From NCBI GenBank assembly GCA_008330645.1, contig VLTN01000004.1:124001-188000 (forward strand): 64,000 nt of DNA, given 5' to 3'. Shown piece by piece: positions 1 to 64,000 of this stretch. Position 1 is the first letter of the stretch; every line of letters starts with the position of its first letter. The stretch is from Cafeteria roenbergensis. Its lineage: Eukaryota; Sar; Bigyra; Bicosoecida; Cafeteriaceae. The notes beneath the pieces were generated by a model. It searched no databases. It was not told the DNA's origin and saw nothing but the letters and a program-made list of their open reading frames with translations. A program made the translations under genes and the position numbers.

Positions 1-173
1 TCAATGGCCACTACAGCAGCGGCGGCCAAGGCCTCGAGGCCCATTGGCCATCGAGGCACAAACGAGGCCAGCACGGATCCGCGTGGAATAGCACCTGGCG
101 GTGCGCGCGCCGGTGGCTCCGCGAGAGCCCCAGGCGCGGCTGTGGAGAACAGAGCCGGCAAGAGCGGTTGAGC

Positions 174-2529
174 TCAATGGAAGCATCCGCCAGAAGTTCC
201 CGACGACGACGAAGACGACGACGACGATGACGCGCCGCGCCTGGCCGAGCTGCCTCCCTCGTGTGCCGATGCGGCGCCATGGAAAGAGCGAGCCCTGCTC
301 AGAGAAGCGTGGTTGGCGACGGTGATGCTCGCGGCCGGGGAGAGCGGCGTATCCGCGCGAGCGTACTCCGCCGAAATTGCAGAAGACGGGCGCGACAGGG
401 TGGGCGAGTCACTGACCGCGCATGCGCGCGCAGGGGTGGGCGCACCCGACCGCGGCGAGTCGCTGCCGCGGTCTGCGGCCTTGCGCATCATGGAAAGCAC
501 GGCCGAGTTCTCGACGATTTCCACGCCCGACTCCAGCACCAGTTGCTGCAGCGAGCTCGCCTCGACGCCTGCGACCTCCACAGCCGCCATTGCGGCGTGA
601 AGGGCCGCCGTCTCGGGCCGCACGTCGAGCATGTCAGCATCTGCGGGGCAAGCGGGCCGGGGGGCGCGCGGGGGCGGGCAAGCGGGCGGGGGTGAAAGCG
701 TGACACCGCGGACGACAGGCTCAACCAGCCAAGGATCGCAAGAGCTCGAAGCGCTGGCTTCAACCACCAAACGCTCGGCCGGTGCTCGCGCGCAAGCCGC
801 TGGCTCGCATCGCAGCGACCCCGCGCGGAAGGCAGCCGGTGAGGGGCGCGCGCGCGCGAGGAGCTGGACCTTGCCTGGGCGCGACTCACCCATCAGCGCG
901 CCGTCGATGAGCTCCCTCGCGATGTCGGCCGCCCTTTCGGAAAAGACAGACCCGTGGACATCCAGGCAGCGGATGAGCTCGAGCATGCTGGCCATGGTCT
1001 CGCACGTCACCGACCAGTTGAGGCCGAGGGCCACGTGGTACTCGTCGTTGAGGACCTGACGCCTGCTCACGATGGCGCTGATGGCGGCCTGGAAGGAAGC
1101 CTGCGGTCGCGGGACGTCGCTCAGGAAATCCGGGCGAAAAGTGGCTCACGGAGCGCGCGAGCTGGCGGGAACGGGCGGCGCACGGAAAATCGATCGCGAT
1201 CGGGCCTCGGGGGGGAGCCTCTGGGGGCGGGGGGGGTCTGGCCATGGCTGGGGGGACGGGAGGCGCGCCGGGGAGGCGGCGCTGGCTGGGGCGACTTGCG
1301 CAAGTCGCCACAACAGAAACTGGCAGCAGGGCGTCGATGCCGTTGGCTCCGAAGAGCGCCCAGCAGCAACTGCCAACGCCAACGGGCGCAGGCCGCGCAG
1401 GCCTGGAGCTCGCCCGTCGGGCGAGCAAGGGGCGCAGGGCTGCGGGCGGGGCTTTGCCGAGGGCCAGAGCGGGCGGGGGCACGCGGGCAGCGCGCGGCGC
1501 GGAAAGCCTGAGCGGCAAGAGCTGGGCGACTTCAACGCCGGCCCAACCACGGCGTGGCACGAGACCTCGGCAAAGTCGGCTGTTCCGAGCTCGCCAGCAA
1601 AGGCTTGGAAGCTGGGCGCGCGCGCGCCCCGCGCGACTACAACCCGCGCTGCCTGCTCTTGGCTGCCCTGCTCGGCAGCGGGCCCGGGCAGCGGGGGCTC
1701 GGGGTCACTGGGCTCACGAGCTCGTTTGCCGTCAAGTTAATCTTGCACGCCAGGTGGAGGCAAGCCACGGCGATCCTCTTCAGCAGCTCGGAGGAGCACG
1801 CCATCCGGTGGCCCATGAGGAACCGGTCCATGGACGCCACGGCCTGGTGCACGACCGAGGCGGGGAAGCCGAGCGACCCGCAGCATGTCTGCGCAAGAAA
1901 GGTCGGGAGCGTGCGCCAAAAGTCAGCCAAGATCGTTCGCGCATCGCGCGTTCTGCGCGCCCAACACCCGCCGCCCCTTGGGCCACACGCACACACGTTG
2001 CAAGCGGCAGGAGTGCCGCGCGGGGGGCAGGCGGGAACCGGCGGGGGGCTGCGTTCAACATGTGCTGGCGTTTCGGGCCGAGAGCCTGGCTCGCGTTTCT
2101 GACTTCCCGGCTCGGGAGGATGCGAGAGGGGGGCCGCGCGGGGACGCCCGGGGCGAAACAGCTGCAGCGTGCCGCCCGCGTGAGCTGGGCCCGCCGGGCG
2201 CAACAGGGTTCCAGGCGGAACGCCGCAGCCGGCGCAGGCAGCCGGGAGGCCCGCCCAGGCAGCATTGCATCTGACAGTGACCGCTTCGTGGCGTTCCGCG
2301 CATCGCAAGCAGCGCAATCGCGGGCTTCCGGGCTCACGGTGTACATCCACTCGACGATGGACCGCCGGTACTCCGCAGTGAGGCTGTCCTGGCGCGCCGA
2401 GCGCAAGTAGTTGCGCAGCGGCCGCGTGGTACGGATGGCAGTCTTGAGCTGCACCGCCACCAGCTCAGCGTCGCCGCTTCCAGTCTCCCGCTCCACGGTG
2501 CGAGCAGGTGACATGCTCAGTGCCGCCAT
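174..2529 (-). CDS. Cyclin-fold protein, 4 exons
   Basis: A likely regulatory subunit of a cyclin-dependent kinase. Exons on the minus strand are 2529-2338, 1888-1718, 1100-890 and 640-174; phases join cleanly (0, 0, 1) to give 346 residues. Donors are GTGAGC, GTGAGC and GTGAGT; acceptors end GCGCAG, CCGCAG and CCGCAG. The cyclin box runs from the end of exon 1 (YRRSIVEWMYT) through exon 2 (ASMDRFLMGH, then IAVACLHLACKIN, the usual MDRFL and VACLxLAxK signatures) into exon 3 (RRQVLNDEYHVALGLNW, matching the ExxxLxxLxW segment). Exon 4 is Ser/Ala-rich and ends in a Ser run, with no second cyclin box that I can recognise. The start is the ATG at 2529, the first in that frame. The exact cyclin class cannot be told by eye. 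It lies divergent from the zinc-finger gene at 2908. Confidence 0.82.
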
Positions 2530-2907
2530 TGTGCCACGAACTTCGTCTTGGAACGGTCACAAGGCGGGCCTCGGGGCTCAAGGAGTGCTCTCTGCCAACT
2601 CGCCGAAGGCGGCAGAGCCACCCTGCCACCGCTGCTTGGCCTGCGCCTGGCCTCGCGCAGAAAACGCCGGGTGGCGTTTTGCCGTCGCCCGCGCCCCTCG
2701 CCGAAACGGGCCCTGCGGCCGGACTGCCGTCGCCGGCCTCGCCCGTGCGCCGCGGGAGGGGCGTCGGGCGCGGGTCGGGAGCCAGGTTGCCCCCCATCGG
2801 CGTGCCATCGCGGCTGCTTCTGGGAAGGCGCAGAACTGCCTCTTCGGCAAGTGGCGTAGTTCAACTCTGGCGGAATCTGGTCGCATGCCTTGCCCACTCG
2901 CGACGCC
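2530..2907. promoter_or_regulatory. Divergent intergenic spacer (cyclin / ZC2HC1-like)
   Basis: This 378-base stretch separates two gene starts that point away from each other, so it must hold both promoters. I see no TATA-like box or other recognisable motif in it. The reading frames that cross it have no family resemblance. Confidence 0.4.
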
Positions 2908-5900
2908 ATGGCGTTCGCGTCCAGGAACGCCGCGCAGGCCAAGCAGTGGGCCGACAAGCGCAGGGTCGCTCTCGAGCGCGCTCGGCGGCTTCGGGAGGAC
3001 CACTCCAAGGGCCAACCGACTGAGGAGCACACCTTTCGTCCCAGGTGAGCGCCGATGCCGCTTTCGCGCGCCGCCCGCCCGTCCTGCGGCGCCTCGGCAG
3101 CCCGCGCGCTGCCATCGCCGCCCGGCGCTGCCGCATGCGCCTGGATCGGCTTTCTCCAGGGCGACTTTCGCGTACTTGTGGGTGGAAACGCGCGCGGTGG
3201 GCCGGCTGCTGGGAACTGAAATCAAACGCAGCACCAACCCCCGCAGGGAGGAGCCCGAGTCCTCGGATGTGCTCGCCTTTGGCACGGAGGGGGCGATCCC
3301 CGGGCCCGACGACCACCCGGACGCGTGGAGAGGGCGAGCGGGCGGCGATCCCGCTGCGGGAGGCATCCCGCGCGAGCCGCGGGGCCAAGGCCGGCGTGAG
3401 TTGCCGCGCCCGTTGCGGGGGGGCGCTGCGCGCGAGCCCTGGTTCCCCTGCAGCGCGAGGCTCTCCAGAGCCCCGCTCCGCGCGCGCATCGCGCCCTTCT
3501 GAGCGCTTTCTGGTCTCCCCTCCCGGGCGCGCCGAGGTGCTCCGGGGCGACGGCGGTCTCCTCGGCCGACAAGGCTGGCTGGCAATGAGCGTTCCGGCAA
3601 CGCAAACGCGGCGCGCGCCAGGGTGCGAGCGATTGAGGCTGCCGCGCGCGCTCCCCTCGAGGGCATCTTGCGCCGCGTGCTCAAAGTGTGCTGCCCCGTG
3701 TGGTTCCTCTTGCTCTCGAGCCTGGCACGCAGCGGCCCAAGCTGGCAGAATTCCTCCTCGGCGGAACATTTCGTCTGCCGTCGCCGGCGCGAGGGGGCGG
3801 GCGGCCCGCGAGGCAGTGACGGGAGCCGACAGTGCGCACGGTGGCCCTGGGAGCCGGCCGCGGGCGCAGTCGGGAACCGTTCGCTCCGGGGCGGGGCGGC
3901 CGCCGCTGGGCGCCTCGCCCGGACCCTCGCCCAGGATGGACGGCGGCCCCGGGGGCGCCGGGGCGCCAGACCAGCCCTCTCAGCGCCAGGCAGAGGCCGA
4001 CAACCTCTTCTTCAGCATGCTGCGCGGGGGCGGCGACGACGACGAGGGGCCCCGCATGGTCGTCCACGGTCCTGGCGCAGGCTCTACCGGAAGCCGGGGG
4101 TCCAGCGTGGCCAGCTCTGCAGCGAGAGGGTCTTCGTCCAGGGAGGCGAGCGGCGGCCGGGGGGCTCGCCCGGACGCTGGAGCTGTTGGCGACGGGGCCT
4201 CGAGCCGCGCTCCCCTGCGGCGGAAAGCGTCTCGCAGCGGCCCGTCGAGGAGCGCTCAGCGGCCCCCCTGGAACAACGACACGACGGGGGAGGTCGCCAT
4301 GTCGCCGGCTCACGATGCCGCGGGCCCGTCCGGCCGGCCTGCGGGCCCCGGGCGGTCTATCGCCGCTGCTGCTGCCGACGTTGACCGCCCGCGTTCGCGC
4401 CTCGTCCGCGGCAGCTCGGCCCGGAGCCAGGGACGGTCGGACCCGAGCGCTGGAATGGCGGACGGCCGAGGCAGGGAAGCCCCACAACGTGGCGCGGCCG
4501 GCTTTGGCATTCCGGGGCCTCGCTCCGGCATGGCAACCCCTCGCTCGTCGCGCGGCGAACCCGTTGACTGGCAGCCGCCCCCGTACCGAGGAATGGTGCG
4601 CTTCCTCCCGGACGGCACCACAGAGGCCGTTGTTGCGGGTGGGTCCTTCGGGGGAGGCGGTGCCGGTGCTGGTGCAGGCGGTGCCCCCATTGCCGACGAC
4701 GATGAAGACGACTTCTTCGACGATTTGGGCACCGGCGCCCAGGCCTTTGCTCCCCCGGAGGCAGCTGCCCCAGGGCGCGGCGGCGTGTCGCTGGATGACG
4801 TGGCAGGCTCTGACCCCGACGCCTGGCGCCGCGACGGCGTGGGGGCAGGGTCCGCCGCCTGGTCCCCGGCCCACGGGGACCACGCTGCCCAGAGGCCAGG
4901 AAGGGACGGCAGGACGGCGGGGCAGCGGGCCGGGTCACGTGTCACCGTCGGTGGGCGAGCGCCTTGGCGCGGCGGCGGCGGGAGAGCCGACGAAGAGGAC
5001 GACGCTCAAGCCTACGGCCGCGAGGAGGAGGGTGACGACGGCGAGGCCGCGTTCCGGAGCCGTCCCGCGGAAGCAGGCTTCCCGGCCAACAGGAGGGCGC
5101 AGGGGGGAGGTTTCGGTGGAGCCGGCGCCGGCGGTGTTGGCAGCAGCGGCGGCAGCCTGGGAGGCAGAGGGGTGGCTCACGACCGGTACGGCGGCGATGG
5201 TGCGGGCGGGAGCAGCATGGCCGGGGGGTCGAGGGACAGGTGGGACGAAGAGGAGGAGGAGGAGGAGGAGGAGGAGGTGGGGTCGGCGCCGCCTCCGCAG
5301 TGGCAGCCTGCTCGTGGACCCGCGGCCACCCGCAGCCGTGCTGGCGCGAGCAGCCGGCCGCCCCGTGGCCAAGGCGGCGCCGCCACCGGCGTGGGTGGCG
5401 CAGGCGGCTTCGCCTCGTCGATCGCGTCGGCGGGGCCGGACAGCGTGCCTCCCCGCGCAGGCGGCGGCGGACTGCGCCACTCGCCGCCGAGGGGGGGTGC
5501 TGGCGGCGGCGGCGGCGGCGGCGGGGCCGATGGAGAGCCGCTAGACCCGAGCGAGCGGCCGCTTGGTGTCGGCGCGAGTGCGGATGGCGGAGGGGGCATG
5601 TCGGAGTACCCGGAGCCCGACGAGGAGGATGACGGTGTGCGCGTGGAGTGCAGCACCTGCGGCCGGAAGTTCCGGCCGGATGCGCTGGAGAAGCATGCCC
5701 GAGTGTGCCTCAAGGTGTTTCAGAAGAAGCGCCGCAAGTTCGACAGCACGTCGGCGAGGATGCCCCCGGAGGCGCTGGCTGTGGGTGCGGACGGCGGCGG
5801 AGGGGGGGGCGGGGCCGGGAGGGCTGGGCGGCGCGGCGCACCCGCGCGCGGCCCCCGCAGTCGCGGCGGCCCACCAGCTGGGTCGGCTGCCGGCGGCGCC

Positions 5901-6197
5901 GACGCCGCGGCCCGCGCGAAGCGTGAGGCTTGGCGCCAGAAGAGCAGCCAGCTGCGGGAGGCGATGAAGGCCTCGCGGATGATCACCAAGGCCCAGAAGG
6001 AAGGCAAGGACCTCAGGGACCTCCCGCCCATGCCGGCCGCGGCCCCAGACCCCTCCCTCGTCCCGTGCCCCCACTGTGGCCGCACCTTCAACGCCGTAGC
6101 GGCGGAGCGCCACATTCCAAAGTGCGCGACGACCAAGGCCAAGCCGAGCCGACTGGCGCGCGGCGGCGGTGTTGGCGGTGCCTGGCGGCGCAAGTAG
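2908..6197 (+). CDS. C2HC zinc-finger protein, ZC2HC1-like, 3 exons
   Basis: The C-terminus carries two zf-C2HC modules of the ZC2HC1 (FAM164) type: CSTCGRKFRPDALEKHARVC and, about 130 residues later, CPHCGRTFNAVAAERHIPKC, each C-x2-C-x12-H-x4-C. A basic helix (REAWRQKSSQLREAMKASR) lies between them. Exons are proposed as 2908-3044, 3232-3395 and 3733-6197; phases 2 and 1 fit and give 921 residues. Exon 1 is a charged helix (AQAKQWADKRRVALERAR) ending EEHTFRP, wording common at the start of protist ciliary or cytoskeletal proteins. The middle is Gly/Ala/Arg-rich, with acidic patches and a run of about 10 Glu near 5250. A simpler model would start at the ATG at 3936 (753 residues). I prefer the spliced one because both junctions restore a single frame. 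Function is not known; metazoan relatives are poorly characterised. Confidence 0.7.
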
Positions 6198-6320
6198 GCC
6201 CGCCTCTGGCTTCGTTCCCCTTGTGTGGTCGCTGCGTGGGCGCGACGGCTGCCCGCCAGGTGCGCGAGCGCTGCCTTGAGGCTTCACGGATCCCCCATTG
6301 GCTCTGGCGCACTCGCGCCC

Positions 6321-7016
6321 TCACTCGCTCGGCCGCACCCACGTACCTGATTTCCCCCCTTCTTTCCTCACCAGCCGCACGTGCCGCACCTCCGTGCCCT
6401 TGCCCCCGGGCGCGCCTTTGCACATGTCAATGACCGTGAGCGCGGCGACAGACGCTCCCGTGAGCGCCTCCATTTCCACTCCCGTGCGGTCTGCAGCCCT
6501 CGCAGTGCACGTGACAAGCACGCCCTCTGTATGCGCAGCAACATCCACGTCGACCGAGCTCAACGAAATCGGATGGCAGAGGGGAATCAGCGTTGACGTG
6601 GCCTTTGCCCCTTGGATGCCGGCCAGGGACGCTACCGACCCAACAGGCCCCTGCGTGTCTCGGGCAGCAAAAAAATCGTCGGCCAAGGCATATGCAATGG
6701 CTGAGGGGCGGGGAGGCAAAGCAACACGCTGGCGCGGGGCGGACGCGCAAGACCGAGACCGCGCTTCGCCCCGGCAATGGCGCACCTTGCTCGATACGAT
6801 GGCGTCGCCATGCTCGCCGTACACCGCTTCCAGCGTTTCAGAGGGGAGCACTACCAGCGCCTCGGCCACTGCAATGCGCTGCGTGACGGCTTTTGCGGCC
6901 GTGTCAACCATGCGCGCCGTGCCGTCCCGGACATGGCTTAACGACGAGCTGAACCTCGCCAGGGCGGCTAGCGCCTGCAACGCTGGTTTCAGCCCGCGCT
7001 GCGCGTGCCCCCTCAT
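6321..7016 (-). CDS. moaC: Cyclic pyranopterin monophosphate synthase (MoaC / MOCS1B)
   Basis: MoaC catalyses the second half of step 1 of molybdenum cofactor synthesis, rearranging the MoaA product to cyclic pyranopterin monophosphate. Exons 7016-6786 and 6650-6321 give 186 residues, close to bacterial MoaC (about 160) plus a leader. The first 30 or so residues (MRGHAQRGLKPALQALAALA) are basic and lack acids, as expected for a mitochondrial presequence. Family motifs are RMVDTAAK near the start of the core, LIPLCHP at residues 98-104, DRTGVEMEALTGAS, and IDMCKG with Asp152 and Lys155 matching the catalytic Asp/Lys pair. The 135-base intron (GTGCGC...ACGCAG) is a multiple of three and has no stop, but removing it restores the family alignment. 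No MoaA is seen nearby. It converges with the zinc-finger gene, with a 123-base gap. Confidence 0.9.
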   Translation of the reverse strand: MRGHAQRGLKPALQALAALARFSSSLSHVRDGTARMVDTAAKAVTQRIAVAEALVVLPSETLEAVYGEHGDAIVSSKVRHCRGEARSRSCASAPRQRVALPPRPSAIAYALADDFFAARDTQGPVGSVASLAGIQGAKATSTLIPLCHPISLSSVDVDVAAHTEGVLVTCTARAADRTGVEMEALTGASVAALTVIDMCKGAPGGKGTEVRHVRLVRKEGGKSGTWVRPSE

Positions 7017-8027
7017 CGCGTGCCCCTCGGCCGACGATGTGGCGACACTGCCACAAAAGGCTGCAGCGCACCGATGGCAGAGCTCGAGTGCTCCAGGCGG
7101 CCCCGTGCACACAGCGGAACGGAACACGTCAGCCCTGAGAGTGCCGCAAGTGCAGCCTCGTCGGCTGCTTCCGTCCGCCGAGTGGCTGGGTTTCTACGAC
7201 ACGCCAGCAATTGTGGAGGCGTTTCTTCTTTCGGTTCCCGGCAGGGCCGAACCGGCGTTCATTCGAACCCGAGTTCAGTTCCCGTGACACCTGGCTGCAA
7301 ACGCTATTCCCCGCTGAGCGGGCAACGTAGCCGCCAAATTCCGTCTGTGCCAAGGCTTCACCTCGTGAAGCGTAGGGCTTCGAAAGCTATCTGAAAAGGA
7401 TTTGAATGCATGGAGTGTCAGTGCCCAACATAGTCGGCTCCTAAAGCACGAGGAGACAATGGGAGCTGGAAAGAAGCTCAAAGCCGTGCTTCGAACAACC
7501 CTGGGAGACGATGTGTCCGTCGATGGAACTCTTTCGTATGCGCATGCACACAATTTGTTGCCGCGCTTTTGGATGTCCATTTCGGCGCCGGCACTGCGTA
7601 TTGGCTTTGTCGCAATGCCAAGCCGCAGTGATGCACAAGCTTCGACAAGCAGAGGAGCAGTGCGGAACGCTGATGAGCCCCTCGGTTGCGAGACAGCAGC
7701 CGTCGAAACCGTTGCACACGCGCGCGCTTGCAGGCTGCAGTTCTCTGGCGCTGGGTTTGTCGGCGACCGCGCCACAATGAAGCCCCGTTTGGACGCTGCG
7801 AGCACAAGCGAGAGAGCATGGTGCTGCGGGTCCAACGGGCACCCGTGGGGGCTGTGCAGCGTGCTGCCGCCAGGACAATTGTCCCGTGAGTTAAACAAAA
7901 CTAGGGGATCTGCTGATTCGCAGGGCTTGCAATTCGCACGGCGCTGCTCTGCGCCCTCGCGCCGCCCCGGCGGCCGGTGCCGCGGCAGCACCTGCGCCTC
8001 GAGGCCCGGAAGGCCGAGCGGGCAGCC
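7017..8027. promoter_or_regulatory. Divergent intergenic spacer (moaC / SPFH gene)
   Basis: About 1 kb separates two outward-facing genes. The part around 7360-7620 is clearly more AT-rich than the coding DNA around it. I recognise no additional gene; open frames on both strands here have no family resemblance and low-quality composition. It presumably contains both promoters and 5' untranslated sequence. Confidence 0.4.
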
Positions 8028-9395
8028 ATGAGCGAGGGCTTTGAGATCTTCTTGGGCATCTGGTTCGGGGTCCCCATCGCCGTGAGTTGCCGCAGCGGGG
8101 CGAGGAGCGCCTTTTGCAGCTTGCGCGTTGGCAAGGCGCGCGGAACTGTCCGCGCGCGCCTGCGCCCGCTGCCCCCCGTGCTGTCGCGCCCTGGGCGAGC
8201 CCCATCCCGCCCCCGCGGCCGCAAGCATCTGGAACGACCCTGGCCTGTCCCCTTTCCCTGACCGCGCCCCGCCCTCGCGCAGCTGCTGGTCCTGTATGCT
8301 ATTTTCACGTCGTTCTACGTCGTGGAGGAGGGCTTCGCTATGATTGTCGAGCGGTTTGGCCAGTTCTCCAGGCTGTGCCCCGCCGGCCTGCACTTCCTGG
8401 TGCCCTTCGTGGATGCGCCTCGCCCTCTCCTCTGGCGCTCGACCGAGGTCACGCTCCACTCCGTGCGCATCGGGCATGTCAGCCAGACGCTCAAGATTTC
8501 CCAGTCCTCCGTGAACAAGGTGGACTTGCGCGAGAACATCATGGACTTCCCCAGCCAGGTGCGTGGCCCCATGGTCGGGGCCGTCACGATCCTGCGCCGG
8601 TGCCTCGCCGGCGCCACCCCCCCCCCCCCCCCCCGGCTGGCCCGCTGCTGAAGCAAGCGCTTGTCGCGGCCGCCTCGTCAATCCCCCCTGCCCCCTTGTT
8701 GCCTTGCTCTCCCGCAGCCGATCATCACGCGCGACAACGTTCAGATCGACGTGCACCCGGCGCTGTTCTACCGCATCGTGGACGCCCGCCGCGCGGTGTA
8801 CGAGACGTATGACCTCGACCACGCGGTGTCCAAGCTCGTGCAGACCGCGCTCCGCTCCATCATCGGCGACATGGGCCTCGACGACACCCTTGCGTCCCGC
8901 GAGGAGATCGAGCGCGGCTTGGAGGCGCGCATCAAGGGAATCTGCTGGGACTGGGGGCTCGACATCGTCTCGGTTGAGCTCCTCGAGATCACGCCCACCA
9001 CGAACATCCAAAACGCCATGCACATGCAGCTCGAGGCAGAGCGCGTTCGCCGCTCGGCCATCGTCAGCGCAGAGGGCACCCGCCAGCGCCAGAAGACCAC
9101 GAGCGAGGGCAAGGCGCAAGCCATGATCGCCAAGGCGAAGGGACACGCGGGGGCGCAGGTCGCCATCGCCCGCGCTCATGCCCAGGCGCGCGAGATCGGC
9201 GCCCAAGCCGAGGCGGACGCGCTCCGCGAGGTGTCCAGTGCCCTGGCCCGGTTCGGCGAGGACGCCACCCGCTACATGGTGGGGCTCAAGTACATCAGCG
9301 CCTTCCGCAGCATGGCGCTCCGCGCCTCGAAGCGCACGCTCTTCCTCCCCTACGAGGGAGACATCATGGGAGGCATGGCTGACGTCATGGCTTGA
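8028..9395 (+). CDS. Stomatin-like SPFH/Band 7 protein (STOML2/paraslipin type), 3 exons
   Basis: A membrane-associated scaffold protein of the SPFH superfamily. Exons 8028-8081, 8283-8558 and 8718-9395, all phase 0, give 335 residues. Exon 1 plus the start of exon 2 form one hydrophobic segment (residues about 6-35: IFLGIWFGVPIA then LLVLYAIFTSFYVV), followed by VEEGFAMIVERFGQFSR. The SPFH core follows: GLHFLVPFVD, ITRDNVQIDVHPALFYRI, DLDHAVSKLVQTALRSIIGD, then WGLDIVSVELLEITP. After it comes the Ala/Glu/Lys helical region (AMHMQLEAERVRRSAIVSAE) and a C-terminal YISAF segment as in STOML2. The N-terminal membrane segment differs from mitochondrial STOML2, which has a presequence, so this could sit at another membrane. 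The same start codon and frame are supported by the conserved membrane segment. Confidence 0.88.
8617..8634 (+). repeat. 18-base poly-C tract in an intron
   Basis: An uninterrupted run of 18 C lies inside the second intron of the SPFH gene (8559-8717), about 80 bases upstream of the acceptor. It may act as an extended pyrimidine tract, or it may be length-variable or a sequencing artefact. Confidence 0.9.
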
Positions 9396-10106
9396 GCCAC
9401 CGCGCCGCGAGGACGCCGCCGGGCGCTGTGGACGTCGTCTGGCGCCGAGGGAGCTGAGACTCCCCAGAGGAGTGCGGCGCTGCGACCCGTGCCGTGATGC
9501 GTGATAGCGTTGCTCCCCGGTCGAATTCATGGAGCAAAGCGTGCATACAGCCGCAGAGCGGCGCGCCCCTTCTGCGCTGCAGCCCATCTGTTGCACGCGG
9601 CTGTGCGACCGGCGCGCATGCAAGCGGCCTGACCGCGCTCCCCGTGGAGCACGAGAAACGATGCGGCCGCCCCAGCCGACGGCGGCACACTCCCGTCGAG
9701 ACGCGCCCTCCTCGGTGCGGGGGGACTGGCGGCGCCTGCAGAGCAGCTGGGGAGGAGGGGGGGGGAGGGGCGCTTGTCGCCCTTTCAGCAACACCGCCAC
9801 TGCAATCCGCATCACCTCGGAGCTGCAACCCCGGTCGCATGGACCCCGCAGTCCGAACTTGCTCCCTTGCGTTCGCGTACCGTCCCCCGGTGCTGCGGGC
9901 AGCTCTGGGCCGACTTCAGGCATCGGCTCTCGCCGCGCTGTGCTCGCAAGATGCGCAAGTTCTCGAGCTCGCGCCGGAATCGAACAAGCCCGCGCGACGC
10001 ATCCTAGCCGAGCTCCAAGCTGTGAGCAGACTGCGCGTGGAATTTGAGCGCCCGCCGCCCGCCCTGTTAGGGGCGACAGCATCTTGTCGCCACTGTTCGT
10101 CAACCC
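9396..10106 (+). promoter_or_regulatory. Spacer upstream of the thiamin fusion gene
   Basis: This 711-base stretch lies between two plus-strand genes. It includes a G-rich run near 9750-9770 but no gene I can support. I looked for a thiamin pyrophosphate riboswitch (conserved CUGAGA and ACYUGA blocks) in case the downstream gene uses one, and did not recognise it. Confidence 0.4.
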
Positions 10107-13100
10107 ATGCGGATTCCCCGGCGCGCGCGCTTGTCGCAGCTGGCGTCGCCGACGGGCGCAGCGGGCCCCGGCCCGCGCAGCCCACCCCCATCCGAGGGCA
10201 GGATGCCCAAGCCACCGCAGCCGTGGCGCGTTGCTGTCTGGGCGCGCGTCCGCCACCAGGCCATCAAGGCCATCGTCGCGGCGGCTTCCGAACGCGCCAC
10301 GTCACCGGCCGGCGGAATCTCGCCTTGGGCGCGGCTCTGGATGAGCAAAGACGCGGAAGCTGTTGCCGACGGGTGCACGATGGGCGCCGACGTGGCTGAC
10401 GCTGTCGCGGCAGCGCACCTTCCTCCCGGGGTGCCCCGCGGCGCCTCGCTGCTCCTGGCAATTGCAGGAGGACACGAGGCAGACGCTGGCAAGCCGGTGC
10501 CGACCTTTTTGGACTTCGACGGCACGCTCACGACCGCAGACACGACCGCTCACGTTCTCGAGGCTGCAGCTCGAGCGGCCCTTGCGAGTGGCGGGGAGTC
10601 GGCGCAAGACGAGGCGCGCAGCAGCGCCCGGGCTGTGTCGGAGCAATTTGCAGAAGGATACGCCAAGCACGCAGAGTCGATGCGGGGGCAGCTGCGAGAG
10701 CAAACCCGCCGCTGCCTAGCGGCCGCGCTTTCGGAGGCGGACGCTTTCGATTCAGGCGCTGCTGCGAAGGTGGAAGCGGCGATGGTGTTGCAGGGCACTC
10801 GGCCTTGTGACCTCCGCGTCCTGGGCGAGGAGCGGACGAGCCTCGCCCCTGCTGCCCTGCAGTGCGTCGCGTCGCTGCGCGGTTGCCGCGGGCTGGACAC
10901 GCGAGTGCTGACCGCGTCGCTGGGCGGCGCAGCGTTTGTCCGAGGCGCGCTGCGGGCGGACGCGGCTCTTGCAGTGCACGCGCCGGAGCTTGCCGCGTCA
11001 GCAGACTGCACGCACGACGAGTGTTCCGAGCCTGGATCCACGGGCCGCTTCGTATGCGACCCGCCCCCTGTGCACTCCGCGAGCGACAAGCTGCGCACCC
11101 TGCTGGACGCAGTCGGCATGCAAGAGCGCCTAGCAAGCACGATTGCCGACCCCGCTGCGGACGGCAACCGCGCAGTTGCCAGAGCCGTTGTCGTGGGAGA
11201 CTCCATGGGCGACCTTCGCGCCTTGCTGGGCGCCCGCGTCGGAGTACTGGCTGTTCCGCCGGCCGAGACGAGCGTCTTGCAGGCCGCCATTTCGGCAGCC
11301 AGAGCGCCCCTTCGCCCGCTGCTGGCGCTTGCCGTAGCTGCGGCAGCGTCTGACGTGGAGTCTATGGGGCCTGCAGGCGAGGCGCCCTCCGCCGCTAGCA
11401 CGGCGTCCAGCGCCAGCTGGCCGCTCTTCGTGCGCTCCAACTTTGGAACCTCGACTCACCCGTGCGCGCGATCGGCAGCCCTGCTGGAGCTGGTTGCGAT
11501 GGTGTGCGGCGCCGACGAAGTGCTGTGCTCCCAAGGGCTCTCCGCCTCACGGGCGCCCCGCCACGGCGCCGCAGTCCCGCCCCGAGTGCTGGCGGTCGCC
11601 GGAAGCGACAGCGGAGGCGGTGCCGGCATCCAGGCGGACATCAAAGCGGTGACCGCACTGGGAGCCTTTGTGGCAACCGCGCTCACGTCTGTAACTGCGC
11701 AAAACACCAAGGGCGTGCAGTCTGTGCACGTCGTGCCGGCTCGGGAGCTGCAGCTGCAGCTGGCGTCCGTAATCGGCGACGTGGGCGCAGACACAATCAA
11801 GACCGGGCTGCTTCCGAACGCCGCCGCAGTGGAGGCGACCGTCGCAGCAGTGGAGTCTGCCCGCCGAGACGGTTCGCCCGGCGCCACCACCGGCAAGGCT
11901 GCTTCGCACTTCGACGCCGGGGTGAGAGGTGAAGGGGCCGACGCTGTGTGGATGCGGGAGCTGGCGCTCCCGCCGCCCGGCCACTTGGAAGCCAGTGCCC
12001 CAGCCGGAAGCTCACCGCCTTGCGCAGATGCCGGCGATGCCGCGTGCGCTCCGTGGCTCGTGGTCGACCCCGTGATGGTTGCGGCCTCCGGGCACCGCTT
12101 CGTTGACGACGAGACCGTGGAGGCGATTCGCGCGAGGCTCCTGCCGCTCGCAACAGTTTGCACGCCAAACATCCCCGAGGCCCAAGCCCTGCTGGGCAGG
12201 GCCCTGGATACAAGTCCGAGCGCCTCCTTGCTCGAGGCAATGGCAGCCGCAGCTCGGGAGCTTGCCGCCTTGGGGAGTGCTTGGGTGCTCCTCAAGGGGG
12301 GCCACGCCCCGGGGGTGCTTGCGACTCCGCCTCCGCCTGGCCTGGAATCGGTGGACGTGCTGGTGCACGGAGCAAGCGGCAAGGCATGGGCCATCGGCGG
12401 CCCGGCTGTGTCAACGCGAAACACCCATGGTACCGGTTGCACGCTCGCGTCTGCCATCGCCGCAGGGCTTGCGAAGGGGAGGACTGTTCCCGGCGCGGTG
12501 CTCTCTGCACGTCGGTACCTCGCGGAGGCGCTCTTTCGGTCTCGCTCCCTGGCTGTCGGGAACGGGGGGCACGGCCCCGTCAACCACGCGTTCCAGCTTG
12601 CACGGTGGACCACAGGCGGCGAGGAGGCCCTTGGCGCGCCATCAGTCCGTGATGCGCTGCGCGTGTATGCGGTCACCGACTCGAGCTTGCTTGGCACCCG
12701 AGGCCTGTCCGTCGAAGAGGCTGTGGCCGAAGCAGTGCGCGGGGGGGTTTCGATGGTTCAAGTCAGGGACAAGGAAGCACCCACCGGGGAACTCATCGCG
12801 ATGGTCAGGCGGGCCATCCGGGCCTCGCGGGCATCTGCGGAAGGACGCCGTATCCCAGTGATCGTAAACGACCGCGCCGATGTCGCCCTCGTCGCTGGGG
12901 CGGACGGACTGCACGTGGGGCAGTCGGACATGAGCATTCTCGACGCCCGCCAAATACTAGGGCCGCAGTCGATCATCGGTGTGACCGTGAGCAACGCAGA
13001 GCAGGCGAGGTTGGCGGTTTCGCAAGGCGCAGACTACCTGGGCACGGATCCCGTCTTCGAAACTCCCACCAAAACTGACAGTGCCGCAATCGGGGTGGGT

Positions 13101-14069
13101 GGCCTGCGCGCCATCGTGGAAGCTGCCGGGTCTGTTCCGGTCGTCGCGATCGGCGGCCTCAACGCTAGTAACGCAGCCAGCGTGCTTGCCTCTTCTGGAG
13201 CTGCAGGGGTCGCCGTGGTAAGCGCAGTGTTCGGGCAAGACGACATTTGTGGTGCCGCGACCGTGCTTCGCACGGCTGTGGACGGTTCTTCTGGGGCTGG
13301 TGGCGCCGGCGAAGCAAGCGCTGCTTCCGCTGCAAGCAGCCCCTGCTCCGCCGAGGGGCCTGCTGCGAAAGCGGCTCTTGCAGAGCCGTTTCCCATCCCT
13401 CCCTTTGCAAAGAGCTGTCTCGAGGCTGCCGGCAAGTCGTGGAGTGCTTCGTTCACTCACCCGTTTGTGCTGGGGCTGGCAGACGGGACGCTGGACGCGG
13501 ACAGGTTCAAGTTCTACCAGATGCAGGACGCACGGTACCTGGAGAGTTTCGCGGACGCCTGCGCGTACGTAGCGGCGCGATGCCCAGACCCGGACGACAA
13601 GGGGTGGTTCCTCCGGGCGGCCACCCTCGCGCTGGAGGTGGAGCGCTCCCTTCACCTGGACTTCGGGACGAAGCTCGGGTACACGCCGGCGGACATTGCG
13701 GCGCTGCAGCTCACGCCCAACGCCAAAGCGTACGGGGACCACATGGTCCAATCGGCGATGCGAGCCCCGCTCGTGGAAGCAGTCGCCGCACTGGCTCCGT
13801 GCCCGTGGCTTTACACGGATCTGGGGGCGCACCTTGCCAGCACGTACGGGCCTCCGGCCGATGACCACCCGTACGCGGCGTGGCTCCGCACGTACGCCGA
13901 TGACAGCTTCAGCGAGTACATGGGAAACCTGCTCTCGCGCATGGAGAAGTTTGCTGACGAGGCGAGCGAGAGCGTACGGGCACGCGCAAGAGCAGCGTTT
14001 GCAACATCGAGCAGGTACGAGTACATGTTCTGGGATCAGGCGTGGGAGAAGCAGTCGTGGCCTGTGTGA
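10107..14069 (+). CDS. Four-domain thiamin enzyme: HAD phosphatase - ThiD - ThiE - TenA
   Basis: A single open frame of 1,320 residues. Residues about 130-400 form a HAD phosphatase: DFDGT motif I (Asp136, Asp138), LTAS motif II, SDK, and GDSMGD at 364-369. Residues about 495-840 are HMP/HMP-P kinase (ThiD), with GSDSGGGAG at 499-507 and HGTGC with catalytic-type Cys778. Residues about 851-1060 are thiamin phosphate synthase (ThiE): QVRDKEA, VNDRADVA, GLHVGQSD, TPTKTD and AIGGLNASN. Residues about 1094-1320 are TenA, with Cys1232 in LAPCPWLY matching the thiaminase-II cysteine. Together they could salvage aminopyrimidine (TenA), phosphorylate it twice (ThiD), join it to thiazole phosphate (ThiE) and release thiamin (HAD). 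Plants split this into TH1 (ThiD-ThiE) and TH2 (TenA-HAD). No thiazole kinase is fused. The Arg-rich start may be a targeting sequence; a later Met (about 10203) is an alternative. Confidence 0.93.
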   Translation: MRIPRRARLSQLASPTGAAGPGPRSPPPSEGRMPKPPQPWRVAVWARVRHQAIKAIVAAASERATSPAGGISPWARLWMSKDAEAVADGCTMGADVADAVAAAHLPPGVPRGASLLLAIAGGHEADAGKPVPTFLDFDGTLTTADTTAHVLEAAARAALASGGESAQDEARSSARAVSEQFAEGYAKHAESMRGQLREQTRRCLAAALSEADAFDSGAAAKVEAAMVLQGTRPCDLRVLGEERTSLAPAALQCVASLRGCRGLDTRVLTASLGGAAFVRGALRADAALAVHAPELAASADCTHDECSEPGSTGRFVCDPPPVHSASDKLRTLLDAVGMQERLASTIADPAADGNRAVARAVVVGDSMGDLRALLGARVGVLAVPPAETSVLQAAISAARAPLRPLLALAVAAAASDVESMGPAGEAPSAASTASSASWPLFVRSNFGTSTHPCARSAALLELVAMVCGADEVLCSQGLSASRAPRHGAAVPPRVLAVAGSDSGGGAGIQADIKAVTALGAFVATALTSVTAQNTKGVQSVHVVPARELQLQLASVIGDVGADTIKTGLLPNAAAVEATVAAVESARRDGSPGATTGKAASHFDAGVRGEGADAVWMRELALPPPGHLEASAPAGSSPPCADAGDAACAPWLVVDPVMVAASGHRFVDDETVEAIRARLLPLATVCTPNIPEAQALLGRALDTSPSASLLEAMAAAARELAALGSAWVLLKGGHAPGVLATPPPPGLESVDVLVHGASGKAWAIGGPAVSTRNTHGTGCTLASAIAAGLAKGRTVPGAVLSARRYLAEALFRSRSLAVGNGGHGPVNHAFQLARWTTGGEEALGAPSVRDALRVYAVTDSSLLGTRGLSVEEAVAEAVRGGVSMVQVRDKEAPTGELIAMVRRAIRASRASAEGRRIPVIVNDRADVALVAGADGLHVGQSDMSILDARQILGPQSIIGVTVSNAEQARLAVSQGADYLGTDPVFETPTKTDSAAIGVGGLRAIVEAAGSVPVVAIGGLNASNAASVLASSGAAGVAVVSAVFGQDDICGAATVLRTAVDGSSGAGGAGEASAASAASSPCSAEGPAAKAALAEPFPIPPFAKSCLEAAGKSWSASFTHPFVLGLADGTLDADRFKFYQMQDARYLESFADACAYVAARCPDPDDKGWFLRAATLALEVERSLHLDFGTKLGYTPADIAALQLTPNAKAYGDHMVQSAMRAPLVEAVAALAPCPWLYTDLGAHLASTYGPPADDHPYAAWLRTYADDSFSEYMGNLLSRMEKFADEASESVRARARAAFATSSRYEYMFWDQAWEKQSWPV

Positions 14070-14222
14070 GGGGCGCGTGTCGATGCGTGTGTCGTTGAAG
14101 CTGCCATGCCCAAAGGCAAGCTGCGTGAACATGCCGCGCGGAGGAGGGCGGCGGCAACCCTTGTTGCGCAGCCAGCGGAGATACGCGATCATGCAAACTC
14201 AGCAGTCAGCCAGCGAATTGCG

Positions 14223-17200
14223 TCAGTGCGCCCAGGCCAGCGCGAACTCCCCCGGGATGGCGGAAGCGGCAAACGCACCGGTGACGACGATGGTGCGCGA
14301 GCCGGGGCTTCTCCGGCTGACGGTCACCGGGGCGCCTCGCCAAGTCGCTGCCACGCTTCCGAGCCACGGCCCCGCGCCACGCACAGTGAGCACCGCGCGA
14401 CCGTGGCCGGCCATGATTGCGGACGCCTCCAGGACTGGCGGCAAGACGAAGCAGGCCAGCGGAGCTCCCTCGCGCGCGTCGCTGGTTCCCGCCCCGGCAT
14501 CGCCAGCCTGGATGAGGCCGATGGTGAGCTTGTTGTCGGCACCCGGCCGCACAGCCCCGGCGGGCACGAGCAGCGCCACGGAGAGGGACGCAGAGTCGTC
14601 GTCCGCGCAGCTCAGTCGCTGGGCGTCGACGACCTGCACAGCGTGCTCTCCGATTGCAGCAACCAGCGCCGCGCCGCCCATCGTGACTGCGCCCGTGGCA
14701 GCGTCGACTTCAGGCTCGGCGTCGCCAGAGTCCACGGCGACCGCAGTGATGACGCAGCCGCCGTCGCAGCTGACAGCCGGGGCAGCGCCGCGAACAGAGA
14801 GCTTCCGCGTCATCTCTGAAGCCCGTGAGGGTGCCAGGGGGGCCGCGGCAGCGGCTGTTGCCGGCGCAGCGCCCTCCTTGAGTGTGGAGGCAGCCCCGGC
14901 GCCGCCGGCCCCTGCTGCAGGAGCCGCAGCGGGGGGCTCGAAGGCGGCCAGAATCTCCTTGTGGCGAGCTCGGCGGGCTGCCTCGGCGCGGCGAAGGCGA
15001 GCCGTCGCCTTGTCGATGGGGTCCTCCTCCTCAACCCTGGTGAGGACGCGGCGAACGGTCACGGCCGCCTGCCCGGGCTTGGAAAAGGTGGTCTTGAGCT
15101 CCAGCCGGCCGGGCTCCAGGAGGCGGCGCTCGTCCATGGTGGAGGCCCCGCCCTCGAGCAGGGCCTGGGTGCGCACGAAGGGAGCACCGGAGCCAATGCC
15201 ATCAAAGTTGGTGCGCTGCTTGAGGGCGGCAACCCACGCTGGGTTCGCCCCTGCAGCCGCGGCAGGCTGGTTGGCGGGGTCCCACGGCAAGACGACCGAC
15301 GCGGTCACCCGGATGGGCTTGCCGTCGGGGCCCGTTGCGTCGCGCTCCACGCCGTCCAGGATGAGCTCCTGCACTGCGTCGCCGTACGACGACCTGTCTG
15401 TGATCGTGAACGGCGTGGCGCGGCCGAGGGGTCCGCGCGCATCGCTGGGCATCTCCAGGTGGGACGTGACAACGACGCTCTTGGCCATGCCTCGCAGGAA
15501 CCAGGGGACCCCCATCGCCGCCAGCAGCGGGTCCAGAGGCTCCGAGAGCGAGTTGTCCACGCGCCACACTCCGCTAAAGTCGACTGGGCAGGGCTCGCTT
15601 GGCAGCGACGAGCTGGCGCCCGGCGCTGCGCTGCCGCCCGCCCCGGAGGCCGCTGCGGCGCCCGCGTCGCCGCCCTGGCCGGAGGCTTCCACTGCAGCGA
15701 GAGCTGCTGCGGCGAAGTCGTCAGCATCGCTGCCGCTGCCTCGGCGACGGCCCTGGCGGCCCTGCTCGGCCCCAGGCTCCGCCTCGAGCATTGTGGTCGC
15801 GCGACTGCGCAGGTCGGAGCGGCTGGCTGGGGCCTTGGGGGCGGCAGCGCCCTCCTTGACCCCCGCCTGCGACATGCGAATGCGGCGCAGCTCCTTGGCC
15901 TCCGACATGGCCACCATGGCCTCGCTGGAGGACTCCATCTTGCGGAACACCCGGAGGACGCGAGCCGCCTCACGGCCCTCCCGGACGATGAGGAGAAGCT
16001 GCTCCATCACCGTGCGGGAGCGCAGGCGCCGCACCTCCACGGTCTCGCCGAAGCCGCGGGGGAGATAGGAGATCATGACCATGGACGCAGCGCCGGGGCC
16101 CTCGCCCGTGAAGCCGTCTCCGCCGTCGCCGGGCGCGATGACCGCACGGCACGACATCGCCGTCTTGTCCTTGGACGAGCGGATCGTGACCTCCCGGCCG
16201 TCCAGCACCAGCGTGCGGCGGGTTCCGCCTCGCTTGGAGGCCGGACCGATCTCCGCACGCTCCTCGTACTCGATGGTGGCCGTCGACTGCCTCACAGTGA
16301 GCACGAGGCCGTTCTCGGTGGCCACCCGCGCGGCGGCAGCGACCTTCTCCTTCCGCTGGCCCAGAGCGCGCAGGATGGGCTCGATCGTCTGCGACTCGCC
16401 GCGGTCCAGCACCCACGTGCCCTGGAGGTTCACCGGCGGCACCAGGCTGGCTGCGATGAGGGCCATGGGGGAGTTGGCCTCCCTCGACGCGACGGAGCGC
16501 AGCCTCAGACCGGCGAGGCGCCGCTTCGCAGCGCTCAGCCACGGCGCAAGCGCCTGCTCGAGGTTCGGCTCCGCAGGGGCGGCAGCCGACGCGTCGCTGT
16601 CGCCTCTGCCCCGAGAGGAGCGGGCCTCGACGTCCTCGTCCTCGTCGTTGTTTCCCCCCTCCTCAGCCTCCTCGTCCTCGTCCTCCTCGTTCTCCTCCGG
16701 GATGGCGTCAGAAGCGCCTGCCGCGGCGTCCGGCACTCGGCGGTAGTAGCGCACCATGGCTGCCACAGGCTCGCCATCCTGCACCAGCACGGCAACGGTA
16801 CGCATACGCCCGCGGTCCGGAAGCCAGCGCTCTTCCAGGACCACGCCTCGGTCGTCCGGCAGCTCAGTGCGAACGCGGAGCATGGCAGAGCGCTTGCCGT
16901 AGCCCCACAGCTCGTCGGGGACGGATGCCGCCTTCCACGCTGCCACTTCGTCATCGGGCACGCTGCCCTCGGTCTCAGCAGAGCCGGCGGTGGCGGCTTT
17001 TGTGGGAGTGCCGTCTGCCTTGTCGTCAGCATCGCTTGCAGACGACAGCCGGGGAGCAGCAGCCGCGGCAGCCGGAGCCGCAGCCGGAGCCGCAGCCGGA
17101 GCCGCAGCCGGAGCCGAAGCCGCGGCGCCGAACCAGCCAGAGGACTTCTTGGCATCCTCCTGGGCAGCTCTTGCCGCGGCCTCAGCCTCGGCCCTGGCCG

Positions 17201-20200
17201 CGCGCTCGCCCTCCTCCTGGTGCTTGGCCTGCACCCACGCGGCGCGCTGCCGAGCCACTGTTGCGCCGACACCCACTGAGCGGCCGTACCACGCGGTGAC
17301 CTTGGTGGCGCCGCCCCGGCCCATCGGCCGGACGTGGCCGTCTGGCAGGATGAATTGCGTGGTGGTTCCGAAGTCAGTGACGTCGTCCACGCGGAGCGAC
17401 GGGCCCTCGTGCACGATGGTGGTGCGCGACACAGTGGCGTTTGCGGCCGCGTCCCTGGCCGCCGCAGGCACGCCGAGGGCGCGAAGGAACTCCCACAGGC
17501 CGTCGCTCTTGCTCTGCTCGAGGCGCCACTCGCCGCTGACGTCGGCAGGGGGCTCCTCTCCGGGAAGCCAGGGGGCCGAGAGGTGCGGCAGAGGCTCGAA
17601 GGCCTTGATGAGCTCCTCGGAGAGGGAGAGCCAGGAGCACACGGGCTCGGGCTCAGCCAAGGCGGTGGACGCAGCGGCCTCGGCTGCCATGGCCCCTGCC
17701 GAGCCGCCACCGGCTGCTGCGGCGGCTCCCGGACCGGGGGCGGGCTGTGACGACGCGGCAGACGCAGCTGCGCCCCCCCCTGCACGGGCCGCGGCTTGCC
17801 CAGCGGGCCTTGCGGCAGCGGCCGCAGCGGCGGCTCGGCGGCTCACGGGGGCGGGAACCGCCTCCGCTGCGACGCTCACCGGCTGGATGGCGTGCACGGC
17901 GCGGTCGCTGGCCATGACGTCCATGGTGAGGTGGCGGGCTCTGCTCACGGCCATGGCCTGGTCGAGGACCGCGCCCCGGACCATGGCGTGGGTGAGGCTG
18001 CCGCCTGCCTCCGTGCGCACCACAAACGTGACGCGGCAGGCCGATGCGCCTTCAGCCGTGCTGCGGCGGGGCTGCGGGGTGTAGGGTCTGCGGAAGCCGG
18101 CCACGGCCGCGTCGACGTCGGCCCGTTCGAGGGGGCGGAGGGCGCTGGCAGCCGCCAGGTTGGCAGCCGGCTCGATGATCCAGCCACTGACGGCCACAAA
18201 GGCGCGCACCATGCCCGAGGGGCTGGCGGGCAGGCGGAGGGAACCCCCGCCCACGTCGGGGAGGATCGCGCCCGAGGTCCCTGCCTGCAGCGCCGCGGTC
18301 TGGTCCATAGGGAGTGAGCACTCGGCGACAAGGACGCGGCCTGCCTCGTCAACAGTCCACCAGCAGAGCAGCACGGTATCGCGAGCGGCCACCATGAGAG
18401 CGGGGGACTTCATCTTGAGGTGGGTCACCTCCATGCGACCGCCGCCAGCCTCCCGCGGCACTGCGGTGGCCACCTCGGTCGCCTCGGCGACTGTGGGGTC
18501 GATGGTGGTGCGGTTCGCGGGGTCGACGAGAGCGCGGAGGACGGCGCCGGGGGGCGCGTCGAAGCACTGCTGCCCCAAGCTCGAGGGCAGGCCAGTGATG
18601 CCGCCCTTGAGCGCCACGCCGTCGCGCACGGTGTTGGGCCGGTCTGGCCAGCAGCCCGGCTCCGTGACGGTCTCGAGCAGGCGAGCAGCGGCCTCGGTCA
18701 CGCGTTGGCCCCACACTGCCGGCAGCGGGGGCACGGTGGGGCCCTGGTCCTCCGGCGGCGCGGCGTCGGCAGCCCAGGGCATCGGCGCGGCAGGGGCGCC
18801 TGCCCCGGCGCCGGAGGCGGAGGAGGCCCCAGCCGCGGGAAGAGCCGCATCACCCGCGCCGGCGAGGAGGCGCTGGCTTGCCGCCCCGGAGGTGTGCACG
18901 GGGGGCGAAGCGGCGGCGGGGGCCGGAACGACAGCCGCAGCAGCACCGGCGGCCTCGCCGCGGCCGACCGCACTGGAGGCCGCGCCGGACAGGTTAGACG
19001 CCGAGGAGGTGGTTCGGTGCGAACGGGGGCCTGCGCCTGCGCCTGCGCCTGCGCCCGTGGCGCTGGGGCGTGCGCCCCGAACAAAGTCTGCGATGGCGGC
19101 ATCCACGCGCGAGCCCTCGTCAGCGGCAGAGCCGCTCCCGCTTCCGCCGCCGCCGACAACGGACCCGGAGGACGACGTGGTCTTGATGCTCCCCGGGGGG
19201 GAGGGCGTGGCCGCAGCCCACAGCGCGCGGCGCTGCTCCGCGCTCATGGTGGACTTGCTGGGCTTAGGCAGCTCCGCTTCGCGGGCCGCGGCTACCAGGC
19301 CAAGCAGCGACTCGACGGCGCGGTGGGGGGTGAGCGAGCGCCAGTGGTTGGCGCGGAGGCCGAGCTTTGCGCCGTGGGGGCCCGACGGGGCAAGCACAGC
19401 CCGCACAAGACCGCGCTCGCCGTCGGTGCCCTCAGCCCAGGCTCGAGCGTCGGCGTCGAGGACGGGCGGGCCGGAGTGGCCGTCGCGCGCCGCGGCGGCG
19501 CAGGCTGCCTGCCACGCCTTGTGCGCCTGCACGGCCGGCTTGAGCTCCGGCGCCGGCAGCGCCACGACCGGGGCGCCGAACCGCGCCTCGGCTTCGCCGA
19601 CCTTGACGTCGCCCACGCGGGCGGTGGCGCCCTCGCCCGAGGACGACGTCTTTCCGGGCATGGCGGCCACCCAGCACACGCCCCGCGCGGACACGAGGCG
19701 CCGAACCTCTGCCGAGAGCTCTGAGGCGGTGTGGGCTGGCTCCACCATGGCGATGGCGCCGAGGCGGCGGGACGACAGCGCGGAGACCGCCGCGCTATCC
19801 TCAGCACAGCCCACCCCAAACGCCGGGAGCTCGTCCTGGAGCCCGCGGCCGGCGCTCGGCGCAGACGCCTCGGGCGCAGCCTCGGCCTGGAGGGCCGACA
19901 GCGCTGCCTGGGAGGCGTCTCCGAACGCCACCAGCGCCATGCGACGCCACGCTTGCTCCCCCCCCGCGCCCGCCCCTCCTCCTGCCGTTGCGGCTGCCGT
20001 GGCTGTGACGCTTCGCTCCTTGGCGGACCCCTTGGGCTTGTCCAGCCGCTGCATCACGGCGCGGAGCACGCGGCGGGCTCTGCCAGTCGCCATGTCGCGG
20101 ACGAGGGCGCTTCCGGCGGCGCCTGCCGCCGCGCCAGTCCCGGACTGAAGTGAGGCGCCCGTGTTGGAGCGCGGCCGGCCGGCCCCAGGGAGGACGGAGC

Positions 20201-21235
20201 CGGAATCGGCCCCGTCGTCGCCCAGCAGATCCGCGAGCACCACGCCCATGCGGGCCTGACGCGCGCGGGATAGGAGCTCCGCCGCACATCCAACGCGAAC
20301 GCCGCCGTAGAGACACACAGCCCGACTCCACACACCGGGCGGAGCGCCGGATGGCGAGACGACGACGAGCACGCCGCCAGGGGCGTCCCACCACTGGCGG
20401 GACGCGAGCACCTTCACGGACCCCGCGGGCGAACGCGCGCCTGCTCCAACCACGGCCTGCCAGGGCAGGTCCTGCTCGGAAAGCCCGCCCGCCTGCTCCA
20501 ACGCCGCGCGCGACCGCTCCATCACGACGTCCATCACGGCGCCGAGGGGCCGGCCTGCCACCGTGGTGGTGCCGTTTTGCGCGGAACCCTTGTCCTGGAT
20601 CATCACGGGGCGGCGGCCGCCCCATGGCAGCGAGACGAAGACGCGGCCGAGCGGGTCGTCTTCCGCAGCCTCAAGCCCGAGCTCGCGAAGCGACGCCGCC
20701 ACGCTGGGGGGTAGGACTGTGCGGAACTCGGGGCCGGCCGCAGCAGACGCTGCAGCTCCGTCGCTTCCTTTGCTTGCCAGCGAGGAGGCGGACACCTCGC
20801 CTCGGGTCACCGTCAGCACGGCCCCGGCCTTGAGCGTGCGAGCCGCGGCTGCGAGGGGCTTGGGGGCAGTCATCGTCACGATGCCGTCCTCGTCCGCCGT
20901 GCCCTCGGGGTACGACACAACCACAGCTGCAGACACGGACATCGCGGGCAGGCGGCGCGCAGAGACGCAGAGGGCGGGAGGCGGTGGCATGTTGCGCATG
21001 TTGAGCTTCGCGCTCGGTTCTGCGCACCCCGGCCGCGCGAGGCTTCTTGGCGACCGCGGCGCCGCTCGGCAGGCCCCAGGCGCGGCTCACTGATGGGCTC
21101 TCCAGCCGCGATGCCGAACGCCTTGCGCGACGCGTTCGCGATGGGCTCCACGCGCCCTTGGCTGATGAGCTTTGCAGGGATTGCGAGGCGCTTGCGCTCG
21201 CCCCCGAACTGAACAGTGACATCGACCGCCGCCAT
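14223..21235 (-). CDS. Giant START-domain protein with three calycin-like repeats, 2 exons
   Basis: Exon 1 (21235-21091) and exon 2 (20926-14223) join in phase 1 to give 2,282 residues. The joined N-terminus reads like a PB1/ubiquitin-like fold (VTVQFGGERKRLAIP ... EPITVVVSYPEG, then DEDGIVTMTAP), which supports the junction. Residues about 780-1060 resemble a START lipid-binding domain (CFDAPPGAVLRALVDPANR, THLKMKSPALMVAARDTVLL, GWIIEP). Three repeats follow at about 1176-1446, 1547-1709 and 1831-2012. Each opens with a GxWxxD/E signature (DVSGEWRLEQS, NLQGTWVLDRGES, DFSGVWRVDNSLSEP), followed by an LxxLGxP/Q helix and many beta strands, as in lipocalin-like calycins. Linkers are Ala/Pro/Gly-rich and acidic. 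A role in lipid sensing or transfer is inference. It converges with the thiamin gene, 153 bases apart. Confidence 0.72.
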
Positions 21236-21496
21236 GGGGCACTGGTCGGTCGGCGCAGTCCGCGCAGCTCAGGCGCTCCCCAGCAACCGAGGCTGGTCAG
21301 CGGCCGCAGCGGCGCTGTGGGCGGCTAAGACGGATCTCGGCGGCAATGCGCGCGAAGCCGCCAAGCGGGCTCTGCCGCGCGAGTGTGTGTTTATGTTTCC
21401 GCGTCCTGTGTGTGGGGCGCTGTCCGGGCTTCGAGCTTCTCGCGGCGCGCGCGCACATCGTACTTTGGGCTGGCGCCCGCCCGCGCGACTGCTCCG

Positions 21497-22933
21497 CTAC
21501 GCGCTGCTCGTTGGGCGAATGGCGGCCTGGAGGCCATCGACCCCGCCGTGGGCCTCGGCCGCGAGCGCAAAGAGCACCAGCGCGGCCATGCACGCTGGGG
21601 CGATCTGGCTGGGCTGCAGGCTCTTGGGCCCGGGGGCGGGGGCTGCATCGGCCACCTCCCCGCTGTCCCCTGCGGGGCATGCCGACGGCGTCTCCACTGC
21701 CCCGTGCAGCGCCAGCTCGAACACGGGCCGCCACGTTCCGGGCTCGGCCGCCCCCACGATGGCCTCTGCCACTTCGGAGGCCCTCCCCGCGCCGTCGGCG
21801 GTCGTTGCCCATCCTGCCGTATCGTCCGCCTCGCGACCCCCAGCGCGCTGCACCGCGTCGAGCACCTCCTGGGCCGGCAGGTGCAGCATGGCCGTTGACT
21901 CGAACGCCTCTGCAGGGACCTCTCGGTACTGCCTCACGGCGTCGTCCGCGCTTCCGGCAAAGGGCACTGCAGCGGGGTGGCGGGAATGGGGGGCGAGGGA
22001 CGGCGGGAATGGAGGGCGGGGGACTTCGGGGTGGGCGGGCGCGCCGCCGCTCAGGAGGACCTGCGCCGGAGGCCTCCCTCTCCCGGTCGCCAGAACGGGC
22101 AGCGCACGCGCGAAGCGCACCGCCGGGTGAGCACTGCACAACGTCTCACCGACGAAAGCAAGGGCGACTCGCCCGCCAGTGGTGAAGTTGCACGACGTCC
22201 CCAGCAGCAGCGGAGGGCCCAGAGCGTCACGAGGCAAGTTCATCTCCTCCACGACCTCATCCAGAGCGGATGCAAACAGCTCGCGGCGCGCGGCTGCGTT
22301 GGCAGAGGCGGGCGGGCAGGCCTCCGCGGCAGCTGGGGCGTGCAGCGGCCGCAGCCTCGGCGACGGCGCCCATCCCTCCGGCACCTCGTCATCGTCCAGC
22401 AGCATGGCCGGAGCAAGGCCCGCGGCAGACGGCTCTGAGTGACCGCCGATGAGGTCCACGAGCCCCCTTGCCTCGCCTACATGCTGCGAGCGGCGGATGA
22501 AAAGCAGTCGGCCGTCGGTGCACAGAACTGCCATTCCAATGCCCAGGGCGTTGCCCATGCATGCCCCAGGGTCGCTGTGCGAGCCAATTCCGTAGTTCAC
22601 CAGCTCGAGCGCGCAAGGGGCCGCGTTGGTCCCCTGGAACATCCTGTAGCTGCTGAGGCCGAGACGCATCGCCAGCTTTTCCCCGGGCGCTCCTGGCTCA
22701 TCCCAGCCAGCCCACCGAAACTTGCTGCCGTTGAACAGACGGGGGTTGGCTTTGCGCTTCTCGTCCCAGCGCTCGGCGAGCCCAGCTTCGAGCGGCTCAG
22801 GCCCGAGTTTGCGAGCAAAGCGGGTTGCATGAAATTCCACGCGCAGGCCCTCCTCGCCGATTGCGTGGCCCGGAAGGGGCACAGGCTGAACGCCGATGGG
22901 GATGCGCTGCGCGGCCCGCGTGCTGTCGGCCAT
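21497..22933 (-). CDS. NUDT22-type Nudix hydrolase (UDP-sugar diphosphatase), 2 exons
   Basis: Human NUDT22 hydrolyses UDP-glucose and UDP-galactose. Exons 22933-22150 and 21966-21497 (phase 1) give 417 residues. Matching stretches are LGLSSYRMFQGTN, NALGIGMAVLCTDGRLLFIRRS, ARGLVDLIGGHSEP (about residue 165) and RRELFASALDEVVEEMNLP (about 217-233), LLLGTSCN, then after the intron QYREVPAEAFESTAML. The last aligns with the EAHESTG part of NUDT22 and fixes the junction; the intron itself is stopless and a multiple of three. The Nudix box is split by about 45 residues between the GxxxEP part and the RELxxxxxxEExx part, as in the family. The C-terminus has a hydrophobic stretch (ACMAALVLFALAAEA) not expected in NUDT22. 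The start is the ATG just before the conserved region. Confidence 0.82.
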   Translation of the reverse strand: MADSTRAAQRIPIGVQPVPLPGHAIGEEGLRVEFHATRFARKLGPEPLEAGLAERWDEKRKANPRLFNGSKFRWAGWDEPGAPGEKLAMRLGLSSYRMFQGTNAAPCALELVNYGIGSHSDPGACMGNALGIGMAVLCTDGRLLFIRRSQHVGEARGLVDLIGGHSEPSAAGLAPAMLLDDDEVPEGWAPSPRLRPLHAPAAAEACPPASANAAARRELFASALDEVVEEMNLPRDALGPPLLLGTSCNFTTGGRVALAFVGETLCSAHPAVRFARALPVLATGRGRPPAQVLLSGGAPAHPEVPRPPFPPSLAPHSRHPAAVPFAGSADDAVRQYREVPAEAFESTAMLHLPAQEVLDAVQRAGGREADDTAGWATTADGAGRASEVAEAIVGAAEPGTWRPVFELALHGAVETPSACPAGDSGEVADAAPAPGPKSLQPSQIAPACMAALVLFALAAEAHGGVDGLQAAIRPTSSA

Positions 22934-23146
22934 TGGCGACTGGGTCCGCGCGCTTTTGCGGTGCGAGTGTGGACGGGGCGGCGCGGCAGGAAAACAAATT
23001 TTCGCGGCAGTGGTTGCTGTTGTCGACGGCACGCCCCTCGGCGCACACACAAGCCTTGGTGGAGCGGCGAATCCACTGCAGTGACCGCGCCAAGCGTGGC
23101 CGCGGGAGGGGTCCAAAACGCGGACGTTCGGCCGCCCTCGGCTTGG

Positions 23147-26100
23147 TCAGTCGGTGTCAGTGTCCTCCGCGGCCTGCGCGACGGCGCCTCGAAGCTGCGC
23201 CGCCGCCTGAACGATGGACGTGCGCTTGGAGCGCGCCTGCTGGCGCTGCTCGAGCACCTCGATGAACCTGTTGAGTTGCGTCATCTCCATGGCCTGCTGC
23301 ACGTACGGCCGCAGGCTGTTCTTCAGCTCGGCTCGCTTGCGCAGGCCAAGGAGGAGGGGAGGGGGGCGGCCGGTGGAGTGGATGGCTTGGAGGTACCGGC
23401 CCGCTGTGAACCGCGCCAGGGCCTCCGGGCCCTTCTTGATTGCGGCCACGATGTCGTCGGCAGAGAAGGTGAGCAAGTCCCGCTGCCGGAGCCGCTCCGC
23501 GGCGCGCCAGCTCGGCAGCACGGCTAGCTTGTGCTCCCACCGTTGGTACATCACGTGCGCGTGCAGCAGCGCGTTGGAGAGCGCAGCGGTCGGGCGGACC
23601 GGCCGATACTCGAGCGGCAACGACGTCTCGCTGACCCGCCACCGGTGATTCAGCGGCTCCTCCTTCGCAGAGAGCAGGGCCGCGCTCCCGCCGCCCGTCC
23701 GCTTCCCAAGACGGAGCCGCTGCACCATCAGGGGGACGAACGCTGGCAGCACCTCGTCCTCCGACCACCGCAACTTCGCTGTCATCGTCTTGGCCTTGTC
23801 CATCGCCTGGAGGGCAGCGCGGGTCGCCTTTGGAAGGGCCCTGAGCCTCCAGTCGCGCACGAGGTGCGCCGTGATCTTCGCGCGGACCTCCGCTGCCTCG
23901 GACATGTCCACCTGGATCGCCGGGGGCTGCTCGTGGTCCGAGGGGCCTGCCCCGCGGTCCTGGCGGGGCGTCAGGGCCAGCGTGAGGAACGAGCCGCCAG
24001 CGGGTTGGCCCGGCTCCGGGGGCTGGTGCGCGGCCCCGGGGCCGTGGCCCGCTCCCTCGCGAGTGTTGTGCAGGTCAGCCAGAACCCCGGCCACGGCCGC
24101 AGTGTCGCTCCGGGCGAGCGCCAGCGCGATGCCGTCCTCGGAGTCGGCCTGCTCACTGTCGCCATCGTCGCCGTCCGAGCCAGAGCCGCCGCTGGTGTCG
24201 CCGTCCTCGCTGGGCCCGGCGCGAGCGTCGTCGTCGCTGTCGCTCGTCGCATGCCGAGAGCCTGCAGCCCTGAGCCTGACATGCCGGCCGCCAGAGCTGT
24301 GCGGGCGCTGCTTCCCGCCTCGCACCGGGCTCACGGAGCGCCCCGCCGACAGCTGGCTGGAGGGACGAATGGCTGACGCAGGCCGGCTCGTTGTGGCGAG
24401 GCGGGCCTGGAAGGATGGCCGTCGCAGCCTGGGCGCCGACCAGGGCTCCGGGCCGTTGCGAGAGTGGTGGCGCTTGGCGAGCACCGCCTCGCGCTCCTGC
24501 TGGAGACGCCGCTTGGCCGACCGAACCTTCTTCTCCGCTCGCACCCTAGCGGCAGCCCCGGCCTCGTCGCGTGCCAGCTCTTCGGCAAGGCTGGCGGAGG
24601 AGTGCCCGGCGCCGGCGGACAGACGGCGAATTCTCTCCCGCGGAGCGACCGCTAGGGCGACTGCGTCCTCTGCCGAGGCGCCGAGCTTGCCAGCTGCCGC
24701 GTCAGAGGCCTGCGTGCGCGAGAGCAGCGGGTGGGCCGACGCCACGGCAGACAGCATGCCGAACAGGTCCTGGTGAGAGAGGGCGCCCGACAGCGCCGAG
24801 GCTGCCGCCACTGCCTCGGCGGAGGGCGGCGGCGCGGTGGGTTGCAAGCGGCTCGGCGCCTCTGTCGGGTCCTCGTCAATCTCCAGCCGTCGAGGCGGGG
24901 GAGGCGCCGGTCGGTCGAACCGAGCGACGCGCGCTTGCCCGTGCGGAGAGGGCGCCGGCCTCCCCGCCCCCCCCGCGACCCCACCGCCGAACGGTCGGTG
25001 CGCTCTCCCCCTGGGGAGGTTGCGACTGCTGAACCCCGCGTCGGGGGAAGCCGGCCGCATTGGCGGCTGCTGCCTGGGAGCGGGCAGGCAGAGCAGCGGG
25101 GCCGCCTGCGTCCACTGCGCGCCGCCGTCTCTGGGCGAGAGTGCGAACGCGCGCGCGTTGCTCGTGCTGAACGGCATCGCGCTGGCAGGCCCCGCGAGGT
25201 CAGCCGCCATCTTGGGGGAAATGATCCCGCTCGTCGAGCTGTTGCCATCGCGGGACGTGTCCAGGGCGTGGAGCAGCTTCGCTGCCTCCATCACCCTCTC
25301 GGCAGGGGCGTCCATTGCCAAGAACAGCGCCTGGGACGCCTTGGACTCGCTCTTACCGGGGGCTGCAGTGCTCGGCTGCCGCGACTGCGACGACGACCTG
25401 GCGGACGAGTGAACGGACAGCCTGCCGCTCCTCGAGACTACCCTGGCCTGAACCTTGCTCAGCCGGCGGCTCAAGGCAGAGGCCCGCCGGGCGCGGTGTC
25501 CCGGCCGGGAGGCATCCGTGGCAGCCTGCCCCGCAGCCGCCTCCGCCGCGGCGTCTTCGGGCGGCGCGCCCGCGAACATGGACCGACGACGCTGCCTCCT
25601 GCCCCGCGCGGGGCCGCCCAGGCCCGCCCCCCGCTTGCCCTTCCCAGCGGCCGCGCCGTCCGCTTGGGCGGCATCATCGCCATCGCCGTCGGACAGGGCG
25701 CCGTGGCGTCGAAGCAGCACCCGCGGCACCACCGCGCTGTGACGACGCTCGTGGGCGCCGAAGGATGCCTCCGGGTCCACCGCCGTCCCCAGGTACTTGG
25801 ACACCAGCGCCAGGGTCGACTTGCGCGCCTCCACCCGCCGCGTGCCGTCCTTGTCCACGACCTCCACGACCTCGTCCTCCACCAGGCGGGGCGTGGCTGC
25901 GCCGTTGCCGGCGACAATGCGGCTCACGAAGGAAGACATGGGTTTAGCTGGGCCCAGCACGCCCGAGGCTCTCCGGTGGCTCGTGCTGCGCGACGCCGGA
26001 GACATGCCCTCGAGCAGGCCGGTGCCTCGCGATTTGGCCGTGCTGGGCCTCCGCCGGCCCACGGAGCCGCGTTTCACCCCGGGCTGAAGGCGCTGCTGCG

Positions 26101-29100
26101 TCCCCAGCTGGCTCGTCCGCGCGGCGGCGTCGCTGCTGCGCCCCGACCCACCGTCGGCTGGATCCAGCATGGCCCACTGGAAGCGCTCTGGCGGCGCCTG
26201 CGGCACAAGCGCGGGCGAGCCGGCCGACCCGGGCTCCTTCCGATGGCTCCCCCTGCCGCCAACGAGAAGGGGCGGAGGGCGGAGCTCGCCTGCGTGCGAC
26301 GCGAGCCTCGTGGCGACGGTGGTGACGGTGGAGGCGGCCGGACCGCCGAGCTCGGAGCCGACGGGCAGTCGCGTGGACGGGGCAGCGTTGGCCCGCGACG
26401 AGCTGGCCCCGCTGCGCTCATTCGAGGTGTCTGCACCGTCGCCTCCTGCCGGCTCGCCGCCTGCAGGCTCGCCGGGAAGCAAGCCGTGTGACGGCCCCGT
26501 TGCCGCTGCCAGGCGGGCGGCCGACGCCCGCCTGGTGACGGAGACGCGCCGCTCCTCCGCCAGCTGGCTGCGCGACCTGCTGGGCCGGATGCGGCGCCGG
26601 GCGGAGGACGGCCGCCGCTCGGCCTGCCGTCGCCGGCGCGCAGCCATTGCGCCTCGCTGCCTCGCCTGCTGCAGCGCCTGCTGCGGCGACATCGGGGCAG
26701 TCGGGCCAGGGGGCAGCTCGGAGGCCGCTCTGCCCTCCACTGGCGCCGACTGCAGCGACTGCCTGTCGCTGCTGCGCCCGGCGGAGCCTGTCCGCGGTTT
26801 CACGGCGCCGGAGGCAGACCGTGAGTCCATCGCCTGGTGCGGCGGGCCAAGCGCCAGCGACCTTTGTGGGGCCTTGGGCCTGGCGCGACGCGGGGGGGAC
26901 ACCGGGGGAGGGGGCGGCCTGTGGCGCCGCTCCCTCCGCCGGCCGTTCCACCCGCTGGCGTCCGAGTCGGTGGATTGACTCCCAGACTCGATGGCAGACA
27001 CGTCGCTCGTCATGGCGCTGTCGGCCTGCGACGCAGCGAGCGAGGAGGCGGCGAGACGGTTGCGCCCGTCCGTCACGTCCATGCTCTCTTGAGCGGGCTG
27101 GGCCGTCGGCTCGCGAAAGCGCAGTTCCGATGTGCCGGGCCGCACGCTGCCCGAAGCCGGGGAGAAGAGGCCTCGGCGGAGCCGCGGGGACGGAATCCCG
27201 AGCGGCCTGGCGTACGCCGGCGGGCCGCTCGGAGCCACCGGGCCCGTCGGCTTGGGGCCGGCGGTGGCGGGGCGGGCGGCGAGGCGCTGCGATGCGCTCT
27301 GCTCCCAGCCCCTGGCCGATGCCGACGCGCCTACCGCCCCGCGCAGCAGCGCTGCGGCTGCCGCAGCGCGCCCCGATCCCGCCGACACGAGCGGCAGGGT
27401 CAGGCCGTCCTCGTCCTCGACCCGGCCAAATCGTGCCCCGCCGTGCTGCTGCGGCTGCGAGAAGGGAAACGACCCGCCACCCGCCGCGCCGCCGCGCGTC
27501 CGCGCCGTGGCGACAGAGCCGATGGGAGTGGCCGACAGTCGGCGAACGCGCTCCCGCCTCACGGCGTGGATTCGCGCCGCCATCTGCTGCGTGGTCTCGC
27601 CTCGGCGCAGGCCTTCGACCGGGGGCCGGGCCACGGGCACGAGGTGCTGAGCGGAGCGGCGCGCCCTCGACCGCGCGATCAGCTCCTCCTCGTCCTCGTC
27701 CTCGTCCTCATCCTCCTCCCCGCCAGGCCCTTCGTCATCGTAGTCGTCGTCCCCCTCGACGTTGGTGCCCGCGCCACCCCGGTACCTGGCCTCCTTGCTC
27801 CGCTTGGCCGCCGCCGCGGCCTCCAGCGCCGCCGCTTGCATCTTGGCGGGCAGGAAGCGCATTCGCGTCGCCACCTTGGTCAGGGCCATCACGCGGCGCC
27901 AGCGGCCCGTCTTGCGCATGCGAAGAAGGCGCGACACGCGCCCCGCGTGCTCCCGCACCACGGTGGCCAGCTCGCTCTGCCGTCCCACCCGCTTGTCGGC
28001 CGCCAGCTGGTTGGCGCAGAGCCGCAGCAGAGCGCTGTGCTCCTCCTCGACCAGCTCCTCCCATACCGACCGCAGCATCTGGATGCGGGCCTCCGTCACG
28101 AGGCTGAAGGAGCGCCACATGCGCTGCACGTGTATCACCTTGCGGCGATACTTGCGCATCACCACGTTCATCCCCACAGCCAAGCCGCTGTGGTCCCGGG
28201 CGAAGCGGACGATGAGGTTCGCCGCCTGGTTCAGCTGTCGCTGATCCTTGCGCCGCCGCATTCGCATCCGGAGGCGCTCTGCGCACCGTCTCCACGCCAG
28301 CGTGATCACGCCAACCGCGCTCTGCAGCGCGCGCTGCTCGCTGACCGCCAGCCTGCCGAACTCCAGCGCCCCTTGAAGTCGCTGCGCCGACGCCCCCAGC
28401 AGCAGGAACTGCCTCCACCGCTGCCTGCGCTCGTCCCTGGCCGCCTGGGCCTTGCGCTCCGCCAGCGCGGCCTCGTGGGCGGCGGCCTTATCCGCGAACT
28501 CCCGCTCCGCCCTGGCCTGCTCCGCGGCCCGCACCTCCCGCATCCGGTTGCGCACCTCCATCGCGTGGTCCCCCATAGCGGCGGCTTTCCTTGCTGTTTC
28601 CTGTCGCGAGAGCGGCGCCGCTCCTGTGGCCAGCATCTGCCGGTACGCCTGCTCCTTCCGCTGCTGCGCGTGGGCACGCGACTTGGGCCGCGGCTGGCCC
28701 GACTGGACACGCTCCTCTAGCACACGGCGGGCCCCTGGGTCCTCCAGGACGCGCTGGATGCGCTCCAGCGCCCGCTGCATCGCGACGCGCCGGCTCGGTC
28801 CGCAGCTCTCTCGGATGCGCCGCCGACGCCACGTGCCTCCGGAGGACGCCACGTCCGCTCTCTCGGGACGAGCGTGCGCACCAGAGTCGCCGAACGTCAC
28901 CTTCCCCTGCGAGGCCGGGTGGCCGGCGTCATGCAGCGTCGTCGCACCGCCGCCGAAAACGGCAGGGGCAACCGGGGCGCGAGGGCCCACCGCCTCGCGG
29001 CGCCGGCGCCCGCGCGGACCTTCAAGGCCGGCAATCTGCAGGCGCAGCCTGTCTTCGAAGGAGGTCACGCCGCCGATGCCAAGCCGCGCGGCGATAACCG

Positions 29101-29575
29101 CCGAGTCAGCTGTCTTGCCGCTCGCAGACCCGACAGTGAGTCCCGCCCGTGACAGCTCGGCCTCGAGCGGCATGGTAAGGACTCGCGCCACGCGGGGCAT
29201 CGCCAGGCGGTGCATGGTGGCCTGTTGCTTGTCTGCTGCGGGCGCGCTGTCCGGGTCCTGGAGCGCGCGCCTCGTTCGGCGCTGCTGGTCTCTCAACGCC
29301 TCGCGCGACCGCGCCATCGATGTCCACACTTGTTGGCCCGTTGGCGGCATCCCCGACGCGATGGCCTCCACAGGGAGGTGTTTGCTCGCCAACGCTGGCG
29401 AGCTGGCGACCGCTGCCGACGCTGGTCGTCGCCGCGGCACGGCTGCCGGGGAAGGCGACGACCTGCCGCCGTCGCCGCTCGCTGCAGGGGCCGCTCTCGC
29501 AGCGTTGAGCCTGCGGCCCCCAGGGCGCGATGGGCTCCCGTGGGCACCGGCCGGGCGCACCAACGAGGCCGCCAT
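23147..29575 (-). CDS. 2,142-residue IQ-motif protein of unknown function
   Basis: I do not recognise this protein. It is one uninterrupted frame; 29575 is the first ATG (the frame itself opens three codons earlier with GTG). Residues about 330-400 are a charged helical region (ERKAQAARDERRQRWRQ). Residues about 415-560 hold IQ-like basic helices (VITLAWRRCAERLRMRMRRR, MRKYRRKVIHVQRMWRS), typical of calmodulin or light-chain binding. An acidic run lies near residues 607-633 (poly Glu/Asp). The middle 1,200 residues are Ser/Arg/Ala/Pro-rich and probably disordered. The last 180 residues are again ordered and conserved-looking (FSADDIVAAIKKGPEALARF, MEMTQLNRFIEVLEQRQQ). Such layouts occur in axonemal and centrosomal proteins of flagellates, but that is only a guess. 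Antisense frames through this gene have no support. Confidence 0.68.
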   Translation of the reverse strand: MAASLVRPAGAHGSPSRPGGRRLNAARAAPAASGDGGRSSPSPAAVPRRRPASAAVASSPALASKHLPVEAIASGMPPTGQQVWTSMARSREALRDQQRRTRRALQDPDSAPAADKQQATMHRLAMPRVARVLTMPLEAELSRAGLTVGSASGKTADSAVIAARLGIGGVTSFEDRLRLQIAGLEGPRGRRRREAVGPRAPVAPAVFGGGATTLHDAGHPASQGKVTFGDSGAHARPERADVASSGGTWRRRRIRESCGPSRRVAMQRALERIQRVLEDPGARRVLEERVQSGQPRPKSRAHAQQRKEQAYRQMLATGAAPLSRQETARKAAAMGDHAMEVRNRMREVRAAEQARAEREFADKAAAHEAALAERKAQAARDERRQRWRQFLLLGASAQRLQGALEFGRLAVSEQRALQSAVGVITLAWRRCAERLRMRMRRRKDQRQLNQAANLIVRFARDHSGLAVGMNVVMRKYRRKVIHVQRMWRSFSLVTEARIQMLRSVWEELVEEEHSALLRLCANQLAADKRVGRQSELATVVREHAGRVSRLLRMRKTGRWRRVMALTKVATRMRFLPAKMQAAALEAAAAAKRSKEARYRGGAGTNVEGDDDYDDEGPGGEEDEDEDEDEEELIARSRARRSAQHLVPVARPPVEGLRRGETTQQMAARIHAVRRERVRRLSATPIGSVATARTRGGAAGGGSFPFSQPQQHGGARFGRVEDEDGLTLPLVSAGSGRAAAAAALLRGAVGASASARGWEQSASQRLAARPATAGPKPTGPVAPSGPPAYARPLGIPSPRLRRGLFSPASGSVRPGTSELRFREPTAQPAQESMDVTDGRNRLAASSLAASQADSAMTSDVSAIESGSQSTDSDASGWNGRRRERRHRPPPPPVSPPRRARPKAPQRSLALGPPHQAMDSRSASGAVKPRTGSAGRSSDRQSLQSAPVEGRAASELPPGPTAPMSPQQALQQARQRGAMAARRRRQAERRPSSARRRIRPSRSRSQLAEERRVSVTRRASAARLAAATGPSHGLLPGEPAGGEPAGGDGADTSNERSGASSSRANAAPSTRLPVGSELGGPAASTVTTVATRLASHAGELRPPPLLVGGRGSHRKEPGSAGSPALVPQAPPERFQWAMLDPADGGSGRSSDAAARTSQLGTQQRLQPGVKRGSVGRRRPSTAKSRGTGLLEGMSPASRSTSHRRASGVLGPAKPMSSFVSRIVAGNGAATPRLVEDEVVEVVDKDGTRRVEARKSTLALVSKYLGTAVDPEASFGAHERRHSAVVPRVLLRRHGALSDGDGDDAAQADGAAAGKGKRGAGLGGPARGRRQRRRSMFAGAPPEDAAAEAAAGQAATDASRPGHRARRASALSRRLSKVQARVVSRSGRLSVHSSARSSSQSRQPSTAAPGKSESKASQALFLAMDAPAERVMEAAKLLHALDTSRDGNSSTSGIISPKMAADLAGPASAMPFSTSNARAFALSPRDGGAQWTQAAPLLCLPAPRQQPPMRPASPDAGFSSRNLPRGRAHRPFGGGVAGGAGRPAPSPHGQARVARFDRPAPPPPRRLEIDEDPTEAPSRLQPTAPPPSAEAVAAASALSGALSHQDLFGMLSAVASAHPLLSRTQASDAAAGKLGASAEDAVALAVAPRERIRRLSAGAGHSSASLAEELARDEAGAAARVRAEKKVRSAKRRLQQEREAVLAKRHHSRNGPEPWSAPRLRRPSFQARLATTSRPASAIRPSSQLSAGRSVSPVRGGKQRPHSSGGRHVRLRAAGSRHATSDSDDDARAGPSEDGDTSGGSGSDGDDGDSEQADSEDGIALALARSDTAAVAGVLADLHNTREGAGHGPGAAHQPPEPGQPAGGSFLTLALTPRQDRGAGPSDHEQPPAIQVDMSEAAEVRAKITAHLVRDWRLRALPKATRAALQAMDKAKTMTAKLRWSEDEVLPAFVPLMVQRLRLGKRTGGGSAALLSAKEEPLNHRWRVSETSLPLEYRPVRPTAALSNALLHAHVMYQRWEHKLAVLPSWRAAERLRQRDLLTFSADDIVAAIKKGPEALARFTAGRYLQAIHSTGRPPPLLLGLRKRAELKNSLRPYVQQAMEMTQLNRFIEVLEQRQQARSKRTSIVQAAAQLRGAVAQAAEDTDTD

Positions 29576-29860
29576 GAGGGCCACGCGCTGGGGAGGTCAA
29601 GGCCGGGGCTCGGCCTCGCCAGCGCGCAGTGTGTCGCGCTACGCTCGGCTCGAGCGCTGTCTCTGCCACGCGAACGGGCGAGCCGAGGCTCTCTCATTCC
29701 CACGACCGACCGAATGATCGCGTTTGCCCTCGCGGTGCACACAACGCACAGCTTTGTCGTGTTTTGTTTTTGTTTGTCTTTATGCAAAAACTGGTCACGC
29801 AAGGTTGGGCGGCGACGGAGGGCCGAACGCAGCCGGAGGCCAAGTGCTGGACGCCGGGTT

Positions 29861-31279
29861 TCAGCGCGATGACGTAGCAGCCGCCGCATCGTCCCCTGCC
29901 GCGCGCGGCTTGAGGTGCTTGAGCACCCAGGGGTGCTTGCTGACCATGTCGAGGCGCATGCGGTCGGCCGGCGCGCGGCGCAAAATTCGCGAAATGAAGT
30001 CCCGCGCCTCCTCGGACACGTGGTTGGGGAACTGCAAGTCCACGCGCAGGATGCGGCGGTACGTCGCGGTGTTTCCCTCGGCCTCGAAGGGCGGCACGCC
30101 CACGATGAACTCGTAGGCAAGCACGCCCAGCGCCCAGACGTCCACGCGGTGGTCGTGCTCCTTGCCCTCGATCATCTCGGGCGGAAGGTAGTCGAGCGTC
30201 CCGCAAAGGGTCTTTCGCCTGGACGACGGAGAGTGGATCGACCAGCCGAAATCGGCAATCTTGAGCTCGCCGCGGTACCCGAGGAGCAAGTTCTCCGGCT
30301 TGATGTCGCGGTGGATCACGTGCTTGCTGTGGCAGTAGCGAAGGGCGCGCGAGAGGCTGTACACGTACTGCGCGGCCCTGCGCTCGCTGAACCGGCCGCG
30401 GCGCGTGAGCTCCTTGTACAGCTCGCCCTTGGGCGCGTACTCGATGATGAGGTACACTCGCCTTGCGTCCCAGAAGTAGCCGTAGAGGCGGAGGACGTTG
30501 CGGTGGCGCAGCTGCGACTGGATCTCCACCTCGCGCCGCAGCTGGTGCTCCACGTTGGCCTTGAGCAGCTGCCGCTTGTGCAGCACCTTGAGCGCCACGA
30601 TGAACTTGTGCTTCTTCTCGCGGCACAAGTACACGTTGCCTGCGGGCGCACACACAGAGAGAGCAGGGGGGGGGAGAGGGGGCGAGCGCGTGTGGGCGGG
30701 GGGCGCGTTGGGGGGGGGCGGGAGTGCGAGGCAGGGGACCGCGCGTGAGCGGCTGGTCCAGCGCCGCAGCTCGAGGGACGGCACAGCGCCGGCCACGCCC
30801 GGAGGCTGCGCGGGCGGCGGCGTGCCCGGACCGCACTGCCGGCGGGCCCAGGCTAGCCTGCGCTCCGCACCGCCCCCCCCCCCCTCCCCGGATCTGCCGG
30901 GGAGGGCGCGCGAACCGACACCGCCCGGTTCTCGGCCTTCATGCGCCCGCATGGTTGCACAGCCGCGCTCGGGCCGAGAGCGGCTCTTGCAAGCGGCCGA
31001 CAACCCGACAGCCTGCACCCCTGGCCAGCGGACGACACGGGCGCCCCTCCGCTCCCGGCCGCCGGGCTCACCGAACTTGCCCTTGCCCAGCGGGCGGCCG
31101 ATGTCAAAGTCTTCGAGGGACCAGCGCTTGGAGAGCACCCGCTGAGGGCCGCCGCCGTGCGTTGCGGGAGAGGCATGGCGAGCGTCCTCTTCCGAGCCGT
31201 CTGCCGCCCGCCCGGCCGCCGTTCGCACCAGAGCCGATGAAGACGCAGCCGATGAAGAGGAGGAGCTTCCAGCGGCACT
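29861..31279 (-). CDS. Aurora-type Ser/Thr kinase (5' exon unresolved)
   Basis: The mitotic kinase family is clear from [19 protein letters not shown] | [35 protein letters not shown] and [18 protein letters not shown] (Aurora activation loop with the conserved Thr). Supported exons are 31279-31072 and 30639-29861, joined in phase 1 inside the last Gly of the glycine loop. This gives 328 residues. The upstream part of the first listed exon ([15 protein letters not shown]...) has no ATG in frame and begins after a good acceptor (CCCTTGCAG), so at least one more 5' exon must exist between 31280 and about 31800. I could not choose it with confidence. The 432-base intron 30640-31071 is stopless and a multiple of three. 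It is head-to-head with a second Aurora-type kinase. Confidence 0.88.
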
Positions 31280-31808
31280 CTGCAAGGGCGGGGCAAGCGA
31301 TTGCGGGCGCAAGTGGCAGCGGGCGCACACTGGAACACGGCAAGCGCCCGGGGGCCGCTCCGGCGAGCGCGCCGCGACCCCGCAGGCCGGTCGGCGCCAG
31401 AATCCTCACAGAGGCTGCCTTTGGGGGCACCACCGGCGCAGCAGGGGCGATGTTGTCTGCGCGCAGGTCAAGGGCACGCGGAGGCGGGCGACCGGTTGTG
31501 GAGCATTCCGCTGCCTGCAAAGTCGGGCCACGCCAGAGCAGGCCAAGCGCGCCCGCCGGGCAGCGCGCATCCCTCACCCCTGGCCTCTGCCGCGCGGCCG
31601 AACACTGCCGTTCCCGCCATAGCGGCCGGAGTCGGCTGTTGGGAGCCGAGGCCGGGTGTGGCAACGGCCGCCAAGCCGACGCCGGCTCTGCCGAGCCGGG
31701 CTAGCTCCAGCCCCGCCCGTTGTTCCCGCCAGCCTGCAAAGCAGGAGGCGCTGGCAGTGGCGCAGACCGCTAAGGCCTTCATCACTTCGAGGCCGCAGGC
31801 TTGCGGCC
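31280..31808. promoter_or_regulatory. Shared 5' region of the two Aurora-type kinases
   Basis: This stretch holds the missing first exon(s) of the minus-strand kinase and the promoter of the plus-strand kinase. Minus-strand ATGs occur at 31506, 31570 and 31620. The one at 31620 is followed by a GTGAGG donor but in the wrong phase. The one at 31570 could reach the kinase only if a different AG is used as acceptor. Left unresolved. Confidence 0.4.
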
Positions 31809-33093
31809 ATGGCCTCAGCGTCTGCCTCCAAGCCGGCGCTCGGCGAGTCCTCCGCGAGCAATGCAGGGTCAACGAGCGGCAAGGCCGCTGCAGCGTCGGC
31901 CGCGGCGACGGCTGCCGCCCCAGCCAAGCCCGACTCTCTGAGCATCTCTGACTTTGCCATCGGCAAGCCGATCGGCTCGGGCAGGTACGGTGAGCATGGC
32001 GGTGGTTTGCTTCCGAGCCCAGGGCCGGCGGTGGTGGAGAACCACTGTCCCGGCAGGCTTGCCTTGTCGTCAACCGCAACGGGGCGCTCCTGATCTGCAT
32101 CGCGCTCGCCGGGACGTGCCCAGGACCGGATCCTGTGCCGTTTGCTGCGTTGGACCCAGTGGTACTGCCGCGTTCCCCCGCCGTGGGTGCTTGCGCGACC
32201 TGCGTCGCCATCCAGCCGCCCACTTAAGAGTCCCCTCCCCCACCCCCTGTGTGCACCTGGCCGCAGGCAAGGTGTTTCGCGTTAAGCACCTGGCCACCGG
32301 CAAGCTGATGGTCATGAAGGTAATCGACAAGAAGGAGGTGATTCGCGACGGCGTTGTGCACCAGCTCCGCCGGGAAATCGAGATTCACTCCCGCTGCCGC
32401 CACGAGAACATCGTCAAGTTCTTCTGCTACTTCCACGACGAGGAGCGCATCTGCATCGTGCTGGAGTACTGCAACGGCAAAACCCTCTTGGATCTGATGG
32501 CTCGCCAGCCGCAAGGGCGGGTCAACGAGGAGGCGGCGCGGCAGTTCCTGCAGCAGCTGGTGTCCGCGCTGACGTACCTCCGCGAGGGCAAGGCTGTGCC
32601 CATCATCCATCGCGACATCAAGCCGGAGAACATCCTTTTCGTCAAGAACAAGTCCACGGGGACGCTCACGCTCAAGCTGGCAGACTTTGGCTGGGCAGTG
32701 CAGCACGTTCCCACGTCCAAGCGCACCACGCTCTGCGGCACGCCCGAGTACCTTCCGCCCGAGGTGTGCCTTGCCGACAGGTACTCCGGCGCGTTTGACA
32801 TCTGGACGCTCGGCGTCCTCATGTACGAGATGCTTGTGGGGACGACGCCCTTCGCGGTGCGTGAGGACGAGTTGGAGGACGACGAGGACATCCAGCAAGC
32901 CATCGTGGACAAGATCCTCAGCACCAAGGTCATCCCGGTGCCGGACTACTTTAGCGACGAGGCCAGGGACCTCGTCCTGCGCCTCATGGACCGCAACCCG
33001 TCCACGCGCATTCTGCTGGAGGAGGTGGCACGCCACCCCTTCCTGACGGGCGAGCCCATGCCTGTCGAGTCTGAGGATGGCACCTCGGCCTGA
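31809..33093 (+). CDS. Aurora-like Ser/Thr kinase, 2 exons
   Basis: Exons 31809-31989 and 32267-33093 (phase 1) give 335 residues. After an Ala/Ser-rich 45-residue leader come ISDFAIGKPIGSGRYG | KVF (glycine loop), MVMKVIDKKEV with Lys78, [21 protein letters not shown] and KRTTLCGTPEYLPPEV. The DFGW and TTLCGTPEYLPPE wording is Aurora-like. Differences from its neighbour include an acidic insertion after TPFAVRED (ELEDDEDIQ) and a short insert before the DFG (FVKNKSTGTLTLKL). The intron sits at exactly the same codon and phase as in the opposite-strand kinase at 30640-31071. This suggests the two are ancient duplicates. The start is the first ATG of the exon, preceded by the shared spacer. 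Confidence 0.87.
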
Positions 33094-33425
33094 GGCGCCA
33101 CCAGTTCCGAGAGCTCTATGACCAAAATGCAACGTGTGAGTGTGCGTGTGGAGCCAGATTTTGAATGCGCGATTCGCAGGCCCAAAGGACGGCGGGCTGA
33201 AGCGGGCATGACAAGTGTCGTCGTCAATCTCATGCCTCCAGGCCCCCACGCAAGTATGGCCAGGCCCTCACGCGCGCGGACAAGCATCCGCCTCCGCCAG
33301 CAGCACGTTTGCTGGCGGAGGCCTGCCGGGGAGGCCAGCTCCCCGCTCACCCGCCCTGCTCCGGTGGGCGAGCAAGTGGCGAGCAGGGAGGGCACATCGG
33401 TCTCGCAAGGCGCGCAGCAAACAGG
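33094..33425. other. Convergent spacer (kinase / membrane protein 3' ends)
   Basis: 332 bases between two stop codons facing each other. It contains a short inverted repeat around GCCTCCGCCAGCAGCACG...TGCTGGCGGAGGC (about 33286-33324), which could fold into a strong hairpin in either transcript. No gene is seen. Confidence 0.5.
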
Positions 33426-34799
33426 TCAGAAGCGGAGGTTACAGAGGGCGCAGAACTGGTTCAGCCCAGGCAGCCGTTCCAGTTGCTGCCGCTGGCGTGG
33501 CGTCAGCAGCTCAAGCGCAAAGAGGCGCCCTGTCGCGCCCAGCTCAAACATGGGGTCGTCGTGGTGATGCCACGCCGAGTTACATGCGCCGCACTCTCGC
33601 AGCATGTGAGCGGCCATGTGCGGCACAAAACCGAAGAGCGGGACGAGGAGGGTCCAGGCGTACAAAAGAATGACTGACAGCTCTGCGTCGGCCTCGATTC
33701 CTGCCGCAACCGAGGCCGGGGACTCGCAAAACAACACGGGCGGGCCGTCAACGACGGCGCCAGGCTGCCGAAGCTGCTGCGGGAAGGACTCCCGCAGAGC
33801 GCGGTAGGCGTTCCCGTCCACCTCGTCGACTCCCAGCTGAAGCGCAACGGACACGCCGCAAAATCCCCACGGCGAGTGTATGCACTCGAGAGACCCGGGA
33901 GGCGGCAACGGGGGGTTGTTCGCAGGCCTGTCCCCTGGGTGGCCTGAGGCCGGGACGCGCCGGCCGACGCACACGGCGACCACCGTCCCGTTCCGGGACA
34001 CAGAGGTGCGTCTGGGGTCGATCACTGGCGCTGCCATGGCGTGCGACACGCAGCCCGTCCCCGGCGAGTTGTCGGCCTGCGCGCAAAACGGCACCGCCAG
34101 GTCTGTCCGAACGTGCCCGTCGACGAACCACGCCCCTGTGGGCTGGTTGGGGCGGACTCCTTCCAGCAAGGCAACCGCAGAGCCCCGCCGCGCAAACCAT
34201 CGGCCGGCCTCGGAGACTGGCATGGCCACGTCCGTGTGCTCGACCCCGGAGGCGGCGAGCCGCTGCGCGAGCACCGCCATGTGGGCCATGAGCACGCACA
34301 GCGCAACCCACAGGCCCAGGCCGACGACCGCAAACAGCACCGGTCCCCAGTTGCGAACCTCTGGCGCATTGGCGGTCTCGATCAGGCCGCACGGGAGGGT
34401 GCTGTTGCACTCCTGCACCACGTCGGCTACGGACCGGCACTGCAGCCTGCGGGGGTGCCTGTACACAAGCTGCGCCCTCCTCACCACGGCCGGCCAGAAG
34501 AGCAACGGGAAGGCGATCCCAAGCACCGCCATGAGTGATCGCATCGCGCCCAGCGAGCTCGGGTCCCCCGCCTGCCCCACCGCGAGGAACGCGACGCCCA
34601 CTGACAGCGGCAGCAGGCAGGCGGCCAGCGCCATCCCGGCCCACGTCAGCACCGATGCGACCCTGCAGCGCCGCCGGGGCACCACAAACGTCGCGCTGTT
34701 CCGGCTGCGCGCGAGGCGGGACCGTAGCCCGGCCATCCACGACGGGTGCTGCGTGAACTCCAGCCGTGACTCGAACACCGCCTGGGCCGCACCCCGCAT
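33426..34799 (-). CDS. Four-pass membrane protein of unknown function
   Basis: I do not recognise the family. From the ATG at 34799 the frame gives 457 residues. Four hydrophobic segments stand out: VASVLTWAGMALAACLLPLS, LMAVLGIAFPLLFWPAVV, GPVLFAVVGLGLWVALCVLM and LSVILLYAWTLLVPLFGFV. Between the third and fourth lies a Cys-containing extramembrane region of about 200 residues (CVSHAMAAP, CIHSPWGFCGVS). After the last segment comes a Cys/His-rich stretch (LRECGACNSAWHHHDDP). The frame stays open upstream of 34799 through a Pro/Ala/Thr-rich stretch to a good acceptor (CTACGCAG, about 35029). The true start may therefore lie in an upstream exon. Topology and role are unknown. Confidence 0.6.
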   Translation of the reverse strand: MRGAAQAVFESRLEFTQHPSWMAGLRSRLARSRNSATFVVPRRRCRVASVLTWAGMALAACLLPLSVGVAFLAVGQAGDPSSLGAMRSLMAVLGIAFPLLFWPAVVRRAQLVYRHPRRLQCRSVADVVQECNSTLPCGLIETANAPEVRNWGPVLFAVVGLGLWVALCVLMAHMAVLAQRLAASGVEHTDVAMPVSEAGRWFARRGSAVALLEGVRPNQPTGAWFVDGHVRTDLAVPFCAQADNSPGTGCVSHAMAAPVIDPRRTSVSRNGTVVAVCVGRRVPASGHPGDRPANNPPLPPPGSLECIHSPWGFCGVSVALQLGVDEVDGNAYRALRESFPQQLRQPGAVVDGPPVLFCESPASVAAGIEADAELSVILLYAWTLLVPLFGFVPHMAAHMLRECGACNSAWHHHDDPMFELGATGRLFALELLTPRQRQQLERLPGLNQFCALCNLRF

Positions 34800-35698
34800 A
34801 TGCCTCGGGGCTGCGGCATGCAGAGTGGGCCGCACAGCCTCCGTGGAGGCTGCCTCGCGAGCGCTTTGTGCTCCGTCACTGCCAGTTGCGGCCGCCGTGC
34901 TCGCGGCGGGTGCCTCGTCTCCGCCACGGCTGGGCAAGCCCGTGCCAGACCCGGTGCTGGCTGGCGCCAGTGTCGCAGCTGGTTCTGGGCGCGGGGGACT
35001 CCGCGACGGCGCATCCGTGGCTTCCCGGTTGGCTGCGTAGTGCAAGTTGGTTTGTCAGGAACGCTCGCAGGTTTCCCTCGGCTTGCGAGGCCGTCGCCTT
35101 GCCTTACGCGCAAGAATACCGACGATGCATGCAGTTCGCTCTTGTGGGCGCTGGCCCGGGAGCCGGCCAAGCGGTCCTCGGCCAAGCGCTCCGAGTCGCA
35201 CGCTGGTCCCGCTGCTGCTGTGCCAAAAGCAGCAGGTGCAGCAGCAGCCCCCGCCCTTCCTCACCGGCGTCGGCCATGCGGCCGTGCTCGGGGCCCGGCC
35301 TGCAAAATCCACTGCCTTCAAGCTCGCTTGGGCCGACTGCCTGCCCCGCCTCCCGGCCTTCCCCCGTTGTGTGAAGCTGGGCTGCCAGTGCCGGCTCTCG
35401 CCGTGCGCACGGGCTCTGCGTCAGCGCCGGCCTCGCCGCTGCCTGGCGCCTGCTGGATGCCCGAGCTGGCTTTCACACCGTTCGCAACATGCAACAGTGC
35501 CTGCTTGCCTCGGCGTATGAGCAGCGCGCTGGTCCGTCGCACTCGCTGCTCGACTCGATTGCGTGGTCTGGCCGCCGGATTCAATCGCATCGCGTCAAAC
35601 CGGTTGCAGCGACCCGGCAAACGCGACTGGCAGGCCATGGGTGCCCCATCCACGCTCAGCCAACGGCAGCCTCGAGTTGCACAGAGCGGGGCGCGCGG
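34800..35698. other. 5' region of the membrane protein; no gene recognised
   Basis: The part from 34800 to about 35029 is open in frame with the membrane protein and may be coding. The rest, up to the stop of the RMND1-like gene at 35699, has frames on both strands but none with a recognisable family or a convincing donor that would supply the first exon. Confidence 0.35.
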
Positions 35699-36994
35699 TC
35701 AGCGGCGCTCGGAAACCGGCACCCCCTCTGCTGGCACGGCGGGGGGGCCCGCTGGTGCGCTGACGCCCGACAGCTGCTCTGCCACTGCGCCAGCAGCGTC
35801 GAACGCAGCGTCCGCAACGTGAGCTAGCAAACCCGTGTTGAGCAGGGAGAGGGCCAGCTCCGCTGCGATCAGCAGGACGATGACGCGCTCGAGGAAGATT
35901 GCCTTGGCGTCCTTGGCCATGTCCAAAGAGTATCGGATCGTCTCGTTCACGAACCCGAGCTTTCGCTGCAGCTCGTCGTATCGCTCCTCAAGGTCCAGCT
36001 CGTCCCACAACAGCTCTTGGAGGTCGGAGTAGCGCTCTCCTTTCCACGCCGTGGAGCCGGGGCGCACGCTGCGGGGCGCGCACGGACTCGCGCACATCGG
36101 CAACAAGCGGTCACATCCAGTCACGTCGCAAACCGGCAGCACCAGCAAAGTGGACAGAGCGGGACCCGCCGCGCCCTGGCCTTCATCACAACTTCAAACA
36201 GGCATGCAGAACAACAACTCTGCCCCCCAGGGCTCGGGCCGCGACCGGGCACACGTCAGGCCCGACAACAGGACCACGATGGGAATTGACGCGCAGCTTG
36301 CGCGCCGACCGTCTCACGTGTTGCGCAAGCCTGAGAGGACAATCTGGTTTGAAATGGCATTGACGGCCGCCAGCTGGCGGTACAGCATCCCCGTGGACAG
36401 GCGCCCGCCGGTGCCGGCTCCAAGCGCATCCAACGCGTCCGCGACAAGCGAGCTCCCCGCGGCATCGCCCGCCTCAATGGCGGCGTGGATCTCGCGCACA
36501 GTGTCGTGCATGCCATCCACCTGTCCCTCGAAAAACTGCAGGTTGACTGTTTGAGCAAGGCAGCTGTTGAGCACCCTGACCGAGTCAAGGCAGAGGCCGC
36601 GAACCTCCAGATTGCCCCCACGAAAGCCGTACCACGCCCCAGGGCTCAGCTTTGTCTCGTCCACGAACGCAACGCTGAGCTCCTCCGCGGCGAAGGGCGC
36701 TTCCGCCGGCAGGGGCGTGTTCGGGACGCTGGCAATCAGGCTGGAAGGGCTGAAGAGAGGGTGGCGGTCGAAGCGCTCTCCGGGAGGCACATTCACAACC
36801 ACGACAGACCCTCGGCGCGACACCGACACGAACACCGGGCACGTGTCAGCCGCCTTGGCGCCCTCCAGGAGTGCGGTGAGCTTGGGCGCGGTGCCAGACT
36901 TTCGCGCTTTGCTTCCCGGAACAGTCGTCGCAGCGTAGGCGGCAGGGTCCACTAGCGCCATCACCCAGTCCCTGTCCAGCACAAGCCGCGCCAT
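35699..36994 (-). CDS. RMND1 / DUF155 family protein, 2 exons
   Basis: RMND1 and yeast Sif/Rmd proteins are membrane-anchored; the human one supports mitochondrial translation. Exons 36994-36318 and 36068-35699 (phase 2) give 348 residues. Family landmarks are a beta-rich N-terminal half (FVSVSRRGSVVVVNVPPGE), the LNSCLAQTVNLQFFEGQVD helix (equivalent to the SxALAQSxKLxxFE motif), and the coiled region YSDLQELLWDELDLEERYDE with LQRKLGFVNETIRYSLDMAK. Last comes the C-terminal membrane anchor ERVIVLLIAAELALSLL. The donor at the NT codon and the acceptor CCCGCAG join these halves exactly where DUF155 requires. The tail after the anchor is about 45 residues and longer than usual. No clear presequence is seen from the ATG at 36994; an upstream exon is possible. 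Confidence 0.82.
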
Positions 36995-37896
36995 GGGCCT
37001 GCGGTTGCCGCACAAGGGAGGCGCACACAAAAACGACGCGTGGCTCAAAACCGAGGCTGACCGAGCAGCCGTGCACTCGCCGCCCTGAGCGCACGGCCAG
37101 AAGGCTCCCACCGCCTAGGGCAGCGACGGGACAAAGTCTCGCGCTTTCCGACCGCCAGACCCGCCGCCCATCGGTGACTCCGGGCGCAAGGCAGAGGCGG
37201 ACAAGCGTTTGGGCTGGAGGTGCAAACTTGCGCGCCCTCGCTAGCTGAGGCACGACCACCCCGCACTAGGCCTGCCCGCAAAAAAAAGCCGCAGCCCCGC
37301 CCCTGGGCCAGCATCTGTCGCGCAACGCCCTGGCGAAGCAGCGCCGAGAGCGCTGCGGCCGCACTGCGGACGGACCGCGCGGACGCCGGGCGCGTGGTGG
37401 CCGGGACGCACCACTGCCGCGCCATCACGCGGTGGAGGGCGACAACGTCAACTCCACGGCAAAGGTACTGCGCCACCACCCGGGTTGACGTGGACCTCCA
37501 CCGCGCTCCGGGTGCGACGGCGGGAAAGCGCCGCGCAGCGCTCATCACCGCCGAGCTCCTGGCCCACGCCATGGCTGGACGAGCACGTGGTCCCACGGAA
37601 TACGACCGCTCCTTGCGTGACGCGGGGAAGTGCGGGCAGGACGGTGGGAGCGGGGGAGGCGGGTGTCGGACAGCTCGCTGTCGAGGGCAGCAGCAGCCAA
37701 AGCACCGCTCTGCCAGAAACAGCCTCGCCGCCAGCGCAAGCAACCTCGGAGCACTGGCGCCAGCAGCGGGCGGAGATAGCTGCTGGGCTCAGCCGGTCCC
37801 GCCTTTTCGCGAACACTGGCAAGCTCGCGGCCGCCTCGCCCGCGACGGAGCCTGCCCGTGGGGTCTGGCGGACGGCTTTGACCTCGGAGGCTCGGG
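36995..37896. promoter_or_regulatory. Divergent spacer (RMND1-like / STK32-like)
   Basis: About 900 bases between two outward-facing gene starts. I see an A-rich run at 37277-37286 but no recognisable promoter motif and no gene. Overlapping frames on both strands are compositional. Confidence 0.4.
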
Positions 37897-40800
37897 ATGG
37901 GACTCTGCGCGTCTAGTCCCTCGCCCGGTGAGTCCGTCCCACGCGAGTCCGGGCCTGGCGCGCCGGCCCGCGGGAGGAAGGCGCAGCTTTCGAGGAGGGG
38001 AAGGCGTCCCACGCTGCGGGGCCTGCGCCGCTGGCTCTGGGGCCAGGACACATCATGTGTCACGGGTCCATCGCTTTGGTTTTTCAGCAGCAGCGAGAAT
38101 CGGTGGCCACCGCGCAGGGAGCCTGACCCTCAACGCATTCGTGCCCCCTCCCCCCGCCCCTGCCCCCGGCGGCGCCCCCGCGACCTCGGCGATTTTCCCC
38201 TCGCGCAGAGAACCGATGTATCGACAAGACCCACTTTCGCGCTGAGCGGGTGGTCGGGCAGGTGAGGCGGCCGCAGCGGCTTTCCAGCTGCGTAGGCCAG
38301 CGACACGCCCTCCCCGGGGCGTCTTCTGGTTGCGGAGTCCTGCCGCACCCAGGCGCGCTGGTCCCCGCGTCCGCACTGCTGCAGCGGGATCCTAAGCGCT
38401 GCGCGAGCTGGCCCCGCCGGCGCGGACTTGGTTGGACAGGCGGGCCCGCAGCGGCAGGGAGCCCACCGAAGCCTCAACGCCCCTTCGTCGTCCGCCATCT
38501 CCCGCCGCTGCCTGCCTGCCTCCGCGCCCGCTACCCTCCCCGCCGCCGCCCCGATGTGGTCCGCAATGCAGGGTGGATTCGGAGTCGTGAACGCCGTTGT
38601 CAAGATCGTGGAGCCGGACGTGGGAAAGATGTTTGCGATGAAAGCGCTCAGGAAGCATGTGATTTTGGACAGGAATCACACGGAGATGGTCTTCCGGGAG
38701 CGAAACCTGCTGGCCCGCCTCAGGCACTCGAGGCTCGTGAACATGCACCACGCCTTCCAGGACGACAGCCATTTGTACATTGTCATGGACGCCTGCCTTG
38801 GCGGGGACCTCCACTACCAGATCATGCAGTCGCCGTCTCGGAGGTTCACAGAGGAGCAGGTGAGCCGACGTTTCGCTGCCGTCAGCCCGCGCACCACCCT
38901 GCCCAAGCGCAGGCAGGTCGTCCCCCGCCCCCCCCCACCGCCCACCGTGCCCACCTCGCCGCGCGAACGAGGCTGCGCGTCCTTCAACCAAGCCGTGGCT
39001 CGTGCTCCCGTCGCCCGCCACCAAGCGCAGACCAAGTTTTACGCCGTTTGCATCGTGCTCGCCCTCGACTACATGCATGGCCAGCGCGTGCTGCATCGTG
39101 ACATCAAGCCCGAGAACCTGCTGCTGGATGACACCGGGCAGCTGCGGATCACTGACCTGGGAGTGTCTGGCGAGCTGGACGAGGATGGGTGGTGCTTTTC
39201 AACCTCGGGAACGCGGCCATACATGGCACCCGAGGTGTTCATGAGCGGCCACAAGCACGGCATCCCGTCGGACTATTACAGCCTCGGGATCACGCTGCAC
39301 CAGTTCTTGACGGGGCAGCGGCCCTACCGCGCTACGCGGTCCAACCTCAAGAACATCGTGAAGATGGCGGCCTACGTGCCGCCGAGCAGCGTGAAGGACC
39401 GCGCGCATGCCAGGCGCGTCCTGGCGTCTGCCCAGGAGCGCAAGGCTCAGTCCGAGGAGTTCCACATCTCCCGTCGCCTGCGTGGGGTCAGCCCCGAGGG
39501 CATCGACTTCGTGAGGAGCCTTCTGGTTTGCAACGCCACCTTTCGCCTGGGCACAGCCGGCGTCGACGAGGTTCTCAGCCACCCGTGGCTCGCTGACATG
39601 GACATTGAGGGAATTCGCAGCGAGACGACCCCGGCCCCGTTCCGGCCGGACATGTCCCACGCCCAGTGCAATGTGTATGACTCGGACCTTGCACACCTGC
39701 TGCTGCACGGCGATGACTCCGCGCCGACGCTGCCCACACTGCTTCCCGAGGAGCAGGCCAAGTTCGTGGGGTACGACTTCAACACGTGCCCTGAAAACCG
39801 CCGCTCGCCGCCGGAGGACTCGGACCCAAGGTCATCGGACGCGAAGCGAAGCAAGGAGGCCGCCACTCGCACGGAGCACACGGCGGCATCTTCGGTGGGG
39901 ACTCACGGCGGCCGCGGCTCGGCGCCTGGATCTGCATCGGCGATGAGCGCTGTGAGCACCCTGCGAGCCGAGGCCAGCGGAGGCGCCCGGCTGCGGCCGG
40001 CGCCCATGACAACTTCTCGGTCGAGCCACTCCAAGCCGCAAACCGCCGCTGCTGTGCCCTGGCCGACCCCGCAGTCCCCCGCCGCTGCGACGCAGACGCG
40101 GTCCAAAAACGTTCCTGCGAGGGTCAAGCACTCGGCCGTGGCCCCGGCCTCCTTCGACTCCTCCCACCCTGACAGGTTCAGCGGGATGTACTCGGGGTCG
40201 GCAGACAGGCGAACACCCCAAGGCCGGCCCCGGTCGCAATCCATGGGCAGCACGGGCTCTGCAGGGTCGCACAGCCGGCAGGACCAGCCAGGGAAGAAGC
40301 ACAAGGCTGCCTCGCCGGCCTCCAGCAAGCGCGACTTGCGGGAGACCCGCAGCGCGGGCCTCTTGGTGCGAGGCTCGCCGAGCACCCAGCCGATCGCCCA
40401 CGCCAGGACGAGCGAGAGCAGCAGCAAGCCAGGCGGAGCGCAGGGCGGTCCCAGCGCGGGCGCGGGCACGCCCATGGTCCGGCCGGCGCACGCGCCGTCC
40501 TCGGACCTCCGCCCGGCTCGCAACGCCACAGAGGCGGCAGGCAAGGCGCTCGCCGGGGCGCGCGCCACTGCTGCCACTGGTTCAGGCAGGCCAGCGACCC
40601 GGGGCGCTTCCACGGGAGAGGCCATCGCGGCGACCTCACCGCAGGCCAACACACTCGTCGTGTCGTCGGGCAGGGTTGGAGTCGGAGGCGCCACGCGCCC
40701 GTCGCCGCCCTCCACGTCTGGGCCACGCAAGCAGGACGCTCACTTTGGCTCCCACCTGACGCCGGAGTCGTCCAGCCAAGCGTTCCGCTCCATGGGCTTG

Positions 40801-41424
40801 AGCAACAGAGGCGATTCCATTGGCCACTCCAGCATGCAAAGGCACGCCTCTCTCGTCGGCAGGGCGGCCATCGAGAGCCGTGCCGGGTCGTTTGTGTCGC
40901 GGGGATCGCTGCTGGCCTCGAGCCACGGGCCAGACATCGTGTCCATGCCAGGCTCCCTGGCAAGCATGGCCTCGTTCCTCGGCGATCACCCGCGCCGCGA
41001 CCCCTCGACTCGCGGCATCAGGCAACCGCGCCTGGGAGAGGGCACGGACCTGGGAGCAGGAGCCCGCGTGACCGAGTCGGACGACGACAGCTCCACCAGC
41101 CAAACTGCCAACGTGTTCGTTGTGAATCAGGCTGGCGGGTCGGGCTTCATGACGACCAACGGCCTGGGGCTGGGAGGCAGTGACTCGGATGTGACTGCGC
41201 TCGAAGACGCTGTCCCAGCGCCCAAGACGCGTGCCGCTGCTGCCTCTGCTGCAGCAGCTGCTTCGGCCCCTTCTCCGTCTCAGGGCGCTCACTCACAGCC
41301 CTTCCCCACGAGGAAGCCTGCAACGGCCGGAGTCGCCCCGATGGCAGTGGTCTCGGAAGCGCCTGAAAGGACGCCTGACACCTCGGCTCGCCTCTCAGGC
41401 GGGAACCGAACAGCAGCTGACTAG
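37897..41424 (+). CDS. STK32/YANK-like AGC kinase with N-terminal lipidation motif, 4 exons
   Basis: Exons 37897-37927, 38209-38261, 38572-38859 and 39031-41424 (phases 1, 0, 0) give 921 residues. Exon 1 encodes only MGLCASSPSP plus one base: an MGxCxS start, a classic site for N-myristoylation with palmitoylation. Exon 2 supplies IDKTHFRAERVVGQ, and exon 3 GGFGVVNAV (glycine loop), AMKALRK with Lys52, then FQDDSHLYIVMDACLGGDL, very like STK32. Exon 4 has [11 protein letters not shown] (Asp148), ITDLGVSG and TRPYMAPEV, then HPWLADMDIEGI and an AGC-type tail. DLG replaces DFG at 166-168. The last 500 residues are Ser/Ala/Pro-rich and disordered. The start is supported by the phase fit and by STK32 proteins also beginning MG. 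Plasma-membrane location is inferred. Confidence 0.86.
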
Positions 41425-41769
41425 AACGGAGGCGCATCGCCCCTTTGCTGCTTGGGCGCAGGGTGTCCGAGCTCGCTCACGTTTGTTCGCGGCAGTGCTT
41501 GTTCCGCCTCGATGTTGGTTTTCTCGGCGAGTATTGCGTGGGTGAAGCGAACACGTTTAACTGTTTCGTGCATGCCTGTTTCCCTTTGTGCTCCCGGTGT
41601 GAATCGGGTTGCGCATGCGTAATTCAATGCGTGAAGCGGTGCTGTGTGTCTCCATCATGCGGGGCTACCATGAACATGGCCGTTGCAATCAACGTCGCTG
41701 AAACATGCATGCTTCGTACCTTGTGGGTTTTCACGCAAGAAAAGAGGACCGCAGCAAGGGCTGCAGCAC
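41425..41769. other. Convergent spacer (STK32-like / beta-tubulin 3' ends)
   Basis: 345 bases between the stop codons of two convergent genes. It is more AT-rich than the coding DNA, as expected of 3' untranslated sequence. I see no gene and no certain polyadenylation signal. Confidence 0.5.
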
Positions 41770-44342
<2,573 letters not shown>

Positions 44343-46094
44343 ATGGACGCTGGCCTGGCCGGCGAGGCAGGTTGTGCAGCCGCGGCGCCGACCGGGGAGG
44401 CCGCACGGCGGCGACGGGCGGCAACACGGCCGACGCATGGGGCAGTGACATCACCGAGTGTGGGACGCTGGGTGCTGGAGGGAGGGCAGAGTGCTGTCAT
44501 GCAGGGTTTAGCGAGGCGGTCCCCGGCAATTGCAGCCGCGTTGGGCCCCGGCCTGCCCGCTGCCATCGAGTCGGCAGTGCCGTGCGCGCAGCGATTCGAG
44601 GTGTGGCTGTGCGGCTGCTCCGCGACCCTAGGCCAGGGCGACGGTTGGAGCTGCGGCGCCCGTTCAGCGTGCGCGGCGCTTGCGGCAGCGGCGGCCGCTG
44701 GTGCTGGCTCGGTGGATAGGGCCATGCCGGCCGAGGACGGGCACGCGGGCTCTAGCAGGTCGATGGGACCCGCCCACTGGAAATGGTACCTGCGCTCCGT
44801 TCTGTGCGCGTGGGCCAGCGGGCTGGACGCGGACGGCGCCGCTGACGTCCTGCTCTGCTCAGCGCCTGCGTCGCGCTCTGCGGCGGCCTCGCTTCTCGCC
44901 CGCGACGGCGGCGGCTGGAGCAGCGACGCACCCGTGCCCATCGAGGGGCGGTGGCTGGGGGGCGGCCAGCTGGCGGCTGTGGCGTGCACACTGGGGCTGG
45001 AGGCCACGCAGCTCACCTTCGTCCCCGAGGCTGGCCGCGAGACGCTGCTTGCCCTGCCAGGCTTTCGCGGACAGGAGGCAGCCTTGGGGGCGGTCATCGC
45101 TGGCGCAGCAAGCGAGACGGCAGCCTCTGCGGTGGCCGCAGCGGGCGGGGCGCCATCTCTGCCAGTGCCCGGCTTGCCGAGGCTCGGGGCGTACCCGGCT
45201 CCGCTCGCGCTTGGCGGGCCTTCGGCGCTGCCAACGCGGCGGAAGGGTCCTGCGCTTGACCACACTGCGCTCTTTGCCGCCATTCTGTCACTCGTCTCCA
45301 AAGGCGGCAGGCGCCTCCCAGACCTGACACTGCGGCGCCGTGGCCCCGGCGCCCCTGGACCGGTGCCGCCGCACCCAGACGCCCACGGCGGCGGAGCTGC
45401 CCCGGCATTGCCCGCGTACCTGCAGTGGGACGGACACTCCGTCACCATCGTGGGTGCAGGCGTTGCAGCGGCTGCGCCAGGTGCCACCGGCGCGCCCTTC
45501 CTCGTCGTGTTCGACAGCATCGCACGCAAGGTCGGCGGCCGCCCTTGCCTGCCAGTCAAGACGGGGGGGTGCATCAGGGTGCTTGTGGCCGCTGACCTGG
45601 CCGCGGCGTTTGCGCTTCAAACGGTGACTGTCGCCGACGGCCGTGGCCGTTCCCAGGCCGCCGCTGCTGCGGCCGCAGAGAAGCAGACCACGGTGTACGG
45701 AGTTGGCTCTTTCGGTCCGAGCGCCGGGCTTGCGGCCAGGCTTGCGCCGCATCACGGCTGTGGTGGGAGCGACAGCGGACACGGCCAGGCGGCGGCACTG
45801 GAGCACGCGGCCGAGGGGTCCACGGCAAGGACGTCGGCGGCAGCTGCGAGGCCGGCACCTCGCGTTGACGGATTCGTAGACTTGTTGTGCGCCGAAGGCG
45901 TCACGCCTGCCAGTGCGTGCTCGTTGCCCACCAGGGCCTTGGTGGACCTGACTGGCGCCGAAGAGGCCCATGTGGTCGTTGACTCCGATGACGAACGTGG
46001 CGCCTCAGTCGACGTCATCGACGACGACGACGATGACGACGACGACGACGACGACGGTAGCGTTTGCGTCGTTGATGACGATGACTCGGCGTGA
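44343..46094 (+). CDS. C78-family cysteine peptidase (UFSP/ZUP1-like) with SIM-like acidic tail
   Basis: C78 peptidases cleave UFM1 precursors (UFSP) or K63-linked ubiquitin (ZUP1). From ATG 44343 the frame gives 583 residues. The catalytic Cys motif GDGWSCGARSACAAL (Cys104) matches SWGCGYRNxQML; YLQWDGHSVTIVGA (His365) matches YLQHQGHSRTxxG; and FLVVFDS (Asp391) supplies the third residue. The spacing of Cys to His is wider than in UFSP, with Ala/Gly-rich insertions. The C-terminus has three hydrophobic-acidic motifs: HVVVDSDDE, VDVIDDDD leading into a run of about 12 Asp, and VCVVDDDDS, all resembling SUMO-interacting motifs. No zinc fingers are seen, unlike animal ZUP1, though upstream exons could exist because the frame is open to 44196 without an ATG. 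Substrate is unknown. Confidence 0.78.
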   Translation: MDAGLAGEAGCAAAAPTGEAARRRRAATRPTHGAVTSPSVGRWVLEGGQSAVMQGLARRSPAIAAALGPGLPAAIESAVPCAQRFEVWLCGCSATLGQGDGWSCGARSACAALAAAAAAGAGSVDRAMPAEDGHAGSSRSMGPAHWKWYLRSVLCAWASGLDADGAADVLLCSAPASRSAAASLLARDGGGWSSDAPVPIEGRWLGGGQLAAVACTLGLEATQLTFVPEAGRETLLALPGFRGQEAALGAVIAGAASETAASAVAAAGGAPSLPVPGLPRLGAYPAPLALGGPSALPTRRKGPALDHTALFAAILSLVSKGGRRLPDLTLRRRGPGAPGPVPPHPDAHGGGAAPALPAYLQWDGHSVTIVGAGVAAAAPGATGAPFLVVFDSIARKVGGRPCLPVKTGGCIRVLVAADLAAAFALQTVTVADGRGRSQAAAAAAAEKQTTVYGVGSFGPSAGLAARLAPHHGCGGSDSGHGQAAALEHAAEGSTARTSAAAARPAPRVDGFVDLLCAEGVTPASACSLPTRALVDLTGAEEAHVVVDSDDERGASVDVIDDDDDDDDDDDDGSVCVVDDDDSA

Positions 46095-46339
46095 CCTTCT
46101 GATGCTGCTGCTGCTGCTGCTGCTGTGTGGCTCAAGGCTGGGAGGCCGTGAACGAACGACCTTTGTCAGCGCGAAGCGGTTGTTTCGCAAGCATGGGGCG
46201 CGTGGCCGGGCAGTGAAGGCACTTCACGAGACTGAAACCAGGGCCTATGAGTGAAGCAGTTCACGCACATCGAAACAAAGCGCACATGCGGGGTGGACAC
46301 AGCGGGGCGGGCGGGGGTCAGGGTAGCGACGCAGAGAGG
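46095..46339. repeat. Convergent spacer with (CTG)7 microsatellite
   Basis: 245 bases between convergent stops. Seven perfect CTG units lie at 46105-46125, eleven bases after the stop of the peptidase gene and therefore in its 3' untranslated sequence. Nothing else is recognised. Confidence 0.7.
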
Positions 46340-47375
46340 TCACGAGCCCGGGGCCAGCCCTGCGGATCCGTCCCGGCACTGCGCTGTCACTGTTGCTGCT
46401 GCTGCTGCTGGCGGCTTGCTTGTGCCGGGCGTGGTGCGTCGGGCCTGCGTGCGCCGGCCGGGCGACTCCGCGGGCGCGGCGAACACGGGGGCGCGGGGAG
46501 CCGGTCGGGACCCCGCGCAGGTGCGCACCAGCGCGTTTATGCCCTGCGAGCCCTCGATCCACACCGCGTGGACAGGGCACCCCAGCTCCTCGGCAAGAAC
46601 CAGCACTGGCGCTGGCAGGGATGCCACGGACGAAGCCTCGCTCCCAGCAGGCACAATTGTGGTCGCTCCTAGGCGCGGGGGCGCCTCCAGGCGAGCCTCG
46701 GTGCTAGCCGCGCCAGGCTTGGCTGACTTGTCGCTGCCAAGACTGACTCGCGAGCAGTAAACGATGCGCAGTTGCAAGGGCGGCAGGCCAAGCTTCCCGC
46801 GACAGGCAACTGCCCACGACACGATAGCGCGGACAGAGTCGGCTTGCGCGCTCAGAGCGCGTGCTGCCGGGATCGCGGGGTCTGCGAGTGCGAGCAGCAG
46901 CACTTGGCTGTCCTCCGCGACGGCTGACGGCGGCATCGGGGGTCGAGCCGCTGACGGCGCCCCGTCGACCACCTCGAGCAAGAGCATTTCGCCACCCTCC
47001 ATTACCCACACGCGCGTTCCCACTGCGCTCGTGCTCAACGCCTTCCTTCGAGCAGCCCGTGAGCCAGGGGGGGGGCCTGGGGCTGCAGTCCAGTGGGGAT
47101 GGGGTGGAGGAGCGCTCGACCGGGAAGTCGGGCCAAGGCATAGCCGGTCCACAAGCTGGCTCCGAACAGAGTCATCGCCTGCGCAAGAACCGGGCGCGGT
47201 GGGTGGGACATTGAGGCTCAGCGCTGGAACGCGCGAGCGGGGGAGCCGCGGGAATGACGTTCGCTTGGCAACGCTCACCGACCACAGCGAGAGGAAGCAC
47301 GGGCATGTCCTCCGCTGCCGCAAAGTCCGCTTCCTCGTGCTTTGGACGCTTCGCCGACGAGCCCGAGGCTCCCAT
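46340..47375 (-). CDS. Protein of unknown function, 2 exons
   Basis: Not recognised. Exon 1 (47375-47279) begins MGASGSSAKRPKHEEADFAA and ends MPVLPLAVV. Exon 2 (47022-46340) continues GTRVWVMEGGEMLLLEVVDG; donor GTGAGC, acceptor GAGCGCAG, phase 1, giving 259 residues. The junction makes a continuous run of beta-strand-like residues, which supports it. Exon 2 has hydrophobic strands and helices (SQVLLLALADPAIPAARAL, LQLRIVYCSRVSLG, PAPVLVLAEELGCPVHAVWI). The last 60 residues after INAL look random. A GTGCGC donor sits there, so a further 3' exon may replace them. The layout loosely recalls proteasome-assembly chaperone PAC1, but this is weak and untested. It starts 155 bases from divergent URM1. 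Confidence 0.5.
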
Positions 47376-47529
47376 CGCCGCCTTCCCGGATCAGGGAGTG
47401 CGGGCCTTGCAGCAATTGCATTTTGTTTGGGCAGAGCCTGGCGAGAACGTCGCTGCGCCGCCTCGCACGCGCCAGCGCACCCGACCGCCCGGACGAGATA
47501 GGGACTGCTGCAAAAAGGGGCTGCCAGTG

Positions 47530-48231
47530 ATGTCCTCTGCGAGCAGCGAGGCTGCAGGCAGTGCTGCGGCCAAGCCTCTGGAGGCTGCGGCCGATGCGGC
47601 GACGCCAACTGAGGCCGCGGCTGTCGGCGATGTGCGCCTTGCCATCGAGCTCAGGTGCGCAACTTTGGCGGGAGCCGTGTTGACTTGGAAATGGCGCCTT
47701 CTTGCTCATGCTTGGCGCCGAGCTTGCGTGCGGTGGCCTTGCAGGGACTTCATTGGCCTTCTCCCTCTGTTTGTGCCGCGCGCCCGCAGCGGCGGCCTCG
47801 AGCTGTTGTTCGGGCAGGTGAAGCGGTTCGATGTGGTGCTCTCGCGCCCTACTGGCTCGGGCGCTGATGAGCCCTTGAAGATGCGTGGCCTGCTCACGTG
47901 GATGCGCGAGAACCTGCTCAAGGAGCGCCCGGAGCTGTTCTTGGGCGAGGGAGACGCGCTGTGAGCGCCTCGAGCGCGCGGCCGGGCTTGCCTTGCTTGC
48001 AGGGGCATTGAGGGGGCGGGTATGTCAGCAGGGGAGGGAGGTTTGGCGGCCCTGGCGTGTCCTCACTGCGGAGCGGTGCCAGCGTTCATGCGGTTGTGAG
48101 TGCGTGCCCGCAGTCGGGCTGGCATCCTTTGCCTGGTCAACGACGCCGACTGGGAGCTCGGTGGCACCATGGACCACGAGTTGGAGGACGGCGACGACAT
48201 CACGTTCATCTCCACGCTGCACGGAGGGTGA
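47530..48231 (+). CDS. URM1: Ubiquitin-related modifier URM1, 3 exons
   Basis: URM1 is a sulfur carrier for tRNA wobble-uridine thiolation and a protein modifier, activated at its C-terminal Gly-Gly. Exons 47530-47654, 47790-47960 and 48114-48231 (phases 2, 2) give 137 residues. After an Ala-rich leader of about 35 residues (human URM1 is 101 residues) comes [20 protein letters not shown], then [20 protein letters not shown] (human: [20 protein letters not shown]). It ends [17 protein letters not shown] and [16 protein letters not shown] with stop. The terminal GG is intact, so it can be adenylated and thiocarboxylated. Donors are GTGCGC and GTGAGC. The leader may be untranslated if a later start is used, but no other in-frame ATG precedes the core. 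Confidence 0.95.
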
Positions 48232-48524
48232 GGGCCTGGCCTCAGTTGCCGTCCCGCGCCCGCTGCAGGGCCGAACGGCCGGCAAGTGGCGTACGGCGCG
48301 CGGCATCAAGGAGAGGAAGCCCCACTCCGTGGGCCGGGCTCTTGGGGGCGGACTTTGGTGATGGAGACAAACTTTGGCCGCGGATGCTGGGCTGCGCACA
48401 GTGCGCCGCGAATCTGCGCTCGCGCTCCCGTTCGTCAGCAGCTTGCGCAGCGCTTTGCACGCACACCGGCACCGCCACCACCACGCGAGTCGACACACTT
48501 CACACTGAGAGTGCGTTGCTGACT

Positions 48525-48785
48525 CTACTCCTTGTTGCCGAAAGACCACTCCCACAGCTCGCCCGCGGCGCGACGAGGTGCGTTCCACAAGCTCGAAAGA
48601 GAGAGGCCGGACGCCCAGAAGCCGCCCACGACAACCAGCGAGACCACGCCATACCTGGCAATGGCTGCCACCGTCTCGTCGGTGACGAGGCCAAGGACCA
48701 GCTCGGGCTCCTTGTCCTTCTGCGCCCGCGCAGGACGACGCTGGCCCGGCTGCGCGCGGACGAGCTGCTGGGGCTTGCCCTGCAT
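48525..48785 (-). CDS. Possible small single-pass membrane protein
   Basis: A frame of 86 residues from ATG 48785. It has a charged N-terminal half (AQKDKEPELVLGLVTDET), one hydrophobic segment (ARYGVVSLVVVGGFWASGL) and a Trp-rich end (AGELWEWSFGNKE). The order is typical of small mitochondrial or ER inner-membrane subunits, but I recognise no family. An acceptor-like GCGCGCAG just inside the frame suggests the first 10 or so residues could be replaced by an upstream exon. The frame lies in the gap between URM1 and the kinesin gene, where no plus-strand gene competes. Confidence 0.45.
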   Translation of the reverse strand: MQGKPQQLVRAQPGQRRPARAQKDKEPELVLGLVTDETVAAIARYGVVSLVVVGGFWASGLSLSSLWNAPRRAAGELWEWSFGNKE

Positions 48786-49077
48786 GGCGTGCGGCCTCGG
48801 TTCGCGACGAGGACTGCCTTTGCGGCAGTGTGGTGCCCGCTTGGTAGCCCAAGGGAGCGAGTGTCGCCTTCTGGGGCTCGCCTTCGCTGGCGGAAACGGG
48901 ACCAACAAAACCTTGGCGACGCTCAGCTCTGCTCGCCGGCTGCGCGGCCAGGCCTGTGCAGGCGGACCGAACCCCACTCGCGCGCACTGCCACGGAGAGG
49001 AGGCCCGGACCGGGTGGCTGTTGCTGCTCGGTGGGCAGGTGGGACCGTGGGTGCCGCACAAGGATCTGGGGCCGGCA

Positions 49078-52000
49078 ATGAGCCAGCCCGATTCGGAGCC
49101 AACGACGCTCGAGGGCTACCGCGAGGAATGCGTGCGCCTCCGCGCTCTCATGCAGCAAATGGAAGCAGATACCGAAGAGGTGGAGGCTATGAATAAGGAG
49201 TACGAGGACTCACTGCTCGAGGAAATGCAAGAGTTGCGTGCGAAACTGATGGCTGCGACTAGTGCTGCGCCCCACGCGGCCGGCGAGACGCGTGATGACG
49301 AGGGCCAGACGGAATCCCCGGGAGGAAGCAACCTGCTGGACATACAGAGCGCACTGGATTCTGCCAAGGAAGCGACAAGGAGCGCCCAAGCGAAGCTCGC
49401 CGAGGCTCAGGAGCGGACTGATTCCGCTGAGGAAACTGCCGTGCTTGCAACGCAGGAGGCACGGGTATGGCAAGAGCGCTGTGATGCGCTTCAGCGTGAG
49501 GTTGTGCTCCTGCGGGGCCGTGCTGGTAGCTCGAGCGAGCCGTCGGAGAGCGAGCGGGCGATGCGGGACCGCGTCGAGGTGAGCGAGGCGGAGGCGGCGT
49601 CGGCACGGCGGGAAGTCCGAACGCTTCGCGCTCGCTTGAGCAAGCTCAAGTTGCGCGTCGGCAATTCGGAATCGGGCTCTGGTGACGATGCAGCCGCAGC
49701 GTCGTCCAAGCAGGCCGAGGAGGCGGCAGCGGCCACGGCCAAGCAGGCCGAGGAGGCGGCAGCGGCCACGGCCAAGCAGGCCGAGGAGGCGGCAGCGGCC
49801 ACGGCCAAGCAGGCCGAGGAAGCGGCAGCGGCCACGGCCAAGCAGGCCGAGGAGGCGGCAGCGGCGATCACAGCAGAGGCGGAGGAGGCGGCAGCGGCCA
49901 CGGCCAAGCAGGCCGAGGAGGCGGCAGCGGCCACGGCCAAGCAGGCTGAGGAGGCGGCAGCGGCCACGGCCAAGCAGGCCGAGGAGGCGGCAGCGGCCAC
50001 GGCCAAGCAGGCCGAGGAGGCGGCAGCGGCCACGGCCAAGCAGGCCGAGGAGGCGGCAGCGGCCACGGCCAAGCAGGCCGAGGAGGCGGCAGCGGCCACG
50101 GCCAAGCAGGCCGAGGAAGCGGCAGCGGCCACGGCCAAGCAGGCCGAGGAGGCGGCAGCGGCGATCACAGCAGAGGCGGAGGAGGCGGCAGCGGCCACGG
50201 CCAAGCAGGCCGAGGAGGCGGCAGCGGCCACGGCCAAGCAGGCCGAGGAAGCGGCAGCGGCCACGGCCAAGCAGGCCGAGGAGGCGGCAGCGGCGATCAC
50301 AGCAGAGGCGGAGGAGGCGGCAGCGGCCACGGCCAAGCAGGCCGAGGAGGCGGCAGCGGCCACGGCCAAGCAGGCCGAGGAGGCGGCAGCGGCCACGGCC
50401 AAGCAGGCCGAGGAGGCGGCAGCGGCCACGGCCAAGCAGGCCGAGGAGGCGGCAGCGGCCACGGCCAAGCAGGCCGAGGAGGCGGCAGCGGCCACGGCCA
50501 AGCAGGCCGAGGAGGCGGCAGCGGCCACGGCCAAGCAGGCCGAGGAGGCGGCAGCGGCCACGGCCAAGCAGGCCGAGGAGGCGGCAGCGGCCACGGCCAA
50601 GCAGGCCGAGGAGGCGGCAGCGGCCACGGCCAAGCAGGCCGAGGAAGCGGCAGCGGCCACGGCCAGCAGGCCGAGGAGGCGGCAGCGGCGATCACAGCAG
50701 AGGCGAGGAGGCGGCAGCGGCCACGGCCAAGCAGGCCGAGGAGGCGGCAGCGGCCACGGCCAAGCAGGCGGAGGCGGCAGCGGCCACGGCCAAGCAGCGA
50801 GGAGGCGGCAGCGGCCACGGCCAAGCAGGCAGGAGGCGGCAGCGGCCACGGCCAAGCAGGAGGAGGCGGCAGCGGCCACGGCCAAGCAGGCCGAGGAGGC
50901 GGCAGCGCCACGGCCAAGCAGGCCGAGGAGGCGGCAGCGGCCACGGCCAAGCAGGCCGAGGAGGCGGCAGCGGCGATCACAGCAGAGGCGGAGGCACTGC
51001 TCAGCGAGGCAGAGTCACTTCGCAAGGAGGCTGATGACGAGGCCGCGGCTGCCGTGGAGCGAAAGGCCCAAGCGAGCAGCGAAACCGCACCGGCGTCCGC
51101 CCACCCTGCTGCGCTTCAGGCGGCTGAGCTGCTCAAACAGCTGGAGGCGGCCACGGCCGAGGCCGACGCGCAGCGTCAGCGTGCTGAGGACGCTGAGACG
51201 GCCGCCCGGCACGCGGCCTCTGAGGCTGAGGCTGCGGTCTCGGCCATCGTGGATGAGGTGCGGGCGCTCGCCGCACAGACTGCGGCAGCTAAGAGCGTCG
51301 TCGACGACCTGACAACGCGCCTCTCGACTGAGAGGCGCAACCGCCTGGCGGCGGAGAAGGCCCTGAGCCTCGCTGCGCTACCTGCCACCCGGCCTCGCCC
51401 TGCGCCGGGCGCAGCCGCCCGCAGGCTGCAGGCTGCCGCGCCGCCACAGCCACCAGGGACCGCGCCGGCAGGCTCAGACCCGCCGGAGCCAGCGGCTGGG
51501 GCGCCGAGCGAGACACCCGTCATTGCGTCGTCCCCGTCTGTTGCGGACGGCATGGAGCCTGCCGACGATGCTGAGACGGCGCCGGCAACGGAGTCCGCAG
51601 CGGCAGAGCCTGAGATCACCCTGCCGCACACGTCGGCTGCTTGTGCTGCCTCTGCCGGAACTGAGACAAGTGCAACCGCAACCCCGCCGCCCCCGCTGGT
51701 GCGGGGCCCGGGACTCGAAGCGGCAGCCGCTGGCGCCCCTGGCCACGCCGAGCGCAGCAGCACCTCTGAGACAGCGGGGGCCGTGACGCCAGGCCGCCTC
51801 CCGTCCCTCGCTCCCTCCGCCCCGGACCTCTCCGCACCGCCCTCGTCGGCCAGCAGCATTGCGCCTCTCCAGCCCCTCGCGCCACTGTCCCCGACAGAGC
51901 TGACGATGCGCCGCCTGGATGCAGAGGCCGCCGCCGCAGGGCCCCTTCGCTTGCCCGGGGAGCCCGACCAAGCCGACTCGCCCCCTTCGCTGCGAGGCGC

Positions 52001-55000
52001 AGCAGCATCGCCATCGCCAGCATCAGCACATCCCCCTGCCTCCGGCCTGGATGACCTGTCCGAGCTCGCCGACGAAAACGCCTCCTTGCTTGAGGCGTTG
52101 CACCGCGAGCGCGCCGCCGTGCTGGCATTCTGCCGTGTGCGGCCGCCCACGCCAGGCGACGCGTCTGCAGAGCGTGCCATGGGTCTGGAAGGCTCGCCCG
52201 CGGCGGTGCAGGCGCTCTCCGCCACTGAGGTGGGGCACGTCGAGCAGGCGGACTCGAGCCGGGGCGCGCTCCGCACGGTCGGCTTTGACCGGGTACTGGG
52301 TCCCGGCGCCAAGCAGGCGGGGGTGTTCCGGCTTGTGGCGCCCGTTGCGCGCGCTGTGCTCGACGGTCAGTGCGCCTGCGTGATGGCCTACGGCATCACT
52401 GGCAGCGGCAAGACCCACACGATGCAGGGGCCTGACGACGGGTCAGACCCCGGCGTCACGCCCCGGCTGCTTCACCGCATCTTCGGCCTCATCGGCCGCG
52501 CAGAGGCGGCGATGGGGACAGCGGCGGGACCTGGCGCCGCAGCCACGGGACCGCTCGCAAGCCCGCCTCAGGCGCAAGGAGGCAGCGAAGGAGCGGCCAA
52601 GCCGGGGTCCGCGACGCGCTCCGCCCGCCGCTGGACGGTCACCATCAGCATGCTCGAGATCTACAACGACCAGCTGCGGGACCTGCTCCACCCCTCCGGC
52701 GCGCAGTGGCTTGACGCCACCCGCGCTGGCCAGCAAGCAGGCGGCGACTGGCGGGCCGAGGCCGAGCGAGCGCTCGGCGGAGTCCCGGCTCCCCCCCGCC
52801 TCGAGCTTCGCACCTCGGCCTCTGCAAGCGGCAGGGTGGAGGTCATCGGCCTTGTCCGGGTCGACGTGGGCTCCGCGGCAGAGGCTGCTGCCGTCCTGGC
52901 AAGGGGGCAAGCTGCTCGCGCTACTGCGGCCACAGCGGTCCACAACTTCTCCTCCCGAAGCCACATGGTCACCATCGTGGACGTGGAGGGCCCAGACTGC
53001 GCGACAGAGGGTGCGTCTGCGCGCGTCACGGAGGCTGCGGGAGAGTGGCGAGCCTCCACGGCCGCCGGTGCAGCGGCAGCGGCAGCGGCAGCGGCGGCGG
53101 CGGCGGCAGCGGCTCCGGGCCCCCCGCCTGCGCGTGTCGCGCCAGGGGCAAGCGCAGCGGCCCCGCCAGCAGCGCCTTCCCCGCTGGGGCCTGCGACTCC
53201 GCCTGCTAGGGGTCGCTCGAGCGCTCGGCTCGACGGTCCGCGCCCGCGCCTTCCCTCCCCGGCTGTCTCGGTGGCATCCTCCAACGCGTCCTCGGCAGGG
53301 CGGGCAACATCTCTTATCGGGCTTGCGTCTGCGGCGGCCTTGGGGGAGGACGAGCCTGGCGCCGCTGGGAGCGCTGCACATGCCGCCGATGCCGAGTCGG
53401 GCGCCACAGCCTGTGGCATCATCCGCGGCCGCCTCTTCCTCGTCGACCTGGCTGGGGCAGAGCGAGTTGCAGCCTCAGGCGCGGTTCACGGCGGCGCCCT
53501 CATGCGTGAGGCGAGGGCGATCAACAGATCTCTGGCCTCGCTCGCTGACGTGCTTGACGCCCTCGCTGCCGCGTCGTCTTCGAAGCCCCAGCATGGTCAG
53601 GCGCTCGCCTCCTCCCCCCGCCATCGCCACATCCCCTACCGCAACTCCAAGCTGACTTCGCTGCTCCAGGACGCGCTTTGCCCCTCTGGCAGAGCTGTGC
53701 TGCTGGTCACCCTGAGCCCCTCGGCTGCGCATGCCTCGGAGAGCCTCCGCTGCCTCCGGTTCGCGAGAAGGGCCCGCCGTATTCGCCTCGGCCCGGCCCG
53801 ACGCGCAGTGGCCGTTCTCTCCAAAGACGCCGACAGGCACCGTCTCGAGCTGGCCCTGTCCCGCTCCGAGGCAAGGCGCTCCGCGCTGGAGCGCGAACTG
53901 GCCGAAGCGCGCGTTCAGCTTGGCGCCACTCGTGACCGAAGCTCCGGCTCGCTGGCCGTCGCCAGGCAGTCTGCGGACACGAGCAGGCGGGTGCTCGCTG
54001 CGGAGCTTGCGCTGGCCAGGCGGACGGCATCGGCTGCCAGGGAGGTTGTCGCCGCAGCTCCGGACAGGACGCGCGAGGTCGTTCGCGCGGCTGTTGACCA
54101 GGCACGACGCAGCGGCGAGCGGGCCGTGGCACGTGAGCGGCGCGCCGCGGAGGAGGCTGCGGCCAAGGCTGCCGCAGCGCAGGCCCGCGCGGCCGCCCTG
54201 GAGCGCGCCCTGGCGGACGCCCGAGCAGAGCTCTCCTTCGCGCGCAAGAGCGAGAACCGCATGCAGCCGCGCTCCCTCGTGTCGCCGCCGTCGCCGACGA
54301 CCACGCCTAGCCCGCCGCCTGCATCCGCCCGCGCCCGGCAAAGCCGCGGCCGCCTCAGTGCGGCGGCGGCGCCTCCCGCGGCCTCCGCCTCCTTCTCCAC
54401 GCCCCTCTCCGCAAGGCAGCGCATCGCCCGGGGCGTCAACAGCTCGGCAAGCAGCGTCGCATCGGCACGGGCCCACGGCCGCTCAACGGATCCGCTGGCC
54501 ACGCGCCCGAGCCGCCGCCACGGCAGCGTTGCCCCGCCTTCAGGCGGCGCCCGTTCTCTCCACCACGTCACCCCGTCGCCCTCGTCGAATCGCTCTGCCA
54601 GGTCCGAGGACCGAGCGCGGGCGCGCAAGGGACCGCGGCGGCTGGGGCTGGAGGCCCGCCCCGCCGGGTACGTGCCGCCTGGGCTCTACAAAGGCCCCGC
54701 AGTGTCCGGCAGCGCGCGGCCCCATCGCCGCAGTCCGGGTAGCGTGGGGGGTTCAAGTCAGTCGAGTGCCGGCCGGAGCCGGGCCAGCGTGTTTACACGC
54801 GAGCGCGAGCGCGAGCGCGAGCGCGAGGCCAGCCCTGGCGCGTTCAGCCTCCACCCCGACGGGGAGGAAATGGCTTCGACCACTCCCGCACGGCTGCTGC
54901 AAGCAGCGACGGCTGCAGCGATGGCTGCAACCGGAAGGCGAGCCTCGATCGGTGGCGGGGGAGCGGCCGCCCCGCCCAAGCGGCGTTCTGCGCGTGGCCT

Positions 55001-55241
55001 CGCGGTGCCTGGCATGCCAGCCAGCGGGCTGTCTGCGTCGGCGAGGACCTCACCAGTGCCGTCTGCAGCCGGGCCGCGCGGCCAAGACGCGGCGGCGGCG
55101 CGCAAGCAAGCCGCCCTGGACCAGCGACGCGAGGCTGTGCGCCACCGCAACGCCCAGCGAGAAGAGCGCAGGCGCAGGGAGGCCCGACGCAGGCAGGGGG
55201 GCTCCCCCATGTCTTCGTCGCCCACGACACTGTTGCTGTGA
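49078..55241 (+). CDS. Kinesin-14-like motor with a long hendecad-repeat coiled coil; frame broken inside the repeat
   Basis: From ATG 49078 an N-terminal coiled coil (YREECVRLRALMQQMEADTE) leads into the 11-residue repeat array. The frame then changes through a cluster of small indels between about 50664 and 50930, and the frame starting near 50950 continues to the stop at 55241. The motor begins RAAVLAFCRVRPP (52120) as in kinesin-14, where the motor follows a coiled coil. It has a P-loop YGITGSGKTHTM (52388-52424), ISMLEIYNDQLRDLL, switch I NFSSRSHMV (52942), switch II LVDLAGAERV (Ala for the usual Ser), INRSLASLADVLDAL and IPYRNSKLTSLLQDAL. A low-complexity stretch of over 100 residues with a run of Ala is inserted between switch I and switch II. 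After the motor come another coiled coil and a disordered basic tail with (RE)5. The frame break may be an assembly error. Minus-end direction is inferred from class only. Confidence 0.85.
49711..50990 (+). repeat. 33-bp tandem repeat coding an 11-residue coiled-coil unit
   Basis: Twenty-nine in-frame 33-bp units start at 49711 and step exactly 33 bases to 50635, coding ATAKQAEEAAA with a minor variant AITAEAEEAAA at intervals. Units are almost identical at DNA level apart from occasional GAG/GAA or GCC/GCT swaps, so the array expanded recently. From about 50664 to 50930 roughly nine further units carry losses of 1, 1, 3, 2, 2, 3 and 1 bases (13 in all by my count). After that the array is regular again up to ITAEAEALLSEAESL. 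Confidence 0.95.
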
Positions 55242-55734
55242 GGGGTCTTGCCAGTGCCTTTCAGGGGTTGCCGGGCTCGGGCCTGTGTGCTGGGGCATGG
55301 CGCAGGTGCGAGCGTGCCGTGTGGCCGGCCCGCTGCTCCGGCTGTTGCCCAAGCGGCGCGTCGGCTCAGTGGTGTGAGTGCGCGCGAACCGGGGCGGATG
55401 ATATCAGAGAGCACGTGCATTGGTCGCTGCGGTGCGTTGCGGCAAGCGCCAAGCGGCCGCCAAAACGCAGTCGAAAAGTCATTCCGCAGCTGCCACGAAT
55501 ATCGGAACCAGCACATTACAGAGCAAGAAAAACGAGCAGAGACGCAGCCGGAAGTCGGCAGGCAGAAGCGATGTCCAGAGGCGGCGACGGCAGCGTTGGC
55601 GGCATCGGCCACGGAGGCCCAAGCCTCGCCATGTGCCGACGCGCAACAGCGCGGCGCGGCCGTGCAGCCTCCTCGCCGTGCCCCTTCATGGCACAGGGGC
55701 CGCCGCACTGCGAAGATTGCGTGACGAGCCCGGC
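55242..55734. other. Convergent spacer (kinesin / FERM-WW 3' ends)
   Basis: 493 bases between facing stop codons. It contains an A-rich patch near 55500-55545 on the plus strand that would suit a kinesin 3' end. No gene recognised. Confidence 0.45.
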
Positions 55735-58254
55735 TCACGCCGTGGGAGGCTCCCACTGTGTCTCCTCCGTGGTCTCGTTGTAGTAATAGGCGTCTCCGTC
55801 GTCGTCGTACATCTTGATCCAGCCCGGGGGCAGCTCTTGCTCGGCGCTGGCTTGCGCAGCCTCGGCCTCGGCAACGGCGGGAGCATCGGGGCGCTCCCAC
55901 TGCGTGTCTTCAGTCACTTGGTTGTAGTAGTACGCGTCGCCGTCGTCATCATACCGGACCTCCCAGCCCTCTGGCAGCGCGTCGCCGGCCGCTGCCTCCG
56001 CCGTTGCCTCTGCCCCAGCCTCCTCCACGGCTGGCGCCTCCGGTGGCTCCCACTGTGTCTCCTCCGTGGTCTCGTTGTAGTAATAGGCGTCTCCGTCGTC
56101 GTCGTACATCTTGATCCAGCCCGGGGGCAGCTCTTGCTCGGCGCTGGCTTGCGCAGCCTCCTCCTCCCCTGCCGTCTCCCCCTCAGCCGCGGGCGCCTCC
56201 TCGCTGCCCGCCGCATCGGCAGCAGAGGCCGCCGCAGCAGTGGCGGCAGCCCCGTCGGCGGTCCACACGGGCCCCCCATCCGGGACCATGTCGGGCGTCG
56301 GGGCCTCGTCGACCCCCTGCAGCTCTGCCTCCTCTCCGGGCGCCACGGCCGAGGGCGGCCGCTTGTTCTCGAACTTGCCCTGGCTGTGGGCCACCAGCGC
56401 ATCCACGAAGCGGTCCACCGACTGCTCGACCTCGGGCGCCTGGTCCGTGACGATGTAGACCACGAACTTGAAGAGCCCGGCCCCCTGCGCGGCCTGCTCC
56501 TCAACCTGGAAGGCGAAGACCCGGCTGTCCTCGGACAGGGTCCACTTGGTGATGGAGTCGAACTTGTGCTCTTCGCACCCCAGCGGGTGAGTGAGGCCGG
56601 TGAAAACGATGCCTGAGTACGCAACGGACACCGTGACGTCCTCAGTCCTGTCCATTACCTCCTCCTCCGTGGCGTCCGCGTCGTTGGCGCGCCAGGTGCG
56701 CTTGCCCACGAAAATGTCGGAGCCGTAAGCGACAAACTCCTTCACCCGCTGCACGAAGCGACGCTCCGCACCGTAGCGCGGCATCGCCGCCAGGGCAGCG
56801 TACTCGGCCGTGAGCTTCTGCGCAGCCTGCTCCACAGTCATCGCCATGGCCTCGGTGGAGTGCTCGCTTGCAGCCTCGCTCATGCCACTCGAGGCCCCAC
56901 CAGCTCCACCAGCCCCATCGCCGGCGTCCACACACCCGACGCGACGGTACACCTCGCTGCTGGCCCACCGCCGACCGGCCCGCGCGCCTGCGGCCAGCTT
57001 CTGCTGGACGACGCTCTCGCTGGTGCCCTTGGCCGCCTCCGCGGCTGCAGTCGCCGCAGGCGTTGAGTGGGCGACGTCAGTCCGGTCCGTCAGCAGGTAC
57101 CGCGGAACAACGTCCTCGCACAACTCGAGCATGGCCTCCTCCGTGTCGCGCCCGGCAACGAACGGGCCGCGGATGCAGTGAAGCAGGAGGGCTGCCATCT
57201 CAGTGGCGTTGGGCTCAGGAAACCTGTAGTTGCACTCGAGGAAGTTGTGCGTTGCCTCGGCGAGCGCCAGCCGGTGGTGGGGATCGTCCACGCTCTCCGG
57301 CTCGTCCTCGCGCTTGTCGACTGGCGACTCGATGACATACACCTGGCGCTTGAAATAGAGCCTCCTTCGTGCGGCTGCATCGCGATGGGAGGTGGGGAGC
57401 GGAGCAGGGGGGAGAAGAAGGGACGAGGGGAGGTGGGCGGGGGGGAGGGGGGGAGGGGCAATCGAATGGCGCACGCCGACGAACGCCAAAGGCAACCTTG
57501 CGCCAGCAGCCAGCGGCCGCCCAGCAGCGTGGTTCGGGGCGACGGCACTGACTATCCAAAACGGTCCCCACGATGTGCGCTCGACTGGCAGCGGTGCGGG
57601 TCGAAGCTAGCCCGGGCAAGCGCGCGGTGACGGACAGTAAACGCGGCACGACTCGCGTCATCAACGAGCTCACAACCAAGCAGGTCCTCAGGAGTCCACT
57701 TCTTGACCACAGACGCGAGTGTCAGGCTGTCCTTGACGTGCGAGAATCGGCCTCCGGCCTCGTCATCGCGGGCAGCGCACGTGTAGAGGCCGTACTCGCT
57801 ATCCCCGGCCACGAGTCCAAGCTGCGGCGGCCACGACGATAACGGACGAGGTCGCGTGGCCCTCGCAAAGCGCCAGGGGCCAGCAGCCGATCGCAGCGGG
57901 ATCTAGGGGCTGACGGGGCCGCCGACGCGGGTGGGCGCATGGCCAGCGGCGGGCCCGCGGGTCGCGCGGGCCACCGCACACCGAGCGGCGGGACAGGTCG
58001 GATCGACTGGCCGATGGAGATCCCTGTCGTTGCCCGAGCGGGGCGCCACCGCAGCGAGCTTCCAAGCCTGCCTGGCGCGGGGGGCTCGCCGGCTGCCTCA
58101 CCTTGTCTGCGATCGCCATGCAGATGGCCGCCGCCTTGGTCAGCTTTGTGACCTTGAGACGGACGCGCGTGCCATCCAGCAAAAACACTGCCACGACGGT
58201 GCCGGAGGACGAGATCGGCCCCTTGCTTCCTAGCTTTCCCAGCCAAGCGCTCAT
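55735..58254 (-). CDS. FERM domain protein with three WW domains, 3 exons
   Basis: Exons 58254-58102, 57821-57674 and 57374-55735 (phases 0, 1) give 646 residues. FERM F1 is a ubiquitin-like lobe (VVAVFLLDGTRVRLKVTKL, then LGLVAGDSEYGLYTC and KKWTPEDLLG). F2 begins RRRLYFKRQVYVIESP and contains ALAEATHNFLECNYRFPEP. F3 is PH-like (about residues 305-428: RFVQRVKEFVAYGSDIFVG, VAYSGIVFTGL, ITKWTLSEDSRVFAFQVEE). After an Ala/Glu linker come three WW domains at about 512-545, 562-595 and 610-645. Each reads LPxGWxxxYDDDGDAYYYN ... TQWExP with both Trp present; the last Trp lies four residues before the end. FERM usually binds membranes and cytosolic tails, and WW binds Pro-rich peptides, so an adaptor role is likely. 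The first exon junction restores the F1 alignment exactly. Confidence 0.86.
55748..56160 (-). repeat. Two identical 116-bp copies coding WW1 and WW3
   Basis: Bases 55748-55863 and 56045-56160 are identical, 297 bases (99 codons) apart, and encode the first and third WW domains plus the preceding AQASAEQELPPGW. The WW domain between them (about 55880-55990) differs at many positions. This indicates very recent duplication or gene conversion. Confidence 0.9.
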
Positions 58255-58542
58255 GGCGCAGCCCTGGCGGCTGTCCGCTCGCCGGCCTGGGCTCCGCGCG
58301 GCCAGACGTGGGCGCCAGCCGCGGAAATTAGTCCGCCCCACCTGCCCCAGCCAAGGCCGGCAGAGCCAACGCCAACGCCTCCCGCCGTCTGACTCTGGCG
58401 GCGCGCCGCGCCGCGCGGGGCGGCGCGTTGGAGCACCGCGGCACGACGCCCCTGCTGCCCCTTGCTCTCGCTCGGCTTCTCCTCCCTCGTCTCGGGTTGT
58501 GGGTGTCGCAGACCTCTGCTGCCCGTGGTACGCGAGGCGGCC
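58255..58542. promoter_or_regulatory. Divergent spacer (FERM-WW / methyltransferase-like)
   Basis: 288 bases between two outward-facing starts; the plus-strand frame is open through part of it. No motif recognised. Confidence 0.35.
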
Positions 58543-59934
58543 ATGCAAGACGCAACCGCCGATTCTCGCCCCGCTCACTCCGGCGCCACTGGCGCTGGCC
58601 AGCATGCCATCCCACCCGCTGCTGTCCGCGGCGGGCGGGAAACCACCGCCGGCGGCCAGGCTGGCGAGTGGGGCAGGCCGGCCTCTGCCCGGCGCAGGTG
58701 GACTCGGCGGCTGGCTCCATCTGACGCAGAGGCGGGTCCGACCGAGCCAGTGCGCGCTCGACGGCGTCAAGGAGGCCCCAGCCGGAAGCGGAGCAAGAGC
58801 GACATCGCAAGCGACAGTGGTGATGATAGCCCGGGCGGGCCGGTCAGCGTGGCGTGGTCGCTGCCCTGGATCGCACGGGCGGCTCTTGTTGCGCTCGGAG
58901 CAGCCGGAGCCCTGTGGTTCGGACTGTGGCTGGTGGAAGCGCCCCTTCCTGTTGCGGCGTACCCATGCGCGCCGCTCGGCGACGGTTCGTCGGCCCCTCG
59001 GTGGGCCGCAGGTCTGTTCTGGTGCGGGCTCAACGCCCTCTCTGTGCTGGCCTTTGGCACCGCCCACTCCGTCCTAGCGCGCCCTCACGTGCGCCGACTC
59101 GTGGCAGCCGACGAGTCCACGTTCCGTGCCGTCTACACGGCGCTCTCGGGGATCCACCTCGCGTTCGTGGCGGCTACTTGGCGGCCAGTCTGCGCTTCCC
59201 TCTGGGAGCTGGGTCTGCCATCTTCGGTTCGGCAGTACCGCTGGGCTGTCGACGCGCTGCTTGCTGCCCCGTTCTTCCTTGGCATCGCAGCCGCGTCCGG
59301 AGCGGCACCTGGCGGAGGCTTGGCGTTCGTTGGTCTAGGGGCCGCCTCGTCCCGCTCAAGCCAGACCCCGAGCGTGAGTCCCGCCGCCACAGAGTCATTT
59401 AGCCCCCCTGCCGCCCCGCCCTGTATTGCCGTCTCCCGTGCCACGCCTCCCCGCGGCGGCCCTGCCCTGACTGGACGGCCCCACCGGTCTGTAGCGAGGT
59501 CACTGCCACCGCCTGCCGCGGCGACGCCAAACGGCACAACGCCCAAGCCCTCGCTGCCCTGCAGTGTGTCTTGGTGGCGGCTTGCCTTGCGCTCCGCGTC
59601 CCCGAGACCAGCTGCCACCCGTCAGCCCTGCTGAGCGCCGCTGGCTTCCGCGCAGGTTCTCTGGACCGACGGAGTCTACGGGATCGTTCGGCACCCCATG
59701 TACACGTGCTTGATTCTCGCAATGGTGTTCACGACCCACATGTCCGCAAACAGGGCCGCCGCCGTAGTAGGTGTCCTTGGCTACCTGTACGGGTTCGGCG
59801 TCTACCTGGAGGAGAAAGGCCTTGCCAAGACCTTTGGTAGGCAGTACCGCGAGTACCAGAAGCGCGTTCCCGCTGTCATTCCAGGCCCCCTGGAAGGCGC
59901 CATTGCGAGCCTCTGTCCATGTCCCAAGCTGTAG
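58543..59934 (+). CDS. NnrU/MddA-like integral membrane methyltransferase, 2 exons
   Basis: Exons 58543-59373 and 59656-59934 (phase 0) give 369 residues. After about 95 disordered residues come membrane segments WIARAALVALGAAGALWFGLW and AAGLFWCGLNALSVLAFGTA. The family motif FGTAHSVLARPHVRR (bacterial MddA: ALQHSVMARPxFKR) follows, then AVYTALSGIHLAFVAATW and AVDALLAAPFFLGIAAASG. Exon 2 starts VLWTDGVYGIVRHPMYTCLI, matching GLYxxVRHPxYxG of the isoprenylcysteine-methyltransferase-like superfamily. It ends YLYGFGVYLEEKGLAKTFGR and YREYQKRVPAVIP, which matches the EE...F.Y.YRxxVP tail. MddA methylates methanethiol to dimethyl sulfide, but the superfamily is broad and substrate cannot be read from sequence. 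The exact start is uncertain: the ATG at 58543 is the only one in frame before the first membrane segment, and an acceptor lies near 58729. Confidence 0.75.
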
Positions 59935-60133
59935 AAAGCTCCCCCTCCCGGCGGTTGCGTCGAATCGGCCCTCCAGCCTAAAGTTGTTGTGCCTGAGTGA
60001 TGCAGCAAACGCTTGGTCATGCCTACCACTCACCGAGTACTCCAAAGCCCGCAATGGGGCGCAAAGCGTGGAGCTGGCTGGTGGACAAGACACTTTATTT
60101 CTGATGACAAAAGTAGACTCACGCGCCAAATCA

Positions 60134-60205
60134 GCCTTCTTAGCTCAGTTGGTAGAGCGTTTGACTCGTAATCAAAAGGTCAGTGGTTCGACTCCGCTAG
60201 AAGGC
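60134..60205 (+). tRNA. tRNA-Thr (anticodon CGT)
   Basis: A complete cloverleaf of 72 bases without intron. The acceptor stem is GCCTTCT/AGAAGGC, D arm GCTC-AGTTGGTA-GAGC, anticodon stem TTTGA/TCAAA with loop CTCGTAA (anticodon CGT), T arm AGTGG-TTCGACT-CCGCT. CCA is not encoded. Internal promoters fit: box A TAGCTCAGTTGG and box B GGTTCGACTCC. It reads ACG codons, which are frequent in this GC-rich genome. Confidence 0.97.
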
Positions 60206-60209
60206 ACTC

Positions 60210-60214
60210 TTTTT
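60210..60214 (+). terminator. RNA polymerase III terminator of tRNA-Thr
   Basis: A run of five T four bases after the tRNA, the standard Pol III stop. Confidence 0.8.
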
Positions 60215-60646
60215 GTTTCTGCCTTGACTTTTGTGCACAACAAGCCGCCAGTGCCTTAGAATGCGTCTGCCAAGGCACTGCTGTGGTTCAAAGAGCAGGG
60301 CAAGTCAATGCTGCCGTCGCGCGCGGGAGCCCTCGGCCCGGCCGTCGCGCGCGGCTCCTCCCGACTGCGCGCGGCCCCAGCCCGCAAACGACGCCACCCG
60401 CGGCGCTCCTGCGGCCCGCTCGCCGACGAGGGGGTGCCGGCGCGAGGGCCCGCGCGCAGCCGCACGGCGCCCGTTGCCGGCCGGGCAGCAGCAACAGAGC
60501 CCATCACTCGGTCCGGGGGTGGGAGTGAAGCACCATCGATCGCGCGCTCAGCAGAGCCGCACTCCACGCACGCGCCCCCTCCCCGCGCGCCCGGCCGCCC
60601 CCCCGGGACCGCACTCTCCTCCCTCGAGAAAGAGACTCCCCCGAAC

Positions 60647-61083
60647 ATGCCCGGCAAGAGTGAGCGCCGCGCCTCGCCGTCGACGGGGCGCCCACCGCCC
60701 GGCGCCCGGGACTCGCCACGCACGTGCTCCACGGAACCGTGGATCGCGCGACCGCCCTGCCCCCCCCGTTCCGTGCTCTTCCCCCTCCCCCGCGCGCAGA
60801 GGATGCTGCCCCCAAGGCTGGTGCCAAGGCTGGCGCCGCTGGCGCGAAGGCGTGAGTCCAGCCCGCGCGGTGCGCCCCCGCGAGGCCAACGGAATGCTCC
60901 GCCACGACGGCCCGCCGTCGTCCCGACCGGCGCGCGAACAGAGGCACGAGCCCCTCTCCGCCTCCATGGCGCCCTGCCCCTCCACCGCGTGCCCGTCGCA
61001 ACCATTCCTGTGTCCGCAGCAAGCCCGCCGCCACCAAGGGCGGCGCCAAGGCCGCTGCCCCCAAGGGCAAGACCGACGCCTGA
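60647..61083 (+). CDS. 42-residue Lys/Ala-rich peptide gene, array copy 1, 3 exons
   Basis: Exons 60647-60659, 60800-60851 and 61020-61083 join in phases 1 and 2 to give 42 residues and a TGA. It starts MPGKKDAAPKAGAKAG and ends GGAKAAAPKGKTDA. Composition is almost only Ala, Lys, Gly and Pro, with PK and AK doublets as in linker-histone C-terminal tails; no globular winged-helix domain is present. Donors GTGAGC and GTGAGT and acceptors GCGCGCAG and GTCCGCAG match the splice signals of the tubulin and other genes here. Neither intron can be avoided without destroying the Lys/Ala frame. Globular-domain-free H1-like proteins are known in kinetoplastids, ciliates and dinoflagellates, so a chromatin role is a reasonable inference. 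Alternatives are a small ribosomal or nucleolar basic peptide, or an N-terminal fragment of something larger. Confidence 0.68.
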
Positions 61084-61758
61084 GAGCGACCCAGCTGCAA
61101 CCCTCCGTCCGCGCCCGGCGCTGCCGGCTCGCCCCGTGCTGGCCTCGCGCCTTGACGGAGCGCCGCGTCTCCCGGGAGCGGGCTGGGGCGGGCGCCTGCG
61201 CGCGAGTCACCGCCTCTGGGCATGTGTGCACGCGCGTGTGCGCATGGGGCGTGTGCGCATGGGGCGTGTGCGGCCCCCCGTTGAAGACTGTGCGTGGGTT
61301 TGGTTGCAGACGAGAACGGATGCACGGGTGGCGGCCAGCTGTGCGGGAACAAACACCGCGCCTCGAGTGTCCGCCATCGGGCGCGAACACGCCGGGGATG
61401 TGGGCGAGGGCGCCCCGTGCCGCAGCCGTCGCGCGCGGGAGCCCTCGGCCCGGCTGTCGCGCGCGGCTCCTCCCGACTGCGCGCGGCCCCAGCCCGCAAA
61501 CGACGCCACCCGCGGCGCTCCTGCGGCCCGCTCGCCGACGAGGGGGTGCCGGCGCGAGGGCCCGCGCGCAGCCACACGGCGCCCGTTGCCGGCCGGGCAG
61601 CAGCAACAGAGCCCATCACTCGGTCCGGGGGTGGGAGTGAAGCACCATCGATCGCGCGCTCAGCAGAGCCGCACTCCACGCACGCGCCCCCTCCCCGCGC
61701 GCCCGGCCGCCCCCCCGGGACCGCACTCTCCTCCCTCGAGAAAGAGACTCCCCCGAAC

Positions 61759-62197
61759 ATGCCCGGCAAGAGTGAGCGCCGCGCCTCGCCGTCGACGGGG
61801 CGCCCACCGCCCGGCGCCCGGGACTCGCCACGCAAGTGCTCCACGGAACCGTGGATCGCGCGACCGCCCTGCCCCCCCCCGTTCCGTGCTCTTCCCCTTC
61901 CCACCGCGCGCAGAGGATGCTGCCCCCAAGGCTGGTGCCAAGGCTGGCGCCGCTGGCGCGAAGGCGTGAGTCCAGCCCGCGCGGTGCGCCCCCGCGAGGC
62001 CAACGGAATGCTCCGCCACGACGGCCCGCCGTCGTCCCGACCGGCGCGCGAACAGAGGCACGAGCCCCTCTCCGCCTCCATGGCGCCCTGCCCCTCCACC
62101 GCGTGCCCGTCGCAACCATTCCTGTGTCCGCAGCAAGCCCGCCGCCACCAAGGGCGGCGCCAAGGCCGCTGCCCCCAAGGGCAAGACCGACGCCTGA
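61759..62197 (+). CDS. 42-residue Lys/Ala-rich peptide gene, array copy 2
   Basis: Exons 61759-61771, 61914-61965 and 62134-62197 encode the same 42 residues as copy 1, with identical exon sequence. Intron 1 is two bases longer owing to a longer C run and has an extra T/A change near its acceptor (CTTCCCACCGCGCGCAG). Confidence 0.68.
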
Positions 62198-62872
62198 GAG
62201 CGACCCAGCTGCAACCCTCCGTCCGCGCCCGGCGCTGCCGGCTCGCCCCGTGCTGGCCTCGCGCCTTGACGGAGCGCCGCGTCTCCCGGGAGCGGGCTGG
62301 GGCGGGCGCCTGCGCGCGAGTCACCGCCTCTGGGCGTGTGTGCACGCGCGTGTGCGCATGGGGCGTGTGCGCATGGGGCGTGTGCGGCCCCCCGTTGAAG
62401 ACTGTGCGTGGGTTTGGTTGCAGACGAGAACGGATGCACGGGTGGCGGCCAGCTGTGCAGGAACAAACACCGCGCCTCGAGTGTCCGCCATCGGGCGCGA
62501 ACACGCCGGGGATGTGGGCGAGGGCGCCCCGTGCCGCAGCCGTCGCGCGCGGGAGCCCTCGGCCCGGCTGTCGCGCGCGGCTCCTCCCGACTGCGCGCGG
62601 CCCCAGCCCGCAAACGACGCCACCCGCGGCGCTCCTGCGGCCCGCTCGCCGACGAGGGGGTGCCGGCGCGAGGGCCCGCGCGCAGCCGCACGGCGCCCGT
62701 TGCCGGCCGGGCAGCAGCAACAGAGCCCATCACTCGGTCCGGGGGTGGGAGTGAAGCACCATCGATCGCGCGCTCAGCAGAGCCGCACTCCACGCACGCG
62801 CCCCCTCCCCGCGCGCCCGGCCGCCCCCCCGGGACCGCACTCTCCTCCCTCGAGAAAGAGACTCCCCCGAAC

Positions 62873-63310
62873 ATGCCCGGCAAGAGTGAGCGCCGCGCCT
62901 CGCCGTCGACGGGGCGCCCACCGCCCGGCGCCCGGGACTCGCCACGCAAGTGCTCCACGGAACCGTGGATCGCGCGACCGCCCTGCCCCCCCCGTTCCGT
63001 GCTCTTCCCCTTCCCACCGCGCGCAGAGGATGCTGCCCCCAAGGCTGGTGCCAAGGCTGGCGCCGCTGGCGCGAAGGCGTGAGTCCAGCCCGCGCGGTGC
63101 GCCCCCGCGAGGCCAACGGAATGCTCCGCCACGACGGCCCGCCGTCGTCCCGACCGGCGCGCGAACAGAGGCACGAGCCCCTCTCCGCCTCCATGGCGCC
63201 CTGCCCCTCCACCGCGTGCCCGTCGCAACCATTCCTGTGTCCGCAGCAAGCCCGCCGCCACCAAGGGCGGCGCCAAGGCCGCTGCCCCCAAGGGCAAGAC
63301 CGACGCCTGA
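62873..63310 (+). CDS. 42-residue Lys/Ala-rich peptide gene, array copy 3
   Basis: Exons 62873-62885, 63027-63078 and 63247-63310 encode the same 42 residues. It is nearly identical to copy 2, including introns. Confidence 0.68.
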
Positions 63311-63985
63311 GAGCGACCCAGCTGCAACCCTCCGTCCGCGCCCGGCGCTGCCGGCTCGCCCCGTGCTGGCCTCGCGCCTTGACGGAGCGCCGCGTCTCCC
63401 GGGAGCGGGCTGGGGCGGGCGCCTGCGCGCGAGTCACCGCCTCTGGGCGTGTGTGCACGCGCGTGTGCGCATGGGGCGTGTGCGCATGGGGCGTGTGCGG
63501 CCCCCCGTTGAAGACTGTGCGTGGGTTTGGTTGCAGACGAGAACGGATGCACGGGTGGCGGCCAGCTGTGCAGGAACAAACACCGCGCCTCGAGTGTCCG
63601 CCATCGGGCGCGAACACGCCGGGGATGTGGGCGAGGGCGCCCCGTGCCGCAGCCGTCGCGCGCGGGAGCCCTCGGCCCGGCTGTCGCGCGCGGCTCCTCC
63701 CGACTGCGCGCGGCCCCAGCCCGCAAACGACGCCACCCGCGGCGCTCCTGCGGCCCGCTCGCCGACGAGGGGGTGCCGGCGCGAGGGCCCGCGCGCAGCC
63801 GCACGGCGCCCGTTGCCGGCCGGGCAGCAGCAACAGAGCCCATCACTCGGTCCGGGGGTGGGAGTGAAGCACCATCGATCGCGCGCTCAGCAGAGCCGCA
63901 CTCCACGCACGCGCCCCCTCCCCGCGCGCCCGGCCGCCCCCCCGGGACCGCACTCTCCTCCCTCGAGAAAGAGACTCCCCCGAAC

Positions 63986-64000
63986 ATGCCCGGCAAGAGT
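63986..64000 (+). CDS. Lys/Ala-rich peptide gene, array copy 4, cut by window end
   Basis: Only exon 1 (63986-63998) and the GT of the first donor are inside the window. Upstream sequence matches the other units. Confidence 0.65.

Follow-up and report, generated by a model that had tools for sequence, protein, structure and literature searches.

A tandem array of three-exon genes, probably expressed, for an unusually small basic peptide with a possible role in chromatin

What is encoded by the tandem repeat that closes the 64,000-nucleotide stretch of DNA analysed here (the window)? From position 60313 to the window end at 64000, the plus strand carries a head-to-tail array (Table 1) of which 3.3 copies are visible, the fourth unit being cut by the window end. 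A preliminary description of this locus had reported at least 3.3 units of about 1,113 bp, each with the same spliceable three-exon frame for a 42-residue, histone-tail-like peptide. The unit lengths bear this layout out and the exon junctions that were given for unit 1 (60659/60800 and 60851/61020) are exact. We therefore asked whether the frame is a gene, and what its product may do.

Table 1. Array units and three-exon genes at the end of the window
Feature	Positions	Strand	Remarks
Array unit 1	60313..61424	+	1112 bp; edge copy, most diverged
Unit 1 exon 1 (coding part)	60647..60659	+	334 unit nt upstream without ATG
Unit 1 intron 1	60660..60799	+	140 bp, GTGAGC...CGCGCAG; both between-unit indels inside
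Unit 1 exon 2	60800..60851	+	
Unit 1 intron 2	60852..61019	+	168 bp, GTGAGT...TCCGCAG
Unit 1 exon 3 with TGA stop	61020..61083	+	
Array unit 2	61425..62538	+	1114 bp
Unit 2 exon 1	61759..61771	+	
Unit 2 exon 2	61914..61965	+	
Unit 2 exon 3 with stop	62134..62197	+	
Array unit 3	62539..63651	+	1113 bp
Unit 3 exon 1	62873..62885	+	
Unit 3 exon 2	63027..63078	+	
Unit 3 exon 3 with stop	63247..63310	+	
Array unit 4 (partial)	63652..64000	+	at least 349 bp; exon 1 start at 63986

The coding exons of each full unit measure 13, 52 and 64 nt, stop codon included, and together encode the peptide MPGKKDAAPKAGAKAGAAGAKAKPAATKGGAKAAAPKGKTDA of 42 amino acids, which is identical in all three full units. 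Both introns have the same borders in these three units, GTGAGC..CAG and GTGAGT..CAG, and in none of the four units does another ATG occur upstream of the exon 1 ATG. The peptide consists mainly of Ala (16), Lys (10), Gly (7) and Pro (4), with a mass of 3.8 kDa, a pI of 10.4 and a charge of about +7.4. Its lysine share is 24% with one KK pair, and eight of the ten lysines stand singly between A, G, P or T residues. An exact 12-bp repeat is common to exons 2 and 3 (60805–60816 and 61054–61065), embedded in 24 bp that are 83% identical, with the motif AAPK appearing twice; this is a hint of growth through internal duplication.

Over 1114 aligned columns, units 1 and 2 differ at eight positions, units 1 and 3 at six, and units 2 and 3 at two; eight columns are variable among the three full units. 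At about 99% likeness, conservation between units is uninformative on constraint. The preliminary description had stressed that all differences lie outside the 129 coding bases. This is correct for all eight variable columns, but eight columns would miss 129 of about 1113 bases by chance with a probability of 0.37, and the observation was therefore rejected as evidence for coding. The differences include two 1-bp indels, and because both fall in intron 1, they disrupt frames extending over several units and leave the three-exon frame intact; a single protein reading through several units was rejected on this ground. Unequal exchange would yield a more diverged copy at the array edge, such as unit 1. 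The high copy number assumed earlier is not borne out by the 3.3 copies visible. The 3' part of each unit also holds a 15-bp minisatellite, GCGTGTGCGCATGGG, in 2.6–3.7 copies (61234–61272 in unit 1 and the equivalent place in units 2 and 3).

How often such a frame arises by chance was estimated by enumerating one-, two- and three-exon models of 35–120 amino acids under a splice rule derived from the host (donors GTG[AC]G or GTAAG, acceptors CAG). One unit gave three models on the plus strand and one on the minus strand, and the single model passing either of two composition tests (the four commonest residues making up at least 87%, or K+A+G+P at least 85% with K at least 18%) was the 42-residue peptide. 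No comparable low-complexity model was found under this rule among 10,407 models from 214 control stretches (107 half-overlapping places of the same length in the rest of the window, each read on both strands) or among 42,789 models from 1000 dinucleotide shuffles, figures which count as supports and not as clean p-values, since the thresholds were set after the peptide had been seen. Two other splice rules agree (0/214 controls with 0/300 shuffles, and 0/214 with 0/1000); these excluded GTGAGG, the donor of two of the three beta-tubulin introns of the window, and its admission by the host-derived rule left the outcome unchanged. CpG is rarer in the exons (12 in 128 nt) than in the remaining unit (161 in 984 nt; p=0.04).

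A yardstick for splicing is provided by the beta-tubulin gene at 41773–43930 on the minus strand, identified by a PDB search, which has three introns within its first 55 codons. Placed by means of the conserved protein, these introns have the donors GTGAGG, GTGAGC and GTGAGG, acceptors GCAG and lengths of 158, 163 and 490 bp; short early exons are thus present elsewhere in this genome. An intron of about 160 bp in the gene for a Band_7 protein, read by eye, has the borders GTGCGT...CCGCAG. The putative introns of the peptide gene (GTGAGC/GTGAGT...GCAG) fit the beta-tubulin splice pattern and the usual size.

Tubulin is an abundant protein, and NCG codons make up only 5 of 65 Ala, Pro and Thr codons in beta-tubulin, compared to a pooled 132 of 342 for six further named genes (p=2.5e-7), which indicates strong avoidance. 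The peptide has one NCG among 22 such codons (p=0.0009 versus the six genes). In the individual six genes the counts are 15/30, 22/42, 21/65, 21/49, 50/136 and 3/20; the last, an exon of the PEMT type, is NCG-poor as well, yet its overall synonymous-codon score is low. This score compares tubulin usage with the usage of the six genes, the amino acids being given. The peptide scores 8.35. When 20,000 synonymous versions were drawn from six-gene usage, none reached this value; with tubulin usage, 24.5% of the draws score no higher than the peptide. Nor was 8.35 reached by any of 276 gene segments of 42 codons, 68 of them from the six genes on which the score had also been trained and 208 from two long, Pfam-unmatched frames which had not entered the training, or by any of 110 stretches of the unit taken from outside the exons. 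With one gene, beta-tubulin, standing for the abundant class, the match supports both a coding frame and an abundant product, as the preliminary description had supposed, and the three-exon gene is probably highly expressed. We are thus confident that the array contains a real, tandemly repeated gene whose product, a basic peptide of unusually small size, is probably abundant.

These results also bear on two readings in which the 42 residues would not be a protein of their own. A satellite or non-coding RNA repeat with a chance frame would be compatible with units too alike for constraint to show. Against this speak the beta-tubulin-like codons, the empty controls and shuffles, and the Rfam searches: the whole window at the gathering threshold yielded only a tRNA outside the array, and a search of 60208–62650 at E<=5 nothing, so that a known RNA gene was rejected. 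We regard a non-coding repeat as improbable. A larger protein of which the exons would be part, for example through a terminal copy with a folded domain beyond the window, is conceivable in so far as the array runs off the window and its far end is out of view. It is highly improbable, since the 1-bp indels break multi-unit frames and spare the three-exon frame, and since no Pfam family matched at the curated cut-off in ten of the 21 listed array frames, a set that included most of the longest and left out a 352-aa frame on the minus strand. Two weak matches below threshold (E=0.051 and 0.1) lie in one plus-strand array frame.

Searches with the peptide itself were negative. No Pfam family matched at E<=10, and PDB and NCBIfam gave no match. 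There is accordingly no Pfam match to the winged-helix globular domain that defines canonical linker histones H1/H5, and neither a Pfam nor a PDB match to the histone fold of core histones. Within the window, the best match of the unit outside the array had E=0.056 (blastn); for the peptide it was E=0.001 (tblastn, filters off), where the leading matches are rich in Ala and contain almost no Lys. Three peptide patterns found six, zero and zero loci in viral contigs. The six were rejected as relatives, as they share only the ATKGGAKA of the pattern within otherwise unlike frames (two of the six being the same frame), and so was the one locus that a pattern found in prokaryote contigs, a Methylophilus frame elsewhere unlike the peptide. 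As the contig collections consisted of viruses and prokaryotes, this absence of relatives says little. A text search with four pieces of the peptide returned no papers, and among the matches listed from the open-licence literature none reported this peptide or a linker-histone-like protein this short.

By composition, the peptide can be likened to H1 of Trypanosoma brucei, which is described as free of a globular domain, with Lys, Ala and Pro abundant in its single domain, and as encoded by five genes in polymorphic arrays (PMC3486875). The array peptide is likewise short, single-domain and rich in Lys, Ala and Pro, with no domain match, and its genes are arrayed. It differs by more Gly, a length of 42 residues and two introns, and its 24% lysine with one KK falls below the values of two published 15-residue T. 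brucei H1 peptides, each with 40% lysine and three KK. TgH1-like of Toxoplasma gondii is also small, basic and devoid of a globular domain, but has 91 amino acids, so that the array peptide is less than half as long (PMC9769792). In the brown alga Sargassum horneri, six linker histones of 18.2–27.8 kDa, aligned over the globular domain, are reported; their C-terminal tails (26–38% Lys, 0–1.9% Arg) are Lys-rich and Arg-poor like the array peptide, which at 3.8 kDa and with no globular domain is otherwise different (PMC10858212). The bacterial H1-like proteins, such as Hc2 and AlgP, are reported to share the basic, Lys-rich and repetitive character, but are bacterial and, in the case of Hc2, 165–237 amino acids long.

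Can the peptide then be a linker histone without a globular domain, as was first proposed? The precedent of arrayed, globular-domain-free H1 genes in T. brucei (PMC3486875) favours this idea; the missing family match and the mostly single lysines weaken the linker-histone identity. We would give even chances to the view that this basic peptide acts in chromatin in the way of a linker histone. Under such a model, a tandemly amplified, spliced gene, its copies transcribed and kept alike by unequal exchange, would produce a 42-residue basic and probably unstructured peptide that could bind chromatin as would a linker histone of which only the basic tail is left. Its charge of about +7 would bind DNA phosphates, and acetylation of single lysines between small residues could tune the binding. 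The more specific proposal of a lineage-specific minimal linker histone, i.e. a bulk chromatin component of just 42 residues from tandem spliced genes, with acetylation-ready single lysines as in a free core-histone tail, is tentative and, taken as a whole, rather doubtful.

Two other functions have to be weighed against a role as linker histone. An abundant, disordered basic peptide might act outside chromatin, in ribosome or RNA binding, in polyphosphate binding or in the stress protection of proteins, and we consider this unlikely but deserving of attention. The codon evidence bears on abundance, not on location, and is equally compatible with chromatin and with a nucleolar or cytosolic role; on the other hand, the composition is closest to that of histone tails. 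For stress protection, hydrophilins offer a comparison, being defined by more than 6% Gly and a hydrophilicity above 1: the peptide passes in Gly (7/42), but its GRAVY of -0.62 falls short in hydrophilicity. TgH1-like, for its part, is found in the nucleolus as well and associates with ribosomal proteins (PMC9769792). The spacing of the lysines suggests yet another function. Acetylated core-histone tails carry single lysines between such small residues, and because eight of the ten lysines follow this pattern, the peptide might be a free mimic of a core-histone tail (H2B, or H3/H4 without the fold) which serves as a decoy or reservoir for acetylation enzymes and is no linker histone. No histone chain in PDB matched at E<=10, in a phmmer search that may miss low-complexity similarity, and we think such a mimic improbable.

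Gene finders easily overlook a spliced gene of this length, and an abundant chromatin peptide could therefore remain unannotated. If the product proved to be a bulk chromatin protein, the smallest size known for linker-histone-like proteins would drop, and one could test directly whether a bare basic tail without a folded domain suffices to organise nucleosomes.

The surroundings of the array are eukaryotic DNA with intron-bearing genes and a GC content of 65–76% (in 2-kb steps). For Cafeteria, about 70% GC and 1.67–1.89 introns per gene are given in PMC6972860; the roughly 70% GC of the window and its introns are consistent with this genus, and other GC-rich protists would also fit. The comparison of beta-tubulin with PDB chains does not narrow this choice. 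Besides beta-tubulin, the window holds genes for the Band_7 protein, three protein kinases, a WW/FERM protein and an exon of a PEMT/ICMT-type methyltransferase, the FERM_M and PEMT/ICMT matches lying just below the Pfam cut-offs. The three kinase frames are clustered between 29864 and 41421 (29864–31405 on the minus strand, 31942–33090 and 38296–41421 on the plus strand). A tRNA-Thr (CGT) gene is located at 60134–60207 on the plus strand, about 105 bp before the array, and is absent from the repeat units. Another repetitive element, a 33-bp repeat in about 39 copies with 92% matches (49706–50974, plus strand), lies inside a 926-aa frame (48532–51312), where it encodes an 11-residue repeat rich in Ala, Glu and Lys, possibly that of a long helical protein.
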